64,000 nt of DNA. Origin: Halogranum rubrum (GTDB lineage Archaea > Halobacteriota > Halobacteria > Halobacteriales > Haloferacaceae). Position 1 is the first letter of the stretch. Each line of letters opens with the position of its first letter. This document shows positions 1 through 64,000 of the stretch, piece by piece. Made by a program: the position numbers and the translations under genes. The notes under the pieces were generated by a model. That model worked only from the letters and a program-made list of their open reading frames with translations. It did no database searches and had not been told where the DNA came from. The stretch lies in assembly GCF_900114455.1 (NCBI RefSeq), contig NZ_FOTC01000001.1:1451058-1515057 (forward strand), written 5' to 3'.

Positions 1-262
1 CAGAGTCGAGTTCCTCCAACTCCTCGGGAGCGAGTTCGCCGAGTCGCTCGCGCTTCTCGTCGACGCTCATCCCGTTGACTTCGCTGACGACGCCGCCGAC
101 GATGCCGGGCACCTCACTTCCGTGGGGTCGGAAGTCGGGGTTGTCACCCATCAGCGGTCCCATGATGGCACCGACGTCGGCGTCGCTGTCGTGTTTGAGA
201 GCGTTGAACAGAGCGTGTTTCTCCGCCTCCGCTCGAACGCGTTCGCGTAAGTCGTCGTCCAT
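1..262 (-). CDS. gltS: Glutamate--tRNA ligase, N-terminal part (runs off the window)
   Basis: This is the first 87 codons of a gene that continues past position 1. The translation starts MDDDLRERVRAEAEKHAL and continues through an IMGPLMGDNP segment and a GIVGGVVSEVNGMS segment; this acidic leader is what I recognise as the start of haloarchaeal glutamyl-tRNA synthetases, ahead of the class I catalytic domain, which lies outside the window. The enzyme charges tRNA-Glu, and usually also tRNA-Gln in archaea, which then convert Glu-tRNA-Gln with GatDE. The ATG at 260-262 has a TATA-like TTTTTACG about 30 nt upstream, suggesting a nearly leaderless transcript. The catalytic motifs cannot be checked here. 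Confidence 0.82.
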   Translation of the reverse strand, partial: MDDDLRERVRAEAEKHALFNALKHDSDADVGAIMGPLMGDNPDFRPHGSEVPGIVGGVVSEVNGMSVDEKRERLGELAPEELEELDS

Positions 263-689
263 TATCGGTCCATTCCGCCTGCCGCGTAAAAACGAGTGGG
301 GATTGGCAGTCGCTCTTCGGTGTGGTTTCAGTATGAATGGGACAACGTAGTTGGTTGATGGCGGTGCTGTCTGTCGGGTGGCTGTGTTCGATGTGTTCGA
401 ATCGTTGCGTGTCCTCCGTTCAGTTTGGCCGTCGTCTGTCAGGCGGTGCGAGCGTCGGTGGTATACAGTTCGTCGATTATCGATTATCGATTGTCGATTG
501 GCGGGCGATGCAGGCGTCGGTGGTATACAGTTCAGCGGGTGGTCGTACAGCGGTACGTCCGTCAGTGCTCAGATTGGTATGTTACTGTGATACACGGTAG
601 CACCGCACACTAAATAAATCTTTTGCAGATTTGTCGACTGTCAGAGTATAAAGAATATTAGTGGCTATGAACTACGGTGAGACGCTAGT
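263..689. other. Gene-poor spacer between gltS and the small membrane-protein array
   Basis: About 430 bases with no convincing gene. It holds the gltS promoter at its left end, a pair of 20-bp direct repeats in the middle (separate entry), and a lower-GC right end (around 600-665, with TAAATAAAT and GTATAAAG) that could carry the promoter of the membrane-protein array. The overlapping short open frames here have unlike-protein composition and are read as noise. Confidence 0.5.
452..533 (+). repeat. Pair of 20-bp direct repeats flanking short tandem CGATTAT units
   Basis: GCGTCGGTGGTATACAGTTC occurs at 452-471 and again, identically, at 514-533, a period of 62 bp. Between the copies lie four imperfect 7-bp units (CGATTAT, CGATTAT, CGATTGT, CGATTGG). 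Such an arrangement may come from slippage or from a small target-site-like duplication; no open reading frame runs through it convincingly. Function is unknown. Confidence 0.6.
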
Positions 690-920
690 ATGGAGACGAT
701 GGAGACGCTGGAGACGACGAGCACCGACAGAGCCGAAATCTATCTCGCCGCACAGACGATGTTGCTCGCTCTCGGCGTGGGGATGTACGCTATCGACGCG
801 GGATTCGCGGCGGATGGCGGTGCCGTCGTCGTCCTCGGTTTTCCCATCGGCGCCTTCGCCTACGGTGCGCTTCGTCTGTTTCTCAGGTGGACCGGCCTGG
901 ACATCGAGTCATTCGACTGA
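690..920 (+). CDS. Small two-helix membrane protein, family A copy 1
   Basis: 76 residues. The N-terminus is built from three tandem 9-nt units (METMETLETT). Two hydrophobic stretches follow, roughly residues 20-40 and 45-65, separated by a short Ala/Gly-rich loop, so an inner-membrane protein with both ends on the same side is likely. The segment around QTMLLALGVGMYA matches the family A copies at 950 and 1517 (HAMLLALGVAVYA, QTMLLALVALVFV), so it is a diverged paralogue. It is the only copy without a family B partner immediately downstream. I do not recognise a named family. A TATA-like GTATAAAG lies about 40 nt upstream. Confidence 0.62.
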   Translation: METMETLETTSTDRAEIYLAAQTMLLALGVGMYAIDAGFAADGGAVVVLGFPIGAFAYGALRLFLRWTGLDIESFD

Positions 921-949
921 CTTTTGTCACAGCGGGGTCAGGTCGAAGC

Positions 950-1177
950 ATGGACACCCGCAGAATCGAACTCCTCCTGACGGTGCACGCGATGCTGCTC
1001 GCGTTGGGCGTCGCCGTCTACGCGGACTCGGCGCGGTACTACGGTGACTTCGAGTTGCTCGCGTTTCTCCTCCCCGTCGCCGTCCTCGTCGGCGGCGGTC
1101 TCTTCGTCGGCTATAGCGGGGTGGAAGCCGCTGCTGGTTGGCTGAAACGAGACGTCAAAGGAGTAGAGAGTCGATGA
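950..1177 (+). CDS. Small two-helix membrane protein, family A copy 2
   Basis: 75 residues beginning MDTRRIELLLTVHAMLLAL. The ATG at 950 is chosen because the same MDTR(R/K)IE start and a similar upstream stretch recur at the paralogue starting 1517; an in-frame upstream start at 887 would overlap the previous gene. Two predicted membrane segments (about residues 8-27 and 36-57) are followed by a conserved GYSGVEAAAGWL tail. Its stop overlaps the start of the next gene by ATGA, so the two are probably co-translated. Function unknown; the pairing with the family B protein suggests they form one membrane assembly (inference). Confidence 0.7.
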   Translation: MDTRRIELLLTVHAMLLALGVAVYADSARYYGDFELLAFLLPVAVLVGGGLFVGYSGVEAAAGWLKRDVKGVESR

Positions 1178-1449
1178 ACGTCCGAAAGGCGGATTTGAAC
1201 GGTTACATTCTCGTCCTCATGGGACTGCAGTTCGTCTTCATCAACTGGATGACACTCCGCGAGACGGAAGCAAATATGGCGGCGGTCGGCGGGACAGTAC
1301 TCGGGTTCTTAGCGGTCGGTCTCGGGATATACGAGCGAAGAAATCCGCTATACGAAACCCAGACCGAACCTGCACCGACGTATCTCTACGTCTTCGCGGC
1401 TATCGCGACGGTTGCGTTCGTCGCCGTGGTGTGGGCGCGAGTTATCTAA
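1174..1449 (+). CDS. Small three-helix membrane protein, family B copy 1
   Basis: 91 residues from the ATG inside the ATGA overlap with the upstream family A gene. Three hydrophobic stretches can be seen, around residues 9-27, 34-50 and 68-90. It aligns with the protein at 1744-2046: VRKADLNGYILVLMGL against IRKIDLLAYVFVLFGL, then IYERRNPLYETQTEPAPTYL against LYARANPRYAETTEQASTLL. The polar NP(L/R)Y segment between helices 2 and 3 is the best conserved part and would face one side of the membrane. No known family is recognised. Confidence 0.7.
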   Translation: MNVRKADLNGYILVLMGLQFVFINWMTLRETEANMAAVGGTVLGFLAVGLGIYERRNPLYETQTEPAPTYLYVFAAIATVAFVAVVWARVI

Positions 1450-1516
1450 CAACTGGAAAGCGAGTCGTGACTCGTTCAGTGCGAAGCATTTTGTGGAATC
1501 TCGAACAGGTCGGTGT

Positions 1517-1747
1517 ATGGACACCCGCAAAATCGAGACCCTCCTCACAGTGCAGACGATGTTGCTCGCGCTCGTCGCACTCGTCTTCGTGCAGACGACG
1601 ACGTACTTCGGGGGAGCCTTGGACTGGTTTGCCACGTTCTTCCCACTCTTCGTCCTCCTCGGCGGCGTTCTCTTTCTCGGATACCACGGAGTCGAGTTCT
1701 CTATCGGGTGGCTGACGAGCGACTGCAGAGGGATGGGGAGCGAATGA
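1517..1747 (+). CDS. Small two-helix membrane protein, family A copy 3
   Basis: 76 residues starting MDTRKIETLLTVQTMLLAL. It is clearly a paralogue of the protein at 950-1177, with the same start, the same two hydrophobic segments and the same GYHGVEFSIGWL-type tail. The nucleotides just before the start (TTTTGTGG...GGTCGGTGT) resemble those before the 950 copy, so the duplication included the upstream region. The stop overlaps the next gene by ATGA. Function unknown. Confidence 0.7.
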   Translation: MDTRKIETLLTVQTMLLALVALVFVQTTTYFGGALDWFATFFPLFVLLGGVLFLGYHGVEFSIGWLTSDCRGMGSE

Positions 1748-2046
1748 GTCGACAATCGCGCCTGCCGACGATCAGAAAAATCGACCTCCTCGCGTACGTG
1801 TTCGTGCTGTTCGGCCTAAGTTCCATGACAGAGGCGGCGGTGCTGTTGCTCGGAGGTGGAAGCGGTCTCGAGGCAGTCGGCAGAGCCGTCTGGGGCCTGT
1901 CCGTACTCGTTGGTGGCCTGTACGCGCGGGCCAACCCGAGGTACGCGGAGACGACAGAGCAAGCGTCGACGCTCCTCTACGTAGTCGCCGGGGTCGAAAC
2001 AGTCGCTGTCGTCGTTCTCTTCGGACTCAGGCTCGCAACGCTGTAA
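1744..2046 (+). CDS. Small three-helix membrane protein, family B copy 2
   Basis: 100 residues, start ATG overlapping the previous stop. It has an extra basic N-terminus (MSRQSRLPTIRK) compared with family B copy 1, then three hydrophobic segments at about residues 17-36, 41-58 and 77-98, and the conserved LYARANPRY loop. Its end is followed by a strong hairpin with a T-run, so it is probably the last gene of the array. No family name can be given. Confidence 0.68.
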   Translation: MSRQSRLPTIRKIDLLAYVFVLFGLSSMTEAAVLLLGGGSGLEAVGRAVWGLSVLVGGLYARANPRYAETTEQASTLLYVVAGVETVAVVVLFGLRLATL

Positions 2047-2088
2047 AATTGAGAACACTCTGACGACAGCCGAACTGACTGAATCGCA

Positions 2089-2127
2089 CCGCGAGCGAGG
2101 CCGGAGGCCGAGTCTCGCGGCCTTTTT
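2089..2127 (+). terminator. Hairpin plus T-run after the membrane-protein array
   Basis: CCGCGAG (2089-2095) pairs with CTCGCGG (2114-2120), with GAGGCC-type inner repeats in the loop, and is followed by CCTTTTT. It lies 43 nt after the stop at 2046, in the orientation of that gene. Confidence 0.55.
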
Positions 2128-2141
2128 CATCGACGGTTTTA

Positions 2142-2184
2142 CCGGGGGTTGAGCGAGCGTCGGAGACGCTCGCGAACCCCCCGG
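2142..2184 (-). terminator. Long GC-rich inverted repeat after cdc48
   Basis: CCGGGGGTT (2142-2150) pairs with AACCCCCCGG (2175-2184), and the inner GCGAGCGTC pairs with GACGCTCGC, so nearly the whole 43 bp folds into one hairpin flanked by TTTT and AAAA. It begins 15 nt beyond the cdc48 stop and lies between convergent genes, fitting a shared transcription end or RNA-processing signal. Confidence 0.55.
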
Positions 2185-2198
2185 AGAAAACGGTCGTG

Positions 2199-4463
2199 CT
2201 ACTGGAACGTCCGACCGTACTCGCCTTCTTCCTTCGTCACGTCGCTCTTCTTGAAGCGCTCCTCGATCTCCTCGTAGCGCTGGCGCGTCTCGTCGGTGAC
2301 GCTCGGTTGGACCTCGTCGAGCGCCTGCTCGAAGTGGTCCATCGTCACGCGGACGTTGCCGATGGACTCGGCGACGTCCTCGCGGTCGACGCTGCGGATG
2401 AACTCGCGGGAGGCGGTCATCGACGCCTCGCGGGCGAGTGCTTCCAGGTCGGCCCCGACGTAGCCCTCGGTCCGGCGAGCCAGTTTGTCGAGGTCGACGG
2501 AGTCGGCCAGCGGTTTGTGCTGCGTGTGGACCTCCAGGATCTTCCGGCGGCCGTCCTCGTCCGGCACGGGGACGTGGACGTGTCGGTCGAGTCGACCGGG
2601 GCGCAGGAGCGCCGAGTCGATGAGGTCCGGGCGGTTCGTCGTCGCGATGACGACCACGTCTTCCAGCGCTTCGAGGCCGTCGAGTTCCGTCAGCAGTTGC
2701 GAGACGACGCGCTCGCTGACACCGGAGTCGTTGCTGTTGCGGCCGCGTTCGGTCGCGATGGAGTCGATCTCGTCGAAGAACACCACCGTCGGGGCGTTCT
2801 CACGGGCCTTCTTGAACACTTCGCGGACGCCCTTCTCGGACTCGCCGACGAACTTGTTCAGGAGTTCCGGTCCCTTGATGGAGATGAAGTTCGACTCCGC
2901 CTCGTTGGCGACAGCCTTCGCGAGGAGGGTCTTCCCCGTCCCCGGCGGGCCGTAGAGGAGGACACCCTTCGCGGCTTCCATATCCATCTGCTGGAACACC
3001 TCGGGGTACTCCAGCGGCCACTGGATGGTCTCGCGGAGACGCTCTTTGGTGCCTTCGAGGCCGCCGACGTCCTCCCACGTGACGTCCGGCACTTCGACGA
3101 ACACCTCGCGGAGCGCCGAGGGTTCGATACCCTTCAACGCCTCTTTGAAGTCGTCTTCGGTGACCTGGAGGCTCTCTAAGACCTCGGCGTCGATTTCGTC
3201 GGCTTCGAGGTCGATATCGGGGCGGATACGCCGGAGGGCAGTCATCGCTCCCTCCTTCGCCAGCGATTCGAGGTCCGCGCCGACGAACCCGTGAGTGTTG
3301 TCGGCGTACATGTCGAGGTCGATGTCGTCGGACAGCGGCATGTTCCGCGTGTGGACCTGCAGAATCTCCTTACGACCGTCGCGGTCCGGAACGCCGATTT
3401 CGATTTCGCGGTCGAAGCGGCCACCGCGACGGAGCGCAGGGTCGATGACGTCGACGCGGTTGGTCGCGCCGATGACGACGACCTGGCCGCGTTCTTCGAG
3501 ACCGTCCATCAGGCTCAGTAGCTGAGCCACCACACGGCGCTCGACGTCGCCACCGGCCTCGCTGCGCTTGGCCGCGATAGAGTCGAGTTCGTCCATGAAG
3601 ACGATGGCCGGCGCGTTCTCGGTGGCCTCTTCGAACACTTCACGGAGCTGTTCTTCGGACTCACCGTAGTACTTCGACATGATTTCGGGGCCCGAAATCG
3701 TGTGGAAGGAGGCGTCTATCTCGTTGGCGACGGCCTTCGCGATGAGCGTCTTGCCCGTGCCCGGCGGGCCGTGCAGGAGCACGCCCTTCGGCGGTTCGAT
3801 ACCGAGTCGCTTGAACAACTCGGGGTGTCGCATCGGCAGTTCGATCATCTCGCGGACCTGCTCTAACTCGCGGTCGAGACCACCGATGTCCTCGTAGGTG
3901 ACGTCGGGACCGTCGCCACTGCCAGCGACGCCGCCACCGCCACGAATCTGTTCGGCGGGCTTCTCGCTGATGGTGATCTCGGTCGAGTCGTTGATGACGA
4001 CCGTTCCCCCCGGCGACGTCTTCGCAATCTTCAGCGGGACAGACTGCCCTTGGCTGGCGATGAAGCCGAAACCGAACGGAATCTGGACTGACTGGCCTTG
4101 CGTGACTGGCTGCCCGGAGAGTTTGTCGCGGATGTGGGGACCGATGTTACCGCTGATACGAAGGTTCTGCGGGAGTGCAATCGTGACTTCGTCTGCGGGT
4201 TTGACGTCCGCTTTGTCCACGTCTACTTTGTCGTCGATGCCGACGTTGGCCTGTTGGCGGAGTCGGCCGTCGATACGGACGACGCCCGTTCCGTCGTCTT
4301 CCGGGTATCCCGGCCAGACGCGAGCGATAGCAGTTCCGTCCTTCCCTTCGATACGGATGAAGTCGCCACCGGAGAGACCCATCTCCTTGGCGGCGAGGCG
4401 GTCGATGGCGGCGAGGCCACGGCCCGCATCCTTCTGTTTGAGTGGTTTAACTGTGAGCTTCAT
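2199..4463 (-). CDS. cdc48: CDC48/VAT-type AAA+ ATPase (p97 family unfoldase)
   Basis: 754 residues, the usual length for archaeal VAT. The N-terminal ~190 residues match the double-psi-barrel substrate/adaptor-binding domain ([20 protein letters not shown] start). Two AAA modules follow, each with GPPGTGKT (Walker A, around residues 232 and 505) and a Walker B ([18 protein letters not shown]), plus arginine-finger regions ([17 protein letters not shown]). The hexamer unfolds proteins with ATP and feeds them to the proteasome or refolding. The start ATG overlaps the stop of the small upstream Hsp20-like gene by ATGA, so the two are co-translated from the promoter near 4744. All ATPase motifs look intact. 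Confidence 0.96.
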
Positions 4464-4708
4464 TGTGCACCGGTGATAGTGATGACGCCGTTTTTCATAA
4501 ACACTTCCGCGCCAGCGTTGGGAAGTTCGAACTCGGTCTCGAACAACCGGTCGCCGGCGTCGACGACGATGATGGCCGTCTGCCCGACGATGTCGACGTC
4601 GACAGCCTCATCAGACACTCGTAGGTCGGCCGCGACGACCCAATGGTCGTCGTAGTCGTACCGTCGGAGGAAGCGGTCGTCACGACCCTCGAATAACTGT
4701 TGACTCAT
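4460..4708 (-). CDS. Small Hsp20-like (alpha-crystallin-fold) protein coupled to cdc48
   Basis: 82 residues, [20 protein letters not shown] at the start. The second half reads like a minimal alpha-crystallin domain: beta-rich [19 protein letters not shown], then [20 protein letters not shown], close to the classical LP...NGVLTI signature of small heat-shock proteins, but without the N- and C-terminal extensions used for oligomer formation. Haloarchaea carry this family as a domain of unknown function (DUF7127 type, from memory). The ATG at 4708 is chosen over an upstream frame because it sits about 33 nt after a TATA box and the protein looks complete. Its stop overlaps the start of cdc48, which suggests a joint role in protein quality control, for example as adaptor or holdase (inference). 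Confidence 0.75.
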
Positions 4709-4740
4709 GAGGAATCCTAACCACAAGTTAGTTGTCTGAG

Positions 4741-4747
4741 TATATAA
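4741..4747 (-). promoter_or_regulatory. TATA box of the Hsp20-like/cdc48 operon
   Basis: TTATATA on the minus strand with an A/G-rich flank on its upstream side. It lies 33 nt before the ATG at 4708, so transcription should begin around 4718 with a short leader. It is the clearest TATA element in this part of the window. Confidence 0.6.
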
Positions 4748-4864
4748 CTCTTTCTCCGAGAAATCGGCAGACAACGAAGGGTTAGCCGCGAGAAACTCGA
4801 ATTGCGGTTCCGGCTCGTTGGTGTCTCCTGCGGTTTTAAGCTCTGAGACTCGAACACACGACAC

Positions 4865-5644
4865 ATGCAAACAATCACACACCACGGACGAGAGACTGCC
4901 TACCGACGGTGGTTCCGCGGCGACCCGGACGACGCAGGACCAACCGTCCTCTTCGTCCACGGGAGCGGTGGCTCACACGGCGTCTGGAAGTCACAGGCGC
5001 GACTCGCGAGCGAGTTTCCCGTCGTCGCGGTCGACCTGAGCGGTCACGGCGAGAGCGACGACGTCGACGCTGACCCGGGTGGTGAGGCCTTGGCAGCCTA
5101 CGTCGACGACGTCGTCGCCGTCGCCCGTGAGACGGACGCGACTATCCTCGTCGGCAACTCTCTCGGCGGTGCCGTCGTCGTGACGCTCGCACTCGAACGT
5201 GACCTCGCACTCGACGGACTCGTGCTCACGGGAACCGGTGCGCGACTCAGCGTCCTCGAAGACCTGCTCGTCTGGCTCGAAGAAGACTTCGAACGTGCCA
5301 TCGAGTTCCTCCACGAACCGGACCACCTGTTTCACGACCCCGACGAACGCGACCTCGAACTCTCGAAAGAGACGATGGAGGCGGTCGGCGGCGCGGTCAC
5401 GAGTCGTGACTTTCAGACGTGCCACCGCTTCGACGTCCGAGGCGAAGTCGGCGACATCGACGTACCAACGCTCGCCATCGTCGGCGAGTACGACCAGTTG
5501 ACGCCGAAACACTACCACGAGTATCTGGCCGACACGATGCCCGCGTGTACGGTCACCGTCGTCGACGACGCGGCCCACCTCGCGATGCTCGAACAGCCCG
5601 AGACGTTCAACGACGCCGTCGAGGAGTTTCTCTCGTCGATATGA
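4865..5644 (+). CDS. Alpha/beta-fold hydrolase
   Basis: 259 residues. It has the oxyanion HGSGG motif near residue 31, the nucleophile elbow GNSLGG (around residue 97), a likely acid in IVGEYDQLTP and the catalytic histidine in DDAAHLAML near the C-terminus, so the Ser-Asp-His triad is complete. Members cleave esters, lactones or C-C bonds; the substrate cannot be told from sequence. A helical lid region lies around residues 125-190. It stands alone, divergent from the cdc48 operon. The ATG at 4865 follows a GTTTTAAG TATA-like element by about 25-30 nt, so the mRNA is probably leaderless. Confidence 0.85.
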   Translation: MQTITHHGRETAYRRWFRGDPDDAGPTVLFVHGSGGSHGVWKSQARLASEFPVVAVDLSGHGESDDVDADPGGEALAAYVDDVVAVARETDATILVGNSLGGAVVVTLALERDLALDGLVLTGTGARLSVLEDLLVWLEEDFERAIEFLHEPDHLFHDPDERDLELSKETMEAVGGAVTSRDFQTCHRFDVRGEVGDIDVPTLAIVGEYDQLTPKHYHEYLADTMPACTVTVVDDAAHLAMLEQPETFNDAVEEFLSSI

Positions 5645-5865
5645 CCGGCGGCACTGCAGTCGACTGATTCGACTGGTCCCACAGGACATCCGTTACATCC
5701 CGTACATCCGTCGTCCGACCGACTGGTCGGCCGCGTCGCCAGCGAGGGGAGCGCACTCGCCCGGACCGTCACCGAGCCAATCGAGTTCCTGACCACAGAG
5801 CGGTCGGACCAGCGACCGTCGCCTGCGCTCCAGTAGATATCGTCTCCTCGTAATCGCGTCGAGGC

Positions 5866-6675
5866 TCAGTACAACTCGTCTAAGTCGGCTTCGACGTGGC
5901 TGTGTTCGTCCGCCGGAAACTCGCCGGATTCGACGGCGTCGACGTACCCGTCGATGGCCTCTTCCATCGCAGACTGTACGTCGCCGAACTGCTTTGCGAA
6001 CGGCGGGACGCGTTCGCCCAATCCGAGCACGTCGTTGACGACGAGCACCTGTCCGTCACAGTCCCCGCCAGCACCGATGCCGATGGTCGGAATCGTCAGT
6101 GCGTCGGTAACCTGTGCGGCGAGGTTGGCGGGGACGTGTTCGAGGACGAGTGAGAACGCGCCGGCCTCCTCGTGTGCGCGTGCGAGGTCCAGAATCTCCT
6201 GTGCCTCCTCTTTCGAAGTTCCCTGTCGCAGGTAGCCGGTCTGTTTGACCTGTTGCGGTGTCAGACCGAGATGCGCCATGACGGGAATCCCGAGTTGGGC
6301 GAGTCGCTTCGTCAGTTCGACCGTGTGCGGGCCGCACTCCAGTTTGACCGCGTCGGCGTCGGCCTCTTTCAGCATTCGCCCGCAGTGCTCGATGCTCTGC
6401 GCTTCGTCGACGCCGATGGAGAGAAACGGCATGTCGGCGACGACGACGGCGTCGTTCGTCGCTCGAGAGACGGCCGCCGTCCGACTCTTCATCTCGTCGA
6501 CAGTGACCGGGAGCGTCGAGTCGTAGCCGAGCGTCGCGTTCCCCATACTGTCACCGACGAGAATCAAGTCGACACCCGCCGCGTCGACGAGTGCCGCTGT
6601 CGGCGCGTCGTATGCGGTCAACATCGTGATAGGGTCGCGGCCGGCCATCGACCGAACGTCCCGTACAGTCGTCAT
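5866..6675 (-). CDS. panB: 3-methyl-2-oxobutanoate hydroxymethyltransferase
   Basis: 269 residues. PanB adds a hydroxymethyl group from methylenetetrahydrofolate to 2-oxoisovalerate, giving ketopantoate for coenzyme A synthesis. The PanB hallmarks are present: TMLTAYDAPTAAL at the start, the metal-binding VGDSMGN motif, MAHLGLTPQ in the middle and GIGAGGDCDGQ(V)LVVNDVLG near residue 200. Length and layout match the bacterial/archaeal TIM-barrel family. A TATA-like CTTTAAC sits about 30 nt upstream of the ATG. It is divergent from the siderophore operon; the gap between them holds the iron boxes, which lie beyond the panB promoter, so iron control of panB is not implied. Confidence 0.95.
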   Translation of the reverse strand: MTTVRDVRSMAGRDPITMLTAYDAPTAALVDAAGVDLILVGDSMGNATLGYDSTLPVTVDEMKSRTAAVSRATNDAVVVADMPFLSIGVDEAQSIEHCGRMLKEADADAVKLECGPHTVELTKRLAQLGIPVMAHLGLTPQQVKQTGYLRQGTSKEEAQEILDLARAHEEAGAFSLVLEHVPANLAAQVTDALTIPTIGIGAGGDCDGQVLVVNDVLGLGERVPPFAKQFGDVQSAMEEAIDGYVDAVESGEFPADEHSHVEADLDELY

Positions 6676-6771
6676 AGCCGCATCTTGGCAGGGATGTCTG
6701 TTAAAGTCGTTCGGTTGACTCGGGAGTGGTGGTTCAATCGATATTTATCCATCATCTCAACACATTAATGT

Positions 6772-6785
6772 TTAGGCCGACCTAA
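6772..6785 (+). promoter_or_regulatory. Iron box 1 (DtxR/SirR/Idr-type operator)
   Basis: TTAGGCCGACCTAA, a 14-bp palindrome with TTAGG/CCTAA arms, extended by one T/A pair on each side. The arms match the core of the bacterial DtxR box, and haloarchaea use DtxR-family iron regulators. First of three copies before the siderophore operon. Confidence 0.75.
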
Positions 6786-6806
6786 AACCGAACAGCTTTT
6801 CAATTA

Positions 6807-6820
6807 TTAGGCGGGCCTAA
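6807..6820 (+). promoter_or_regulatory. Iron box 2
   Basis: TTAGGCGGGCCTAA, same arms as box 1, starting 35 bp after it. It overlaps the AATTATTA stretch at 6802-6809 that could be the TATA box, so a bound repressor would block the general factors. Confidence 0.75.
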
Positions 6821-6833
6821 AACGTGCATGAGT

Positions 6834-6847
6834 TTAGGTGGGCCTAA
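6834..6847 (+). promoter_or_regulatory. Iron box 3
   Basis: TTAGGTGGGCCTAA, starting 27 bp after box 2 and 66 bp before the ATG at 6913. It would cover the transcription start expected from the AATTATTA element. Confidence 0.75.
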
Positions 6848-6912
6848 ATCGAGACGTGATGTGGAACGTGAACCGACCCACGAGACGACGTTCTCCGAGA
6901 TGGAGGTGTCGA

Positions 6913-8271
6913 ATGGACTACGCTGAGACGTCGAACGCGCAACTGCTCGCACAGCAGGCGAGTCGAGAGTCGAACGCGCGGACGTACCCGCGACATCTGC
7001 CGCTCGCCATCGAGCGAGCACAGGGCGTCGAAGTCGAAGACGTCGACGGCAACACGTACTACGACTGTCTGGCCGGGGCTGGAACGCTCGCACTCGGACA
7101 CAACCACCCCACCGTCACCGAGGAGATGGAGCGACTACTCGCGGCGGACCGCCCTATCCACACCCTCGACATCACGACACCCGAGAAGGAGGCGTTCGTC
7201 GACGCCCTGTTCGACAGCCTTCCCGACGCGTTCGCGGACAACGCGAAGGTTCAGTTCTGTAGCCCCGCCGGGACCGACGCCGTCGAGGCGGCACTCAAAC
7301 TCGTCAAGACGGCGACGGGCAACCGGAGCGTCCTCGGCTTTCAGGGCGGCTACCACGGCATGACGAACGGCGCGCTCAGTCTGATGGGTGACACGGCCGC
7401 CAAGGAGTCGATTCCCGGGCTGATGCCCGACGTCCATCACCTCCCCTACCCCTACGACTTTCGCCCGCCCTTCGGCATCGACGGCGACGAGGGCCACCGG
7501 GCTATCAGCCGATACATCGAAGGGTTGCTCGACGACCCCGACAGCGGCATCGTCGACCCCGCCGGGATGGTTGTCGAACTCGTCCAAGGTGAGGGCGGCG
7601 CAATCGCCGCCCCCGACGAGTGGACGCGCGAGATTCGACGCATCACCCGCGAACGCGACATCCCCCTGATTGTCGACGAGATTCAGACCGGCCTCGGTCG
7701 GACGGGCGAACTCTTCGCCTTCGAACACGCCGACATCGTCCCCGACGTCGTCACGCTCTCGAAGGCCGTCGGCGGCGGCCTCCCGCTCTCCGTCGTCGTC
7801 TACCGCGACGACCTCGACGTGTGGAAACCGGGTGCACACGCCGGTACCTTCAGAGGGAACCAACTCGCGATGGCCGCCGGACGCGCCACCATCGAGTACG
7901 TCGTCGAGAACGACCTGCACGAACACGCCGCCCAGATGGGCGAGCGACTGCGGAGCCACCTCGAACGCACCGCCGACCAGTTCGACGCCGTCGGCGACGT
8001 TCGTGGCCGCGGTCTGATGCTCGGTGTCGAGTTCGTCGACACCGAAGGCGAGCGCGAACCGACCGGGGCGCTCCCGGCCGACGGCGACAGGGCTACCGAG
8101 GTCCAGTCGGCCTGTTTCGACCGTGGCCTCGTCGTCGAGACGGGCGGCCGTCACGGCGCGACGGCACGGTTCCTCCCCCCGCTCGTCGTCACCCCCCAAC
8201 AGGTCGACGACGTCGCCGCTATCTTCCACGAAGCGGTGGAGACGACCGCCGCACGGGAGGTGGTGGCGTGA
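6913..8271 (+). CDS. dat: Diaminobutyrate--2-oxoglutarate aminotransferase (siderophore step 1)
   Basis: 452 residues from the ATG at 6913, which has GGAGGTG five bases upstream; the longer open frame from 6838 would start inside iron box 3 and is rejected. It is a class III PLP aminotransferase: GHNHP near residue 65, CSPAGTDAVEAALKL, the PLP-binding IVDEIQTGLGRTG, and the Schiff-base lysine in VTLSKAVGGGLPLSV. Together with the decarboxylase next to it this is the DABA aminotransferase/decarboxylase pair that makes 1,3-diaminopropane from aspartate semialdehyde for rhizobactin/schizokinen-type siderophores. It is the first gene of a six-gene operon under three iron boxes and overlaps the next gene by GTGA. 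Confidence 0.92.
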   Translation: MDYAETSNAQLLAQQASRESNARTYPRHLPLAIERAQGVEVEDVDGNTYYDCLAGAGTLALGHNHPTVTEEMERLLAADRPIHTLDITTPEKEAFVDALFDSLPDAFADNAKVQFCSPAGTDAVEAALKLVKTATGNRSVLGFQGGYHGMTNGALSLMGDTAAKESIPGLMPDVHHLPYPYDFRPPFGIDGDEGHRAISRYIEGLLDDPDSGIVDPAGMVVELVQGEGGAIAAPDEWTREIRRITRERDIPLIVDEIQTGLGRTGELFAFEHADIVPDVVTLSKAVGGGLPLSVVVYRDDLDVWKPGAHAGTFRGNQLAMAAGRATIEYVVENDLHEHAAQMGERLRSHLERTADQFDAVGDVRGRGLMLGVEFVDTEGEREPTGALPADGDRATEVQSACFDRGLVVETGGRHGATARFLPPLVVTPQQVDDVAAIFHEAVETTAAREVVA

Positions 8272-9785
8272 GCGACCAGCGTCAGATGGACACGAGTCCG
8301 CCCGGCGTCGGAACCTTCCTCGGGACGGGGGCCGGTTCCGCAACCTACCGGGAGGCGATGGACGCCGCCGTCGACGCCGTCCTCGACGCCAGCGCGAGCG
8401 GCCCCTATTCGGGTGAGACGTACGACGAACTCGAAGACGAATTCGACGTCGACACGCTGCCGGATACGGGAAGTGACCTCACACACGTCGTCGAGTGGGT
8501 CGGCGAACACGTCCTCGCCAACTCCGTCGTCACGTCCGACCCGACCTGTGTCGCCCATCTCCAGTGTCCGACCGCGATTCCCGGACTGGCGGCCGAGGCG
8601 ATGCTTACTGCACTCAATCAGTCGATGGACTCGTGGGACCAGAGCCCCGCCGCCACCGTCGTCGAGGAGTCGATGGTCGAGGAACTCTGTTCGCTGTTCG
8701 GTCTCCCCAACGCCGCCGACGGCGTATTCACCAGCGGTGGAACGGCCTCGAACCTGCTCGGCCTCCTGCTCGCGCGGGACCGCTACGTCACCGAGACGTT
8801 CGGTCAGCGCGTCCAAGACGAAGGACTACCGCCCGAAGCGTCGGACCTGCGGATTCTCTGCTCCGACGCCGGCCACTTTACGGCCCAGCAGTCGGCCGCC
8901 GTACTCGGGTTAGGAGAAGACGCCGTCGTCTCCGTCCCGACAGACGACGACTACCGGATGGACCCCGAGGCGCTCGACGCGGAACTCGCGCGTCTCGACG
9001 ACGAGGGCAAGCGACCGTTCGCGCTCGTCGCCACCGCAGGGACGACGGACTTCGGGAGCGTCGACCCGCTCTCGGCACTCGCAGACCGGGCGGCCGAACA
9101 CGACCTCTGGTTCCACGTCGACGCCGCGTACGGCGGGGCGCTCGCCGTCTCCGACCGTCATCGCGAGATGCTCGCTGGCGTCAGCCGTGCGGACTCGGTC
9201 AGTCTCGACTTCCACAAACTCCTCTATCAGCCCATCAGCTGCGGGGCGTTCCTCCTGCGTGACGGGAGTCACTACGACCTCATCGACCGGAACGCGTCGT
9301 ACCTCAACCCCGAGGCGGACGAGGAGGCGGGCGTATCGAATCTCGTCGGCAAGTCGCTCGCGACGACCCGCCGGTTCGACGCGCTCAAACCGTTCGTGAC
9401 GTTCCAGACGCTCGGGCGCGAGGGCGTCGCCGAACTCGTCGACTACACCCTCCAACTCGCCGACGACGTGGCCGAACTCGTCGAACGCGACCCGGCGCTA
9501 GAACTCGCCGCCGACCCGACGCTGAACGCCGTCGTGTTCAGATATCGACCCTCGCAGCAGCATTCCGACCGGGAGACGAGCGAGTGGGTCGACACCGTCA
9601 ACCGTCGCATCCGCGACCATCTCTTGGAGCGCGGGATGGGCGTCGTCGCTCGCACCGAAGTCGACGGTGACGCCTACCTGAAGTTCACCCTCCTGAACCC
9701 GCAGACTACCGTCGATGACGTCGCCGACCTACTGGTGAGCGTGAAGCAGTACGGGGCCGCCATCGAGTCGGAGGTGAACGAATGA
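8268..9785 (+). CDS. ddc: L-2,4-diaminobutyrate decarboxylase (siderophore step 2)
   Basis: 505 residues from a GTG that overlaps the previous stop (GTGA) and has GGGAGG seven bases upstream; an ATG six codons later is the alternative. It is a group II PLP decarboxylase: TSGGTASNLLGLLLARDR, the PLP-contacting FHVDAAYGGALAVS, and the cofactor lysine in SVSLDFHKLLYQPISCG. It converts diaminobutyrate to 1,3-diaminopropane, the diamine backbone of schizokinen-like siderophores. Position between the aminotransferase and the IucA/IucC synthetase supports the substrate assignment; glutamate or tyrosine decarboxylases of the same fold are the less likely alternative. Confidence 0.92.
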   Translation: MSDQRQMDTSPPGVGTFLGTGAGSATYREAMDAAVDAVLDASASGPYSGETYDELEDEFDVDTLPDTGSDLTHVVEWVGEHVLANSVVTSDPTCVAHLQCPTAIPGLAAEAMLTALNQSMDSWDQSPAATVVEESMVEELCSLFGLPNAADGVFTSGGTASNLLGLLLARDRYVTETFGQRVQDEGLPPEASDLRILCSDAGHFTAQQSAAVLGLGEDAVVSVPTDDDYRMDPEALDAELARLDDEGKRPFALVATAGTTDFGSVDPLSALADRAAEHDLWFHVDAAYGGALAVSDRHREMLAGVSRADSVSLDFHKLLYQPISCGAFLLRDGSHYDLIDRNASYLNPEADEEAGVSNLVGKSLATTRRFDALKPFVTFQTLGREGVAELVDYTLQLADDVAELVERDPALELAADPTLNAVVFRYRPSQQHSDRETSEWVDTVNRRIRDHLLERGMGVVARTEVDGDAYLKFTLLNPQTTVDDVADLLVSVKQYGAAIESEVNE

Positions 9786-11650
9786 CGTCCGTCGGTGCTG
9801 ACTGCGAGACACCGGCCGAGCACGGTGAGTCCGCGACGATTCACGGACTGCTGAACTGCTACCTCAGAGAGACGCGGGCGTTCTCGGTTCGACCGGCCTC
9901 GGAGACGCCAGTCGAGGAAGCGGACGAGGAGAGCGACGTCGCCGTCGTTCCGCTTCCCGAGTCGAATCTGACCCTCTACGCGCCGCTCCGGTACGAGTCG
10001 CCGACGGGTCGACATCTGTTCGAGTTGCCGGTTACGTACACGGTGGGCTCCGACAGGTCCGACGAGTCAGAGAAGTCCGACCCAATCGAACTCGACGCGC
10101 CGACGCTGGCGGCGCTACTCTGTCGAGAACTTGCGCTCGCCGCCGACGGACCGACCGAGGCCGCCGCGACGGACGAAGTCCTTTCACGAGTGCTGTCCAG
10201 CAAGGAGAACATCGAACGGTTCGTCGCCGCGCGGTCGGGAGAGACGGACCGACTCTACGGGTTCGACACCTCGTTCCGAGACGCCGAGCAGTCGCTCGTC
10301 TACGGCCACCTCATGCATCCGACGCCGAAGAGTCGCGAGGGAATCGCCGAACGCGACGCGCCGACCTACGCGCCGGAACTCCGCGGGTCGTTCGCGCTGC
10401 ATTACGTGCGGGCCGACCCGTCTATCGTCGCCAGCGATTCGGCACTCGACACGTCGGCCACCGAGTGGGTGAAAGCGGAACTCCGCGAGGACGACGAAGT
10501 AACCGACGAGTTCGTCGCAGACCACGTCGACAGCGACGACGTGCTCCTACCGCTCCACCCGTGGCAGGCCGACTACCTGCTCGACCGACCGAACGTCCGC
10601 GAGGCCATCGAGGACGGACTGCTCACCGACCTCGGGCAGGTCGGACGCGAGTACTACCCTACCACCTCCGTGCGGACGGTCTACCACCCCGAGTCGTCGT
10701 TCATGCACAAGGGCTCGTTGAAGGTGGCCATCACCAACTCCGAGCGGACGAACAAGCGACCCGAACTGGAACGCGGCGTCGCCATCTCCGAACTGCTCGC
10801 CACGGACCTCGGCGACGCGCTTCGAGAGCGGTTCCCCGCGTTCGACGTGATTCAGGACCCGGCGTATCTGACGCTGGACATCGGCGACACCCCCGAGTCT
10901 GGGTTCGAAGTCGTGCTCCGAGAGAACCCCTTCGAGGGCGAGGCGGCGACGAACGCGACACCGCTCGTCGGTCTCTGTCAGGACGGTATCGACGGGCCGT
11001 CGCGACTGGCGCGCATCGTCGAGACGCTGGCCGAGCGCGAAGGTCGGTCGACGGACGCCGTCGCTCGCGACTGGTTCGAGCAGTATCTCGCCGTCTCGGT
11101 CCGACCGATTCTCTGGCTCTACCTGCTCCACGGCGTCGGCGTCGAGGCCCACCAGCAGAACAGTGTCGTCGTCCTCGACGACGGCTACCCCGACGCCTTC
11201 CGCTACCGGGACAATCAGGGCTACTACTTCCGCGAGTCGGTGTACGACGACGTCGACGACTATCTTCCGGGCGTCGGCGAGCGCGCGGACACCGTCTGTC
11301 CGGACGCCGTCGCCGACGAGCGCATCCGCTACTACGTGGTGTTGAACAACGTCTTCGGTGTCGTCAACGCCCTCGGCGTCGCCGGACTCGTCGACGAACG
11401 CGACTTGCTCGAACTGCTTCGCGACGAGTTGGCGTCCCTACAGACGCTCGAACGCGGCGACACCTCGCTCGTCTCGACACTTCTCACGGCCGAGGAGGTG
11501 CGCTGTAAGGCGAACTTCCGGACGCGCGTCGAGGGACTGGACGAACTGGAGGGGTCGCTCGCGAACCAGTCGGTGTACACGGCGATTCCGAACCCGCTCG
11601 TCACCGAACTCGACGGAGAGAGACAGGAGACACAGGAGGTCAGCCGATGA
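9782..11650 (+). CDS. iucA: IucA/IucC-family siderophore synthetase, first copy
   Basis: 622 residues, ATGA overlap with the decarboxylase gene. NIS synthetases of this family activate citrate with ATP and couple it to a hydroxamate amine. Visible family features are HPTPKSREG (ATP-binding loop, about residue 178), LLPLHPWQADYLL (~257), the SVRTVYHPESSFMHKGSLKV stretch (residues ~300-320), the LHGVGVEAHQQNSVVVL box with its conserved histidine, and the C-terminal FerrIC/FhuF-like helical region (CKANFRTR). Two different synthetases flank the hydroxylase and acetyltransferase in this operon, as in schizokinen and aerobactin clusters. Which citrate carboxylate this copy acts on cannot be read from sequence. 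Confidence 0.93.
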   Translation: MTSVGADCETPAEHGESATIHGLLNCYLRETRAFSVRPASETPVEEADEESDVAVVPLPESNLTLYAPLRYESPTGRHLFELPVTYTVGSDRSDESEKSDPIELDAPTLAALLCRELALAADGPTEAAATDEVLSRVLSSKENIERFVAARSGETDRLYGFDTSFRDAEQSLVYGHLMHPTPKSREGIAERDAPTYAPELRGSFALHYVRADPSIVASDSALDTSATEWVKAELREDDEVTDEFVADHVDSDDVLLPLHPWQADYLLDRPNVREAIEDGLLTDLGQVGREYYPTTSVRTVYHPESSFMHKGSLKVAITNSERTNKRPELERGVAISELLATDLGDALRERFPAFDVIQDPAYLTLDIGDTPESGFEVVLRENPFEGEAATNATPLVGLCQDGIDGPSRLARIVETLAEREGRSTDAVARDWFEQYLAVSVRPILWLYLLHGVGVEAHQQNSVVVLDDGYPDAFRYRDNQGYYFRESVYDDVDDYLPGVGERADTVCPDAVADERIRYYVVLNNVFGVVNALGVAGLVDERDLLELLRDELASLQTLERGDTSLVSTLLTAEEVRCKANFRTRVEGLDELEGSLANQSVYTAIPNPLVTELDGERQETQEVSR

Positions 11651-12276
11651 CCGACGCACTCGCCATCACCAACGACTACGACTACGAACGCTACGAACAC
11701 GGTATCGACCGCCACGTCGGGTTCCGACCCGCCGAACTGGAGCGTGACCTCGGTCGCCTCCACGCGTGGCTGAACAGTGACCACGTCCTACCCTACTGGC
11801 AGTTGGACGACCCGCTCCCGGTGTTCCGAGCGGAACTGGAGACGAAACTCGAAGACGACCACCTGACGCCCTACGTGGGGACACTCGACCACGTCCCGAT
11901 GAGCTACTGGGAGCGCTACTGGGCCGCAGACGACGTGGTTGCGGACTACTACGACGCCGACCCGAGTGACCAGGGAATTCACCTGCTGTTCGGGCCGCCG
12001 GAGTATCTGAACAATGGCTACGCCGAACCGCTCCTGCGAGCGATGACAGCGTTTCAGTTCCGCCACCCCGAGACCCAGCGCGTCGTGACGGAACCCGACG
12101 TCCGAAACGACGTGGTCATCCACGTCTTCGAGCAGTGCGGCTTCGACCCAGTTCGCGAAATCGAGATGGACGAGAAGGACGCCCTGCTCATGGTGTGCGA
12201 GCGCGAGCGCTTCGAGCGTGAGGTGCTCGCGCCGGAGCGACCGGTCGGCGGGAAGCGAGCGGAGGTGGACGCATGA
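11647..12276 (+). CDS. iucB: GNAT acetyltransferase for the hydroxylamine (IucB/RhbD type)
   Basis: 209 residues, overlapping both neighbours by ATGA. It carries the siderophore-acetyltransferase signatures: HAWLNSDHVLPYWQL, then VGTLDHVPMSYWERYWA (substrate side) and the acetyl-CoA region GIHLLFGPPEYLNNGYAEPLL, ending in the conserved HVFEQCGFDPVREIEM. It acetylates N-hydroxy-diaminopropane to the hydroxamate that binds Fe(III). Length is normal for the single-domain form. The order hydroxamate acetyltransferase then monooxygenase fits schizokinen/rhizobactin clusters. Confidence 0.92.
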   Translation: MTDALAITNDYDYERYEHGIDRHVGFRPAELERDLGRLHAWLNSDHVLPYWQLDDPLPVFRAELETKLEDDHLTPYVGTLDHVPMSYWERYWAADDVVADYYDADPSDQGIHLLFGPPEYLNNGYAEPLLRAMTAFQFRHPETQRVVTEPDVRNDVVIHVFEQCGFDPVREIEMDEKDALLMVCERERFEREVLAPERPVGGKRAEVDA

Positions 12277-13706
12277 CGGACGACGGAGAGACAGACGAAC
12301 AGGTCTACGACCTCCTCGGCGTCGGTCTCGGGCCGTTCAACCTCGGTCTCGCAGCACTCGCCGACGACGAGGACGCCGACCTCGACGCGGTCTTCCTCGA
12401 ACAGAAACCCGAGTTCGCGTGGCACGAGGGGATGCTCGTCGAAGGCGCGACGCTCGAAGTCCCGTTCCTCGCCGACCTCGTGACGCTCGCGGACCCGACG
12501 AGCGAGCACAGCTACCTCAACTACGCCCGCCAGACCGACCGTATCTACGAGACGTACTTCTACGAGCGGTTCCAGATTCCGCGACGCGAGTACGACGACT
12601 ACTGCAAGTGGGTCGCAGAGCGCGTCCCGGCCTGTCAGTTCAGTCGGCGTGTCGAGAGCATCGTTCCCGCCCGACGCGAGGGAGACGCGAGCACGGAAGC
12701 GACGGAAAACGACGCCGCCTTCGTCGTCACCGCACGCGACCCGGAGACGGGCGAGACACACCGCTATCTGACTCGACATCTCGCCGTCGGCGTCGGCAGT
12801 CGGCCGTTCGTCCCCGAACCGTTCGACGACCTTCCGGATGCAGACGTGTTCCACACCGCGGGCTACCTGCACAACCGCGAGCACGCACTCGACGCCGACG
12901 GTATCACCGTCGTCGGGTCGGGCCAGAGCGCCGCCGAGGTGTTTCAGGACCTGCTCGAACGCCAACCGGACAACGATTACCGCCTCGACTGGCTGACGCG
13001 CTCGGAGGGGTTCTTCCCGATGGAGTACTCGAAACTCGGTCTCCAGCACTTCACGCCGGAGTACACGCAGTACTTCTACGACCTGCCGCAGGCCGTCTCC
13101 GACGAGGTGCTGCCCGAACAGGACCTGCTCTACAAGGGCATCGACCCGGACACGAGCGACGAGATATACGAGACGCTCTACGAGCACTCCATCGGCGAGT
13201 CCGACCCGGACGTCGGCCTGCTGGCGATGACCGAAGTCGAGGACATCGAACAGGTCGAAGACCGATACCGACTGCGCTGTCGGCAGTGGCAGGAGGGAAC
13301 CTCGTTCACCCACGAGAGCGACGTCGTCGTCCTCGGGACGGGCTATCACCGGCCGACGCCCGACTTCCTCGACGGACTGGAGTCGCACATCCAACGCGAC
13401 GAGCGAGGGCGGTTCCGCGTCGAGGAGACGTACGGCCTCGAGACGACGGGCCTCGACGGGCGCGTGTTCGTCCAGAACGCCGAGATGCACACCCACGGCG
13501 TGGGCGCACCGGACCTCGGACTCGGGACCTACCGCAACGCCGTCATCCTCGACCAGTTGCTCGACGACTCACCGTATCCCGTCGACGAGGACACCGTGTA
13601 TCAGGACTTCAGCGCCGAGTCGTTCGCGTCCTCGTCGCCGGTGACGGACCTCGTCGATGGGGGAGACAGAATCGACCGGCAGACGCCACCGAGCACCGAC
13701 GACTGA
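12273..13706 (+). CDS. iucD: Lysine/ornithine/diaminopropane N-monooxygenase (IucD/RhbE type)
   Basis: 477 residues, ATGA overlap with the acetyltransferase gene. It is a class B flavin N-hydroxylating monooxygenase: FAD-binding GVGLGPFNLGLAALA at residues ~15-30, the NADPH-binding VVGSGQSAAEVFQDLL near residue 213, the GTGYHRPTPDFL motif and the C-terminal HTHGVGAPDLGLG. It hydroxylates the terminal amine of 1,3-diaminopropane (inferred from the operon). The acidic tail after residue ~445 looks like haloadaptation rather than a domain. A 41-bp gap separates it from the last operon gene. Confidence 0.93.
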   Translation: MTDDGETDEQVYDLLGVGLGPFNLGLAALADDEDADLDAVFLEQKPEFAWHEGMLVEGATLEVPFLADLVTLADPTSEHSYLNYARQTDRIYETYFYERFQIPRREYDDYCKWVAERVPACQFSRRVESIVPARREGDASTEATENDAAFVVTARDPETGETHRYLTRHLAVGVGSRPFVPEPFDDLPDADVFHTAGYLHNREHALDADGITVVGSGQSAAEVFQDLLERQPDNDYRLDWLTRSEGFFPMEYSKLGLQHFTPEYTQYFYDLPQAVSDEVLPEQDLLYKGIDPDTSDEIYETLYEHSIGESDPDVGLLAMTEVEDIEQVEDRYRLRCRQWQEGTSFTHESDVVVLGTGYHRPTPDFLDGLESHIQRDERGRFRVEETYGLETTGLDGRVFVQNAEMHTHGVGAPDLGLGTYRNAVILDQLLDDSPYPVDEDTVYQDFSAESFASSSPVTDLVDGGDRIDRQTPPSTDD

Positions 13707-13747
13707 GCAGTTGTAGAGAAACCGAGAGAGACCACACCGAACCACCA

Positions 13748-15619
13748 ATGACACAGCACATCGACACGACTGACGGCATCGACGGCATCGACGACGCAGA
13801 CACTCTGCTGGACGCACTGGACACGGACACCCTCGCCACCGTCGAACGCGAGTTACTCGCCAAGATGCTGGCGGAGTTCGCCTACGAGGACCTCCTCGAC
13901 CCCGAGAGCGTGGGGGAGACAGACCGCGGCACGCGGTACGAACTCACCTTCGACGACGCCGACTACCGGTTCGTCGCCGAGGAGCGCCTGATGGACAGCT
14001 ACCTCGTCCGCGAGGACAGCATCGAGCGGCGGGAGGAAAGTGGAGAGTGGACCGACGCTACTGACCCCGTGGCGTTCCTCCTCGACGCCCACGAAGCCAT
14101 CGGCACGCCGGAGATGACCGTCGGGCACCTCGTCCGCGAGTACCGCAACACCCTCTTGGCGGATGCGCACACCAAGACGCGCCAGCGAGAGGAGGAGAAC
14201 CGAGACGTCGCCGCGATGGACTACGCCGAACTCGAAGGTGAGATGACCGGCCACCCGTGGATTACGTACAACAAGGGCCGACTCGGCTGGGGGTACGACG
14301 ACTACCTGAACTACGCGCCCGAACGGAAAGAACCGGTTCGACTCTCGTGGCTCGCCGTGAGTAAGGAGCGCTCGACGTTCGTCACCGTCGAAGACCTCTC
14401 GCCCGACGAACTCCTCCGCGAAGAACTCGGCGACGTGTACGAGGCGTTCGCGTCCCGCGTCGAGTCGCGCGGCCGAGACCCGGAGGAGTACTACTTCATG
14501 CCCGTCCACGAGTGGCAGTGGGATAGCACCGTCGCGCAACTCTACAGCAAGGAGATTGCCGAGGAGCGCATCATCCCGCTCGGAGAGACGCCCGATTCCT
14601 ACCTCCCTGCGCAGTCCGTTCGGACGTTTCTCAACGTCGACGAACCCGAGAAGCGAAACGTGAAACTCCCGATGCGCATCCTCAACACGCTCGTCTGGCG
14701 CGGGTTGCCCGGCGAGCGAACCGAGGCCGCACCGCTCGTCACCGAGTACGTCAAGGAGATTCGCGACGACGACGAGTTCCTCCGCGACGAATGCGAACTC
14801 GTCCTGCCCGGCGAAGTCGCCGGAATCAACTACGACCACCCCGAGTTCGCGCAACTCGACGGCAACGCCTACCAGTACGACGAACTGCTCGGCACCGTCT
14901 GGCGCGAGAGCGTCGAGGGACTGGTCGACGACGACGAGCGACCGGTCACCCTCTCGGCGTTGATGCACGTCGACGACGGGACACCCGTTATCGGCGAACT
15001 GGTCGACCGCTCGCCGCTGGAGTTGGAAGCGTGGCTGGACGAACTGTTCGCGACGATGCTGCCGCCGCTGCTACACTACCTCTATCGCTACGGGACGGTC
15101 TTCTCGCCGCACGGAGAGAACACCATCCTGATTCTCGACGAGGACGACGTCCCGACACGTCTCGCCGTGAAGGACTTCGTCGACGACGTGAACGTCAGCG
15201 ACCAGCCGCTGCCGGAACTGGAGCAGTTGCCGGAGGAACTGACTGATGTGTTGCGAAGAGAACCACCGGAGGGACTGTGTCAGTTCATCTTCTGCGGCCT
15301 GTTCGTCTGCGTCTACCGGTACGTCTCGAACGTACTGACCGAACACCGCGACTACTCGGAGGAACAGTTCTGGACGCAGGTGCGAGAGGCCATCCTCGAC
15401 TACCAGTCTGAGTTCCCCGAACTCGAAGACCGCTTCGAGACGTTCGACCTGCTTCGACCGGAGTTCACGAAACTGTGTCTCAACCGGAATCGGATGGTGA
15501 ACGAGGGCTACGGCGACACCGAGGGGCGACCACACGCCGCCGAGCACGGAACCGTCGAGAACGCGCTGCACGCCGTCGCCGGGGAGTCCGAGGAACCGCC
15601 CGCCGCCGCGGACGACTGA
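13748..15619 (+). CDS. iucC: IucA/IucC-family siderophore synthetase, second copy
   Basis: 623 residues. The ATG at 13748 starts MTQHIDTTDGIDGIDDADTL; the open frame further upstream is a shadow of iucD. Family motifs: GHPWITYNKGRLGWGYDDYL (residues ~165-185), FMPVHEWQWDSTVAQLY, LPAQSVRTFLNV, KLPMRILNTLVWRGLPG, and the GTVFSPHGENTILIL box with the conserved His. It is the terminal ligase that should add the second N-acetyl-N-hydroxy-diaminopropane to the citrate half-product. The acidic Asp/Gly-rich leader of ~25 residues is unlike bacterial forms. No export or uptake gene follows in the operon, so transport must be encoded elsewhere. Confidence 0.93.
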   Translation: MTQHIDTTDGIDGIDDADTLLDALDTDTLATVERELLAKMLAEFAYEDLLDPESVGETDRGTRYELTFDDADYRFVAEERLMDSYLVREDSIERREESGEWTDATDPVAFLLDAHEAIGTPEMTVGHLVREYRNTLLADAHTKTRQREEENRDVAAMDYAELEGEMTGHPWITYNKGRLGWGYDDYLNYAPERKEPVRLSWLAVSKERSTFVTVEDLSPDELLREELGDVYEAFASRVESRGRDPEEYYFMPVHEWQWDSTVAQLYSKEIAEERIIPLGETPDSYLPAQSVRTFLNVDEPEKRNVKLPMRILNTLVWRGLPGERTEAAPLVTEYVKEIRDDDEFLRDECELVLPGEVAGINYDHPEFAQLDGNAYQYDELLGTVWRESVEGLVDDDERPVTLSALMHVDDGTPVIGELVDRSPLELEAWLDELFATMLPPLLHYLYRYGTVFSPHGENTILILDEDDVPTRLAVKDFVDDVNVSDQPLPELEQLPEELTDVLRREPPEGLCQFIFCGLFVCVYRYVSNVLTEHRDYSEEQFWTQVREAILDYQSEFPELEDRFETFDLLRPEFTKLCLNRNRMVNEGYGDTEGRPHAAEHGTVENALHAVAGESEEPPAAADD

Positions 15620-15671
15620 CCTCGTTGGCCCGAACCGGCACGCATTAACCGCTTCCCTCGTATCTCCGCCT

Positions 15672-15968
15672 GTGCAACCAGTCGAACGCTCGAATCCGGA
15701 AGGAGTCGACTACGGATGGGTGATGCAGATGACGTTCGTCACGACCATCCTCGTCGGCGCACCCGTCGTCGCCGCGCTCTCGACACAAGTCGTCCTCCCG
15801 ACGTGGGAGTCGCGCGTCGAGTTCGCCATCCGGGTCGGTGCCGTCGTCTGGATTATCACGGCCATCTCGCTGTTCGTCTACGCGAAGCGGACGAACGCGG
15901 GCGACGGCGGGAGCGACCCGGATAAAATCGAGACCGAGAACGGAACCGAGACGCGCGCAGACGACTGA
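15672..15968 (+). CDS. Small membrane protein of a haloarchaeal family (DUF5822-like)
   Basis: 98 residues from a GTG at 15672, which lies about 25-30 nt after a GCATTAACC element, so a leaderless transcript is likely. Two hydrophobic helices (around residues 19-40 and 51-70) are followed by a charged, disordered acidic tail. The NPEGVDYGWVMQMTFVTTIL start is typical of a small protein found widely in haloarchaea and, as I recall, filed under DUF5822; no function is known. It follows the siderophore operon after 52 bp but seems to have its own promoter. Confidence 0.72.
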   Translation: MQPVERSNPEGVDYGWVMQMTFVTTILVGAPVVAALSTQVVLPTWESRVEFAIRVGAVVWIITAISLFVYAKRTNAGDGGSDPDKIETENGTETRADD

Positions 15969-15991
15969 CGCTTCTCTCGCGTACTGCGTTT

Positions 15992-16552
15992 CTACTCCTC
16001 GACGTATCTGAACGCCGCCCCTGCACGCTCGGCAGTGACCTCGTCGCGTCGTGAGTCGCCGACGAAGATGGCTTCGGAGGGGTCGACCCCGAGGCCACGA
16101 AGCGTCGCAAGCAGCGGTTCGGGGTCGGGTTTACGCGTCGCCACGGAGTCACGGCCGACGACGGTGTCCACATCGTCGCTGAGGTCGTGAACGTCGAGTG
16201 CGGTCCGACAAGCCGCCTCGCAGTTGAGCGAACACACGCCGACGGGAATCTCGTCGGCGACGGTGGCGACGGTGTCAGCCAACGGTAGCCGCTGTGATTT
16301 CTCTGCGCCGACCGTCTCGTGTTCGGCGATGGCCGCTTCGACGTCGATGCGAAGGCCGTGTTCGTCGGCCAAATCGAGCATCCCCCAGAGGTCGTACTCG
16401 CTCGCGTCGACGCCCGCATCGGCGAACACGCCGATGACGTCGCTCGCGACGTCGTTCCAGTTCACCGCGAGGTGGACGAGCGTTCCGTCGAGGTCGTAGA
16501 CGACGGCGTCGAACTCGGTGAGGTCGGCGACGGTGGCAGAGACGGAGTTCAC
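15992..16552 (-). CDS. HAD-superfamily hydrolase (phosphoglycolate phosphatase-like)
   Basis: 186 residues from a GTG at 16552, just before the first folded segment (VVYDLDGTLVHL, catalytic DxD at about residues 19-21). The other HAD motifs are present: GVCSLNC with the Ser of motif II, the motif III lysine in TRKPDPEPLL, and VGDSRRDEVTAERAGA for metal binding. A small helical cap lies between motifs I and II, the C1 type of phosphoglycolate phosphatases and beta-phosphoglucomutases. Substrate is not evident. It converges with the small membrane gene (23-bp gap) and is followed upstream by the acyl-CoA dehydrogenase. Confidence 0.85.
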   Translation of the reverse strand: MNSVSATVADLTEFDAVVYDLDGTLVHLAVNWNDVASDVIGVFADAGVDASEYDLWGMLDLADEHGLRIDVEAAIAEHETVGAEKSQRLPLADTVATVADEIPVGVCSLNCEAACRTALDVHDLSDDVDTVVGRDSVATRKPDPEPLLATLRGLGVDPSEAIFVGDSRRDEVTAERAGAAFRYVEE

Positions 16553-16610
16553 GTGTCGACTCGGTGGGCGAGGAAAAAGACGACTTCGGTCGGTCCGGTA
16601 GTTGCCCGAG

Positions 16611-17747
16611 TCAGTCCAATACGCCGCGGGCGATGATGGTCTTCTGAATCTCGCTCGTCCCCTCGTAGATGGTCGTAATCTTCGAGTCGCGGTAGTAGCG
16701 TTCGACGTCGAAGTCGGTCGTGTAGCCGTACCCGCCGTGAATCTGGACGGCCTCGTTGGTGATGTCGACGGCCGCCTCGCTGGCGAAGTACTTGGCCATC
16801 GACGCCGCGATACGGTTGTCCTGTCCGTTGTCCTCCTGTCTCGCGGCCTCACGGACGAGCAAGCGGGAGGCTTGCAACTGCGTCGCCATGTCGGCGAACT
16901 TGTGGCGGATGGCTTGGAAGTCGCTGATAGGTTGGTCGAACTGCTCGCGGTCGTGGGCGTACTCTTTCGCGTCGTCGAAGGCGGCCTGCGCGAGGCCGAC
17001 CGCTTGCGAGGCGATGCCGATGCGACCACCGGTGAGAATCGTGAACGCCGCGGAGAGACCCTTCCCCTCCTCGGTGAGGCGGTACTTCTCGGGGATGCGG
17101 ACGCCGTCGAACGTCATTCCGGTCGTGTCGCTGGCGCGGAGGCCGAGTTTGTGCTCCTTCTTGCCGACCTTCACACCGTCGTAGTCGGCGGGGACGAGGA
17201 ACTGGGTGATTCCTTCCTCGGTCTTGGCGAAGACGATGTAGACACCCGCACGCGTGCCGTTCGTAATCCACTGTTTCTCGCCGCTGATGACGTACTCGTC
17301 GCCGTCTCTCTCGGCGCTCGTCGTCATCTCCGCGGGGTTCGACCCGGCCTGCGGTTCGGAGAGACAGAACGCACCGACCGGTCGCCCGTCGACCATCTCG
17401 GGGAGCCACTCGTCTTTGACCTCGCTGGTCCCGAATTTGGCGATACAAGAGGTAGCGAGACAGTGTACTGAGAGCGCCGTCGCGACGGCGAGTTGGCCGT
17501 AGGCGACTTCCTCGTTGACGATGCTGTACGTCGTTCGGTCGGCACCGAACCCGCCGTACTCCTCGGGGACGGTGAGGCCCGTCAGGTCCAGTTCGGCCAG
17601 TCCGTCCCACACGTCCTCGGGGAACGTCTCTGTCTCGTCGGCCTCCTGCCCACCGGGCCGAATCTCTTCGACGGCGAACTCGTGGACGACGTCGCGAATC
17701 GCCCGCTGTTCGGCCGTGAGTGCGGAGTCGACGTCTGCGAATACCAT
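16611..17747 (-). CDS. acd: Acyl-CoA dehydrogenase
   Basis: 378 residues, the full length for the family. N-terminal helical domain to about residue 115, then the beta-barrel with the FAD/substrate signature (FCLSEPQAGSNP, KQWITNGTRAG) and the C-terminal four-helix bundle (GRIGIASQAVGLAQAAFDDA). The catalytic glutamate is in YEGTSEIQK near the end, as in short/medium-chain enzymes; IQIHGGYGYT-like QIHGGYGYTTDFDVER is also intact. It oxidises acyl-CoA to enoyl-CoA and passes electrons to ETF. Which chain length it prefers is unclear; the 3-hydroxyacyl-CoA dehydrogenase/hydratase at 58 kb could be a pathway partner. Confidence 0.93.
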   Translation of the reverse strand: MVFADVDSALTAEQRAIRDVVHEFAVEEIRPGGQEADETETFPEDVWDGLAELDLTGLTVPEEYGGFGADRTTYSIVNEEVAYGQLAVATALSVHCLATSCIAKFGTSEVKDEWLPEMVDGRPVGAFCLSEPQAGSNPAEMTTSAERDGDEYVISGEKQWITNGTRAGVYIVFAKTEEGITQFLVPADYDGVKVGKKEHKLGLRASDTTGMTFDGVRIPEKYRLTEEGKGLSAAFTILTGGRIGIASQAVGLAQAAFDDAKEYAHDREQFDQPISDFQAIRHKFADMATQLQASRLLVREAARQEDNGQDNRIAASMAKYFASEAAVDITNEAVQIHGGYGYTTDFDVERYYRDSKITTIYEGTSEIQKTIIARGVLD

Positions 17748-17801
17748 ACCGGAGAGACCGGACCGTGATGGAAAAAGATGACTAATACGGAGGCGAGTGA
17801 G

Positions 17802-19004
17802 TCAGCGTCGCACGGCGTCGACGACGGCTGACGGGTCGGCGTCCAACCCGCCGCCCTGCGCGAACGTCGGCCCGCCACCGCCGCCGCCGCCGAACGCGTC
17901 AGTGAGTTCCGTGACCACGTCGCCCGCAGCGACATCTCCAGTAGAGGCGACGACGACGAACGTCGACCCCTCTTCGCCCGCGACGACGACTACGTCTGTA
18001 CCGTCGCCGACGACATCTTTCGCCGCGTCGCCGACGTCGTTCGGGCCGAACCCGTCGACGGTGCCGACACGCCACGTCACGCCGTCGCGCTCGACGGCGT
18101 CGAGTCCGGCGAGTCGCGCAGCGAGGACTCCACGCTTCAGGTCGCTCAGTTCGGTCTCGAGGGATTCGGTCTTCGCTCGGAGATTCCGAGCCATCTCGGG
18201 CATCGTCGACACACTGGTCCCGAGTTCGCGGGCCGTCGAGAGCGTCGCCCGCCGCTCTTCTGCACGCCGGTCGATGGCCGTCGGACCGACCGCGAACTCG
18301 ACGCGGGTGAGTCCCTCACCGGGGTTCGAGCGCCCGAGCAGATGCACCGGACCGATTTTACCGGTGTTCGAGACGTGCGTGCCGCCGCAGGCGGCGACGT
18401 CGAAGGGAGTGTCCGAGTCTCCGATGGTCACGACCCGGACCGTGTCGCTGTCGCTGAACACGCCCTCTTCGGTCTTGACGTTGAACGCGACGTCCTCGCG
18501 AGAACGAGCCTCCTCGACCGGGACCTCCTCCCAGGAGACGGAAAGTGAGTCCCAGACGACGCGGTTGACGAGGCGTTCGAGGTCGACGAGCGTCTCGTCG
18601 TCGATGTCCGTGGACGTCTCGAAGTCGACGCGAACCTTCTCTGAGTCGATGTTGAACCCACCGTATCCCAGGTCGTCGAGGTACTCCCGACCTGCGCCGT
18701 AGAGGGCGTGACTGGCGGTGTGGGCACGCATACAGTAGGTGCGGAACGCGTCGTCGACGACGCCGACCGCGATGTCGCCGGCGCTGAGGTCTGGCGCCGA
18801 CTCGAGCGTGTGGACCACGTCGCCGTCGCGGTGCTGAACGTCGGTGACGGTGGTGCCGGCGAGCGTGCCCCGGTCTGCGGGTTGGCCGCCGCTCTCGGCG
18901 TAGAAGTACGTATCGTCGAGGACGACGTCTGGGCCGTCGACGTCGGTGACCGTCGCTTCGAACTCGCGGACGGTCGGGTCGCTCGGTGCGAGAGACTGTG
19001 GCAT
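17802..19004 (-). CDS. alaX: Alanyl-tRNA editing protein, long AlaX type with DHHA1 domain
   Basis: 400 residues from the ATG at 19004; a TTG nine codons upstream is less likely. Free-standing AlaX hydrolyses Ser- or Gly-tRNA-Ala. The N-terminal part carries the AlaRS-like TYFYAESGGQPADRG motif; the zinc-binding editing centre is seen as RAHTASHALYG (two His) and CGGTHVSNTGKIGP (Cys and His). A coiled region (residues ~255-290) leads to a C-terminal DHHA1-like domain with the Gly-rich FGGGGGGGPTFAQGGG, as at the end of full AlaRS. The aminoacylation domain is absent, which is normal for AlaX-L. Confidence 0.92.
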   Translation of the reverse strand: MPQSLAPSDPTVREFEATVTDVDGPDVVLDDTYFYAESGGQPADRGTLAGTTVTDVQHRDGDVVHTLESAPDLSAGDIAVGVVDDAFRTYCMRAHTASHALYGAGREYLDDLGYGGFNIDSEKVRVDFETSTDIDDETLVDLERLVNRVVWDSLSVSWEEVPVEEARSREDVAFNVKTEEGVFSDSDTVRVVTIGDSDTPFDVAACGGTHVSNTGKIGPVHLLGRSNPGEGLTRVEFAVGPTAIDRRAEERRATLSTARELGTSVSTMPEMARNLRAKTESLETELSDLKRGVLAARLAGLDAVERDGVTWRVGTVDGFGPNDVGDAAKDVVGDGTDVVVVAGEEGSTFVVVASTGDVAAGDVVTELTDAFGGGGGGGPTFAQGGGLDADPSAVVDAVRR

Positions 19005-19050
19005 GAGCGTCCGAAAACGCGCAGACGACAAAAAGATGTGAGCTTACTCG

Positions 19051-19572
19051 CTACTCGTCGACGAGCGAGAGGTCGAGTCGGGATTCGAGTTTGCGGATGA
19101 CGGAGCCACCGACGCCCGCGCGGGTCGCTCTCCCCTGTTCGACGGCGAGGACGTCGTCCTCGTCCTCGTCGATGTCGGCGGCGAGGTCCTCGACGGTCAG
19201 TCCCTCCTCCTGTCTGGCCGCTTCGACCTTCGGGCCGTAGTCGGTGACGAGGTAGGGCAGGCGGTCTTTCTCGTAGTTCGTCCCCTCCTTCTCCCAGTGT
19301 TTCGCATCGCCCTTCTGTGCGTCGTACATCTTCGCTGCAGTCTGGGCGGCGCGCTTCTTGCGACTGACCTGCGTGTTGTCGCGCTGTTGGTCCTGTTGGC
19401 TCCGCTTGCGGTCCGTCTTCCGGTTCTCGCTGTGCGGTGCGCAGTCCGGACAGACGAGGAGGTTGGCTCCGGCGACGTTCGCCTGCCTGAGTTTCCCGCT
19501 CTGTTTCCCACAGAGTTCACAGGAGTCGCCGTCGTCGCCACCCCCGCTGCGACCGGTGGAGTACTTAGCCAT
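19051..19572 (-). CDS. mbf1: Archaeal multiprotein bridging factor 1 homologue
   Basis: 173 residues. A zinc ribbon at the N-terminus (CELCGK...LLVCPDC), a basic/polar linker and a C-terminal helix-turn-helix (VEAARQEEGLTVEDLAADID...LAVEQGRATRAG...VIRKLESRL) give the domain order of archaeal aMBF1, a conserved helper of transcription and possibly of ribosomes. The ATG at 19572 lies about 25 nt after TTTAAA (19597-19602), so a leaderless mRNA is likely and the longer upstream frame is rejected. It is followed downstream by alaX on the same strand. Confidence 0.92.
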   Translation of the reverse strand: MAKYSTGRSGGGDDGDSCELCGKQSGKLRQANVAGANLLVCPDCAPHSENRKTDRKRSQQDQQRDNTQVSRKKRAAQTAAKMYDAQKGDAKHWEKEGTNYEKDRLPYLVTDYGPKVEAARQEEGLTVEDLAADIDEDEDDVLAVEQGRATRAGVGGSVIRKLESRLDLSLVDE

Positions 19573-19741
19573 AACCCTGGTTACAGAGTCTACGCGTTTA
19601 AATCCGCGGCAACTAGCTATCGGGCGATTCGGCGACGAGCGTACACCGTCGCTCAGGGAAGTGAAAGAGAGAACCGACGCCGCCGGCCGACCACGTCGAA
19701 ACCTGTGGCTCGGCAGGTAGCGTCTGTAAGGATTATGCGTG

Positions 19742-19825
19742 GGTGATGTCCGTGTAGGGACGTCACCTGCATCGTGTTCCTCGGCGGGGTTGCCGCCTCG
19801 GACGAAGGTGGTGTGTGGACCACCC
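19742..19825 (-). other. Cluster of three hairpins between tRNA-Leu and mbf1
   Basis: Three inverted repeats follow one another: GGTGATGTCC/GGACGTCACC (19742-19767, 10-bp stem with one G-T pair), GGCGG/CCGCC within 19774-19800, and GGTGG/CCACC ending about 19825. They lie directly 3' of the tRNA-Leu gene on the minus strand. They may be part of the tRNA 3' trailer/terminator or a separate structured RNA; no coding sequence is credible here. Confidence 0.4.
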
Positions 19826-19831
19826 ATGCGA

Positions 19832-19916
19832 TGCGTGGGACCGGATTTGAACCGGCGGACCTCTACAGGACAGCGCCCTCAACGCTGCGCCGTTGGCCTG
19901 GCTTGGCTACCCACGC
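19832..19916 (-). tRNA. tRNA-Leu(GAG)
   Basis: 85 nt, class II shape. Acceptor GCGTGGG pairs with CCCACGC, discriminator A. The anticodon stem CAGCG/CGCTG holds the 7-nt loop TTGAGGG, anticodon GAG. A long variable arm and a normal T-loop (GGTTCAAATCC) follow. CCA is not encoded. Confidence 0.93.
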
Positions 19917-20060
19917 TCGCTGCGTGTCTTACTGCACTCCGTTCTTTCTCGGGGGTAAATAAAAGCGCTTTCCTTTGGGCTTGCCCCTGTCTGGCGTTCC
20001 CATCCCAAACGAGAGTCTACACTCCGAACGCTTCATGCCGACGCCACCCCGAGTTCGCCT

Positions 20061-20624
20061 ATGGAACTGCAGCGTGTTCGAGGTCACGTCCCCGCGCTGA
20101 CTGCGGTGCTGACAGTCGTGTCACTCGCACTCGTGTTCGGGGCGGTCCTCGGCGTGATTCCGTCGAGTTCGCTCCCACGAGCACCGGCGAGCGTCTTCGA
20201 CGCGATTCCGCACGTCAACGCCGTCGTCAGCACCGTCGCCATCGGGACGATTCTCGCAGGCGTCCGGTTCATCCGCCGCGGCGACGTCGAGAAACATCGG
20301 GCGGCGATGCTCACGTCGCTCGCGTTGTTCGTCATCTTCCTCGTGCTCTATCTCTACAAGGTCACCGTGAGCGGGACAGCCGAGTTCGGCGGGCCGGACG
20401 CCGTGTATCGTTTCGTCTACCTGCCGACGCTGGCGATTCACATGGTGCTCGCCATCGTCTGTATCCCGCTTCTCTACTACGTCCTCTTGCTCGCCGTGAC
20501 GCGTCCCGTCAAGGAACTGTACGACACGAGTCACAAGCGACTCGGGCGCGTCGCCGCAGCACTGTGGCTTGTCTCGTTCGCCCTCGGCAACGTCGTCTAC
20601 GTCCTGCTCTACTGGGCGTACTGA
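20061..20624 (+). CDS. DUF420-family membrane protein
   Basis: 187 residues with five hydrophobic helices (about residues 12-32, 47-66, 76-96, 117-140 and 158-182). The conserved histidines in FDAIPHVNAVVS, DVEKHRAAML, LAIHMVLA and DTSHKRLGR match the YozB/DUF420 family, which is often encoded near cytochrome oxidase genes and is thought to act in haem-copper oxidase assembly or haem handling. There is no oxidase gene next to it here. Start at the ATG preceded closely by a CG-rich leader; confident about family, not about role. Confidence 0.85.
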   Translation: MELQRVRGHVPALTAVLTVVSLALVFGAVLGVIPSSSLPRAPASVFDAIPHVNAVVSTVAIGTILAGVRFIRRGDVEKHRAAMLTSLALFVIFLVLYLYKVTVSGTAEFGGPDAVYRFVYLPTLAIHMVLAIVCIPLLYYVLLLAVTRPVKELYDTSHKRLGRVAAALWLVSFALGNVVYVLLYWAY

Positions 20625-20688
20625 CCGGATTTCCCACGCCGTGAGAACGAGCGACACGGGGTTGTCGCTGGAGCGCCTCTCTTCGAGT

Positions 20689-21096
20689 ATGCGTTCGACG
20701 ACGACGACGAGGCGAGAGACGGACGGCGAACCGACCCAGACCACCGTCGAGGTGAAGGCGACGGGCCACGTCCGGCGCGAACTCGGATGGTCGCGTCGAG
20801 CGTTCACGTTCGAGGGGACGACGCTCCGCGACTTCCTCGACGCCTTCTTCGCCGAGTACGGCCTCCGTGAGATGCTCGTCGCCGAGACGGAAACGGAGTC
20901 GACGGCGCACGGATGGGCACGCCCCCCAGCCGAGTTACCCGGCACGTGGCGGAAGAATCCCGAAGGAGAACAGTCTCGCGTCTACGCCCGTATCTGTATC
21001 AACGGCCGGTTCAACGAACATCTCGGTGGGTTCGACGCCGAGTTACACGACGGTGACCGGGTGGCACTCATCTACCCGTTCATGTTTTGCTGCTAG
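20689..21096 (+). CDS. MoaD/ThiS-like beta-grasp protein ending in Cys-Cys
   Basis: 135 residues. After a polar N-terminus the sequence follows the ubiquitin-like sulfur-carrier fold: VEVKATGHVRRELG, a helix TLRDFLDAFFAEYGL, then ICINGRFNEHLGGF and ELHDGDRVALIYPF. MoaD, ThiS and archaeal SAMPs end in a Gly-Gly that is adenylated and thiocarboxylated; here the chain ends FMFCC, so the usual activation cannot occur at the same residues. It could be a non-conjugating relative, a metal/sulfur carrier using the cysteines, or a domain with another task. An insertion of about 30 residues between the helix and ICING makes it longer than MoaD. No E1-like or molybdopterin gene is adjacent. Confidence 0.75.
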   Translation: MRSTTTTRRETDGEPTQTTVEVKATGHVRRELGWSRRAFTFEGTTLRDFLDAFFAEYGLREMLVAETETESTAHGWARPPAELPGTWRKNPEGEQSRVYARICINGRFNEHLGGFDAELHDGDRVALIYPFMFCC

Positions 21097-21123
21097 ATGG
21101 GAGTCGGTCAGCGGTGGAGAGAC

Positions 21124-22602
21124 TCAGTCGTCGGCGAGCGTCTGGCCGCCGATGGTCGGGCGTTCGACGTCGCGGTCGGTCGGTTCGCCGTCGATGTCGT
21201 AGGGGTACTCGCCGGTGACACAGCCGAGACAGAGGTCCGCGCGCGACTTGCCGAGGACGTCGGCGATGGCGTCGATAGAGAGATACGCGAGGCTGTCGGC
21301 GCCGATCTCCTCACACACGTCTTCGGTCGTCTGGCCGGCCGCGATGAGTTCGTCACGCGAGGCCATGTCGATGCCCATGTAGCAGGGTGCGACGATGGCC
21401 GGCGCACCGATGCGCATGTGGACTTCCTCTGCGCCCGCGTCGCGCAACAGGTCGACGAGTTGGTTCGACGTCGTCCCGCGGACGATGCTGTCGTCTATGA
21501 TGGTGACCGTCTTTCCCTCGACGGTGCTCTTGATGGGGTTGAGTTTCAGTCGAACCGCGCGTTCGCGTTCGTCCTGCGTCGGCATGATGAACGTCCGACC
21601 GACGTAGCGGTTCTTCATCAGCCCCTCCGCGAACTCGACGCCGTCGCTCTCTTCGTCGTTGTTGGCGGCCTCGGCGTAGCCCGAGGCGAACGCGCGACCA
21701 GAGTCGGGGACGGGCATGACGACGTCGGTGTCGATACCGCTCTCCTCCCAGAGTTTACCGCCGAGGTTCCGGCGGACTTCGTAGACGAGGTTGTCGTCGA
21801 TGATCGAGTCGGGGCGGGCGAAGTAGACGTGTTCGAAGAAGCAGTGGGCCGTGTTGTCGGGGGAGACGAGTTGATACGAGTCGAAGCCTGTCCCGCCTTT
21901 TTCGAGGAGGACGAGTTCACCCGGTCGGACGTCGCGGACGAGTTCGCCGTCGAGAGTGTCGATGGCGGCGGATTCGCTGGCGACGACGTAGCCGTCGTCG
22001 ACTTTCCCGATACAGAGCGGTCGGTTCCCCTGTGGGTCACGGACGCCGAGGACGACGTCGTCGTGCATGATCGTGAGCGAGTACGACCCGTGGATGCGTT
22101 CCATCGTTCGTTTGACCGCGCGGACGAGGTCCTCTTCGAGGAGGTTGCGTGCGAGGTCGTGGGCGATGACCTCCGTGTCGCCGGTCGAGGTGAAGGCGTG
22201 ACCGAGGCCCTCCAACTCGCTCCGAATCTCGTCGGCGTTGACGAGGTTCCCGTTGTGGGCCAGTCCCAGTGCGCCGGATTTGAACGACACCGAGAACGGC
22301 TGAGCACAGCAGTTGTTGACGCCGCCCGCCGTCGGGTAACGAACGTGGCCGATACCGGCCGGGCCGTTCAACTGGTCGAGGTCGCCCTCGCCGAAGACGT
22401 CGCCGACGAGTCCCATGTCGACGTGGCTGTGCTGTTGGAAGCCGTCGTGCGTGACGATGCCGGCGGACTCCTGACCGCGATGCTGGAGCGCGTACAACGA
22501 GTAGTACAGCGGCCGTGCGGCGTTCCGGTCGGCGAGGGAGACGCCGACGACACCGCACTTCTCTGTTGGACCGTCGTGGGAGTGATCCCGCCCGTCTGCC
22601 AT
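21124..22602 (-). CDS. purF: Amidophosphoribosyltransferase
   Basis: 492 residues from the ATG at 22602; TTTTTACC about 25 nt upstream fits a leaderless start. First committed step of purine synthesis: PRPP + glutamine to phosphoribosylamine. The N-terminal nucleophile cysteine follows a 15-residue propeptide (EKCGVVGVS), the Ntn glutaminase domain runs to about residue 240 (ALQHRGQESAGI), and the phosphoribosyltransferase domain carries the PRPP loop VTIIDDSIVRGTTSNQLV. Four Cys of the Bacillus-type Fe-S form are partly present (CYMGIDMA, LCLGCVTGEYP), so an Fe-S-bearing enzyme is possible. Converges with the beta-grasp gene. Confidence 0.96.
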   Translation of the reverse strand: MADGRDHSHDGPTEKCGVVGVSLADRNAARPLYYSLYALQHRGQESAGIVTHDGFQQHSHVDMGLVGDVFGEGDLDQLNGPAGIGHVRYPTAGGVNNCCAQPFSVSFKSGALGLAHNGNLVNADEIRSELEGLGHAFTSTGDTEVIAHDLARNLLEEDLVRAVKRTMERIHGSYSLTIMHDDVVLGVRDPQGNRPLCIGKVDDGYVVASESAAIDTLDGELVRDVRPGELVLLEKGGTGFDSYQLVSPDNTAHCFFEHVYFARPDSIIDDNLVYEVRRNLGGKLWEESGIDTDVVMPVPDSGRAFASGYAEAANNDEESDGVEFAEGLMKNRYVGRTFIMPTQDERERAVRLKLNPIKSTVEGKTVTIIDDSIVRGTTSNQLVDLLRDAGAEEVHMRIGAPAIVAPCYMGIDMASRDELIAAGQTTEDVCEEIGADSLAYLSIDAIADVLGKSRADLCLGCVTGEYPYDIDGEPTDRDVERPTIGGQTLADD

Positions 22603-22903
22603 GGGCGACGCTGGGAGACCCAACGGTAAAAACCCTCGCCATTGTGCCGTATTCAGCCGTTTCTTTGCCGAATGTGTGCACACCTGTGCATACCTTCCGG
22701 GAGTTGGTCGACTTCCCGAGACGTGACTCAGTTCACGAAACGGCACACGAGGTGGCGTGTAGAAGTGCAGATAGCCGAGGCTGACGGTGAGAGACGACGA
22801 GTGTCGTCGCCGAAGTCGTCACTCGGCGACGTAGTTTGCGTCGGCAACCGGAAGGTCCGGTGCCGAAAGATGTTCTGTCGTGAGACGAGAAAATCGAGTC
22901 CGA
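22603..22903. other. Spacer between purF and the L37e gene, with a small palindrome
   Basis: 300 bases without a credible gene. The left end holds the purF promoter. GTGTGCACAC (22674-22683) is a perfect 10-bp palindrome about 45 bp beyond the purF TATA box, with an imperfect repeat TGTGCA right after it, and could be an operator. The rest is ordinary. Confidence 0.4.
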
Positions 22904-23077
22904 CTATTCGCCGGCTTTCGACTGCCAGGCGTACTCTCGACGCTTCGCCGATTTACCGAAGCCGCAGGACGAGCACTCCTTCTTCTTGACGTGGTAGGAT
23001 TTCTCGCCGCAGCGACGGCACTTGACGTGCGTCGTCTTGTTCTTCTTCCCTTGGCTCGGGGTACCAGCACCGGTCAT
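22904..23077 (-). CDS. rpl37e: 50S ribosomal protein L37e
   Basis: 57 residues, [20 protein letters not shown] at the start, with the zinc ribbon [10 protein letters not shown]...[11 protein letters not shown] and a basic C-terminus. It is a complete archaeal/eukaryotic L37e of the large subunit. The ATG overlaps the stop of the Sm-like gene by ATGA, an archaeal arrangement seen widely. Confidence 0.96.
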
Positions 23078-23307
23078 GCTTTGATTGTGACGACGTTATC
23101 GCCTCGTATAATCGTTGTGTCTTCGACCGCTTCGACATCAAGTTCACCGAGCGCATCGTCGTCGACGTCGAGGCTCTCTTCCAGCACGACGTTCATGTGC
23201 TGGTCGTAGCCCGCGAGCGTCCCGTAATACTCGGCGCCGTCCTTCAACTGCACGGTCACCGGTTCGTTCAGGGACGCTTCGAGGACGTCCAGGGGTCGTC
23301 CGCTCAT
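23074..23307 (-). CDS. lsm: Sm-like archaeal protein (LSm)
   Basis: 77 residues from the ATG at 23307, with TTTAATAC about 25 nt upstream (leaderless). Sm1 motif ([26 protein letters not shown]) and Sm2 motif ([10 protein letters not shown]) are both clear, separated by a short acidic loop. Archaeal Lsm forms a ring that binds U-rich RNA and small RNAs. Co-translated with L37e. Confidence 0.96.
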
Positions 23308-23539
23308 GGCAAAGACGCTTCGCGTTTCGGTATTAAACATACTGGTTAGTCTCCCGTTTCGGTCGTCCACTTTGCCAGAATCTCTCTCCGTATTGTCTGT
23401 TCGGCGTCACAATCGAGGCACCGACGGGGAGTGTAGTGGCGTCACGTTCCGGATTATCTGAGACTCACGCTCGCCCGCGTGGACCACTCACGACTGCGAC
23501 GGGCACACGAGATGCTCATCACGTAACTCGCGTCAGAAG

Positions 23540-23559
23540 GGTGGGACTGGGATTCGAAC
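23540..23559 (-). repeat. Copy of the tRNA-Ser 3' end (possible old integration scar)
   Basis: GGTGGGACTGGGATTCGAAC here is identical to 23674-23693, the acceptor/T-arm 3' end of tRNA-Ser(TGA), 134 bp away and in the same orientation. After 20 bp the two sequences part. Integrating elements leave such partial copies at tRNA 3' ends. The stretch between holds no open frame of note. Confidence 0.6.
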
Positions 23560-23672
23560 TCACTCGCAACTCTCCGAGTTGCTCGCTGCTCGAATCCCCG
23601 ACGTCTCGGTTCACTGACTCACGCTAGCTGCGAGTACACGAGGTACTCGCTGTAATTGTTCGTCCGTAAACA

Positions 23673-23755
23673 CGGTGGGACTGGGATTCGAACCCAGGAA
23701 GCCAAAGGCTACCTGCTTTCAAGGCAGGCGCAATAGTCCACTCTGCCATCCCACC
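23673..23755 (-). tRNA. tRNA-Ser(TGA)
   Basis: 83 nt, class II. Acceptor GGTGGGA/TCCCACC, discriminator G as usual for serine. Anticodon stem CCTGC/GCAGG encloses CTTGAAA, anticodon TGA. Variable arm TAGCCTTTGGCTTCC region and T-arm CTGGGTTCGAATCCCAG are normal. Confidence 0.94.
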
Positions 23756-23799
23756 CGCGTCAGCACGTACCGAGTCGTGGGTCTAAGAACTGTCGGTCC

Positions 23800-24555
23800 T
23801 CAATCGCGGACGACGGTAGTGCCGCCGTCGTCGGCGACGACACGGAGACCGATGTCACGCACGAACGTCGCCGTGTGCTTCGGGACGATTCGCTCGGCAG
23901 CGATACGTGATTCGAGCAGCGGCAAGAAGGTGAGTAGGTCCTCGCCAGTCTCGACGACCGGTTGCATCGGCACGTACTCGACGCTTCTGTCGGCGTCGTC
24001 CGCTCTGTCGACCAGCGTCTCGACTTCGGGCGCGGCGAACGCGCCGTCGAAGTTGATTGGCTCCCGGAACGCCGCGTAGTAGACGCGGCCCGCGGTCGAC
24101 GGCCCGAGAACCACGTCGTTGGTCCGGAGTTTCATCGCCGCCGAGTCGATTGCCATCCGGGTGAGGAACGGCGCGTTGCCGCGGACGACGGCGGCCGACT
24201 GGACGTCCTCCTCGCGGAGGAGATGGGTCACCGTGTTGCCCGCGCGGGCGTCGAACGTCGACCCCACTTGCACTTCGAATCGGACGTCGCTCGTGTCGCC
24301 GAGTGCGTCGACGACGAGCGCGCGCACTTCCGCTTCGGCGCTCTCCTCGCCGTGATACGCCTCCGGGATGAGGTCGTCGGGGCGGTAGTTCACGAGCAGG
24401 TCGCCACCCGAGCGTTCGGCGGCGATGAAGGCGTCTTTCAGCGTCGCGGCGTAGAATTCGGCGGCTTCCTCTTCCGTGAGCGGACTCGTGGCGGCCAGTT
24501 CCGACCCGACGAGTCCGGGGCGTGGGGGGTCTGCGAAGACAGCGATGACGGTCAT
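23800..24555 (-). CDS. DUF2064-type GT-A-fold protein (nucleotidyl/glycosyl transferase-like)
   Basis: 251 residues. The N-terminus MTVIAVFADPPRPGLVGSELA resembles the opening of the DUF2064/TIGR04282 group of GT-A-like transferases, where VF.KPP..G..KTRLA binds the nucleotide; here the basic residues are replaced. A second conserved area is RTNDVVLGPSTAGRVYYAAF, corresponding to the LGP..DGGY metal/substrate motif, also altered. The missing canonical residues suggest a haloarchaeal offshoot with changed or lost transferase function. It is next to tRNA-Ser and has no obvious operon partner. Confidence 0.65.
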   Translation of the reverse strand: MTVIAVFADPPRPGLVGSELAATSPLTEEEAAEFYAATLKDAFIAAERSGGDLLVNYRPDDLIPEAYHGEESAEAEVRALVVDALGDTSDVRFEVQVGSTFDARAGNTVTHLLREEDVQSAAVVRGNAPFLTRMAIDSAAMKLRTNDVVLGPSTAGRVYYAAFREPINFDGAFAAPEVETLVDRADDADRSVEYVPMQPVVETGEDLLTFLPLLESRIAAERIVPKHTATFVRDIGLRVVADDGGTTVVRD

Positions 24556-24741
24556 ATCCCACGGTGGAGGTGCGAGACTCTTGAAGTCGCTGGTCTGTGC
24601 ACACCAGACAGCGAGGGGAGTAAGGAACGTGTACCGTTAGACGGCGTCGCATTCGACGCTATCGCTCCGGCCGAGTCGTGCGAGAGACTCAGGCTCCGTA
24701 AGCGGCCCATGTTCAGGTGTGAGAGCCTGGTACACTGAGTC

Positions 24742-24948
24742 GTGATTCCCGGAACCAACCCGCTCGGTGAACTGTTTGGCGTGTACGCCGTCGCTTCGAC
24801 GCTCGTCATTCCGTTCGCACTCGGTGCTGGGTTCGACGAACGCACCACGAGCGTCGTCAGTATGACCGCTGGAATCACCACGATTGGTCTCTTCCTCGCA
24901 TGGCACCACCTCCCGGAACTCTACCGCACCGTTCTCCCCTCGCAGTGA
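24742..24948 (+). CDS. Small two-helix membrane protein, hypothetical
   Basis: 68 residues from a GTG at 24742. Two hydrophobic stretches (about residues 12-30 and 38-55) with a short polar loop GFDERTT between, ending in HHLPELYRTVLPSQ. Composition and codon use are like the surrounding genes, which is why I accept it, but no family is recognised and no RBS or clear TATA box is seen. Confidence 0.5.
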   Translation: MIPGTNPLGELFGVYAVASTLVIPFALGAGFDERTTSVVSMTAGITTIGLFLAWHHLPELYRTVLPSQ

Positions 24949-25095
24949 CTCTCCAACCCCGCGCCAACCCCGCTCTAACCTCCCGCGCCAACCTCCCACG
25001 TACTCTCTCTCTCTCCGCATCCGTACACCTCCACTCCCTGCTGACGAACACGGCCCTGCCGACTCGTTTATTACGATACTGACCGACCGACCGGT

Positions 25096-25305
25096 ATGAA
25101 CGGTCTCGGACTGCTCGCCCGTCTCGCAACCGCCGTCGTCGCCCTCTCGGCACTCGGTGCACTCGCTGGTCTCGTCCTCGGACTCCTCACGACGTCGTAT
25201 CTCGTCGCGATGCTCGTCACCCTCGTACTCGTCGCGCTCGTCGTCGTCGGCTTGACGGCACTCGGTGTCGGTGGCACTGACGGGACGGAGACGACGTACT
25301 GGTGA
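25096..25305 (+). CDS. Small membrane protein, hypothetical
   Basis: 69 residues starting MNGLGLLARLATAVVAL, almost wholly two hydrophobic helices (about residues 7-31 and 36-58) and a short polar end. TTTATTAC lies about 28 nt before the ATG, giving a leaderless transcript. The region upstream (24949-25030) is pyrimidine-rich with imperfect CCCGCGCCAACC repeats and a CT-dinucleotide run. Function unknown. Confidence 0.6.
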   Translation: MNGLGLLARLATAVVALSALGALAGLVLGLLTTSYLVAMLVTLVLVALVVVGLTALGVGGTDGTETTYW

Positions 25306-25335
25306 GAAATCGAACCGACCCCGCGCTCGACCGAC

Positions 25336-25971
25336 TCAGCGGCTCTGACGGCCCTTCGTCTGGCGATAGTCGCGTGAGAAGACGTTCTCGACCATGTGTT
25401 CGACGAACGCCTCGGTCTGTGCGTCCGTCTGCCGGTCGAGTTCGACCATCGGGACGAGTTCGAAGCCACGGCCCCGAATGGTCGTCGCGTGTTCTTCGTC
25501 GACGTCGAAACTGTCGGGACGGCGCGTCGTGTACTCGACGGCGAGTTCTTCCAGTGCTCGCTGGCCGATGGGGACGATGAGTTGGGGGTTTATCATCCGA
25601 ATCTCCGCGTTGAGGTACGGTTCGCAGGTGGCGACTTCGTCGTCAGAGGGCGGTCGCTCCGGGTGACGACAGCGCGTCAAGTTGGTCAGAAAGACGTTCT
25701 GCAGGTCCGGTTCCAGCGTGTCGGGGTCCGAGCGTGCGAAGCCCAGTTCGCCGAGAATACGTTGGAGTCGCTCACCCGCCTCGTCGCCGACGAACGGGAC
25801 ACCGGCGGCGTCGGCCGACTCGGTCGGCATCTCACCGACGAAGACGAACTCCGCGCCGACGTCGCCGTAGCCGTGGACGACGTTCGAGCGCGTCTCACAG
25901 AGCGCAGCACAGTTCGTGCACTCGGCGTCCATGCTGAAGGGGTTCTCGAAGGTGTCCTGATGTGCGTCCAC
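25336..25971 (-). CDS. Family 4-like uracil-DNA glycosylase homologue, probably altered active site
   Basis: 211 residues from a GTG. The Fe-S cysteines typical of archaeal/bacterial family 4 UDGs are visible at the N-terminus (CTNCAALCETR) and mid-protein (TRCRHPERPP...ATCEPYL), and motif 1 is recognisable as GEMPTESADAAGVPFVGDEAGERL. The second active-site motif, usually HPS or HPA followed by a hydrophobic run, should fall near the C-terminus, but that part reads LVPMVELDRQTDAQ with no histidine. So it may be a catalytically changed member acting on another lesion or binding only. It stands alone between small genes. Confidence 0.82.
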   Translation of the reverse strand: MDAHQDTFENPFSMDAECTNCAALCETRSNVVHGYGDVGAEFVFVGEMPTESADAAGVPFVGDEAGERLQRILGELGFARSDPDTLEPDLQNVFLTNLTRCRHPERPPSDDEVATCEPYLNAEIRMINPQLIVPIGQRALEELAVEYTTRRPDSFDVDEEHATTIRGRGFELVPMVELDRQTDAQTEAFVEHMVENVFSRDYRQTKGRQSR

Positions 25972-26006
25972 GGTCGAACGTGGAGGTGGAGCACTAAAAC
26001 TCCCGG

Positions 26007-26333
26007 CTATCGCTCGATACCGCCCTGCGACTTGATGTTCATGATGTGCCGAACGTTCAGGTAAATCTCCTCGGGCGAGGTGTTCCCTTCGTCGTCGTAG
26101 AGGTCGCTGACGCGGTAGAGGATGGCCGAGAGCTGTTTGCTCTCGGAACTGTCTCGCCGCACGTCTTCGGCAATCTCGCGGAGGAACGCGACTCGTTCCG
26201 GGTCGGCGGGGAACTCGGCGTCGCTGTCGGGTGCCATCTCCCAGTCGGGGTCGTTCTCCTCTTCGCCGCCGACCGGTGCCGACTCGTCGTCACTCACCTC
26301 GCCGCCGACCGGTGCCGGCTCGTCGTCACTCAT
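26007..26333 (-). CDS. Small acidic protein coupled to Mrp, hypothetical
   Basis: 108 residues; the ATG overlaps the stop of the Mrp gene by ATGA, so it is the downstream partner in a two-gene operon. The N-terminus holds a tandem repeat (PAPVGGEVSDD, SAPVGGEEEND) that is disordered and acidic; the rest (FPADPERVAFLREIAEDVRR, LSAILYRVSDLYDDEG, IYLNVRHIMNIKSQGGIER) is helical. The helical part is typical of a small conserved haloarchaeal protein, but I cannot name the family. A role beside Fe-S carrier Mrp is only suggested by coupling. Confidence 0.7.
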   Translation of the reverse strand: MSDDEPAPVGGEVSDDESAPVGGEEENDPDWEMAPDSDAEFPADPERVAFLREIAEDVRRDSSESKQLSAILYRVSDLYDDEGNTSPEEIYLNVRHIMNIKSQGGIER

Positions 26334-27373
26334 CGCTGCAGTTTGACCTTCCGCCGGTTGACGATACCGACGTTGTTGGCGACGTTCTCGGTCAGCACGC
26401 GGAACGCGTCGGCCGTCTCGCTGTCCTCGTCGAGGACGATTGGCTTCCCGCCGTCGCCGCCGGAGCGAACCGCGGGGTCGAGCGGAATCCCGCCCAAGAA
26501 GGGCAGGTCGTTCTCGTCGGCCATCGCCTTCCCGCCGCCGGAGCCGAATATCTCGTGGAAGTTGCCACAGTCCGGACACCGGAACCCGGCCATGTTCTCG
26601 GCGATGCCGAGCACGTTCGTGTCGTGCTTGCCGAACATCCGGAGTCCCTTGCGGGCGTCGTCGGTGGCGACGTCCTGCGGCGTCGTGACGATGACCGCCC
26701 CCGTGAGCGGGAGCGTCTGGAGGACGGTCAGTTGGGTGTCGCCCGTCCCCGGCGGCAGGTCGAGCACCATGTAGTCCAGGTCACCCCACTCGACGTCCTC
26801 GACGAGTTGGGTCAGAATCTTGTGGACCATCGGGCCGCGCCAGATGACCGGGTCGTCCTCGCCGACGAGGAACGCCATCGACATCAGTTTCATCCCGTAC
26901 TTCTCCGGCGGGACGATGCGCTGTTCGGACGTCGCCTGCGGTCGTTCTCCGGCGTCGACCATCCGCGGGACGTTCGGGCCGTAGATGTCGGCGTCGAACA
27001 GGCCGACCTTCGCACCGAGTTTCGAGAGACCGGCCGCGAGGTTGACCGCGACGGTCGACTTGCCGACACCACCTTTCCCGGAAGCGACGGCGATGATGTT
27101 CGTCACTCCCGGTAGTACCTGTTCGTCGCGCGAGAGCGACGAGGGGAGTTTCGCCGACAGGTCCACCTCGTCGAAGTGCTCGCCGAGGACCTCTCGGACT
27201 CGGGTCGCAATCTCTGTCTCGTGTGGCGCGTAGGGTGCGCCGAGTGCCAGCGACACTCGGACGGCGTCGCCGTCGACGTCGACGGCGTTGACGAGACCGA
27301 GCGAGACGATGTCGTCGCCGAGGTCCGGATCCTCGACCGAACTGAGTAAGTCGCGTACGTCCGCGTCGTTCAT
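26330..27373 (-). CDS. mrp: Mrp/NBP35-family iron-sulfur cluster carrier ATPase
   Basis: 347 residues from the ATG at 27373 (TCTTATTC box about 28 nt upstream). N-terminal MIP18/DUF59-like domain (LLSSVEDPDLGDDIVSLGLV), then the deviant Walker A SGKGGVGKSTVAVNLA of the SIMIBI class, switch-like DADIYGPNVPRM, DLPPGTGDTQL and the cluster-binding CPDC (FRCPDCGNFHEIFGSGGG). Proteins of this group bind a 4Fe-4S cluster at the dimer interface and hand it to target proteins. It is co-translated with the small acidic protein downstream. Confidence 0.94.
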   Translation of the reverse strand: MNDADVRDLLSSVEDPDLGDDIVSLGLVNAVDVDGDAVRVSLALGAPYAPHETEIATRVREVLGEHFDEVDLSAKLPSSLSRDEQVLPGVTNIIAVASGKGGVGKSTVAVNLAAGLSKLGAKVGLFDADIYGPNVPRMVDAGERPQATSEQRIVPPEKYGMKLMSMAFLVGEDDPVIWRGPMVHKILTQLVEDVEWGDLDYMVLDLPPGTGDTQLTVLQTLPLTGAVIVTTPQDVATDDARKGLRMFGKHDTNVLGIAENMAGFRCPDCGNFHEIFGSGGGKAMADENDLPFLGGIPLDPAVRSGGDGGKPIVLDEDSETADAFRVLTENVANNVGIVNRRKVKLQR

Positions 27374-27514
27374 GTCCCAAAGTGGGGTCGTGCGGCGAAT
27401 AAGACTAACGACCCCGTCGTCTCCCACTCTCGGCAGGTATCGCGGGTTTCTGGTACGCTCCGCCCCATCGCCGCAGGCGCGGGCGTTAAGTCGGTCTCCT
27501 CCCTATCTCGTCTA

Positions 27515-27910
27515 ATGACGTTCAGCGCCTCCTACTACTGCCCCCACTGCGAGACGATGGTCGAACTGGAACGTGACGCGTATCTCGCCGACAAGGCAGT
27601 CACACCGTATCCCTTCGAAGGCTGGGAGTACGCCGCACCCGACGAGGCGTTCGAAGACGCCGAGGGCGTCCGCTTCGTCTGTGGCGAGAGCGACGGGCCG
27701 GGTATCGAGTGGCGGACGAACCCGTGGAACGAGACCGAGGAAGGCGAGTACGAAGAGGAAACCGACCTCGGTTGTGGCGAACCGTTCTACCTCAGTTTCG
27801 TGAAGTTCGCCGACGGCGAGGAGCTCGACCCGAGAGCCCCTGCCGAGTACGTCCGGCTCAGCGAGGGGATGAGTACAAAAACCCCCCGCGGCCCGACGTT
27901 CGAGCGCTGA
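27515..27910 (+). CDS. Conserved haloarchaeal protein with zinc-binding cysteines
   Basis: 131 residues, MTFSASYYCPHCETMVELER at the start. Two separated cysteine motifs (CPHC near residues 9-12, then VCGES and LGCGEPF) may form a zinc site. The remainder is acidic with several tryptophans and prolines (EGWEYAAPDEAFED, GIEWRTNPWNETEEGEY). I recognise it only as a widely kept haloarchaeal hypothetical. It is divergent from mrp; GCGTTAAG about 30 nt upstream fits a leaderless start. Confidence 0.72.
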   Translation: MTFSASYYCPHCETMVELERDAYLADKAVTPYPFEGWEYAAPDEAFEDAEGVRFVCGESDGPGIEWRTNPWNETEEGEYEEETDLGCGEPFYLSFVKFADGEELDPRAPAEYVRLSEGMSTKTPRGPTFER

Positions 27911-28058
27911 ATCTTTGTTCGCCCGTTTTTCGGGTTATCTACTCCTCTACCTGCCGAATTCGATTCGTTATATTCGTCTCGACTCTCCCCCATCCCAAAC
28001 TGTTTGGGAAGAGTCCCTATCCGGATTCCATCTGTTAGCATAGATAGGAGTTCCACTA

Positions 28059-28283
28059 ATGGATCCCCACAAACCGGAATGCCATAACCCGTCGCAGTCG
28101 CTGCAGCAGTCGCGTTTGCAGGCAGAGCGAAACACGGCCGCCGAGCAGACGGAAGACGCCATCATGGCCGTCGTCGACGACGCAGGAGACCACGAGCAGT
28201 TCGTCATCGCGGATACGACCCGCGACGACGCGTGGGTCACTGTCGACGCCGACGAGAGTCTGCTGCTCGACGAGTGGAGGTAA
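28059..28283 (+). CDS. Small acidic protein, conserved hypothetical (DUF7556-like)
   Basis: 74 residues: a polar N-terminus with CHNPSQSLQQ, a helix, then a beta-rich end (EQFVIADTTRDDAWVTVDAD, LLLDEWR). The C-terminal part (FVIADTTRDDAWVTV) is typical of a small family common in haloarchaea. It follows a lower-GC promoter stretch (GTTATATTCG, 27970s) and is followed after 6 bp by a 49-residue gene with its own Shine-Dalgarno sequence. Confidence 0.65.
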   Translation: MDPHKPECHNPSQSLQQSRLQAERNTAAEQTEDAIMAVVDDAGDHEQFVIADTTRDDAWVTVDADESLLLDEWR

Positions 28284-28289
28284 CGACCA

Positions 28290-28439
28290 ATGAGTGTACG
28301 CGATACGAATCAGACCGACTCTCACTTCACGCAGATGCAGAACCGTCTCGAAGAAGTGAACGCGATGGTGTCCGTCGACACGATGCGACGGCTTCCATCG
28401 CCTGTTCCCGAAGACGAACGAGTCACAGAGGAGGAGTAG
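28290..28439 (+). CDS. Very small protein downstream of the DUF7556-like gene
   Basis: 49 residues, MSVRDTNQTDSHFTQMQNRL at the start and an acidic end. The ATG has GGAGG (28276-28280) ending nine bases upstream, inside the last codons of the previous gene, a good sign of real translation by reinitiation. No motif is recognised; the helical RLEEVNAMVSVDTMRRL could be an interaction segment. Confidence 0.55.
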   Translation: MSVRDTNQTDSHFTQMQNRLEEVNAMVSVDTMRRLPSPVPEDERVTEEE

Positions 28440-28598
28440 CGGAGTAACCGAAACCGACGTAGACGTTGGCTGGTGGTGACTGGGAGGACACCACCGACCG
28501 TGAGCGTGGACTCACGGCACTTGCGAGTCACCCTCCTGTCCGAGCGGTGGGACAGTTCGTCCCTCGACGAGTTGTGGTTGGTACTCGTCGGCTTCCGC

Positions 28599-30077
28599 TT
28601 ATCCCTTGATGTTGCAGACCGGGTAGGTTCGCGCGACTTTGTCGCCGATGCCGAGGTCGTCGCTCACGCGAACGACTTCGTCGACGTCTTTGTAGACGCC
28701 GGGAGCCTCCTCGGCCACCGTCGCACCCGACTGTGCCTTGACGTAGATTTTCTCTTGGTCGCGGAGTTCGTCCTGGACCGTCTCTCCCCAGAACTCCTGT
28801 TTGGCCTGCGTCCGCGACATCACGCGACCCGCACCGTGGGCCGTCGACCCGAACGTGAGGTTCATCGACTCCTCGCCGCCACGGAGGACGTAGCTCCCCG
28901 CACCCATACTCCCGGGGATGATGATGGGTTGGCCGACGTCGCGGTAGGCTTTCGGCACCTCGGGGTGACCGGCGGGGAACGCTCGCGTCGCACCCTTCCG
29001 GTGGACGTAGAGTTCGCGCTCCTCGCCGTCGACGGTGTGAACTTCCTTCTTGGCGATGTTGTGCGCGACGTCGTACAGCAGTTCCATCTCCATCTCCTCC
29101 CAGTCGCGCTCGAAGACGCGCTCGAACACCTGTCGCGTCCGGTGCATGATGAGTTGGCGGTTGACCCACGCGAAGTTGATGGCGGCGCACATCGCGCCGT
29201 AGTACTCCTCGGCCAACTCGGACCCAGCGGGGGCGGCGGCGAGTTCTTTGTCCGGCAAGTCGGCGAGCAGGTCGGCGTGCTCCTTTTCGATACGGCGGAG
29301 GTAGTCAGTGCAGGTCTGGTGGCCGAGACCCCGTGACCCACAGTGGATGAGTACGACGATTTGGTCTTCTTCGAGACCGAACGCCTCGCCGACTTCGGGC
29401 CGGAACACGTCGGTGACGCGCTGGACTTCGAGGAAGTGGTTGCCCGACCCGAGCGAGCCGATTTGGTTCTTCCCTCGGTCCTTCGCCTTCTGCGAGACGG
29501 CGTCGGGGTCGGCGTCGGGGCGCATCCCCTCGTCCTCGCAGTGGGCCAGGTCGTCTTCGGTGGCGTAGCCGCGTTCGAGCGCCCAGTCCATCCCGCGGGC
29601 GAGAATCGCCTCGACGGTGTCGATTCCTTCCTCGACGATGCCGCCGCCGCCGAGACCGGAGGGGACGTTCGCGAAGAGTGAGTCGACGAGTTCCTCCTCT
29701 TTGCCCTGCAAGTCGTCGTAGGTGAGGTTCGTCCGCATCATCCGGACGCCGCAGTTGATGTCGTAGCCGACGGCTCCGGGCGAGATACAGCCGTTCTCCG
29801 CGTCCGTCGCGCCGACGCCGCCGACCGGGAAGCCGTAGCCCTGATGGCCGTCGGGCATACAGAGCGCGTGCTTCGTCATACCGGGCAGATGGGTCGCGTT
29901 CTTCAACTGCTGGAGCGTCTTGTCGTCGCCGATCTGTTCGAGTAGGGGTTCGGAGGCGAGGACGCGCGCCGGAACGCGCATGTCGTCTTCTCGCGCGATT
30001 TCCCACACGTGCTCTCGGACGCGTTCGAGACGGATACCGTCGAACTCCTTCGAATCTGGAGACTCGTCGTCAGTCAT
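28599..30077 (-). CDS. rtcB: tRNA-splicing ligase RtcB
   Basis: 492 residues without an intein, which some archaeal rtcB genes carry. RtcB joins 2',3'-cyclic phosphate and 5'-OH ends with GTP and Mn, needed for intron-bearing tRNAs and rRNA processing. Conserved blocks: MPDGHQGYGFPVGGV, SPGAVGYDINCGVRM (metal-binding Cys), LGSGNHFLEVQ, LIHCGSRGLGHQ and the guanylylated-His motif TAHGAGRVMSRTQAK. Its cofactor protein archease is encoded 1.3 kb upstream on the same strand. ATG at 30077. Confidence 0.96.
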   Translation of the reverse strand: MTDDESPDSKEFDGIRLERVREHVWEIAREDDMRVPARVLASEPLLEQIGDDKTLQQLKNATHLPGMTKHALCMPDGHQGYGFPVGGVGATDAENGCISPGAVGYDINCGVRMMRTNLTYDDLQGKEEELVDSLFANVPSGLGGGGIVEEGIDTVEAILARGMDWALERGYATEDDLAHCEDEGMRPDADPDAVSQKAKDRGKNQIGSLGSGNHFLEVQRVTDVFRPEVGEAFGLEEDQIVVLIHCGSRGLGHQTCTDYLRRIEKEHADLLADLPDKELAAAPAGSELAEEYYGAMCAAINFAWVNRQLIMHRTRQVFERVFERDWEEMEMELLYDVAHNIAKKEVHTVDGEERELYVHRKGATRAFPAGHPEVPKAYRDVGQPIIIPGSMGAGSYVLRGGEESMNLTFGSTAHGAGRVMSRTQAKQEFWGETVQDELRDQEKIYVKAQSGATVAEEAPGVYKDVDEVVRVSDDLGIGDKVARTYPVCNIKG

Positions 30078-30128
30078 ACGCGAAGAGACGAGAGCCGTTC
30101 GGAATAGCGTTGCCGTCCGGGTCTGTGA

Positions 30129-31253
30129 TTACCGGCCGTCGTCGGGAGCGATTCGACCGCGAACGAGTCCGTCGTCGACGGCGTCCGAGTCGCTCGTCTC
30201 GCTATCGACGTCCTGTAGCCAGGCGTCGAGCGAGAACGGACCAGCGCCCGTGACGAGCAGTGCCGACACGAGACCGAAAAGCGAGATATGGGCGAGCACC
30301 GGGTCGTCCGGGAGGCCGAACAGCGTCGTCGTAAACAGCGCGAAGGCGACACCCGAGAAAGCGCGCGTGAACAGCCCCGCGATGAGCATTACGCCGACGA
30401 GCGCCTCGGTCAGTCCCGCACCGACGACCCACAGTTCGGGGGCGACGGGGACGACTGCTGTGAGGTCGTACTTCGCGACGACGGCGAGCGCCTCGCCAGG
30501 GTTCATCAGCTTCTGGGCGACGCCGAGGTAGATGAACGAGAGACCGAGACCGACCCGGAGGATAGTCGGAACGTACGTCTCGTAGGGTCGGACGCGCTCG
30601 ACGAACGGCACCGCGACGGCCCGGTAGAACGGGTCGATTCGCGAGTAGAACGTTCGGTCGTCGGCCGCGAGTTTCGCGACCAGTTGGTCGGCGCTTGGAC
30701 GGCCACCACCGACGAGCGCGAGTGCGATAAACGCCGGGACGTACTCGAAGGCGAGCACGAGCGACGGGTCGAAGACGAGACCGACGAGATAGGCGAGGAG
30801 GCCCGTGGCGGCGACGAGGCGAGTTCCGAACCCGAAGAGCAGTAGGAAGCCGACGGTGATGCCGAAGAGGCGGACGAACGTCGGCGCGGCGGGTTCGACG
30901 ATGGGGGCGAAGAAGTACCCCGAGAACCCCGCACCGACGAGCGGGAGGCCGACACTCAACCGTAAGAGCCACGGGAGCAGGTCGCGGTAGTCGGCGAGCG
31001 ACGACCGGAGCACGGCGACGTCGTGCTGCGCGGGACGGACGCGGAGGTAGCCGACCAGTCCGACACCGACGGCGACGGCACCGAGTCCGAGGACGACGAG
31101 GTTGAACGGGTTCGACAGCGCTTCGACGAGGAATTCGAGGACGGCGACTGGTTCGCTTCCGGGCGTTACGTACTTCACGTGTGCACTGGCGACGCCGGCG
31201 CTAGCGAACAGCGTGGCGAGCGCCGTGAGTGCGATTGGGAGACGCCGGGTCAC
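30129..31253 (-). CDS. DoxX/DoxD-like multi-spanning membrane protein
   Basis: 374 residues from the GTG at 31253, preceded by GCATTAAGGG about 30 nt upstream; that start gives a clean signal-anchor (LPIALTALATLFASAGVASA) that would be cleaved or kept before HVKYVTPGSEPV. About nine hydrophobic helices follow in two blocks; the second block (ILRVGLGLSFIYLGVAQKLMNP and GLTEALVGVMLIAGLFTRAF) resembles the DoxX/DoxD family of membrane subunits. The cytosolic loop in the middle (PSADQLVAKLAADDRTFYSR) and the acidic tail are on one side. Function unknown; it separates rtcB from archease but has its own promoter. Confidence 0.72.
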   Translation of the reverse strand: MTRRLPIALTALATLFASAGVASAHVKYVTPGSEPVAVLEFLVEALSNPFNLVVLGLGAVAVGVGLVGYLRVRPAQHDVAVLRSSLADYRDLLPWLLRLSVGLPLVGAGFSGYFFAPIVEPAAPTFVRLFGITVGFLLLFGFGTRLVAATGLLAYLVGLVFDPSLVLAFEYVPAFIALALVGGGRPSADQLVAKLAADDRTFYSRIDPFYRAVAVPFVERVRPYETYVPTILRVGLGLSFIYLGVAQKLMNPGEALAVVAKYDLTAVVPVAPELWVVGAGLTEALVGVMLIAGLFTRAFSGVAFALFTTTLFGLPDDPVLAHISLFGLVSALLVTGAGPFSLDAWLQDVDSETSDSDAVDDGLVRGRIAPDDGR

Positions 31254-31361
31254 GAATATTACTTCGGACCCGAGTACCCTTAATGCGTCGCAGATTCTCA
31301 GAGCCACAGATGCTGAAAATTACCACCGACAGCCGTCGAAGCGGGTATCTTTGATGCAGAA

Positions 31362-31772
31362 TCAGACGTCGAAGACGACGTATCCGCGCCAGCCGTCGGG
31401 CGTCTCCTCGACGGCCATCTCGGAGTAGGTGACGGCCTTCACTTCCCGGGCACCGAGTCCCTGCAGCGGGACGCCTCGGGCGCTCGCGTCGACGACCCAC
31501 TGTTCGCCCTCCTGTCGGACTGTGGCACGGTTCTCCACCGGGAGGACGGCCCGAACGTCGCGTTCGTAGATGAGGTGGTCGAGGTAGTCGAAGAGGACCG
31601 CTTCGCAACTCTCTGCACGGACGGTGAGCGAGAAGCGCTCGCCGTCGTCGGGAATGGACTCGCACATCGCCGCCGCGAGTCCGTCGGCGAGTGCGCCGAA
31701 CAGTCCAGCGAGGTCAGACGCGGTGGCTTCCACGGCGACGTCGGCCGTGTGGTCACGCAGTTCGAAACTCAC
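31362..31772 (-). CDS. Archease (RtcB activator)
   Basis: 136 residues from a GTG at 31772 (MSFELRDHTADVAVEATASD). Archease speeds RtcB guanylylation and widens its nucleotide use. The family's signature DHTAD with the metal-binding Asp/His is at residues 6-10, the helix LFGALADGLAAAMCE follows, and the C-terminal VKAVTYSEMAVEETPDGW(R)GYVVFDV carries the conserved K.T.H/Y motif and the terminal Asp. Length is typical. Same strand as rtcB, two genes apart, supporting joint action in tRNA splicing. Confidence 0.93.
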   Translation of the reverse strand: MSFELRDHTADVAVEATASDLAGLFGALADGLAAAMCESIPDDGERFSLTVRAESCEAVLFDYLDHLIYERDVRAVLPVENRATVRQEGEQWVVDASARGVPLQGLGAREVKAVTYSEMAVEETPDGWRGYVVFDV

Positions 31773-31889
31773 GTTCCGAGAGTCGACACCGGGAGACAAG
31801 TGGGTTCCGTTCGGTCGCCGAACCGACTTGTCGGTCTCGCTAGCTGTCGACGGTGGAGTTATATCCTCCCCTCTGTTATCTCCGTGGTA

Positions 31890-32363
31890 GTGAGCGTCAA
31901 CGTTGAAAAGCGAGTGGACGCGCCCGGAAGCGATACGTACGCTCGAGAGGCGTGGGAGCTGAAAGAGCGCATCCGCCAGCGAGAGGACGTGCTGAAACAA
32001 CGGCGCGGCTTCTTCATGGACGCCTATCGCCGTTCGACCACGCACCTACTGTTCGAAGACGACCGACTCCTCGGCTTCGCGTCGACGCGACGCGACGGCT
32101 ACATCCTCTTTCTCGCAGTCGCCCCGGAGGTTCGCGGCGAAGGCTACGGCGAACGACTCGTCGCCGAAGTCGCTACCAACCACCGTTCTGTCACGTGTCA
32201 CGCACGGACGACGAACGAACCGGCGCTCGACTTCTACAAACATATCGGCTTCACCGTCAAACGTCGTATCGACAACTACTACGAGGACGGCGGCGACGCC
32301 TACTATCTCAAACTCGGAGAAGGCGGTCTACGAGACAAACTGAGCGATTTCATGCGTCGGTGA
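31890..32363 (+). CDS. GNAT-family N-acetyltransferase
   Basis: 157 residues from a GTG at 31890; GTTATATCC (31858-31866) sits about 28 nt upstream, so a leaderless start is likely. The acetyl-CoA-binding loop is LFLAVAPEVRGEGYGERLVAE (residues ~72-92), followed by TCHARTTNEPALDFYKHIGF, the classical beta5-alpha4 region. A long N-terminal helix (REAWELKERIRQREDVLKQ) precedes the domain. Substrate (protein N-terminus, lysine or small molecule) is not evident. Divergent from the archease gene. Confidence 0.86.
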   Translation: MSVNVEKRVDAPGSDTYAREAWELKERIRQREDVLKQRRGFFMDAYRRSTTHLLFEDDRLLGFASTRRDGYILFLAVAPEVRGEGYGERLVAEVATNHRSVTCHARTTNEPALDFYKHIGFTVKRRIDNYYEDGGDAYYLKLGEGGLRDKLSDFMRR

Positions 32364-32434
32364 TTCGGGGAGACAGCTCCGACTCCAGCAGACCGGTGTC
32401 TTACTACCGAGAGCACCACCGTCAGGTCACTTCG

Positions 32435-32728
32435 CTACGAGCGTTTCACGGCGAACGGTTCGACTGCGCTCCGAATCCGGTGGGCCGTCTGTCTGGCGTG
32501 TGCGGCACTCGGCGAGAGCAGCGTCGTTCGGTAGGCCAATCGTGACCCGGTACTACCGTCGGAGAGACGAACGGGGGTGAGTGCCCCGAGTCGGAACCCC
32601 GAGTGACTCCGGAACTCGTAGCCGTCGTCGGTGGGACGGACGGCGACGTCGGTCACTCGGTCCGTGATTCGACGACGTGCATCCTCGACGGAGAGCGAGA
32701 GGTCGAGCGTCGCGTAGTTGCCCTTCAC
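32435..32728 (-). CDS. Conserved hypothetical protein
   Basis: 97 residues from a GTG at 32728, chosen because the sequence [20 protein letters not shown] looks like a natural protein start; an upstream in-frame extension is low-quality. Pattern suggests an alpha/beta fold: a helix [13 protein letters not shown], strands [16 protein letters not shown] and [11 protein letters not shown], then a helix [18 protein letters not shown]. It is divergent from priS. No family recognised. Confidence 0.55.
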
Positions 32729-32831
32729 GGACGAACCGACGCGTGAGAGACACTTGACTCGTGTGTTGCACCCCCGTGGGCGGGGGCAACGAAAACGACT
32801 AAACCCGCGTCTCCACAACCGATGGAAAGCG

Positions 32832-33992
32832 ATGGACGCTCGGACGCGTGAGTATCTCAAAGGGCGGTTCGGTGACTACTACCGGCGTGCAGTGGTGACG
32901 CCACCGCCGGATGCAGACGCCCGCGAGTGGGGGTACATCCCCTGGACGGCCGGTGCAGGGACGACGATGGTTCGTCACGAGTCGCTGCTCAACCTCGGCC
33001 ACATCGGAGATTTCCTCGCGCGCGAAGCGCCGCGGCACGCCTACTTCTCGGCCGCGCGCTACACCGACCCGAGCGCGAACGCCATGAGCGACAAAGACTG
33101 GCGCTCGGCGGACCTCGTCTTCGACCTCGACGCCGACCACATCCCGGCTATCGACCCCGAAGGGACGAGTTACAAGGGGATGCTGACCGCCTGCAAGCAG
33201 TCACTGCTCAGCCTCCTCGACATCCTCGAAGACGACTTCGCGTTCGAGGAGTTGGAGATCGTCTTCTCCGGTGGCCGAGGCTATCACGTTCACGTCCGCG
33301 ACGAGGGTGTCCGTGAACTCGACAGCGAGGCGCGACGGGAAATCGTCGACTACATCCGGGCAATCGACCTCGACGTCGACGGACTCGTCAGAACGCGCGC
33401 GTCGGGCCCGACGACCCAACGCGTCCTCCGGACGGAAGGCGGATGGGGAAAGCGAACCCACGACCGACTCCTCGCGTTCGTCGACGAACTCCAGTCGATG
33501 ACCGAGGAAGAGGCACTGGAGCGATTACAGGAGCTCGACGGTATCGGCGAGGGTCGGGCGACGACGATTCTGGGGGCGTTCGAGCGCAACCCGCAGGCGA
33601 TAGAGACGGGGAACGTCGAAGCAGGTGGACCCGGACTGCGGATGCTGGTCGAAGCCCTGGCACACGAAGTCGTCGAAGACCAGACTGCACCCATCGACGA
33701 ACCGGTGACGACGGACCTGCGACGACTCATCCGCCTACCGGGGAGTCTCCACGGCGGCACCGGCTTCGAAGTACAACGTATCGAGCGCGATGCGGTCGAC
33801 GAGTTCGACCCGCTCGTCGACGCCGTTCCCGACCGATTCACCGGCCGGGAGATTCGCATCGACGCGGCCGAACAGGGGACTGTCGACCTGCTCGGGGAAA
33901 GGACTAATATCGAACCGGGAGTCAACACGGTTCGTGAATGTGTGGGCGTGTTTCTGATGGCACGCGGTGACGCGGAGAAAGCCAAAGAATGA
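32832..33992 (+). CDS. priS: DNA primase small (catalytic) subunit PriS
   Basis: 386 residues from the ATG at 32832; the open frame continues upstream but its extra residues are not primase-like. PriS makes the RNA/DNA primers with PriL. The catalytic acids are in [10 protein letters not shown] (residues ~97-106), the nucleotide-binding [13 protein letters not shown] follows at ~145, and the third acid region near [20 protein letters not shown] at ~300. [12 protein letters not shown] at the start is the family's N-terminal signature. It overlaps gins51 by ATGA, a conserved replication gene pair in archaea. Confidence 0.96.
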
Positions 33993-34912
33993 ATCTCGAC
34001 GAGTTACGGACGGTCCAATCGAAGGAACGACGGAAAGATAGCCTCCAGCATCTCCGCGATTCGTTCTACGGCGACGTCGCCGACTACATCGCGGCGCTGA
34101 AAGACGAGCGGAACGGGGCGGCCGAACAGGCCGACGACCCCTTTTCCTCGCCGGAGGTGTCGCGACTGACCGACGAGATAGAGACGGCCGAGGAAGTCGT
34201 CGAAGCCGTCTACGAACGGCGCGTCGGTAAGGTCGTGAAACTCGCCAGTTTCGCCGCCGCCGACATGCCCGTCGACGACGACGGGATGACCGCAGAAGAG
34301 AAGGCGCTCTTCGACGACTTGGTCACTCGAATCGAGACGAACAAGACGAACGTCCTCGACATCTTGGCCGGCAAACGTCGGCCCGGTGAGGTTCAGACTG
34401 AGTCGCCAGCAGCGTCAGAGCCGTCCGACGCGACGCCGACGACGTCCGAGACGACGGCGGCGACCGAGAGCGAGAGAGAGCGGACGGAGCCCCAACCCGC
34501 CGAGACCTCTCCGACGAACGAGACGGCCGAGTCACCCGGTGTCCTCGCGGACGTGATGGGTTCCGGTGAGTCTGGGACGTCCGACGACGAGACGGCCGGG
34601 GAGTCCGGCCACACGCCCGTCGAACCGGAGGCGGCCCCGCCAGGTGCAGGGTCCGACGAGACCGCGCCCTCGTCGAGCGAAAACCGGTCGACGGACGAGG
34701 CCACAGCGCCAGAGCCAGAGCCAGAATCGGCCGGCAGTGACACCCTGGACGACGACCACGAGCGGACGACAGTGCGTATCACCCAAGACGTCGGAGCCAT
34801 CTTCGGCGTCGACGAACGCGAGTACGACCTCGTGAAAGAGGACGTCGTCACACTGCCGACGACGAACGCCGAACCGCTCATCCAGCGAGAGGCGGCCGAG
34901 CGACTCGACTAG
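33989..34912 (+). CDS. gins51: GINS complex subunit Gins51 (Sld5/Psf1 type)
   Basis: 307 residues, translationally coupled to priS. The alpha-helical A domain ([20 protein letters not shown] to about residue 125) and the small beta B domain at the C-terminus ([21 protein letters not shown], residues ~255-305) have the Sld5/Psf1 order. Between them is a ~125-residue low-complexity linker rich in Thr, Ser, Glu and Pro, much longer than in other archaea. The GINS tetramer links MCM helicase, primase and polymerase. Confidence 0.92.
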
Positions 34913-34981
34913 CGATTCGGTCGTCTGTTGCGGGTTTCGCTCAGCAAAAATGTCGAGTACTCACTGCGGCCGTCGAGCACG

Positions 34982-35785
34982 TTAGCCAGCGAACTCCGCC
35001 AGTTCTTCGTTCAACTTCTCCGTCTCGTCGGCGACGAGTCCGTGGCCGCTGTTCTCGAAGCGCACCAGTTCCGCGTTCTCGATGCCGTCTTCCAGTACTT
35101 CGGCCGTAATCTCGAACGGCGTAATCTCGTCGTGGACGCCGTGGTAGATTTTGGTAGGGACGGTGATTCCATCCATGTCCGGTCGAAGGTCGGCGTCGCG
35201 GAACGTCTCGGCGGAGGCGGCCGTCGCCAGTCCCGAGGCGTCCATACCGAGACTCCACAGCCACTCCATCATCTCGTCGCTCTGCTCGGTGTGGAACAGC
35301 ATCTGTCCGAACTCCGCGTTCATCGCGGCCCGGTCGGTCCGTGCGCCCTCGATGAGCGGGTTCAGTTCTTCTTCGTCGAGTCCTTCCGGAAAGTCGGACT
35401 TCTTCGTGAGACACGGACTCGCGGCGGCGAGAAGCGCGAGTTTGTCGACGTGGGCCTCGTCGTGGCGGTTCATGTAGTGGGTGGCGATACCGCCGCCCAT
35501 CGAGAACCCGGCGAGCGTCACACCGTCGACGTCGAGTTCGTCGAGGACGGCCTTCAGGTCGTCCGCGAAGCGGTCGTAGCTGTAGTCGCCGTAGGGTTTG
35601 TCGGACTCGCCGTAACCGCGGTGGTCGATGCCGATACACCGGAACCCCTCGTCCAGCAAGTAGTGATACTGGTACTCGAACATCCGGTGGCTGAGCGGCC
35701 ACCCGTGGAGGAAGACGATAGGGTCGCCCTCGCCCATGTCGCGTACGAATATCTCGGTCCCATCTTCGGCTTGTACGTGAGTCAT
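34982..35785 (-). CDS. Alpha/beta hydrolase (haloperoxidase/esterase-like)
   Basis: 267 residues from the ATG at 35785. Oxyanion motif FLHGWPLSHRMFEYQ, then IDHRGYGESDKP, nucleophile elbow GFSMGGG (around residue 97), acid in HGVHDEITP and histidine in NSGHGLVADETEKL. The RGYGxSDKP and FSMGGG combination is typical of non-haem chloroperoxidase-like esterases. Substrate unknown. Alone between gins51 and bcp; it is a different subfamily from the hydrolase at 4865. Confidence 0.88.
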   Translation of the reverse strand: MTHVQAEDGTEIFVRDMGEGDPIVFLHGWPLSHRMFEYQYHYLLDEGFRCIGIDHRGYGESDKPYGDYSYDRFADDLKAVLDELDVDGVTLAGFSMGGGIATHYMNRHDEAHVDKLALLAAASPCLTKKSDFPEGLDEEELNPLIEGARTDRAAMNAEFGQMLFHTEQSDEMMEWLWSLGMDASGLATAASAETFRDADLRPDMDGITVPTKIYHGVHDEITPFEITAEVLEDGIENAELVRFENSGHGLVADETEKLNEELAEFAG

Positions 35786-35949
35786 GCACAACGAGTGACG
35801 TGACGAACGGGCATATAGCTGGATTAGGCGGTGATACCGCCCGCGATACCAACGGTTTCCCACGCTCAGAAACCTAGAGCATAAACTAGCTGGCCCGTGA
35901 GGCGAGCGAGATAGAAACCGGTTTGCTGCTTCGTCCGACAGAGAGAGAC

Positions 35950-36405
35950 ATGCTCAGTGTCGGCGACACCGCCCCGGCGTTCGAACTGCCCGATCAAGAC
36001 GGCGACTCGGTCGCCCTCTCCGATTTCCGCGGCGACTCCGTCGTCGTCTACTTCTACCCGCGTGCAGACACGCCGGGATGTACGACAGAGGCCTGTGGCT
36101 TCCGTGACTCGTGGAACGAGTTCGAAGCGCGCGGGATTCAGGTGCTCGGCATCAGCGACGACCCAGTCTCGGACCTCGAGGCGTTCGCCGAGAAGTTCGA
36201 CCTGCCGTTTACGCTCCTCTCAGACGAGTCCGGCGACGTGTCGAGCGCATACGACTCCTACGGCGAGAAGAACATGTTCGGCAACACCTTCGACGGCGTC
36301 TTCCGCAACACGTACGTCGTCGGACCGGACGGCGACATCACTCACGTCTACGAAGGCGTCTCGCCCGAGGGACACGCCGACGCGATTCTCTCCGATATCG
36401 AGTGA
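35950..36405 (+). CDS. bcp: Peroxiredoxin, Bcp/PrxQ type
   Basis: 151 residues from the ATG at 35950. Thioredoxin-fold peroxidase that reduces H2O2 and organic peroxides. The peroxidatic cysteine lies in RADTPGCTTEACGFRD (around residue 45), with the resolving cysteine five residues later (CTTEAC), the PrxQ pattern. FELPDQDGDSVALSDFRG and the C-terminal HVYEGVSPEGHADAIL complete the family. Single gene. Confidence 0.95.
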   Translation: MLSVGDTAPAFELPDQDGDSVALSDFRGDSVVVYFYPRADTPGCTTEACGFRDSWNEFEARGIQVLGISDDPVSDLEAFAEKFDLPFTLLSDESGDVSSAYDSYGEKNMFGNTFDGVFRNTYVVGPDGDITHVYEGVSPEGHADAILSDIE

Positions 36406-36612
36406 GGAGGACGTTCCGAATCGCTTATCTGCGAGTACCGACCAGCGGTCGTACTGCACGGCTCGTTTTCTTCGCTGTGAGGCCCGCAGAACACACCACG
36501 TTTCCGGTGAAAGAAACTTGTCACTAGTTGTTCGTTTGTCGAAGACGGCGCTCCGACACAGAACATCGAGAACTGTCGTCGGTCACGGACGACTGGCGGT
36601 TCGAGAGCCGTC

Positions 36613-37659
36613 TCAGTAGCCGCGTGTGACGAGGTAGTCCGCGATGTCGCAGAGCAGTTGTCGCGCCTCGTTGTCCGGGAGGACTTCGAGTCGTCGCTTA
36701 CTCTGTTCCGTGAGGTCGCGGGCCGTCTGTCGGGCGTACTCGATGCTACCGACCGCTCGGAGTCGCTCGACGGCGACGTCGATCTCGTCCTCGGAGACGT
36801 CCTCGATGCGCTCGCCGTCGACGAGTCCGTCGACGTCAACGCCCTGCTGGCGGGCGTGGAGCGTGATGAGCGTCTCTTTGTCCTCGACGAGGTCGGACCC
36901 GCGCTGTTTCCCGAGTTTGTCGCTCAGGACGGTCAGGTCCAACACGTCGTCTTGAATCTGGAAGGCTCGACCGGAGTCGATACCGTAGTTGTAGAGCGCC
37001 TCGACGACGTCGTCGTCGGCACCGAGCAGGATGGCCGGGATGGCCGCCGCTGCGCCGTAGAGGACGGCCGTCTTGTGCTCAACCATGTCGAGGTACTCCT
37101 CGGGGAGTACTTCGGTCTCGGACTCGAACTGAACGTCGAGTGCCTGTCCTTCACAGATTTGGGTACAGGTGCTGGCGAGCATCCGCATCGCGCCGAGTCC
37201 GTTCTCGGGGCGTGCGCCGGTCTCGGTCATAATCTCGAACGCCTTCGAGTAGAGCGTGTCGCCCGCGAGGATGGCCGTCTCGGTGTCGTAGGCCTTGTGT
37301 ACCGCGGGGACGCCACGGCGAAGGTCGTCGTCGTCCATGATGTCGTCGTGAATGAGGGTGAACGACTGGATGACCTCCAGACTCACGGCGGCGGCCATCA
37401 CGTCGATGTCGTCACCTTCGAGGGCGGGGAACGACCGGTAGTCCGTCGACAGCGGTTCGACGTCGGCGATAGCCTCCGCGGCGAGCAGCGACACCGTCGG
37501 TCGGAGTCGCTTGCCGCCCGCCTTCAGGAGGTAGCGCGCTGCCTCGTAGAGCCGTTCCGGTGGGGCCAGTGGCAGGTCCTCGTCGATGGCGTCGTTGACC
37601 AGTTCGCGGCGCTCGGCGACTGCGGCGAGCACCCGTTCTTCCGTCGCTTCGGAGCTCAT
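36613..37659 (-). CDS. idsA: Polyprenyl (geranylgeranyl/farnesylgeranyl) diphosphate synthase
   Basis: 348 residues. First aspartate-rich motif DDIMDDDDLRRG (the longer DDxxxxD form is not used), second motif FQIQDDVLDL, and the substrate-binding GGKRLRPTVSLL. It builds the isoprenoid chains of archaeal ether lipids. Chain length (C20 or C25) cannot be settled by eye: the residues just before the first motif (LEVIQSFTLIHDD) set it. The ATG overlaps the stop of the RNase J gene (TAATG), so the two form one operon, an arrangement common in haloarchaea. Confidence 0.94.
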   Translation of the reverse strand: MSSEATEERVLAAVAERRELVNDAIDEDLPLAPPERLYEAARYLLKAGGKRLRPTVSLLAAEAIADVEPLSTDYRSFPALEGDDIDVMAAAVSLEVIQSFTLIHDDIMDDDDLRRGVPAVHKAYDTETAILAGDTLYSKAFEIMTETGARPENGLGAMRMLASTCTQICEGQALDVQFESETEVLPEEYLDMVEHKTAVLYGAAAAIPAILLGADDDVVEALYNYGIDSGRAFQIQDDVLDLTVLSDKLGKQRGSDLVEDKETLITLHARQQGVDVDGLVDGERIEDVSEDEIDVAVERLRAVGSIEYARQTARDLTEQSKRRLEVLPDNEARQLLCDIADYLVTRGY

Positions 37660-39011
37660 TACTCTACGAGCTGAATCATGTTGCCGTTGCGCGTCACGTG
37701 GACGTCACGGCCGAGTTTGTAGCCCATGCTCTCACAGAGGTCGACGTACGGGGCGAACCCTTTGAGATCCTGGTGGGCCGGGATGACGTGCTTCGGCTGG
37801 AGTGCGTCGAGCATCGCGTAGTGGCCTTCCTCGCGGAGGTGGCCCGAGACGTGGATGTCGTCGTAGATGCGTGCACCCTGCATCTTCAGGAGCTTCTCCG
37901 ACTGGTAGCGCTGCCCTTCGTTGGTCGGCTCCGGGATGACTCGCGCACTGAAGATGACCTTGTCACCTTGGTCCAGTTCGTACGGCGTCTCGCCGCGACC
38001 CATCCGGGTGAGCATCGCGCGTGGCTCGCCCTGGTGACCCGTGACGATGGGCAGGAAGTTCTCCTTGCCCTCCTTCATGATTCGTTTGAACGTGCGGTCG
38101 ACGGACTTGCGGTGGCCGTACATCCCGAGGTCGTCCGGGAAGTCGACGAAGTTCAGGCGCTCTGCGGTGCCGGAGTACTTCTCCATCGAGCGACCGAGGA
38201 GCACCGGCTGACGGCCGATGTCGTTGGCGAACTCGACGAGCGAGGAGACACGAGAGATGTGCGAGGAGAACGTCGTAGCGACGATACCGCCGTCGTAGTC
38301 CTCGACGGAGTGCATGACGTCTTCGAGGTGGCGACGGGCGACGGACTCGGAGGGCGTGCGGCCCTTGCGTCCGGCGTTCGTACAGTCCTCGATGTAGGCG
38401 AGGACGCCGTTGCCCTCGCGACCGATTTCGCGGAAGCGGTCCATGTCGATGGGGTCTTGGAGGACCGGCGAGTGGTCCATCCGCTTGTCGAGACCGTAGA
38501 CGACCGCACCCTCGGGCGTGTGGAGGACGGGGTTGATGGCGTCGATGATGGAGTGCGTCACGTGGACGAACTCGAGGTCGACCTTTCCGGAGTCGCCGAT
38601 GGACATCGTCTCACCGGCGCTCATCTTCACGAGGTCGTTCTCGACGTTGAACTTGTTCTCTCCCTGGACCTGCTGTTTCACCAGTTCGATGGTGAACGGC
38701 GTCGCGACGACGGGAGCGTCGTAGCGGTGGGCGAGTTTGGAGATAGCGCCGATGTGGTCGAGGTGACCGTGCGTCGGCACGATGGCCTTCACGTCGCCTT
38801 CGAGGTCGCTCATGACCCGGTCGTCCGGGATTGCGCCCATGTCGATCAGGTCGAGACTGTGCATCTTCTCGGTTTCAACGTTGTCGTGGATGAGAACCTG
38901 CGAGAGGTTCAGACCCATGTCGAAGATGACAACGTCGTCACCAGCGCGGACGGCAGTCATCTGCCGGCCGACTTCTTCGTAGCCGCCAATGGTTGCGATT
39001 TCGATTTCCAT
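37659..39011 (-). CDS. rnj: Ribonuclease J (aRNase J, beta-CASP)
   Basis: 450 residues from the ATG at 39011 ([20 protein letters not shown]). Metallo-beta-lactamase motifs: THGHLDHIG (residues ~80), [11 protein letters not shown] and the Asp/His further on; beta-CASP motifs A-C appear in [23 protein letters not shown] and [13 protein letters not shown]. It is a 5'-3' exonuclease on RNA, replacing the bacterial RNase E/J function. The long upstream leader suggests possible self-control. Co-translated with idsA. Confidence 0.94.
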
Positions 39012-39209
39012 GGTTTGATGGTTCCTTGAGGGTTCCGAGCATCGAAACGCCACGAAACGTGGCACGGGTGCTCACTCAAATCCGCAGTACGGGGGCCAAC
39101 AGCCCCGGCGTCTTACAGCGCGTCGGTCAGTGGACCCCGCTGCGCGACTCCGTCGCGCATTACCCGCGGGCGTATGGTACTGGCGTCTACACGCTAGGGT
39201 GTTAAAAAC
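39012..39209 (-). promoter_or_regulatory. Predicted long, structured leader of the rnj-idsA mRNA
   Basis: A TATA-like element (TTTTTAAC, minus strand, about 39202-39209) lies ~190 nt before rnj, unusual in a genome where most leaders are short. Two perfect hairpins lie between: GGGGC/GCCCC (39092-39106) and GCGCGA/TCGCGC (39142-39158). They might bind RNase J or another factor. The element on the opposite strand could also serve the small gene at 39249. Confidence 0.35.
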
Positions 39210-39248
39210 TGCTTGGGTTGACGAAGCCGAGAGACCGATTCCGTCGAA

Positions 39249-39404
39249 GTGCGACCCTGTTCGCGTGTTCGTCCTCTCTCGCTTCGACGATTCAATACGT
39301 CCATCGTCGTCGGCGCGTCGGCGACGACAGACCTCCTCTCGGGCGTCGTCACCCTGCTGATTGGGCTCTCGATAACCCACTTCGGCTACCGAAGTCAGAA
39401 GTGA
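39249..39404 (+). CDS. Possible single-helix membrane peptide
   Basis: 51 residues from a GTG. The first ~18 residues are Arg-rich (RPCSRVRPLSLRR) and the rest is one hydrophobic segment (VVTLLIGLSITHFGYRSQK end). The TM-like end reads like a real protein, the start does not, so this may be a decayed or wrongly started gene. TTAAAA (39202-39207) is about 45 nt upstream. Low confidence. Confidence 0.3.
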   Translation: MRPCSRVRPLSLRRFNTSIVVGASATTDLLSGVVTLLIGLSITHFGYRSQK

Positions 39405-39459
39405 GTCGACGTGTCGGCTAGCAGAAGACACTTATCTTCACGGCAGAGTGACAGAAGAG

Positions 39460-40164
39460 ATGATAGGTTCCCGTCGGTCGTTCCTCCACGCTGTAGGTGT
39501 TAGTCTCGTCGGCGTCGTCGCCGGCTGTACCGCTCCGACTGACTCACCGGCCTCGTCTGCAGATGTGAAGAGCACCACGACAGCGTCGTCGACGAGACCC
39601 GGCGATACGTCGACCGACACACGAACGTCGACGGCCACCGAGGACTGTGACACTCCGCCGAACACCGACATGCAACGCGCCAGCGGCGACTCGGTATCGA
39701 CGAATGAGACTGTCACCGACGAGAACGTCGAGTACCTTCCCGAGACGGACGAGGTTCGGTACGTCGCTGCGTGGCGTCACACGAACCATGAAGAAGTCGA
39801 AGAAGGCGAGAAACCGGAGCGGGAACCGGTCTACGAGACGGTTCCGTTCGAGGAGTGGGCCGACGTCGAGAGCGCTAACATCGCGGCGAAACACGTCCGC
39901 GACGTCGTCGGCGAGACACTGCCGACGGAAGCACTGTCGTTCGGTGTGACCGGCGAGAACGGAAGGCTAGTCGTCCTAGGCTACCTCGAATATCTCTGCG
40001 ACCGCCGCGGGACAGTCATTTCCCAACCGTCGGAGGAAGTCACACTCGACGCCGTCGCCGATGCCGCACCCGCGACAGTCGACGTCTCGTTCACGTTCGA
40101 GGAGGCAGAGGCGACTCGGTCGGTGCCGGTGTACGTCCGGCGGGCGACGATTCACCAAGAGTGA
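39460..40164 (+). CDS. Tat-exported lipoprotein, hypothetical
   Basis: 234 residues from the ATG at 39460 (an upstream GTG adds four). Twin-arginine signal SRRSFLHAVGVSLVGVVAGC ends in a lipobox with cysteine at residue ~23, so the mature protein should be lipid-anchored outside the membrane. A Thr/Ser/Asp-rich linker (to about residue 60), probably glycosylated, precedes a domain of unknown type (EYLPETDEVRYVAAWRH, DVRRATIH-like end). CTTATCTT lies about 25 nt upstream of the ATG, so the transcript would be leaderless. No family recognised. Confidence 0.7.
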   Translation: MIGSRRSFLHAVGVSLVGVVAGCTAPTDSPASSADVKSTTTASSTRPGDTSTDTRTSTATEDCDTPPNTDMQRASGDSVSTNETVTDENVEYLPETDEVRYVAAWRHTNHEEVEEGEKPEREPVYETVPFEEWADVESANIAAKHVRDVVGETLPTEALSFGVTGENGRLVVLGYLEYLCDRRGTVISQPSEEVTLDAVADAAPATVDVSFTFEEAEATRSVPVYVRRATIHQE

Positions 40165-40215
40165 GTTCTGTCCGCTATCCGTAACGGCTTTGAGTCGGCC
40201 TGCCAAGGTGGAACC

Positions 40216-40539
40216 ATGAGCGACTGGCCACACGATCCCGACGGCGAAGAGGGCAGCGAGGGCATGCGCAAGTACGGCCACGCCGTCATCGCCAAGAAGA
40301 TAAACGAAGACGAGGACTTTCCCCTGAACCGCGACGAGTTCGTCGCCGAGTACGGCGAGGACCCCATCCGCATCGACTACGAGACGGTCGTCTCGATGAA
40401 GGACGTCTTCGAACAGGTCGACCAAGAAGAGTTCGTCGACTTCCCGGACCTCCACAAGGCACTGGGTCGCGCGATGCGCGCCGAAGGCTACTGGTTCTAC
40501 GAGGGCGCAGACCAGTTCATTAAGAACTCTTCCGCGTAA
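40216..40539 (+). CDS. DUF5785-type conserved haloarchaeal protein
   Basis: 107 residues, MSDWPHDPDGEEGSEGMRKY at the start; the whole of it (KKINEDEDFPLNRDEFVAEYGEDPIRIDYE, MKDVFEQVDQEEFVDFPDLHKALGRAMR taken in parts) is a compact helical, acidic domain kept in nearly all haloarchaea and known to me only as DUF5785. Function unknown. It converges with udk. Confidence 0.78.
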   Translation: MSDWPHDPDGEEGSEGMRKYGHAVIAKKINEDEDFPLNRDEFVAEYGEDPIRIDYETVVSMKDVFEQVDQEEFVDFPDLHKALGRAMRAEGYWFYEGADQFIKNSSA

Positions 40540-40545
40540 CTCGAC

Positions 40546-41241
40546 TCAGTCTTCCGACGATTCGACCCCGACGTTCTCGCTGAGTCGCTTCTCGAAGTCT
40601 TTTCGCTCCCAATCGCGGCCTGTCTCACCGGCCGCCTCGGCCTGCACTTTCTCTTCGAGGATGTTGACGGCGACGCTGTTGGCTCCTTCCGGGATGATGA
40701 GGTCGGCGTGTTTCTTCGAGGGTTCGATGAACTGCTCGTGCATCGGTTTCACCGTCGAGAGATACTGATTCATCACACCTTCCAAATCGCGGCCTCGGTC
40801 GACGACGTCGCGTTGGATACGTCGAAGGATTCGCACGTCTGCGTCCGTCTCGACGTAGAGACAGAGGTCCATCATGTCGTTTATCTCCTCGTCGTACAGC
40901 GCGAGGATACCTTCGAGGATAATGACGTCCGTCGGTTCGACGCGAACGCGTTCGTCCTTCCGGTTGTGTATCGAGAAGTCGTACTGCGGCATGTCGACCG
41001 CTCGCCCTTCCAAGAGGTCGGTCAGTTGCTCCCGCAGGAGGTCCCACTCGAACGCCGAGGGATGGTCGTAGTTGACCTCCTCACGCTCTTCCATGTCGAG
41101 GTGACTGAGGTCGTTGTAGTAGTTGTCAAGCGGGATGCGCGTGACCGATTCGCCGACGTTCTCGGTGATGAGCCGCGAAACCGTCGTCTTGCCGGCCCCG
41201 GTCCCGCCCGCGATGCCGATGACGAACGACGGGATGGTCAT
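40546..41241 (-). CDS. udk: Uridine kinase
   Basis: 231 residues. P-loop GIAGGTGAGKTTVSRL at residues 8-23, substrate region LDNYYNDLSHLD and VNYDHPSAFEWDLL, then LEGILALYDEEINDMMDL and the lid RRIQRDVVDRGRDL, all as in bacterial-type Udk. Phosphorylates uridine/cytidine in pyrimidine salvage. The C-terminal 30 residues are a charged tail. Confidence 0.94.
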   Translation of the reverse strand: MTIPSFVIGIAGGTGAGKTTVSRLITENVGESVTRIPLDNYYNDLSHLDMEEREEVNYDHPSAFEWDLLREQLTDLLEGRAVDMPQYDFSIHNRKDERVRVEPTDVIILEGILALYDEEINDMMDLCLYVETDADVRILRRIQRDVVDRGRDLEGVMNQYLSTVKPMHEQFIEPSKKHADLIIPEGANSVAVNILEEKVQAEAAGETGRDWERKDFEKRLSENVGVESSED

Positions 41242-41420
41242 GCCCGAAAAACTCCGCCGAATCGGTTTGAAGTTACTGTTTCACCCGACGCGTGTGTCGC
41301 CGTCGCAGACGGTGACGTCGGGACGGGGTGACGAGACGTCGACACGACGAGCGTGACTACAGGTCTCATGCATCGAGAGATTCAGTAGCCCTTATCACTT
41401 ACTGGATGCACTCCACAAAC

Positions 41421-42221
41421 GTGACGAACGTCCAGTTGACCCACCTCCAACTCGATAACTACGGCCCGTGGACCGTGACGCCCGAGCCACGACGAGAGAT
41501 GGACCTCCAGACGCTCCAGACACGACTCTTCGCCGACGTCGCGCAGTTCGTCGGCGGCTACGGCGGGTACGTCTTTCCGACCCGCTACGACAACCTCGTC
41601 GCGGTCACGAACGGACTCGACCGCCGCGCACACGAGTCGCTGCAGGAGTCGCTCGGGAACCGGTATCCGATCACCGTGAGTCTCGGTATCGGCTCTGGTC
41701 GGCGACCCGCCGACGCACTCGACGAGGCCAGTACGCATCTGCACGAGGCAGGAAGTGCGCAAGACAGCGACCGAACGGAAGTCTTCGGCGGTGACCCACT
41801 CTCGAAGACGGCGAGAAGCGACGAGGACCTCCACGTCGCGCACTTCGACGTCGACGACGCTACCGGCGTCTACACCGACCAGTTGAACGAGTACGATGCG
41901 TACCTCGCTATCGAACGTGGCTACGCGGCGCTCGCACGCTATCTCCGTGAGGAACACGGCGCACTCGCCTTCTTCGCCGGTGGCGACAACGTCATCGCGG
42001 TCTGTCCCTCGCTCTCGGACCAGGACTACCACGACGCCATCGACCACGTCCGGGAGACGGCAACCGTCGACCTGAAAGTCGGTGTCGGTACCGGCTACAC
42101 CGCACAGGAAGCGGGGATGAAAGCGAAACACGCACTGGAACACTGTCGTGAGGCAGGCGTCCCCGTCGTCCGCGACCGAGGTGGCGAAAATCCGAAGCTT
42201 CAGATAGCGTCTCTCAGCTGA
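41421..42221 (+). CDS. gch3: GTP cyclohydrolase III
   Basis: 266 residues from the GTG at 41421, which gives MTNVQLTHLQLDNYGPWTVT; CTTATC about 27 nt upstream supports a leaderless start there, while the ATG at 41406 would add five residues. It hydrolyses GTP to 2-amino-5-formylamino-6-ribosylamino-pyrimidinone phosphate for flavin/F420 synthesis. Family marks are DNYGPWTVTPEPRREMDLQ, GGYGGYVFPTRYDN, and the paired GGDN/IGSGR nucleotide-cyclase-like motifs (FFAGGDNVIAV). Confidence 0.93.
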   Translation: MTNVQLTHLQLDNYGPWTVTPEPRREMDLQTLQTRLFADVAQFVGGYGGYVFPTRYDNLVAVTNGLDRRAHESLQESLGNRYPITVSLGIGSGRRPADALDEASTHLHEAGSAQDSDRTEVFGGDPLSKTARSDEDLHVAHFDVDDATGVYTDQLNEYDAYLAIERGYAALARYLREEHGALAFFAGGDNVIAVCPSLSDQDYHDAIDHVRETATVDLKVGVGTGYTAQEAGMKAKHALEHCREAGVPVVRDRGGENPKLQIASLS

Positions 42222-42270
42222 TAAACCTGCTGGAGGTAACTTTTAGCCCCGCTCGCGCCAAGATTCGAGC

Positions 42271-42843
42271 ATGCGTGAGAATGTCACTGTCCGTGATATC
42301 ATCGGGATGGAGTACGTCGGGGTGAGTGAATCGGACACGGTGCAGGCAGCGACGGAACTGATGCTCGAAGAAGAGACAGACACCATCGTCGTTCTCCGCG
42401 GACGAGACCCGGTGGGTATGTTGACGTGTCACGACGCGCTCGCCACGCTCGTCGACGGCGGAGACGCCGCCGAGCGTCCGGTGTCGGAAGCGATGTCCGA
42501 ACCTGCGCCCCGGATTACGACGCTCGCAGACGTCGACGAGGCAGCCGGAATCATGTTCTCCGAGCCGACGAGTCACCTCCTCGTCTTCGACGAGGGTGAG
42601 TTCGTCGGCTTGCTCACCGAACGAGAGGTCATGGCGGCGACGTCGTCTCGAAGCGTCGAGAACGACTACGACGCCCCGCTAGCCGACGAGAACGACGGCG
42701 AACTCGTAGCCGACGGGTCGGACTACGAAACTGAAGCCGAGGAGTTCTCCACACAGAGTATCTGTGAGGTCTGTGGGTCGCTCGTGCGTGACCTCTCGAA
42801 TATGAACGGACAACTCATCTGTGCCGACTGTCGCGAAGTGTGA
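42271..42843 (+). CDS. CBS-domain protein with C-terminal zinc ribbon
   Basis: 190 residues. Two CBS motifs (VRDIIGMEYVGVSESDTVQA to about residue 60; MSEPAPRITTLADVDEAAGI to about 125) probably bind an adenine nucleotide. An acidic linker leads to a treble-clef/zinc ribbon, CEVCGSLVRDLSNMNGQLIC, ending CADCREV. Haloarchaea have many such CBS-ribbon proteins, suspected regulators of unknown targets. Single gene. Confidence 0.85.
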   Translation: MRENVTVRDIIGMEYVGVSESDTVQAATELMLEEETDTIVVLRGRDPVGMLTCHDALATLVDGGDAAERPVSEAMSEPAPRITTLADVDEAAGIMFSEPTSHLLVFDEGEFVGLLTEREVMAATSSRSVENDYDAPLADENDGELVADGSDYETEAEEFSTQSICEVCGSLVRDLSNMNGQLICADCREV

Positions 42844-42931
42844 ACCGACGATGCGCATAGTTGCACAGTGATGCGAAGATTGCGCCGTTACTAACCAAAT
42901 CGTCGGCCGTGACGGGGGGACGAGAGATAAC

Positions 42932-42938
42932 TTTATAA
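42932..42938 (+). promoter_or_regulatory. TATA box of the ABC substrate-binding protein gene
   Basis: TTTATAA, 24-30 nt before the ATG at 42962, flanked by AC on the left and ACC on the right. The mRNA should be leaderless. Confidence 0.6.
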
Positions 42939-42961
42939 ACCGGACCTCCCACCTTGCGGGT

Positions 42962-44305
42962 ATGTTGCGTGATATCGAACGGCGTGACTTCATGAAAGGA
43001 GTCGGAACTGCGGGTATTGTTGGCCTCGCTGGCTGTACGAGCGGCGGCGACGGTGGTGATGGCGGTGATGGCGGTGATGGCGGTGACGGCGGTGACGGCG
43101 GTGACGGTGGAAGCACCGGCACCGAAACCGGTGGCGGAGACGGCGGCAGCGGGTCGATGGACCGGACGATTCAGTACGGTGTCCTCCTCCCCCTGAGCGG
43201 TGACCTCGGCTCTGTCGGAACACCGATGCGTGACGCCGCAATCCTTCCCTCGAAACAGTTGGCAGACGCCGACCTCGGGGGGCTGACCGTCGAAGAGACC
43301 GTCGAGGACACCCAGACCTCGCCCTCCGCAGGTATCAGTGCGGCGAACAACCTCATCAACGCCGGTATTCCCGGTGTCTGTGGTCCCGCCTCCTCCGGTG
43401 TGAACATTCAGGTCTCACGGCAGGTGTTCATCCCGAACCAGGTGGTCGGCGTCTCGCCTTCCAGTACAGCACCCAGCGTCACGGATCTCGAAGACAACGG
43501 CTTCATCTTCCGGACGGCGCCATCTGACTCCCTACAGGGGCAGGTCGTCTCGCAGGTCGCGAACGACACCGTCGGCGCGTCGACGGCCGCGACGATGTAC
43601 GTCAACAACGACTACGGACAACTGCTCTCGCAGGCGTTCGTCAGTGCGTTCGAAGAGAGCGGCGGGACGATTCAAAACGAGGTCTCCTTCGAGAAACAGC
43701 AGTCGTCGTACACCTCGAAGCTCCAGTCGGCGCTCAGCAACAGCCCTGACGTCCTCGTCGTCATCGGCTACCCGGCGTCGGGTGTCCAACTGTTCAAAGA
43801 CTACTACGCCGACTACGACGACGGCACCGACATCCTCGTCACCGACGGGATGCAGGACGCCCAGATGCAGAAACAGGTCGGCAACCCGATGGAGAACGTG
43901 ATGGGAACGGCCCCGCAACCGTCCGGCCCGGCCGCCGACGCGTTCGCTTCGGCGTACAGAGAAGAGTACGACCGCGACCCTTCGGTCTTCAACGCTCACT
44001 CCTACGACGCCGCCGCGACGCTCATCCTCGCCAACGCGATGGCGGGCGAGAACAACGGTACTGCCGTCCGTGACGCGATACGAGAGGTTTCGAACCCCGA
44101 CGGAACCGAAGTCACCGTCGAGAACCTCGCAGAGGGTGTGACGATGGCCGCCAACGGCGAGGCCATCAACTACGCCGGTGCGTCCAGCGCCGTCGACTTC
44201 GACGACAACGGCGACATGAAGGCGGTCTCCTACTCCGTCTGGCAGTTCGCCCCCGACACCGAGACGGGAATCGAAGTCGTCGAGACCATCCAGTTCGAAG
44301 CGTAA
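42962..44305 (+). CDS. livJ: ABC transporter substrate-binding lipoprotein (branched-chain amino-acid type)
   Basis: 447 residues. Tat signal with RRDFMKGVGTAGIVGLAGC and a lipobox cysteine, then a Gly-Asp-Gly repeat spacer (see repeat entry) and a two-lobed periplasmic-binding fold of the LivJ/Leu-Ile-Val type: TIQYGVLLPLSGDLGSVGTP, GPASSGVNIQVSRQVF, DVLVVIGYPASGVQLF and PSVFNAHSYDAAATL. It faces, tail to tail, the permease/ATPase operon at 44566-48582, its likely partner. Ligand not certain: amino acids, urea or amides are all known for the group. Confidence 0.92.
   Translation: MLRDIERRDFMKGVGTAGIVGLAGCTSGGDGGDGGDGGDGGDGGDGGDGGSTGTETGGGDGGSGSMDRTIQYGVLLPLSGDLGSVGTPMRDAAILPSKQLADADLGGLTVEETVEDTQTSPSAGISAANNLINAGIPGVCGPASSGVNIQVSRQVFIPNQVVGVSPSSTAPSVTDLEDNGFIFRTAPSDSLQGQVVSQVANDTVGASTAATMYVNNDYGQLLSQAFVSAFEESGGTIQNEVSFEKQQSSYTSKLQSALSNSPDVLVVIGYPASGVQLFKDYYADYDDGTDILVTDGMQDAQMQKQVGNPMENVMGTAPQPSGPAADAFASAYREEYDRDPSVFNAHSYDAAATLILANAMAGENNGTAVRDAIREVSNPDGTEVTVENLAEGVTMAANGEAINYAGASSAVDFDDNGDMKAVSYSVWQFAPDTETGIEVVETIQFEA
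43045..43111 (+). repeat. GGTGAYGGC tandem repeat in the binding-protein gene
   Basis: Seven near-identical 9-nt units encode Gly-Asp-Gly, forming a flexible acidic linker after the lipobox. The repeat number is likely to vary by slippage in multiples of nine without breaking the frame. Confidence 0.75.
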
Positions 44306-44325
44306 CTCACCGACGACGACCCCGA

Positions 44326-44332
44326 TTTTTTT
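44326..44332 (+). terminator. T-run terminator after the binding-protein gene
   Basis: Seven thymines 20 nt after the stop at 44305, preceded by a GC-rich stretch. Archaeal polymerase stops at such runs without a hairpin. The same stretch could act as TATA-like element for the small gene at 44352. Confidence 0.5.
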
Positions 44333-44351
44333 GCAGCGCACTCCCCGACGA

Positions 44352-44492
44352 GTGGCTACGACCGAACTACAGAGCGAGGCGAGTCACACGAGTCGAGGGT
44401 TCGAGTATCATCTCCGCCAGGCGTATCACGCGGCCGAGCGCGACGAGGTCCACTATCACATTAGGAAAGCCGCGGCGTCGCTCGACCAGTAG
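44352..44492 (+). CDS. Very small hypothetical protein
   Basis: 46 residues from a GTG (MATTELQSEASHTSRGFEYH start). The histidine- and Arg-rich helix EYHLRQAYHAAERDEVHYHI has regular, amphipathic spacing, unlike a random frame. It lies tightly between the binding-protein terminator and the convergent liv operon. Too short for strong proof. Confidence 0.5.
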   Translation: MATTELQSEASHTSRGFEYHLRQAYHAAERDEVHYHIRKAAASLDQ

Positions 44493-44565
44493 GTAGTCGG
44501 CCAGTCGTGAGTACCGCAGAAACAAGGACGAAGGGTACGAACCGAATCTCGGTCTCGGAACCGAC

Positions 44566-45270
44566 CTATCCCCCGAGGAACCGCTGGCGGACTTCATCGT
44601 CACCGAGTAGTTCGTCGCCGCTACCGACGTAGCCGTTCTGCCCGTTGACGAGTACGTACCCGCGGTCACACCGACGCAACGCCTCTTTCGCGTTCTGTTC
44701 GACCATCAGGATAGCCGTGCCGCTGTCGTTGATGTCGTCGATGCGGTCGAACATGTCCTGGACGAGGTCAGGTGCCAGACCGGCAGACGGTTCGTCCAGC
44801 AAGAGGAGGTCCGGTTCGAGCATCAGTGCACGACCCATCGCGAGCATCTGTCGCTGCCCACCGCTCATCGTTCCCGCCTTCTGTTCTTGGCGCTCTTCGA
44901 GGATGGGGAAGCGGTCGAACACCGCTCTGAGTGCCGGTTCGGGCACCTCGTCGAGGATGTACGCACCCATCTCCAGATTCTCGCGGACGGTCAGCGACCC
45001 GAAGATGTTGTCGTTCTGTGGGACGTAGCCGACGCCGTAGTGGATAATCTCCTCTGGCGGGAGTCCGGTGATGTCGTCGCCGTCGAACGTGACCGTCCCG
45101 CCCATGTGGGAGGTCAACCCGAAGACGGACTTCATCGCCGTCGACTTGCCTGCCCCGTTGGGACCGACGATGGTGACGTACTCGCCATCCTCGACTTCCA
45201 AGTCGAGGTCCGTGAGAATCTGTAAGTCGCCGTAGCCAGCGTCGAGCGAACTCACGTTGAGGAGACTCAT
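44566..45270 (-). CDS. livF: ABC transporter ATP-binding protein, LivF type
   Basis: 234 residues. Walker A GPNGAGKSTAMK, Q-loop GVGYVPQNDNIF, signature MSGGQRQMLAMGRAL, Walker B LLLLDEPSAGLAP and H-loop (MVEQNA, where the usual H is replaced by Q-N as in LivF). Second ATPase of the liv-type importer. Last gene of a four-gene operon with ATGA overlaps. Confidence 0.95.
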   Translation of the reverse strand: MSLLNVSSLDAGYGDLQILTDLDLEVEDGEYVTIVGPNGAGKSTAMKSVFGLTSHMGGTVTFDGDDITGLPPEEIIHYGVGYVPQNDNIFGSLTVRENLEMGAYILDEVPEPALRAVFDRFPILEERQEQKAGTMSGGQRQMLAMGRALMLEPDLLLLDEPSAGLAPDLVQDMFDRIDDINDSGTAILMVEQNAKEALRRCDRGYVLVNGQNGYVGSGDELLGDDEVRQRFLGG

Positions 45271-46142
45271 TCGACCTCACCTCCGAGGTAGGCCTCGATG
45301 ACGCGTTCGTCGGATTTGATCGCCTCCGGTGGCCCTTCGGCGAGCAACTTCCCTTGATGCAGGACGAGCACGCGCGAACAGTTCTCCATGATGAGGTCGA
45401 TGTCGTGTTCGACCAAGAGGAACGTGTAGCCCTGTTCGCGGAGTTCGCGGATGTGTTCCAGTAGTTTCTCTTCGAGCGACGGGTTGACCCCGGCGAACGG
45501 TTCGTCGAGGAGCAGGATGTCCGGGTCGGTCATGAGCGCCCGAGCCATCTCCAGCAGTTTTCGCTGGCCGCCCGAGAGGTTCCCCGCGTACTCGTCGGCG
45601 AGGTGGTCGATGTCGAAGAAGTCGAGCATCTCCCACGCCCGTTCGAGGACGTCCTGTTCGTCTTCCATCACCTGTGCGCGAGTGCCGGGGACGACAGAGC
45701 GCCACAGCGCTTCGCCACGCTGGTGTTTCGGAGCGAGCATCATGTTCTCCAAGACGGTCATATCCGACAGCTCACGGGCGATTTGGAACGTCCGAACCAT
45801 GCCACGGTCGGCAATCTTGTACGGTCGCATCCCCGTGATGTCCTGTCCGTAGAGTTCGACGGTCCCGCTGTCGGGGCTCAGAAAGCCCGTGATGAGGTTG
45901 AACGTCGTCGACTTCCCCGCGCCGTTCGGGCCGATGAGACCGGTTATCTTGCCCTCCTCGATTTCGAAGGAGGTGTCGTCGACGGCGGTGATGCCGCCGA
46001 ACGTCTTCCGTAGGTTTTGCACCTTGAGCGGTGGCGTCGTTTCCTCGTTTGTCACCGTTCCGTCCGGCGTCCCCGTCTCGTCGGCGTCGACGGTGTCGGC
46101 GTCGCGGGACGTCGCCGAGGCGGTGTCGGCGGTGTCGCTCAC
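45267..46142 (-). CDS. livG: ABC transporter ATP-binding protein, LivG type
   Basis: 291 residues. An acidic leader of ~35 residues (MSDTADTASATSRDADTVDA) precedes the ATPase, longer than bacterial LivG and typical of halophiles. Walker A GPNGAGKSTTFNLITGF, signature LSGGQRKLLEMARAL, Walker B ILLLDEPFAGVNP and H-loop LVEHDIDLIM are complete, as is the LivG-specific MVRTFQIARELSDMTVLENM. Overlaps livF and livM. Confidence 0.95.
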   Translation of the reverse strand: MSDTADTASATSRDADTVDADETGTPDGTVTNEETTPPLKVQNLRKTFGGITAVDDTSFEIEEGKITGLIGPNGAGKSTTFNLITGFLSPDSGTVELYGQDITGMRPYKIADRGMVRTFQIARELSDMTVLENMMLAPKHQRGEALWRSVVPGTRAQVMEDEQDVLERAWEMLDFFDIDHLADEYAGNLSGGQRKLLEMARALMTDPDILLLDEPFAGVNPSLEEKLLEHIRELREQGYTFLLVEHDIDLIMENCSRVLVLHQGKLLAEGPPEAIKSDERVIEAYLGGEVE

Positions 46143-47479
46143 TGCTCTTCACCTCCGTCGGTGACGGCCGAGTCACGCGTCGGTCGGCCGAGTGGGATAC
46201 TCGACGCCGTCTCCTTTCGGTGGCCGAGTAAGCCCTCGGGGCGGTTCTGCATCAGCCAGATGAGCACGAGACCCACGAGAATGAGTCGAAGCGAGGCGAT
46301 GTTGTTCAGCGCGTAGGCGAAGAACGTCGCGACTTCGAGGTCGAACAGCGCGCCGACGGCACCGGCGAACGTCGACGGCGAACTCCCGAGTTCGAGCGTC
46401 TGACTCGCGACGTTCGCGACGTAGCGTGGCCCTTCGAACAGGACGGCGGCGAACAGCGCCGCGCCGACGACACTCCCCGTGTTCGAGCCTGCACCGCCGA
46501 TGATGAGCGCAATCCAGATGAAGAACGTCACCTGCGGCAGGAACGTGTTGGGGTTGACGAAGCCGAGACTTCCCTGCCAGAGAATACCGGCGAGCCCCAT
46601 CAGCGCACAGCCAACCATGAACGACTTGATCTTGAACAGGTTCGTGTTCTTGCCGAGTGCGCGAGCGACGTCCTCGTCTTCGCGGATGGCTTTCAGCACG
46701 CGACCGAACGGCGAGTTCCCGATGCGGGCGAGTAGCCAGTAGAACGCGACGACGAAGACGAGCAAGACGATGGCGTACAGCCAGTTGTTGACGACGCTCG
46801 GTTGGACGCCCGCGTTCTGTGCGACACTCGTGATACCGCCGATGACCGACCCGATGCCGGGGATGGCGTTCAGCGTCTCCAAGATGACTGTATCGGGGTC
46901 GTTTTGGATACCGATGCCGCCACCGCCACCGGTTCCGAGTTCCGTGCCGGCGATGGTGAACGACTGGAGCGTCGAGGAGAGATACGAGATACGGATGATC
47001 TCCGAGAACGCGATGGTGACGATAGCGAGGTAGTCGGCCCGCAGTCGGAGCGCCGGAAGCGCGGCGATGAGACCGATGAACGCCGCGGCGGCCATCCCCG
47101 CGAGGATGCCCACCCAGAGGGGCAGGCCGAGACCCGGGACGCGCGCGTCGGGCGCGGCCGAGACCATCATCATCGTGTACGTCCCGACGGCCATGAAGCC
47201 GGCGACGCCGATGTTGAACAGCCCCGTGTACCCCCAGTGGAGGTTGAGCGCCAACACGGCCAGCGCGTAGACGGCCGTCAAGAAGGTGAGTCGGGCGAGC
47301 GCGTTGACCTGGCCGTTGATACCGTAGCCGAGGACCGTCCCGATGGCGATGAAGACGACGTAGACGGCGAGCAAGAGACCGACGACGAGCGCCGCGTCAC
47401 TACCCACGATTCGTTGTATCGGGGTTCCCGTCTCTGACTCGTCGCCGAGGAACCGGTCGAGATACTCGCGGACGCTCAT
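46139..47479 (-). CDS. livM: ABC transporter permease, LivM type
   Basis: 446 residues with about ten membrane helices. The family features YTGLFNIGVAGFMAVGTYTM, LRLRADYLAIVTIAFSEIIR and the coupling (EAA-like) segment NSPFGRVLKAIREDEDVARALGK are clear. An insertion of ~60 residues with GTGGGGGIGIQNDP lies in an outer loop. Pairs with LivH to form the channel. Confidence 0.94.
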   Translation of the reverse strand: MSVREYLDRFLGDESETGTPIQRIVGSDAALVVGLLLAVYVVFIAIGTVLGYGINGQVNALARLTFLTAVYALAVLALNLHWGYTGLFNIGVAGFMAVGTYTMMMVSAAPDARVPGLGLPLWVGILAGMAAAAFIGLIAALPALRLRADYLAIVTIAFSEIIRISYLSSTLQSFTIAGTELGTGGGGGIGIQNDPDTVILETLNAIPGIGSVIGGITSVAQNAGVQPSVVNNWLYAIVLLVFVVAFYWLLARIGNSPFGRVLKAIREDEDVARALGKNTNLFKIKSFMVGCALMGLAGILWQGSLGFVNPNTFLPQVTFFIWIALIIGGAGSNTGSVVGAALFAAVLFEGPRYVANVASQTLELGSSPSTFAGAVGALFDLEVATFFAYALNNIASLRLILVGLVLIWLMQNRPEGLLGHRKETASSIPLGRPTRDSAVTDGGEEQ

Positions 47480-48582
47480 GCGGTCGTCCTCCCGGCGAAC
47501 AACCCGTTTGGCTTGAACAGGAGGATGAGAATCATCAGGCCGAACGCGGCCGCCTGCGTGAACTCACTGGGAAGCCAGACGAGCGACACCGTGTCGGCGA
47601 GACCGATGACGAGACCACCCAGAATCGCGCCGTAAATCGACCCGATACCGCCGAGGATGACGGCGGCGAAGATGAGAAGCAGGAGAATCCAGCCACGGTT
47701 GTAGGCGATGGTTCCCGATTCGAGGATGAGTAAGTAGCCGGCGACGCCGGCGAGACCGGCACCGATGACCCACGTCCAGCGGATGACCTGCTCGGTTGGA
47801 ATCCCCGTCACGCGTGCGAGGTCTTTGTTGTCGGACATCGCTCGCATCGCCTTCCCCAGTTTCGTTCGCTGGAGCAGGAGATGCACACCGACCATCAGCG
47901 CGATAGCGCAGACGACGAGCGTCAGTTCGTGGTATCCGAAACTGTACTGGACGCCTGCGAGCGTCCCTTTGACCGCCGGTGGTGTCTCTGCGACCGAACG
48001 TGGGGCCGAACCGAAGACGAACACGAGCAGGTAGCGCAGGATGAACGCGACACCGATACTGGCGATGAGCAGTGCGATGCCGTCTTGGTTTCGCATCGGC
48101 TTGTAGACGAGTCGGTCGACGACCAAAGAGAGTGCGATGGCACCGGCCCCGGCGACGACGATACCGATGACGATGGCCAGCGGTGCACCGACGACGCTCG
48201 TCTGTAGTTGTGACGAGTAGACGTCTCCACCCGCACCGAGTACGATGAGACTCCCGATATCGGCGACGCCGAGTCCAGCAACGACCCACGTCGCTGCCCA
48301 GCCAGCGAACGCACCGCTAGAGATGTAGTCCCCGTGTGCGAAGTTCGCGAAGTTTAGAATGCTGTACGTCATCGAGAGGCCGACGCCGGCGAGACCGATG
48401 ACCAGACCGTTGACGATGCCACGCCAGACGAGAACGAAGAGTGTCGACGCCGTGACCTGTCCAGTCATCAGTTTGTTCCCGAGGTCGAACAGCACGACCA
48501 GGCCGACGATGAGCCCTAGAAGTACCATCGGCCGCTCGGTTATGAACTGCCGACCACGAGAGGTATTATCTGCTATCCCCAT
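47476..48582 (-). CDS. livH: ABC transporter permease, LivH type
   Basis: 368 residues, first gene of the operon. Helical throughout; LivH signatures are GLSMTYSILNFANFAHGDYI, the coupling segment TKLGKAMRAMSDNKDLARVTG, and GGIGSIYGAILGGLVIGL near the end. An extra outer loop (AGGDVYSSQLQTSVVG) sits after helix 3. Its promoter region holds a TATA-like TTTTATG (48621-48627) and a CACAC-N4-GTGTG palindrome at the start site. Confidence 0.94.
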   Translation of the reverse strand: MGIADNTSRGRQFITERPMVLLGLIVGLVVLFDLGNKLMTGQVTASTLFVLVWRGIVNGLVIGLAGVGLSMTYSILNFANFAHGDYISSGAFAGWAATWVVAGLGVADIGSLIVLGAGGDVYSSQLQTSVVGAPLAIVIGIVVAGAGAIALSLVVDRLVYKPMRNQDGIALLIASIGVAFILRYLLVFVFGSAPRSVAETPPAVKGTLAGVQYSFGYHELTLVVCAIALMVGVHLLLQRTKLGKAMRAMSDNKDLARVTGIPTEQVIRWTWVIGAGLAGVAGYLLILESGTIAYNRGWILLLLIFAAVILGGIGSIYGAILGGLVIGLADTVSLVWLPSEFTQAAAFGLMILILLFKPNGLFAGRTTA

Positions 48583-48593
48583 TGTTAATCAAC

Positions 48594-48607
48594 CACACGT
48601 TAGTGTG
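48594..48607 (-). promoter_or_regulatory. Palindrome at the livH transcription start (candidate operator)
   Basis: CACACGTTAGTGTG: 5-bp arms around GTTA. It lies 12-25 nt before the livH ATG and about 20 nt downstream of the TATA-like TTTTATG, so it would overlap the transcription start. A repressor bound here would block the operon. Confidence 0.4.
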
Positions 48608-48736
48608 AGACAGACACCCACATAAAAGGATTCCTACTATCCATGAGGGTAATTGGGAAGCTGTCCATCGGTATCCAGACGTGTGCGGTATCGTGCACGT
48701 CTGCTGTATCGGCGTCGTGAAGAAACTGCTTAATCG

Positions 48737-49270
48737 TTGGAGAGAGGAGTAGCCGTCATCGCACGTACGGACATCTCGGTAGAGATAGAGTCGCCGACGG
48801 TCGCCGACGTGGAGACGCTCACTGACCTCTGGGTCGACCTCGCCGCCGGACAGCGCGACTACGGGTCACATCTCTACGCCACGACGAACCGTGAAATCGC
48901 CCGCGACTCCGTCGCTCACCACGTCGCCACCGAAGGACTGCTCGTCGCTCGGGTAGACGAACCAGCGGAGACGATTGCTGGGTTCGTCATGTTCGCACCC
49001 GAAGGTGGACACTACGACCAAGACGTCTCACGTGGGGTCATCGAGAATCTCTACGTCGCTCCCGACTACCGAAACGAGGGTATCGGTGCAGCGTTACTCG
49101 CGGCGGCGGAGTCCCGCCTCGTCGCGGCCGGTCTCGACGCCGTCACACTGGACGCGATGGCCACGAACGAGGCTGCAAGACGCTTCTATCGGCGACACGG
49201 GTACGAACCCCACCGCGTGGAACTGGAGAAGCGTGTCGAAAACGATAATAAGACGAGGCAAGACGATTGA
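48737..49270 (+). CDS. GNAT-family N-acetyltransferase
   Basis: 177 residues from a TTG at 48737; there is no in-frame ATG or GTG before the fold begins, so the true start is uncertain. GNAT core: VEIESPTVADVETLTDLWVD start, SRGVIENLYVAPDYRNEGIG then ALLAAAESRLVAAGL (acetyl-CoA loop and helix), and TLDAMATNEAARRFYRRHGY. RimI-like single-domain enzyme; substrate unknown. Confidence 0.82.
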   Translation: MERGVAVIARTDISVEIESPTVADVETLTDLWVDLAAGQRDYGSHLYATTNREIARDSVAHHVATEGLLVARVDEPAETIAGFVMFAPEGGHYDQDVSRGVIENLYVAPDYRNEGIGAALLAAAESRLVAAGLDAVTLDAMATNEAARRFYRRHGYEPHRVELEKRVENDNKTRQDD

Positions 49271-49313
49271 CCCGGAGACGATGTGTCGGCGACGACGTGC
49301 TGTCGGTCTGTGT

Positions 49314-49387
49314 GCCAGGAGAGCATGGGGGGTTCATGCACTCGACTTGTAATCGAGACTTCGTGGGTTCAAATCCCACTCCTGGCT
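49314..49387 (+). tRNA. tRNA-Thr(TGT)
   Basis: 74 nt. Acceptor GCCAGGA/TCCTGGC, discriminator T. Anticodon stem CTCGA/TCGAG around CTTGTAA gives anticodon TGT. T-arm GTGGGTTCAAATCCCAC is normal. No CCA encoded, no intron. Confidence 0.94.
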
Positions 49388-49430
49388 TCTCGTGTCTGAA
49401 CGTCAGTGAAGACCAACACGCGGTACGTGA

Positions 49431-49613
49431 CTACTTCTGCGCCGTCGGTTCCCGGGGGAGCTGTCTCTGTCGCTGATAGCTCCACGCAGTCAGAACGACG
49501 AACGCACCGACCACCCCGAGTGCGAGCGGAAGGAAGTCACCGAACGGGTCGCCCGGGAGCATCACGTCGAGGATGGCGTCGGCGACGTATCCGACGACGA
49601 AGATGGCGAGCAA
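49431..49613 (-). CDS. Small membrane protein, hypothetical (start uncertain)
   Basis: At least 60 residues from a TTG; the open frame runs back a further ~14 codons (ARLLLDSLVGL) with no ATG or GTG. Two hydrophobic helices (AIFVVGYVADAILDVML; LALGVVGAFVVLTAW) and a basic tail (YQRQRQLPREPTAQK). The helix-Asp pattern looks like a real protein. Either an unusual start is used or the 5' end is lost. Confidence 0.42.
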   Translation of the reverse strand: MLAIFVVGYVADAILDVMLPGDPFGDFLPLALGVVGAFVVLTAWSYQRQRQLPREPTAQK

Positions 49614-49747
49614 TCCGACGAGTGAATCGAGCAGGAGACGGGCGAGGGTTTTGGGAACCGACTAGTGAGATGCGCGTAGCCTGGGGATACTGTTCGTCCG
49701 CCAACGAGTTCTGCGAGTCGCTGGAAAGCTTCGGTCGGCTGGACGCT

Positions 49748-49999
49748 CTACCGAGAACTCCCACAGATGCGGACCGCACGCCACGCGTTGGCCCGCGACC
49801 CCACGGATTCGAGTTCGAGTGGAATCGACGACCCGGTCGGCAGTTGGTGGAGCGTCGCCTGCAGTTCCGCGGAGGCGTACTCGACGACGTGGCGAGTTGC
49901 GTAGGTATCGTGTACCTCGACGGTCATCGCGCCGTGGTCGTTCATCGTGCGAGTGATACGGACTGTCGCGGCGTCGCCTCGTGTCTGGAGGGTTGGCAT
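49748..49999 (-). CDS. Small conserved haloarchaeal protein
   Basis: 83 residues from the ATG at 49999; CTTAAGAAC lies about 25 nt upstream (leaderless). Beta-rich: TRGDAATVRITRTMNDHGAM, TVEVHDTYATRHVVEYASA, then a helix ELQATLHQLPTGSSI and SRANAWRAVRI. I have seen similar short proteins in haloarchaea but cannot name a family or function. Confidence 0.6.
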   Translation of the reverse strand: MPTLQTRGDAATVRITRTMNDHGAMTVEVHDTYATRHVVEYASAELQATLHQLPTGSSIPLELESVGSRANAWRAVRICGSSR

Positions 50000-50151
50000 A
50001 CCATGTCTACGAGCTACAAGTTCTTAAGTTGCGATATTTCTCGGCCGGAAGCATGCGGTCCACTCGGGAGTGCTCCCGAGAGCACCCACGTGGAGACGGG
50101 CATGATAACCCAGGCCCACAATTCATGTAAGTCGGTAGAGACGAACCAGAT

Positions 50152-50289
50152 ATGTCCTCTTCCGACGAGACGGTCGACGAAGAAGAGCGAATCCGCCAGT
50201 TCCTCTCTCAGCCACGGTCGAGACGTCACCCGGATATGTTGCTCCCGGACCAGAATCAACCCGAACAAGGCGACGTCGACGACGAGTAA
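50152..50289 (+). CDS. Very small acidic protein
   Basis: 45 residues, MSSSDETVDEEERIRQFLSQ at the start and an acidic tail. Composition is haloarchaeal and the frame is closed at both ends. The middle SQPRSRRHPDMLLPDQNQ could be an interaction motif. No TATA box is obvious; the codon use supports a gene but length does not allow certainty. Confidence 0.5.
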   Translation: MSSSDETVDEEERIRQFLSQPRSRRHPDMLLPDQNQPEQGDVDDE

Positions 50290-50337
50290 TCTGTCTCCGC
50301 CGACGACTGTTTATTCGAGCATCACCAAGTAAGGAGT

Positions 50338-50424
50338 ATGCATGCCTCCGATACGTTCTTCCTCGGAATCGTACTCCTCATCTTCGCGCTCATCTTGATC
50401 GGTGTCGTCTTGAGCGTGTTTTAG
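50338..50424 (+). CDS. Tiny single-span membrane peptide
   Basis: 28 residues: MHASDTFFLGIVLLIFALIL and then IGVVLSVF, one perfect membrane helix. TTTATTC (50310-50316) lies ~25 nt upstream and AAGGA just before the ATG. Similar one-helix peptides occur in many microbes, often as parts of membrane complexes. Function unknown. Confidence 0.5.
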   Translation: MHASDTFFLGIVLLIFALILIGVVLSVF

Positions 50425-50442
50425 CTGCCCTGAGCGAACGCT

Positions 50443-50673
50443 CTATCTCGACCGAATCTCGTAGTGCTCTGCGTCGTGAGTAACGAACGACCGGTCGACG
50501 AGCGTTCGGAGGATGCTGTAGAGCGAGAGTTTCTTCATGTCGAGGGCAGTTTCGAGTTCGGCGAGCGTCGTCGCGCCGTGTGTCGCGAGGTAGAGATAGA
50601 CGAGTTTCGCTCGGGGGGACTGTACCGCTCGTGGGACCGTCGTCGACTGTGCCGATTGCGTCGTCTGCTGCAT
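50443..50673 (-). CDS. Small winged-helix transcriptional regulator
   Basis: 76 residues. After a polar N-terminus the chain is one winged helix: KLVYLYLATHGATTLAELET, the recognition-helix region KLSLYSILRTLVDRSFV and the wing THDAEHYEIRSR. It resembles the TrmB/MarR-like one-domain regulators that are abundant in haloarchaea. Target unknown; it is near several tiny genes that could be its targets. Confidence 0.78.
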   Translation of the reverse strand: MQQTTQSAQSTTVPRAVQSPRAKLVYLYLATHGATTLAELETALDMKKLSLYSILRTLVDRSFVTHDAEHYEIRSR

Positions 50674-50847
50674 CGTTGCTACTGACTGTGAGTTCGACGA
50701 TAGTAAAACCCCTCTTCAACGATTGTCGAATATTCGGCGAGGTGAAGACGGACAAAGCAGGCGAATACGTCGATTCGGCCGGAGATAACTGGGTGAACCC
50801 TACCCGCGACGCTCGACGTTTCGACTGTCGTCGACAACGAAGTGAGA

Positions 50848-50942
50848 CGGAAGGGGCGGGAGTCGAACCACGCGAAGCCAATAATCCACCGCGACGGGCA
50901 AGTGCCCTCAACGGTGATGCTCTACCACTGAGCCACCCTTCC
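50848..50942 (-). tRNA. Odd tRNA-like gene, 95 nt, identity uncertain
   Basis: Acceptor GGAAGGG/CCCTTCC is perfect; the D-arm GCTC-AGTGGTA-GAGC and an A-box-like TGGCTCAGTGG are normal. The T-arm has the loop TTCGACT and CCCGC on its 3' side, but its 5' side reads GCGTGG, so one T must bulge out. The only anticodon stem found (CACCG/CGGTG) encloses a 20-nt loop with an inner GGGC/GCCC hairpin. That could be a very short intron, or a damaged or foreign tRNA. If spliced to a 7-nt loop TTGAGGG it would read GAG (Leu); if the stem is TCACC/GGTGG, TGA. Confidence 0.6.
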
Positions 50943-51099
50943 GTCACACGGTAGGCGGGGTGGATACAAATACCTTCGTCACCGGACGGCGGCGACGTAC
51001 GTGGCAAGTGAGTCGAGCGCGTCGAGCAGACACGGTGCTCTCTGTCTCGACCAGTATCGGACTGCTGGCTCCGTAAACTCCGCAAAAAGCGCCCGAGCG

Positions 51100-52932
51100 T
51101 CAGTAACTGCGTTCTTTCGGTTCGTACGTCTTGTCCTCGCCTTCGAGGACGACGGGCTTGTAGTAGACTTCGGGGCTGCCGCCGTTCCAGTCGAGCATCG
51201 TGTGCTTGAGCCAGTTCTCGTCTTTGCGCTCTTGGTGTTCCTTGCGCCAGTGTGCGCCGCGGAACTCCTCGCGGACGAGTGCGCCGACGGTGATGGCCTC
51301 GGCGACGTCGATGACGTTGCGCGTCTCGTAGGTCATCTGCAGGTCGGTGTTGAACGTCTTCGAGGGGTCGGCCACGTAGACCTCCTCGTAGAGTTCGCGC
51401 GCCTCGCGGATGACTTCGAGCGCCTTCTGGAGACCCTCTTTCTCGCGGAAGACGTTGACCCAGCGGGTCATCGCCTTCTGAACCTTCGCCCGAATCTCGG
51501 CGTGCTGGAGGCCCTCTTCTTTCGACATGAGGTGGTCGACGCGCTGTTTCTCGCGGTCGACCGTCGCGCGTAGCACCTCGTCCGGCGACGAGAGCGTCGC
51601 ACCGCCGTCTGCGAGGGCACTGCCGGTGATGCCTTCTTCACCGAGGGTGACCGAGGAGTCGACTTCGTCACGTTCCTCGTCGCCCGTGCGGCCCGTCTGG
51701 ACCTCGGGTTCGCCGAGGTCGATACCGGCGGCGTGGTTGCCGGCGCGGGCACCGAACACCATCAGTTCGGGCAGGGCGTTCCCACCGAGACGGTTCGCGC
51801 CGTGCACGCTCGCACAGGCACACTCGCCGGCGGCGTAGAGACCCTCGATGCAGGTCTGACCGTGTTCGTTGGTCTCGATGCCACCCATCTCGTAGTGCTG
51901 GCCGGGTTTGACCGGCATTGGTTCTTCGAGGCCGTCGACGCCCTCGAAGTCGCGTGCGAGGTGGAGGATGTTCTCCAGTCGGTCGATGATGCGCTCCTCG
52001 CCGAGGTGCCGCATGTCGAGGTGGACGTACTCGTCTTCGATACCGCGGCCCTCGTTGACCTCGGTCAACTCGGCACGGGCCACCACGTCGCGGGAGGCGA
52101 GTTCGCCGTCGTTGTTCGCGTACCCGTACTCGAACATGAACCGCTCGCCGTTCTTGTTGTAGAGGATACCACCCTCACCGCGGACACCCTCGGAGATGAG
52201 GACACCCGTCGAGGGGAGCGTCGTCGGGTGGAACTGGACGAACTCCATGTCCTCCATCGGAACGCCTGCACGGTAGGCCATCGCCTGGCCGTCGCCGGTA
52301 CAGGAGACGGCGTTCGTCGTGTGGTCGAACGCCTGGCCCACACCACCGGTCGCGAGGATGACGCCCTTTCGAGCTTTGAACCCCTCGATGTTGCCGGTCT
52401 GGACGTCGTAGCCGACGACGCCGTGACAACTCCGGTCTCGGGGGTCGTCTTCGTTCGTCACGGCGAGGTTCATCACGTACCACTCGTCGTAGACGGTGAT
52501 TCCTCGCTTGACGACCTGTTCGTACAGCGTGTGCAACAGGTGGTGACCAGTCTCGGCACCCGCGTACGTCGTTCGCGGGAACGAGAGACCACCGAACGGC
52601 CGCTGTGAGACGCGACCGTCGTCTTCGCGCGAGAACGGCATCCCCCAGTGTTCGGTCTTGATGACCTCACCGGGTGCGTCCTTCGCGAGTTTCTCGATAG
52701 AGGGGGCGTCACCGAGATAGTCGGACCCCTTCATCGTGTCGTATGCGTGCAGGTCCCACGAGTCGCCCTCGCGGAGTGCTGCGTTGATTCCGCCCTCGGC
52801 CGCGCCGGTGTGACTGCGGACCGGATGCAGTTTCGTCACCATCGCGACGTCTGCACCCTGTTCGTGGGCCGCGACGGCCGCACGTAGTCCCGCACCGCCC
52901 GCGCCGACGACGAGAACGTCGTGTTCGTACAT
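51100..52932 (-). CDS. sdhA: Succinate dehydrogenase flavoprotein subunit
   Basis: 610 residues. FAD-binding VVGAGGAGLRAAVAAHEQGA, the flavin-linking histidine in RSHTGAAEGGINA, substrate site ETNEHGQT and GANRLGGNALPELMVFG, and the C-terminal helical domain. Oxidises succinate to fumarate and passes electrons to SdhB. It ends the sdhCDBA operon; 17 bp separate it from sdhB. All catalytic motifs are intact. Confidence 0.96.
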   Translation of the reverse strand: MYEHDVLVVGAGGAGLRAAVAAHEQGADVAMVTKLHPVRSHTGAAEGGINAALREGDSWDLHAYDTMKGSDYLGDAPSIEKLAKDAPGEVIKTEHWGMPFSREDDGRVSQRPFGGLSFPRTTYAGAETGHHLLHTLYEQVVKRGITVYDEWYVMNLAVTNEDDPRDRSCHGVVGYDVQTGNIEGFKARKGVILATGGVGQAFDHTTNAVSCTGDGQAMAYRAGVPMEDMEFVQFHPTTLPSTGVLISEGVRGEGGILYNKNGERFMFEYGYANNDGELASRDVVARAELTEVNEGRGIEDEYVHLDMRHLGEERIIDRLENILHLARDFEGVDGLEEPMPVKPGQHYEMGGIETNEHGQTCIEGLYAAGECACASVHGANRLGGNALPELMVFGARAGNHAAGIDLGEPEVQTGRTGDEERDEVDSSVTLGEEGITGSALADGGATLSSPDEVLRATVDREKQRVDHLMSKEEGLQHAEIRAKVQKAMTRWVNVFREKEGLQKALEVIREARELYEEVYVADPSKTFNTDLQMTYETRNVIDVAEAITVGALVREEFRGAHWRKEHQERKDENWLKHTMLDWNGGSPEVYYKPVVLEGEDKTYEPKERSY

Positions 52933-52949
52933 TGTTGTCTACTCTTTGA

Positions 52950-53828
52950 TTACCAGAACTTCAGGTTGCTCTTGACTGCCTCTCGCTTCAACTCTTGAAT
53001 GTGCTCCGTCAGCGGGATGTCCTTCGGACACACTTCCGTACAGGAGAACTGCGTCTGGCAGCGCCAGACGCCGTGTTCCTGTTCCAGAATCTCCATCCGG
53101 TGTTCCTTGCGGTTCTCACCCTCACGCTCGTCCATCGCGAAGCGGTAGGCCTTGTTGATGGCAGCGGGGCCGAGATACTGGTTGTCACCGGCGGCGATGT
53201 TACACGAGGACATACACGCACCACACCAGATACAGCGCGTGGACATCTTGACCTTCTCGTGGTTCTCGCGGCTCTGTCGCTGTTCTTCGCCCTCCGGCGT
53301 CTCTTCGGCGTCGAAGTACGGTTCGACCGCCTCCATCTGGTCGTAGAAGTGCTCCATATCCACGACGAGGTCCTTCACGACCTCTTGGTGGGGGAGCGGT
53401 TCGATGCGAACCGGCTGTTCGAGGTCCGACAACTGGGTCTGACAGCCGAGTCGCTGCCGGCCGTTGATGAACAGCGCGTCCGACCCACAGACCGCCTGCC
53501 GACAGGAGTGCCGGAAGGTCAGACTGGCGTCGTAGTGGTCCCGGGCGTACATCAGCGCGTCGAGGACGGTCATCCCCTTGTGGAACGGGACGTGGAACTC
53601 GTCGAATCGGGGTTCCTGTTTGGCCGCCACTTCTGGGTCGTAGCGGAACACCTTCAGCGCGTAGGTGTCCTCGCCCGAGAGGTCACGCTCCTGTTCGAGC
53701 GTCTGCTTGGCTCGTTCGACCTTCTCGCGGCGCTCCTGTTTCTTCTGTTTGCGCTTCTCTTGGACCGAAGCCTTCTCTTCGGCCGGCTGCTCCTCGGTCT
53801 CTTCTGCTTGTGGTACTTGTGTACTCAT
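52950..53828 (-). CDS. sdhB: Succinate dehydrogenase iron-sulfur subunit
   Basis: 292 residues, about 45 more than bacterial SdhB because of a charged N-terminal coiled stretch (EEKASVQEKRKQKKQERREK) that may associate with the membrane or another subunit. The 2Fe-2S ligands are in SCRQAVCGSDALFINGRQR and the following GCQ; the 4Fe-4S and 3Fe-4S cysteines in CIWCGACMSSCN and CTEVCPKDIPL. Follows sdhD by one base. Confidence 0.95.
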   Translation of the reverse strand: MSTQVPQAEETEEQPAEEKASVQEKRKQKKQERREKVERAKQTLEQERDLSGEDTYALKVFRYDPEVAAKQEPRFDEFHVPFHKGMTVLDALMYARDHYDASLTFRHSCRQAVCGSDALFINGRQRLGCQTQLSDLEQPVRIEPLPHQEVVKDLVVDMEHFYDQMEAVEPYFDAEETPEGEEQRQSRENHEKVKMSTRCIWCGACMSSCNIAAGDNQYLGPAAINKAYRFAMDEREGENRKEHRMEILEQEHGVWRCQTQFSCTEVCPKDIPLTEHIQELKREAVKSNLKFW

Positions 53829-53829
53829 G

Positions 53830-54201
53830 TTAGATTGGGACGCCTCCAGCCCACGTCAGTGCGGTACGGACTCCCTGCACGATGAGAAGGGCGCTCGCGA
53901 CGATGAGCGTCCACTTCACGGCCGTCAGTTTCTGCCCGGTGAGTCCCTGGTTGACGAGCGCGTTGTAGACGCCGTTGACGCCGTGGAACGTCGCCGTGAT
54001 GAGGAACAGAATCATCAGCGAGAAGTACGTCAGCGTCTGCATCCGTGCCTCGCTCATCCCGAACGTCACTTCGCTGGCGTGGTTCACGAAGTGAAGCAGG
54101 AAGAAGTGGAACGCGAGCACGACGACGAGGAACGCCGCCGTGATGCGCTGCCAGAGCCATCGCTGTGTGCCGCCCTGGAACGAACTGTATCGTTCTGCCA
54201 T
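53830..54201 (-). CDS. sdhD: Succinate dehydrogenase membrane anchor subunit
   Basis: 123 residues with three helices (about 20-40, 55-78, 92-115). The basic/aromatic N-terminus MAERYSSFQGGTQRWLWQRI and the helix-I histidine in AFHFFLLHFVNH are as in archaeal SdhD. It anchors SdhAB with SdhC. Gap to sdhC one base. Confidence 0.88.
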   Translation of the reverse strand: MAERYSSFQGGTQRWLWQRITAAFLVVVLAFHFFLLHFVNHASEVTFGMSEARMQTLTYFSLMILFLITATFHGVNGVYNALVNQGLTGQKLTAVKWTLIVASALLIVQGVRTALTWAGGVPI

Positions 54202-54202
54202 C

Positions 54203-54595
54203 TTAGAGCACCTCCGCGACGAACGTCGGAACGCTCGCGACGACGATTGCGCCGGTCAAGACGAGCGACGCGTAGAAACTCTTGTCCTGTGCTTCTAGTC
54301 CGACACCCAAGTCGACCAGCAACAGACGCAGTCCGTTCAGAATGTGGAAGACTGCGACTGCGAGTAGGCCGACTTCGAGGATGCGGACGACGAGCAGGCT
54401 TTCGAGCGCCTGAATCGTCGTGGTGTAGGCCGCCTCACCGGTCAACGCCGTCGAGAGGACGGCGATGTGGGTGAACAGGTAGCCAACCAGCACCCAGCCG
54501 GTGAACTTGTGGAATATCCAGGCCCACATACCAGCCGTGAACTCTCGCCAACGGCCGAAGTCCTCGATGAGGCCTCGATTGTAAGACTGACTCAT
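54203..54595 (-). CDS. sdhC: Succinate dehydrogenase cytochrome b556 subunit
   Basis: 130 residues, first gene of sdhCDBA. Three helices; haem-b ligands probably the His in [11 protein letters not shown] and [15 protein letters not shown], the latter being the SdhC signature (H-x-x-N-G-L-R). [20 protein letters not shown] forms the quinone-side N-terminus. A TATA-like ACTTCTATG lies ~30 nt upstream. Confidence 0.9.
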
Positions 54596-54653
54596 GCTCT
54601 TGTAAGCGTCGGGAGCGGGGGGTCATAGAAGTTACGTGTGCGCGCGTCGAAAT

Positions 54654-54670
54654 CCGGCAACGGATGCCGG
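54654..54670. terminator. Hairpin between sdhC promoter and the AspA-like gene
   Basis: CCGGCA-ACGGA-TGCCGG, six perfect pairs, followed on the minus strand side by the end of the AspA-like gene 17 nt away. Either the end of that transcript or an operator upstream of sdhC. Confidence 0.4.
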
Positions 54671-54686
54671 ATATAACGATAGATGA

Positions 54687-55712
54687 CTACGTATGGTGTT
54701 CGTGTTCTGGCGACTGCTCTTGCTCGACCACGCGCCGAGTCACGTCGTCGAGTTCGACGAGGTGACACAGTGGGTTGCCGGGGTAGACGACGGGGTTCTC
54801 TAACAGGCCGACGAGGAGTCCCGTGAACGGCGCTTCGATGAACGTGTTGTCGTCCTTGAACGGGTTGGTGATGGTACAGATTGGGTCCCCCTCGTGGACG
54901 AGTGACCCGCGCTCGAAGTGCATGTCGACGATGCCGCCGGCGTCGGCACGAATCCACGTCTTCTCTTGGTCACCCGTGATGATGGTTCGCCAACCGGGCC
55001 ACCGAACCGCCGTCGTCTTGCGGAGTTCGTACTCGGCGAAGACGCTCTCGACGCCGGCGAGCGCCTCGTCGATGAGGACGCGTTGGAATCGGTGGGCCTC
55101 ACCCATCTCGATGGTGATGGTCGGAACGCCGGCCCGACTCGCCTCACCGCGGAGACTGCCGCTCGGCCCTTCGCTGTCGATGATGACGTGTGTTCCGAAC
55201 CCTTGGGCGAGTCGCGCCACCTTGTCGTCGGACATGTCTGCGCGAACGTGGAGCATGTTCGTCCGGCCGCGCGTCGACGTGTGGAAGTCCAGTCCGAAGT
55301 CGCACGGTTCGATGAAGTTGGTGAAGATGCGGTGTGCCATCCGTTTAGCACTGGTCGAGTCCGGTCGTCCCGGGAACGACCGATTCAGGTCGCGGTCGTA
55401 GATTGGGAGATACCGCTGTTGGAAGAGGAAGCCCGGAACGTTCAACACGGGCATACAGACGAGTGTCCCCGCGAGGTCAGAGAGGTCCCACTCGTAGGCG
55501 ACCTCGCGGACGACTTCGATGCCGTTGAGTTCGTCGCCGTGGGCGGCCGCCGAGATGAACACCGTCGGTCCTGGCTTCTCGCCGTTGATGATACTCACCG
55601 GAATCCTGACCGGGTCGCCGAGATACGTTTCGCTGATACCGTAGCGGATATTCTGCCGTTCGCCCGGCGCGACCTTCCCCCCATGATAGGTGAAGGCCCC
55701 GTCGTCGCTCAT
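54687..55712 (-). CDS. Succinylglutamate desuccinylase/aspartoacylase-family zinc hydrolase
   Basis: 341 residues from the ATG at 55712. M14-like metal site: zinc ligands in AAHGDELNGIEVVRE (H, E) and LDFHTSTRGRTN (H), the catalytic Glu in ITIEMGEAHRFQ; PGFLFQQRYLPIYDRDLNRSFPG (read in part) is the substrate arm. A C-terminal biotinyl-lipoyl-like half-barrel (ADAGGIVDMHFERGSLVHEG, GLLVGLLENPVVYPGNPLCH in part) is usual for this group. It would cut N-acyl-amino acids or amide-linked amino acids. Divergent from the RimK-protease fusion, only 120 bp apart, suggesting one pathway. Confidence 0.9.
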   Translation of the reverse strand: MSDDGAFTYHGGKVAPGERQNIRYGISETYLGDPVRIPVSIINGEKPGPTVFISAAAHGDELNGIEVVREVAYEWDLSDLAGTLVCMPVLNVPGFLFQQRYLPIYDRDLNRSFPGRPDSTSAKRMAHRIFTNFIEPCDFGLDFHTSTRGRTNMLHVRADMSDDKVARLAQGFGTHVIIDSEGPSGSLRGEASRAGVPTITIEMGEAHRFQRVLIDEALAGVESVFAEYELRKTTAVRWPGWRTIITGDQEKTWIRADAGGIVDMHFERGSLVHEGDPICTITNPFKDDNTFIEAPFTGLLVGLLENPVVYPGNPLCHLVELDDVTRRVVEQEQSPEHEHHT

Positions 55713-55832
55713 ACCACCTTCTCCACGAGGTGGGTATATAAAACGTCGCTGAGAGCGCGTCAAGATGTCTCTCTGGTTTCGTTTTGGGATACCGGCAACC
55801 CTTTGAAACCGCACTCTGATACAACACAGTAC

Positions 55833-57194
55833 ATGGACACAACTGACGCCGACCAGGTCCGAGTCGGAGTGCTCTCGCTCCACAACAGCAAGGAGACGAA
55901 AGCCATCCTCAACGCCGTCGAGGACCTCGGACATACGCCCGTCTGGCTGCGCCAGGAGAACACGGCCATCAGTGTCGAAGACAGCGAACTCACCCTCGAG
56001 CCAGATATCGACATCGTCGCGAACCGCCTTCTCCTCTCGAACACCGAAGAACCCGCCGAACTGCTCGGCCTCGCGACGACGTTCAACCGCGTCCGGCCGA
56101 TGCTGAACGAACCGGACGCCGTGATGGCGTCTATCCACAAGTTCGCGACGGCGGCGACGCTCGCGAACTGGAACATCAAAGTCCCAGACGCGCTGCTCGC
56201 ACTCTCGAACGACCGACTCAACCAGGGCCGCTCACAGTTCGGCGACGTCGGGGTCTACAAGACGGCCATCGGGACGCACGGTGGCGGGACGTGGAAGGTC
56301 GACCTCACCGAACCCGTCAACCCGAAGGTCGGGAACCGACAGGCGTTCCTACAGGCACTCATCGACCGTGACGGCGAACGTCACCGCGACCTCCGGGTCT
56401 ACATCGTCGACGGCGAGATTATCGGCGCGATGTACCGCTTCGCCCCGGAAGGCGACTGGCGAACGAACGTCGCCCTCGGCGGCGACGTGTTGAACGCGAC
56501 CGACGAGATGGACGACGAGGCCTCCGAGACGGCACTCTACGCCGCCGACGTCATGGGTCTCGACTACGCAGGCGTCGACCTCATCGAAGGCAACGACGGT
56601 TGGTTCGTCCTCGAAGTCAACCCCACCGCAGGGTTCAAAGGTCTCTACAAGGCGACCGGCAAGAGTCCGGCCCCGTACATCGCCAAGAGCGCAATCGAGC
56701 GCGCTGGCGGCACCGTCGACGAGGACCGCGTGTCCGAACTCGCGGCGACGCTCGACGACTCCGAACCGTCCTGCAAGCCGCGCGTCGAACCACCGGAACA
56801 CCAAGACGTCCCCATCATCGGCTACATCGAGGACGTCGTCGTCTCCGGAACCAGTGGGTCGACGCAGGCGAAGGCCAAGTCCGACACCGGTGCGACTCGG
56901 ACGAGCATCGACACCAGTCTCGCCGCCGAAATCGGCGCCGGTCCGATCAAGAGCATGACTCGCGTCAAGTCGGGCAGTGTCAAGGGCGGAAAGGCCCGTC
57001 CGGTCGTCGACCTCGTCATCGGTATCGGCGGGACGCAGCACACGGTCACCGCCAGCGTCGAAGACCGCAGTCATATGGACTACCCACTGCTGCTCGGCCG
57101 CGACATCCTCGAACACTACCGCGTCGACGTCCGACGCCGCTCCGACGGTGACAACAAGCCACCGCTCGACAGCGAAGAGTACCTCGAAGAGTAG
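55833..57194 (+). CDS. RimK-type ATP-grasp ligase fused to a retropepsin-like aspartic protease
   Basis: 453 residues from the ATG at 55833 (the longer frame upstream is a shadow). Residues 1-~300 are a RimK/LysX-like ATP-grasp ligase: VGVLSLHNSKETKAIL pre-ATP-grasp, VYKTAIGTHGGGTW loop, and the metal-binding EVNPTAGFKG with E261 and N263. Residues ~325-445 are a RimB/retropepsin-like domain: KSDTGATRTSID with catalytic D351, and the flap-side YPLLLGRDIL. In bacteria RimK and RimB are separate proteins that add and trim glutamates on ribosomal S6; here ligase and protease are one chain. The tail is acidic. Divergent partner: AspA-like hydrolase. Confidence 0.9.
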   Translation: MDTTDADQVRVGVLSLHNSKETKAILNAVEDLGHTPVWLRQENTAISVEDSELTLEPDIDIVANRLLLSNTEEPAELLGLATTFNRVRPMLNEPDAVMASIHKFATAATLANWNIKVPDALLALSNDRLNQGRSQFGDVGVYKTAIGTHGGGTWKVDLTEPVNPKVGNRQAFLQALIDRDGERHRDLRVYIVDGEIIGAMYRFAPEGDWRTNVALGGDVLNATDEMDDEASETALYAADVMGLDYAGVDLIEGNDGWFVLEVNPTAGFKGLYKATGKSPAPYIAKSAIERAGGTVDEDRVSELAATLDDSEPSCKPRVEPPEHQDVPIIGYIEDVVVSGTSGSTQAKAKSDTGATRTSIDTSLAAEIGAGPIKSMTRVKSGSVKGGKARPVVDLVIGIGGTQHTVTASVEDRSHMDYPLLLGRDILEHYRVDVRRRSDGDNKPPLDSEEYLEE

Positions 57195-57380
57195 TCGAAC
57201 CAGCGAATCTGCGGTATGCAGAGTTGTGTCCCCTCGATTTTTCCTCCTCGTTCACTCTCCTCGAGCGGGGAGTATCTCCGTCGCAGTCGACAGGATAGTA
57301 CGCAGAATACTGCATCAGGTACGCCGAAGCAAGAGCATATCCCGTCTGCGGCCCTCGTCTCGAACTAGAGGCAAGACACA

Positions 57381-57974
57381 GTGATTGACGACGCGCTTCC
57401 AGTTCTACGTCGAGACCCGGTCATGAAGCGACTGGTCGAAACGCACGACCCGTACGTCGAACCAGATTGGTCGGAGTTCGAGAGACTCTGTATCTCGATT
57501 ATCAACCAGCAGCTCTCGACGGCCAGTGCGGCGGCGGTGAAAGAACGCGTGTTCGAGGTGTTGGACGGAGAAGTGACCCCCGAAACGGTACTCGCCGCCG
57601 ACGAAGAGTCCCTTCGTGACGCCGGACTGTCCCGGATGAAAGTCGACTACATCCAGAACGCGGCCCGGGCGTTCCAAGAGAGCGACTTCACCCGAGATGC
57701 GATGGCCGCCCTCGACGACGACGAAGTCGTGGCCCGTCTCACCGAGATAAAGGGAGTCGGCGATTGGACGGCCCGGATGTATCTCCTGTTCGTACTGGAG
57801 CGACCGGACGTGCTTCCGCTCGGTGACCTCGCCGTTCGAAAAGGCATCGAGCAACTGTACGCCGACGGCGGCGAGCTAACTCGTGCCGAGATGCGCGAGA
57901 TTGCAGAGGAGTGGAGACCGTATCGGTCCGTTGCAACGAGATACATCTGGGCGGAGTACGAATCTGACAACTGA
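57381..57974 (+). CDS. alkA: DNA-3-methyladenine glycosylase II-like (HhH-GPD)
   Basis: 197 residues from a GTG. HhH-GPD fold: IINQQLSTASAAAVKERVFE (substrate helix), then the helix-hairpin-helix LTEIKGVGDWTARMYLLFVL with the catalytic Asp in PLGDLAVRKGIEQLY. Removes alkylated bases. It lacks the N-terminal TBP-like domain of E. coli AlkA, as archaeal/Gram-positive short forms do. Single gene. Confidence 0.93.
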   Translation: MIDDALPVLRRDPVMKRLVETHDPYVEPDWSEFERLCISIINQQLSTASAAAVKERVFEVLDGEVTPETVLAADEESLRDAGLSRMKVDYIQNAARAFQESDFTRDAMAALDDDEVVARLTEIKGVGDWTARMYLLFVLERPDVLPLGDLAVRKGIEQLYADGGELTRAEMREIAEEWRPYRSVATRYIWAEYESDN

Positions 57975-58166
57975 CGTTCGAGCGTTCGGAGAGAAGGCGA
58001 CGTATTCGCCAACCGCAGACGCGCTTCTCGTTCGGACGGCTGTCTCCACTCGTGGCGACCCAAAAACGACTGGGAGACGGCGACCGGTGGACCGGAGTAA
58101 ACTCCGAGTGGGTTGTTGACTCGGAGAGGGGAAACGTTGAAACGGCCGGCAAACCACCAATCGTCC

Positions 58167-60146
58167 ATGGACGTTGATGATATCAACACTATCACGGTTC
58201 TCGGTGCAGGGAACATGGGCCACGGCATCGCGGAGGTCGCCGCACTCGCCGGCTACACGGTGAACCTTCGGGACATCAACGAGGAGTTCGTCCAGAAGGG
58301 CTACGACCAGATCGAGTGGAGTCTCGGCAAACTCGCCGAGAAAGACCGCATCAGCGAGGACGACGCCGAGACGGCGCTCGACCGCGTGGGCACGTTCGTC
58401 GACATCGGTGAGTCCGTCGCCGACGCCGACGTAGTCGTCGAGGCCGTCCCCGAGAAGATGGACATCAAGAAGGAGGTCTACGAGGCTATCGACGAGGCGG
58501 CCCCCGACCACACAATCTTCGCGACGAACACCTCCAGTCTCTCTATCACCGAGTTGTCCGAAGTCACAGACCGCGCCGAGCAGTTCTGCGGGATGCACTT
58601 CTTCAACCCGCCCGTTCGGATGCAACTGGTCGAAGTCATCTCGGGCGAGCACACGTCGGACGAGACGATGGACGCCATCGAGGCGCTCGCGGAGACGATG
58701 GACAAGACACCCGTCCGCGTCCGCAAGGACAGTCCGGGCTTCATCGTCAACCGTATCCTCGTCCCCCTGATGAACGAGGCGGCGTGGATGGTCCACGAGG
58801 AGACGGCGACGGTCGCCGAAGTCGACAGCACGACGAAGTACGGTCTCGGCCACCCGATGGGCAGTTTCGAACTCGCAGACCAGGTCGGCATCGACGTCGG
58901 CGTCCACGTCCTCGACTATCTCCACGAGGTGCTCGGCGACGCCTACCGACCGTGCCCGCTCCTCGAAGAGAAGGTCGAAGAAGGGAACCTCGGCAAGAAG
59001 TCCGGCAAGGGGTTCTACGACTACGAAGACGGCGAAGGTGTCCAGATTCCGACCGACGAGGTCCGCGAGGACGTCGAACGCCGCCTGCTCGCACTCATGG
59101 CGAACGAAGTCGCCGGTCTCGTCGCCAACGACGTCGCCGACCCGGAGGCCATCGACCGAGCGATGAAACTCGGTGCGGGCTACCCGGACGGCCCGGCGAA
59201 GATTACGGACGAGGCTGGACTCGACACGCTCGTCGAGACGCTCGACGACCTCCACGAGGAGACCGGAGAAGAGCGCTACGTCGTCGTCGACTACCTCCGC
59301 GAACTCGCCGAGGACGGCGAAGGGTTCTACGGAGCAAGCGACGACGACTCGGGCGAGGAGCACGAGTTCGAGACGATCAGCATCGAACACGAGGGCGCTG
59401 TCGGCCACCTCGTCATCGACCGCCCGCACCAGATGAACTCCATCAGTCCCGAACTGCTAGACGAACTCTCGACGGCTATCGACCTACTGGCCGACGACGA
59501 CGAGGTACGGTCGATTCTCCTCACCGGCGCAGGTGACCGTGCGTTCTCCGCCGGTGCCGACGTGATGGGGATGGCCTCTGGCGGGGCGAACCCGCTGAAG
59601 GGTATCGAACTCTCGAAGAAGGGCCAAGAGACGTTCGGGAAACTCGCCGCCTGCGACAAGCCCGTCGTTGCCGGTATCGACGGCTACTGTCTCGGCGGCG
59701 GGATGGAACTCGCGACCTGTGCGGACCTCCGTATCGCCAGCGAGCGCTCGGAACTCGGTCAGCCGGAACACAATCTCGGTCTCATCCCCGGATGGGGCGG
59801 CACGCAGCGACTCGCCCGTATCGTCGGCGAGGGCCGCGCGAAGGAGATTATCTTCACGGCCGAGCGATTCGACGCCGAGACGATGGAACGCTACGGCTTC
59901 CTCAACGACGTCGTCGGCAACGACGAACTCCACGAGAAGGCGCTGGAACTCGCCCAGTCGCTCGCCGGCGGGCCACCCATCGCACAGGCGTTCACGAAAC
60001 AGGCGATGCGCAAGGGCTGGGAGAACCAGGAGGCGGGACTCGAAATCGAGGCGCAAGCCTTCGGCCACCTGATGACCACCGACGACCTGAACGAGGGCAT
60101 CATGGCGTTCGCCAGCAAGCGCGACCCGGAGTTCGAAGGGAAGTAA
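58167..60146 (+). CDS. 3-hydroxyacyl-CoA dehydrogenase / enoyl-CoA hydratase fusion
   Basis: 659 residues from the ATG at 58167. The N-terminal ~390 residues are the dehydrogenase: NAD-binding VLGAGNMGHGIAEVAALAGY, GMHFFNPPVRMQLVEVI with the catalytic His, and GYPDGPAKITDEAGL. The C-terminal ~255 are a crotonase: RPHQMNSISPELLDELS, oxyanion region GGGMELATCADLRIAS and the catalytic Glu in LGQPEHNLGLIPGWGG. The order is the reverse of bacterial FadB, as in other archaea. Two beta-oxidation steps in one chain; the thiolase is not in the window. Confidence 0.95.
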   Translation: MDVDDINTITVLGAGNMGHGIAEVAALAGYTVNLRDINEEFVQKGYDQIEWSLGKLAEKDRISEDDAETALDRVGTFVDIGESVADADVVVEAVPEKMDIKKEVYEAIDEAAPDHTIFATNTSSLSITELSEVTDRAEQFCGMHFFNPPVRMQLVEVISGEHTSDETMDAIEALAETMDKTPVRVRKDSPGFIVNRILVPLMNEAAWMVHEETATVAEVDSTTKYGLGHPMGSFELADQVGIDVGVHVLDYLHEVLGDAYRPCPLLEEKVEEGNLGKKSGKGFYDYEDGEGVQIPTDEVREDVERRLLALMANEVAGLVANDVADPEAIDRAMKLGAGYPDGPAKITDEAGLDTLVETLDDLHEETGEERYVVVDYLRELAEDGEGFYGASDDDSGEEHEFETISIEHEGAVGHLVIDRPHQMNSISPELLDELSTAIDLLADDDEVRSILLTGAGDRAFSAGADVMGMASGGANPLKGIELSKKGQETFGKLAACDKPVVAGIDGYCLGGGMELATCADLRIASERSELGQPEHNLGLIPGWGGTQRLARIVGEGRAKEIIFTAERFDAETMERYGFLNDVVGNDELHEKALELAQSLAGGPPIAQAFTKQAMRKGWENQEAGLEIEAQAFGHLMTTDDLNEGIMAFASKRDPEFEGK

Positions 60147-60232
60147 GTGCAGTAGCGGCGTGTGACTCTCCCTACCGAAGCCGTCCCGTAACGGAATCTT
60201 TAAACAAAACCACGGGACATATGCAAGTGGAA

Positions 60233-60285
<53 letters not shown>

Positions 60286-60307
<22 letters not shown>

Positions 60308-60475
60308 CTTTTCCACTGAACTACTCTCGGAGCGGCCGCTTTACGTGTCACCCCCGACCGTGAAACGAGAGTGTCGACGGGGTTCGAATCAGAGAACGAA
60401 ACGAGCGAAGCGAGCAGAGTGACCGTGGTTCGAATCCCCTACCGAGCGCTTTTCCACTGAACTACTCTCGGAGCG
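60286..60475 (+). repeat. Duplicated tRNA-Glu 3' end and trailer (49-bp direct repeat)
   Basis: 60286-60334 (T-arm and acceptor of tRNA-Glu plus 27 bp of trailer) recurs at 60427-60475 with one difference in 49. The period is 141 bp. Between the copies lie a third TTCGAATC box and an ACGAGCGAAGCGAG stretch, no open frame. Such copies mark tRNA 3' ends used by integrating elements. The remaining sequence to 60784 has no gene, only the lower-GC promoter (AATTATATTA, 60713-60722) of the next one. Confidence 0.8.
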
Positions 60476-60784
60476 TTCGCGATATCCAACCGACGAACGA
60501 TACGTCTGCAGAGATGGACAAACCCGTTTTCTGACACGTCACTTCCCATCAGTAGCTTTCCCACCGGGTCGAATCGGTCTAATCGCGCAAACAGATGGTT
60601 TCATCTGACAGTATTTGATGATTACCGCCGTCGAAACGAGTGACTGCGGTGAGTAGGCGAACCTGTCTAGAAAGGCTGTAACTGCGTAAATCCGGCCTGA
60701 AGAACAGGCACCACAATTATATTACAGTCTAACGTACAATCTGTTTGTCTTGCTAGAGTGCCTGGCTGGCACCGGAGGGACGTG

Positions 60785-61462
60785 ATGGGAAAGAAGCAGA
60801 TAGAGAGACCACAGACGGAGCTAGCAGAGTCGCTGTCGAAAGACACCATCTTCTCGACATTGAGTAACCAGCGGCGGCGATACGTTATCCACTACCTGAA
60901 GACCGACCCGGAGCAGGTTCGGATCCGTGACCTCGCAGAGCAGATTGCCGCCTGGGAGAACGACATCACGATAGCCGAACTGACGTACAAACAGCGTAAA
61001 CGCGTCTACACCTCGTTGCATCAGACCCATCTGCCGAAGATGGACGACTGTGGTATCGTCGAGTACGACCGCGACCGCGGGCTGATTTCGCTCGCCTCGG
61101 GCGCGGCCGACCTCGACATCTATCTCGAAGTCGTCTCGAAAGACGACCTCCCGTGGAGTCACTTCTATCTCGGGCTCTCCGGGGCCGCCCTCCTCCTCGT
61201 CGGCTTCGCGTGGATGGGAATCCTCCCGGCGAGTATCCCTGCACTCGGTTACGCGGCGTTCATCGCACTGGCGTTCGTCGTCACTGCGGGAGTACACAGC
61301 TACCGAACGAGTCAGATGTACCTCGGCGGCGGTGACACTCGCAGCGACGGTACCGACTCGACTGACGGCGACGGCACCGACACGGACACGCTTCCGGACC
61401 CCGAACCCACCCGTGACAACGTCGTTCTCGCAGCAGGCGTCGACCAGAGTCGGCAAGAGTAA
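60785..61462 (+). CDS. DUF7344-type winged-helix membrane regulator
   Basis: 225 residues from the ATG at 60785, with GGAGG five bases upstream. The N-terminal ~95 residues are a winged helix (FSTLSNQRRRYVIHYLK, KQRKRVYTSLHQTHLPKMDD), the form found in many haloarchaeal DUF7344 proteins; then two membrane helices (FYLGLSGAALLLVGFAWMGI; ALGYAAFIALAFVVTAG) and an Asp/Thr/Gly-rich tail. It may sense membrane or redox state and act on DNA. A paralogue starts the gene fragment at 63513. Confidence 0.82.
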   Translation: MGKKQIERPQTELAESLSKDTIFSTLSNQRRRYVIHYLKTDPEQVRIRDLAEQIAAWENDITIAELTYKQRKRVYTSLHQTHLPKMDDCGIVEYDRDRGLISLASGAADLDIYLEVVSKDDLPWSHFYLGLSGAALLLVGFAWMGILPASIPALGYAAFIALAFVVTAGVHSYRTSQMYLGGGDTRSDGTDSTDGDGTDTDTLPDPEPTRDNVVLAAGVDQSRQE

Positions 61463-61503
61463 GGACGACTCACCCCGAACAGAGACAGGACACTCTACGA
61501 CTC

Positions 61504-61926
61504 ATGAACCGAACGCGCATCCTCCTCGCTGGGGCAACCGTCGTCGCGCTCGTCGCGACCACTGGCAGCCTCTTTTTCAGTCTCGGACTCGGCTTACAGC
61601 CGTGTGAACTCTGTTGGTATCAACGAATCCTGATGTACCCGCTCGTCGTCGTCCTCGGCGTCGCGACACTCGACGGCGACGACCGAGTGTGGCGAACTGC
61701 ACTCCCGCTCTCGACGGCCGGAACCATCGTCGCCGCCTACCACAGTTATCTCCAAGTGAACCCCGACATCGGCGGCGTGTGTGGTGTCGGCGGCGGGTGT
61801 GCCGCTATCCTCTACCCGATGGTACGTGGGTTGCTGACTATTCCGCGACTCTCGCTCGTCGCGTTCCTCCTCATCACCGCCGGACTGTTGGTACTTCGAC
61901 AGCGACCAGCCGTGCTCACGCGCTGA
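61504..61926 (+). CDS. dsbB: Disulfide bond formation protein DsbB
   Basis: 140 residues with four helices. The active CxxC is in LQPCELCWYQRILMYPLVV (residues ~35-38) and the second cysteine pair in GGVCGVGGGCAAILYPMV. DsbB passes electrons from a DsbA-type oxidase to quinone, so exported proteins get disulfides. No DsbA lies next to it. It follows the regulator by 41 bp. Confidence 0.93.
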   Translation: MNRTRILLAGATVVALVATTGSLFFSLGLGLQPCELCWYQRILMYPLVVVLGVATLDGDDRVWRTALPLSTAGTIVAAYHSYLQVNPDIGGVCGVGGGCAAILYPMVRGLLTIPRLSLVAFLLITAGLLVLRQRPAVLTR

Positions 61927-61956
61927 AGAACCGGAGACGTCCCTGTCGGCCATCGC

Positions 61957-63435
61957 TCATCGTAGTTTTTCGTACGACGCTTCCACGTCGACCACCGGTC
62001 GAGGATAGTCCACGCCGAGTTCGACGCCGTACTGGGTCTGTTCGTCCGGTGAGAGTCTCCACGGTTCGTGCACCGTCTCGGGTGGAAGGGCTGCCAGTTC
62101 GGGCAGCCAGTGGGTGACGTACGTCGCCTGCTCGTCGTACTGCTTGGCCTGTTTCACGACGTCGAAGTATCGGTCGCGTGAATCGTTGCCGACGCCGGCG
62201 ATGTACGCCCAGTTGCCGTAGTTACTGCACGGGTCGTAGTCGACGAGCTGTGTCTCGAAGTACGCGGCTCCCCACCGCCAGTCGACGCGGAGGTTGTTCG
62301 CGAGAAACGACGCCGCGTTCTGTCGTCCACGGTTGGAGACGAACCCCGTTCGGTTCAACTCACGCATGATAGCGTCGACGAACGGGACACCCGTCTCGCC
62401 GGCGGCCCACCGGCCGAACGCTGTCTCTGCCTCCCCGTCAGTCCGCCACTCGATGTCCGTACGGTTTCGGATTCCGCCACGGGCGAAGAATCGATTGCCG
62501 TGCTTCAGGAACTGAAACTGGAAGAAATCCCGCCACAGGAGTTCGAACAGTAACCAGTAGGTCGAGTCGTTGGCGACGCGTTCGGCCTCGTAGCGGTCGA
62601 CTTCTACGTTCACGAACCGTGGCGACAGACAGCCTTCGTTCAGCCACGGCGAGAACTTCGAGGAGTAATCCGCTCCGAGGAGTCCGTTACGCGTCTCTTT
62701 GTACACGCGGAGGCAGTCGCGGTCCCAGAGGTACGCCGCCAGTCGGTCACGGCCCGCGGATTCGCCGCCGTCGAAGTCGAGAGAGCGTCGCTCGTCGACC
62801 GGTGGGTCCTCGACACCGAGCGTCGAGAGCGACGGTAGCGTCTCGAACGTAGCCCGTTCAATCGAAGAAGTGGCCGACGGCAGTGGCGGGAGCGTCGGCA
62901 CGTCGAGCGGGTCGCGCGTCGTTGACGACGATTCTACGCGTTTGCGAAAGGGAGTGAACGTGTCGTCGATGTCGGTGTACGGGGTCGGTAGGTCGGCGAG
63001 ATGAACGAGCGTGTGTGTCCACAGTCGGTGGACGGCCACACCCTCCTCACGGAGTCGGGCAGTGACAGCGCGCTCGGTTGTCCGTTCTTCACTCGTCGGA
63101 AGGGTCTGGAAGAAGACGGCGTCGGCATCGGTCGTCGAGACGAGCGCCGGCAGGACAGTTTCCGGCCGGCCGTGTGCGACGAGCAAGTCGCTTCCGGCCG
63201 CACGGAGCGAGTCGCGGAGGTCGGTCACCGATTCGCGGCGGAACTGCGCACGGTGGCCGCCAGTCTTCTCGTAGCGAAACGAGTCCGGACCGCCGAAGTC
63301 CGCCGTCCCGTACTCCCGAGGGTCGAAGCAGTAGACGGGGAGGAGTGCCTCTGCGCGCGCCGCGTCGACGAGGACGGAGTTGTCGTGTAGTCTGAGGTCA
63401 CGTCGGAACCAGATGAGTGCCGTATCGACCGCCAT
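61957..63435 (-). CDS. DASH-type cryptochrome/photolyase
   Basis: 492 residues from the ATG at 63435. N-terminal antenna/Rossmann domain ALIWFRRDLRLHDNSVLVDA; the C-terminal FAD domain shows TGVPFVDAIMRELNRTGFVS, RQNAASFLANNLRVDWRWGA and the Cry-DASH mark YDPCSNYGNWAYIAGVGNDS. Cry-DASH enzymes repair cyclobutane dimers, mainly in single-stranded DNA. The Trp triad region (YGNWAYIAGVG) is intact. Converges with dsbB; divergent partner outside is the DUF7344 gene. Confidence 0.93.
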   Translation of the reverse strand: MAVDTALIWFRRDLRLHDNSVLVDAARAEALLPVYCFDPREYGTADFGGPDSFRYEKTGGHRAQFRRESVTDLRDSLRAAGSDLLVAHGRPETVLPALVSTTDADAVFFQTLPTSEERTTERAVTARLREEGVAVHRLWTHTLVHLADLPTPYTDIDDTFTPFRKRVESSSTTRDPLDVPTLPPLPSATSSIERATFETLPSLSTLGVEDPPVDERRSLDFDGGESAGRDRLAAYLWDRDCLRVYKETRNGLLGADYSSKFSPWLNEGCLSPRFVNVEVDRYEAERVANDSTYWLLFELLWRDFFQFQFLKHGNRFFARGGIRNRTDIEWRTDGEAETAFGRWAAGETGVPFVDAIMRELNRTGFVSNRGRQNAASFLANNLRVDWRWGAAYFETQLVDYDPCSNYGNWAYIAGVGNDSRDRYFDVVKQAKQYDEQATYVTHWLPELAALPPETVHEPWRLSPDEQTQYGVELGVDYPRPVVDVEASYEKLR

Positions 63436-63512
63436 ACCGTGGAGTAGCGCGGAGTTCCCTTGAACGCAATCGTCGCGGAGACTGACGTCGACAGCGTCCG
63501 TCTGAACCACTC

Positions 63513-64000
63513 TCAGCGTCGTGTCTCGGTCTGTACTGCGCGTACGACCTCGGGAACGGTCATGCTCGCGATAGCTGCAAAGACGAGGAGTGCCCAGTAC
63601 GCGGGTGCGACGACAGAGACGGGAGAGACACCGAGAAGCGAGACGACGACGAGTGAGACGCCGAGGAGCGTGAGACCGAAGACGACGCGAGGCCCGAGTT
63701 GTCCCAGTTTCGACCATCGGTCACACGAGGCTGTCGTCGGTGTCGTCTCCAGATATCTGGAGACAGCGGAGACCCCGTCGAGGAGTTCGACCTCGTTTTG
63801 GACCGAGTCGAACGCGACGATGGCAGCGTCGTCGAGTCTCGGGAGATGTGTCTGATGGAGTGAGACGTAGACGCTCTGTCGGACGTTCCGTGGCGGTGGA
63901 GACTCGCCCGCCTCGTTCTCGGCGATGACGTCGGCGAGGTCGCCGACCGTCATACCACCGTCGGTCGATTGGAGGTGCTGGATGACCGCACGTCGACGGT
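63513..64000 (-). CDS. DUF7344-type winged-helix membrane regulator (5' end cut by window)
   Basis: At least 162 residues; the frame is open through position 64000 (RRRAVIQHLQSTDGGMTVGD before the internal ATG), matching NQRRRYVIHYLK of the paralogue at 60785, so the start lies beyond the window. Winged helix (VRQSVYVSLHQTHLPRLDDA) then a membrane pair (VVFGLTLLGVSLVVVSLLGV; PAYWALLVFAAIASMTV). Same strand as, and 77 bp upstream of, the photolyase gene. Confidence 0.8.
   Translation of the reverse strand, partial: RRRAVIQHLQSTDGGMTVGDLADVIAENEAGESPPPRNVRQSVYVSLHQTHLPRLDDAAIVAFDSVQNEVELLDGVSAVSRYLETTPTTASCDRWSKLGQLGPRVVFGLTLLGVSLVVVSLLGVSPVSVVAPAYWALLVFAAIASMTVPEVVRAVQTETRR

Follow-up and report, generated by a model that had tools for sequence, protein, structure and literature searches.

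The window, i.e., the whole 64,000-nt stretch of the Halogranum rubrum genome that was analysed, contains two divergently transcribed genes. The first (55833..57194, + strand, ATG start) encodes a 453-aa protein in which a RimK-like ATP-grasp ligase is fused to a RimB-like retropepsin, the ligase (K) preceding the protease (B) by Pfam domain order; the second (54687..55712, − strand) encodes a predicted zinc hydrolase of 341 aa with the AspA/AstE (M14-like) fold. They are separated by a shared divergent promoter region of 120 bp (55713..55832). Since full-length homologues of the fusion occur across haloarchaeal families, a chance or mis-framed open reading frame is excluded.

The ATP-grasp core comprises residues 103–277 of the fusion (56139..56663, +) and matches PF08443 with 81.2 bits at a cut-off of 21. 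Its metal ligands E261 and N263 (56613..56621, +), within the motif LEVNPTAG, are identical in all 114 homologues, including divergent paralogues. The nearest solved folds found by Foldseek are ArgX, LysX, and RimK (TM 0.79–0.84 by target). The retropepsin domain, residues 327–436 (56811..57140, +), was delimited by PF05618 and by alignment with RimB, RloA (9g58), and 2pma. The PF05618 (Zn_protease/RimB) match itself covers residues 374–436 (38.8 bits, cut-off 27), and a gag-asp_proteas match at residues 345–428 spans the DTG motif. The predicted catalytic aspartate of this DTGA motif, D351 (56883..56885, +; KSDTGAT), is aligned with D48 of RloA and is 99% conserved in the same homologues. Thus, the ligase and the aspartic protease in one chain, and the metal-binding and catalytic residues named in the preliminary description, are all borne out. 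The AlphaFold model of the ligase half is confident (pLDDT mostly >70), whereas the protease half has a pLDDT of about 25–55 both in the full chain and as a lone domain, and its identification is sequence-based.

Three residues of the protease half are of particular interest, namely K349 (56877..56879, +; 99% conserved), R389 (56997..56999, +; 100%), and R412 (57066..57068, +; 100%). They are aligned with K46, R114, and R137, respectively, the polyglutamate-coordinating residues of RloA and RimB. These were assigned as substrate contacts by an AlphaFold model of RloA with octaglutamate and by mutagenesis, are conserved in RimB, and among the contact mutants R114A and R137A had the strongest effects (PMC12239564). 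The alignment also shows that about 20 residues of RimB are missing from the haloarchaeal domain, and hence the exact substrate-length requirement of the haloarchaeal protease may differ.

The NCBIfam family models do not capture either half. The ligase half scores 133.5 bits, below the cut-off of 143.4 for the NCBIfam RimK family (TIGR00768), and stays far below the equivalog thresholds for S6–L-glutamate ligase (NF007764; 53.8 vs. 331 bits), MptN (118.2 vs. 350), LysX (93.5 vs. 275.6), and CofF (55.3 vs. 300). In the phylogenetic tree, it forms its own long-branch clade outside RimK, LysX, and MptN, and the tree offers no confident donor. Similarly, the RloA equivalog models give 29–42 bits for the protease half (cut-offs 210–280), and no RimB model in NCBIfam matches it at E <= 0.001.

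The divergent hydrolase matches PF24827 (AstE_AspA_cat) with 162.7 bits, well above the cut-off of 25, in agreement with the earlier account of an AspA-like enzyme 120 bp away. Residues H58, E61, R111, H144, and E202, which we take to be the zinc and catalytic residues of the family, are invariant among its homologues. At the same time, it misses the cut-offs for aspartoacylase (31.9 vs. 180 bits), succinylglutamate desuccinylase (18.9 vs. 170), and DoeB (84.6 vs. 402.7).

The fusion is near-universal in haloarchaea. It was detected at E < 1e-100 in 32 of 40 sampled relatives. When 295 genomes from the whole phylum were sampled, 47 of the 53 haloarchaea had the fusion, and none of the roughly 240 other genomes did. 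Haloferax relatives carry the locus as well; in Haloferax volcanii, the probable locus tags are HVO_2813 for the fusion and HVO_2812 for the AspA protein, because HVO_2814 is the neighbouring DNA glycosylase. The literature searched contained no mention of HVO_2812 or HVO_2813. A second fusion encoded in the Halogranum genome (L103:4973-6304; 62% identity) has a tail ending in TE, no adjacent AspA gene, and two flanking thioredoxin-like open reading frames. Two fusion-carrying haloarchaea also have standalone short retropepsin-like frames of 115 and 107 aa (L130:5190-5537 and L131:4981-5304), the latter with DTQ in place of DTG.

The preliminary description had also asked whether the fusion and the AspA gene stay together, and they largely do. 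A divergent AspA gene lies within 5 kb of the fusion in 71 of 80 named loci, and in 43 it is within 300 bp. The remaining loci include one (L047) with the AspA gene on the opposite side and four cut by contig ends (L046, L086, L090, and L091). Both genes are present in 32 of the 40 relatives and both absent from seven; a single relative, G025, with an 86% complete genome, has only AspA (Fisher p = 4e-7, calculated with no phylogenetic correction). The main haloarchaeal copies adjoin sdh and alkA-like genes. However, the divergent pair is kept without sdh genes on plasmids of Halolamina, Halorarius, and Salinirubellus, and hence the link does not merely reflect inherited chromosome order; other plasmid copies of the fusion have no adjoining AspA.

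Several variants of this arrangement were observed. In Natrinema and Haloarchaeobius (L070:2900-5990 and L072:4960-5980), extra genes separate AspA from the fusion; by eye, these include a GNAT-like acetyltransferase and, in Natrinema, also a flippase-like membrane protein. On a Haladaptatus plasmid (L113:5998-10517), two genes come after the fusion, one for a more distant member of the AspA family and one of the glutamate-cysteine ligase family, and on a Natrinema plasmid (L152:1-7993) a lone AspA relative is situated between cation:proton antiporters and TrkA-C proteins. One divergent fusion paralogue (L107:4942-6330) has an internal TAG stop and is probably a pseudogene, and its divergent AspA gene is intact.

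The same three protein families also occur as separate genes. In archaeal family f19 of the same phylum, rimB, rimK, and aspA adjoin one another at 15 of the 16 loci, and similar unfused sets are found on plasmids of Salinivibrio, Vibrio, Acaryochloris, and Phaeobacter. In a tree from which long branches were left out, a branch with support 95/91 separates the AspA proteins encoded next to the fusion and those of the unfused sets from the other haloarchaeal AspA paralogues. The fusion is the one-polypeptide form of the rimB-rimK-aspA set. The two forms differ in that the haloarchaeal AspA is divergent, and that the single f19 RimK scanned is a full-scoring S6-ligase-type enzyme (479.5 vs. 331 bits). 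On Vibrio plasmids, apparent two-domain matches turned out to be rimK and rimB as neighbouring but separate genes. A second class of PF05618 proteins in the phylum (about 180–200 aa) had no rimK or aspA nearby in five loci examined. One archaeal rimB-rimK-aspA set (L121) is surrounded by three genes of the mechanosensitive-channel family (3870-4763, 7511-8467, and 9395-10255). In Photobacterium (L117:5770-10867), two tandem ATP-grasp proteins are followed by an 887-aa protein that, on visual inspection, resembles an M14 carboxypeptidase with added repeats; this may be a further system in which a ligase and a peptidase handle tags.

The fusion ends in a variable tail, residues 437–453 in the window protein (57141..57191, +; ...DSEEYLEE), and its last residue is conserved. 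Glutamate terminates 111 of 114 fusion proteins (110/113 homologues and the window protein) and aspartate none. The usual end is Glu-Glu, the tail being otherwise variable in sequence and, counted from the LGRD motif of the protease, in length (10–39 residues). As the 113 homologues include a few duplicate loci, and as binomial p values for the Glu end presuppose independence and so exaggerate the evidence, clustering at 70% identity and the paralogues provide the fair test. At clustering thresholds of 90, 80, and 70% identity, the Glu end is found in 64/66, 32/33, and 15/16 clusters, and Glu-Glu in 46, 22, and 11 of them, respectively. Diverged paralogues (47–59% identity) also keep it, e.g., TVEE, ASEE, YDEE, VAEE, RLEE, and SIEE. 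For comparison, 146 non-redundant acidic proteins were taken from the same loci: a Glu end was seen in 11.6% of them and an Asp end in 10.3%, and not one closed with Glu-Glu. Only 10 of 97 AspA neighbours have a Glu end, and the inspected RimK, RimB, and AspA proteins of the f19 sets have none.

The C-terminus of ribosomal protein S6 is the site of RimK action, and terminal glutamate on S6 is treated as relevant (PMC11957791). No S6 (PF01250) was detected in any of 20 genomes examined; as these archaea lack it, S6 is excluded as the acceptor. Given the action of RimK on the S6 C-terminus and the conserved terminal Glu, we propose the Glu-ending tail of the fusion as a candidate glutamylation acceptor, the best that the sequences support, whether alone or beside other proteins.

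Our best explanation, to which we assign slightly better than even odds (about 0.55), is that the locus is a glutamate-polymer tagging module in which poly-alpha-glutamate is built up and cut, either on acceptors with a C-terminal Glu or on free oligo-Glu. The ligase half would use ATP to add alpha-linked glutamates to such an acceptor or oligomer, and the retropepsin half fused to it would dimerize and cleave the chain when it has grown to several Glu. The divergent hydrolase with the AspA fold would be the eraser, probably removing terminal residues or finishing short oligomers. In a bolder and more tentative version, the fusion might be its own substrate: it would extend its C-terminal Glu-Glu, have the added residues cut off by its own protease, and so work as a switch that tags and resets itself. 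From this pattern, we infer the chemistry, self-modification, what AspA does, and the link with salt stress. The preliminary description had spoken of amino-acid tags in general; its observation is confirmed, none of the three findings that it named as refuting was made, and its reading is partly supported, with the retained K/R/R polyglutamate contacts pointing to glutamate specifically. RimB has been shown to cut polyglutamate and also to stimulate RimK (PMC11957791). On the other side of the balance, the ligase half falls short of the RimK family and forms a long-branch clade, so that the amino acid added could differ from Glu; the protease half is without a confident structure model; a bacterial RimBK hybrid had protease activity, but glutamylation of RpsF was not seen (PMC11957791); and, the proteins of halophiles being acidic, a Glu tail may in part represent salt adaptation.

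The alternative that survives best is that the fusion synthesizes and shortens free poly-alpha-glutamate, or buffers glutamate in some other way, for the sake of ion or osmotic balance, with AspA completing the breakdown to glutamate and no protein being tagged. We consider it rather unlikely, although several observations agree with it. Free poly-alpha-glutamate is made by RimK under stimulation by RimB (PMC11957791), rimK of Photobacterium damselae is up 52-fold at low salinity (PMC10308900), rimK is commoner in brackish than in marine genomes (PMC10219603), and RloA proteases are required for hypo-osmotic tolerance (PMC12239564). Further, the bacterial unfused sets examined are located near mechanosensitive channels, MgtE/CorA/ZntB, or cation:proton antiporters. 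However, the independent bacterial cases are few, several loci coming from close relatives (Salinivibrio, Vibrio), and such neighbours occur in only 4/16 f19 loci. The main haloarchaeal loci, with their sdh and alkA-like neighbours, have no channel or transporter genes of this kind. Nor does this alternative account for the conservation of the enzyme's terminal Glu. We regard the salt and osmotic link as suggestive only.

It is improbable, in our view, that the ligase has a small molecule or a cofactor as its substrate and that the protease domain is regulatory. MptN and CofF add alpha-linked Glu to tetrahydromethanopterin and F420, respectively; MptN is the second-best NCBIfam model for the ligase half after the RimK family, and the single-domain proteins closest to the fusion elsewhere in the phylum are MptN-like. 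Against this, the MptN score is only about one-third of its cut-off, the fusion has no well-supported grouping with MptN-like proteins, and haloarchaea are not methanogens. The fused protease half, moreover, has intact polyglutamate-type residues, and the fusion is linked to AspA.

A carrier function similar to that of LysW would have the enzyme's own C-terminal Glu bear an amino acid as a protected group, with AspA releasing the product. The C-terminal Glu of LysW is the site of action of ArgX and LysX, both among the fold matches of the ligase half, and the terminal Glu of the fusion is conserved, but the tails are unlike LysW, no processing genes of the LysZ/Y/J type adjoin, and a polyglutamate-cutting protease half would be left without a role; we deem this very improbable. 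Least probable of all is that the fusion and AspA belong to unrelated pathways and are adjacent by inherited chromosome order: the sdh neighbourhood is indeed common to the main copies, but the divergent pair is retained in diverged paralogues and on plasmids that have no sdh genes, and the three families are linked in both bacteria and f19.

Among known systems, tubulin polyglutamylation combines TTLL ligases, which are ATP-grasp writers of glutamate chains, with CCP carboxypeptidases, their M14-type erasers. These act on side-chain tags in eukaryotes, no retropepsin is involved, and the likeness to the fusion is at most one of fold class. The study of Iyer et al. 2009 reportedly bears on links between amidoligases and peptidases. 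A closer counterpart of the glutamate-tagging reading is RimK-RimB of Pseudomonas fluorescens, which builds and cuts poly-alpha-Glu (PMC11957791). It likewise combines an ATP-grasp ligase with a retropepsin, and the catalytic Asp and the K/R/R contacts are conserved. In contrast to the fusion, it is encoded by separate genes and acts on S6, with no AspA mentioned (PMC11957791), and the ligase of haloarchaea belongs to a subfamily distant from its RimK. The RloA-RloB-RloC system of Pseudomonas aeruginosa also pairs a related retropepsin with an ATP-grasp protein, and polyglutamate is cleaved there, but the genes are separate, the protease is secreted, a membrane inactive transglutaminase takes part, and AspA is missing (PMC12239564).

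A precedent for the fusion itself is the RimBK hybrid of Desulfotalea psychrophila, published in 2025, which has ligase and protease in one chain and whose protease half cut polyglutamylated RpsF (PMC11957791). Such hybrids are described there only in bacteria, and RimB is N-terminal in the Desulfotalea protein but C-terminal in the haloarchaeal one (PMC11957791). The reversed domain order points to an independent fusion event in haloarchaea. A bacterial ligase-protease fusion of the opposite order (PMC11957791) and unfused rimB-rimK-aspA sets are already known, and what is new is a K-then-B fusion in archaea without S6, its retained K349, R389, and R412, and its conserved Glu C-terminus.

Characterized protein glutamylation of the RimK type is bacterial and concerns a single ribosomal protein. 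Since the module described here is near-universal in haloarchaea, which lack S6, targets other than S6 must exist for RimK-like systems. A concrete and cheaply testable prediction follows from the conserved Glu at the C-terminus of the fusion, and the genetically tractable Haloferax volcanii should carry the locus, as its Haloferax relatives do.
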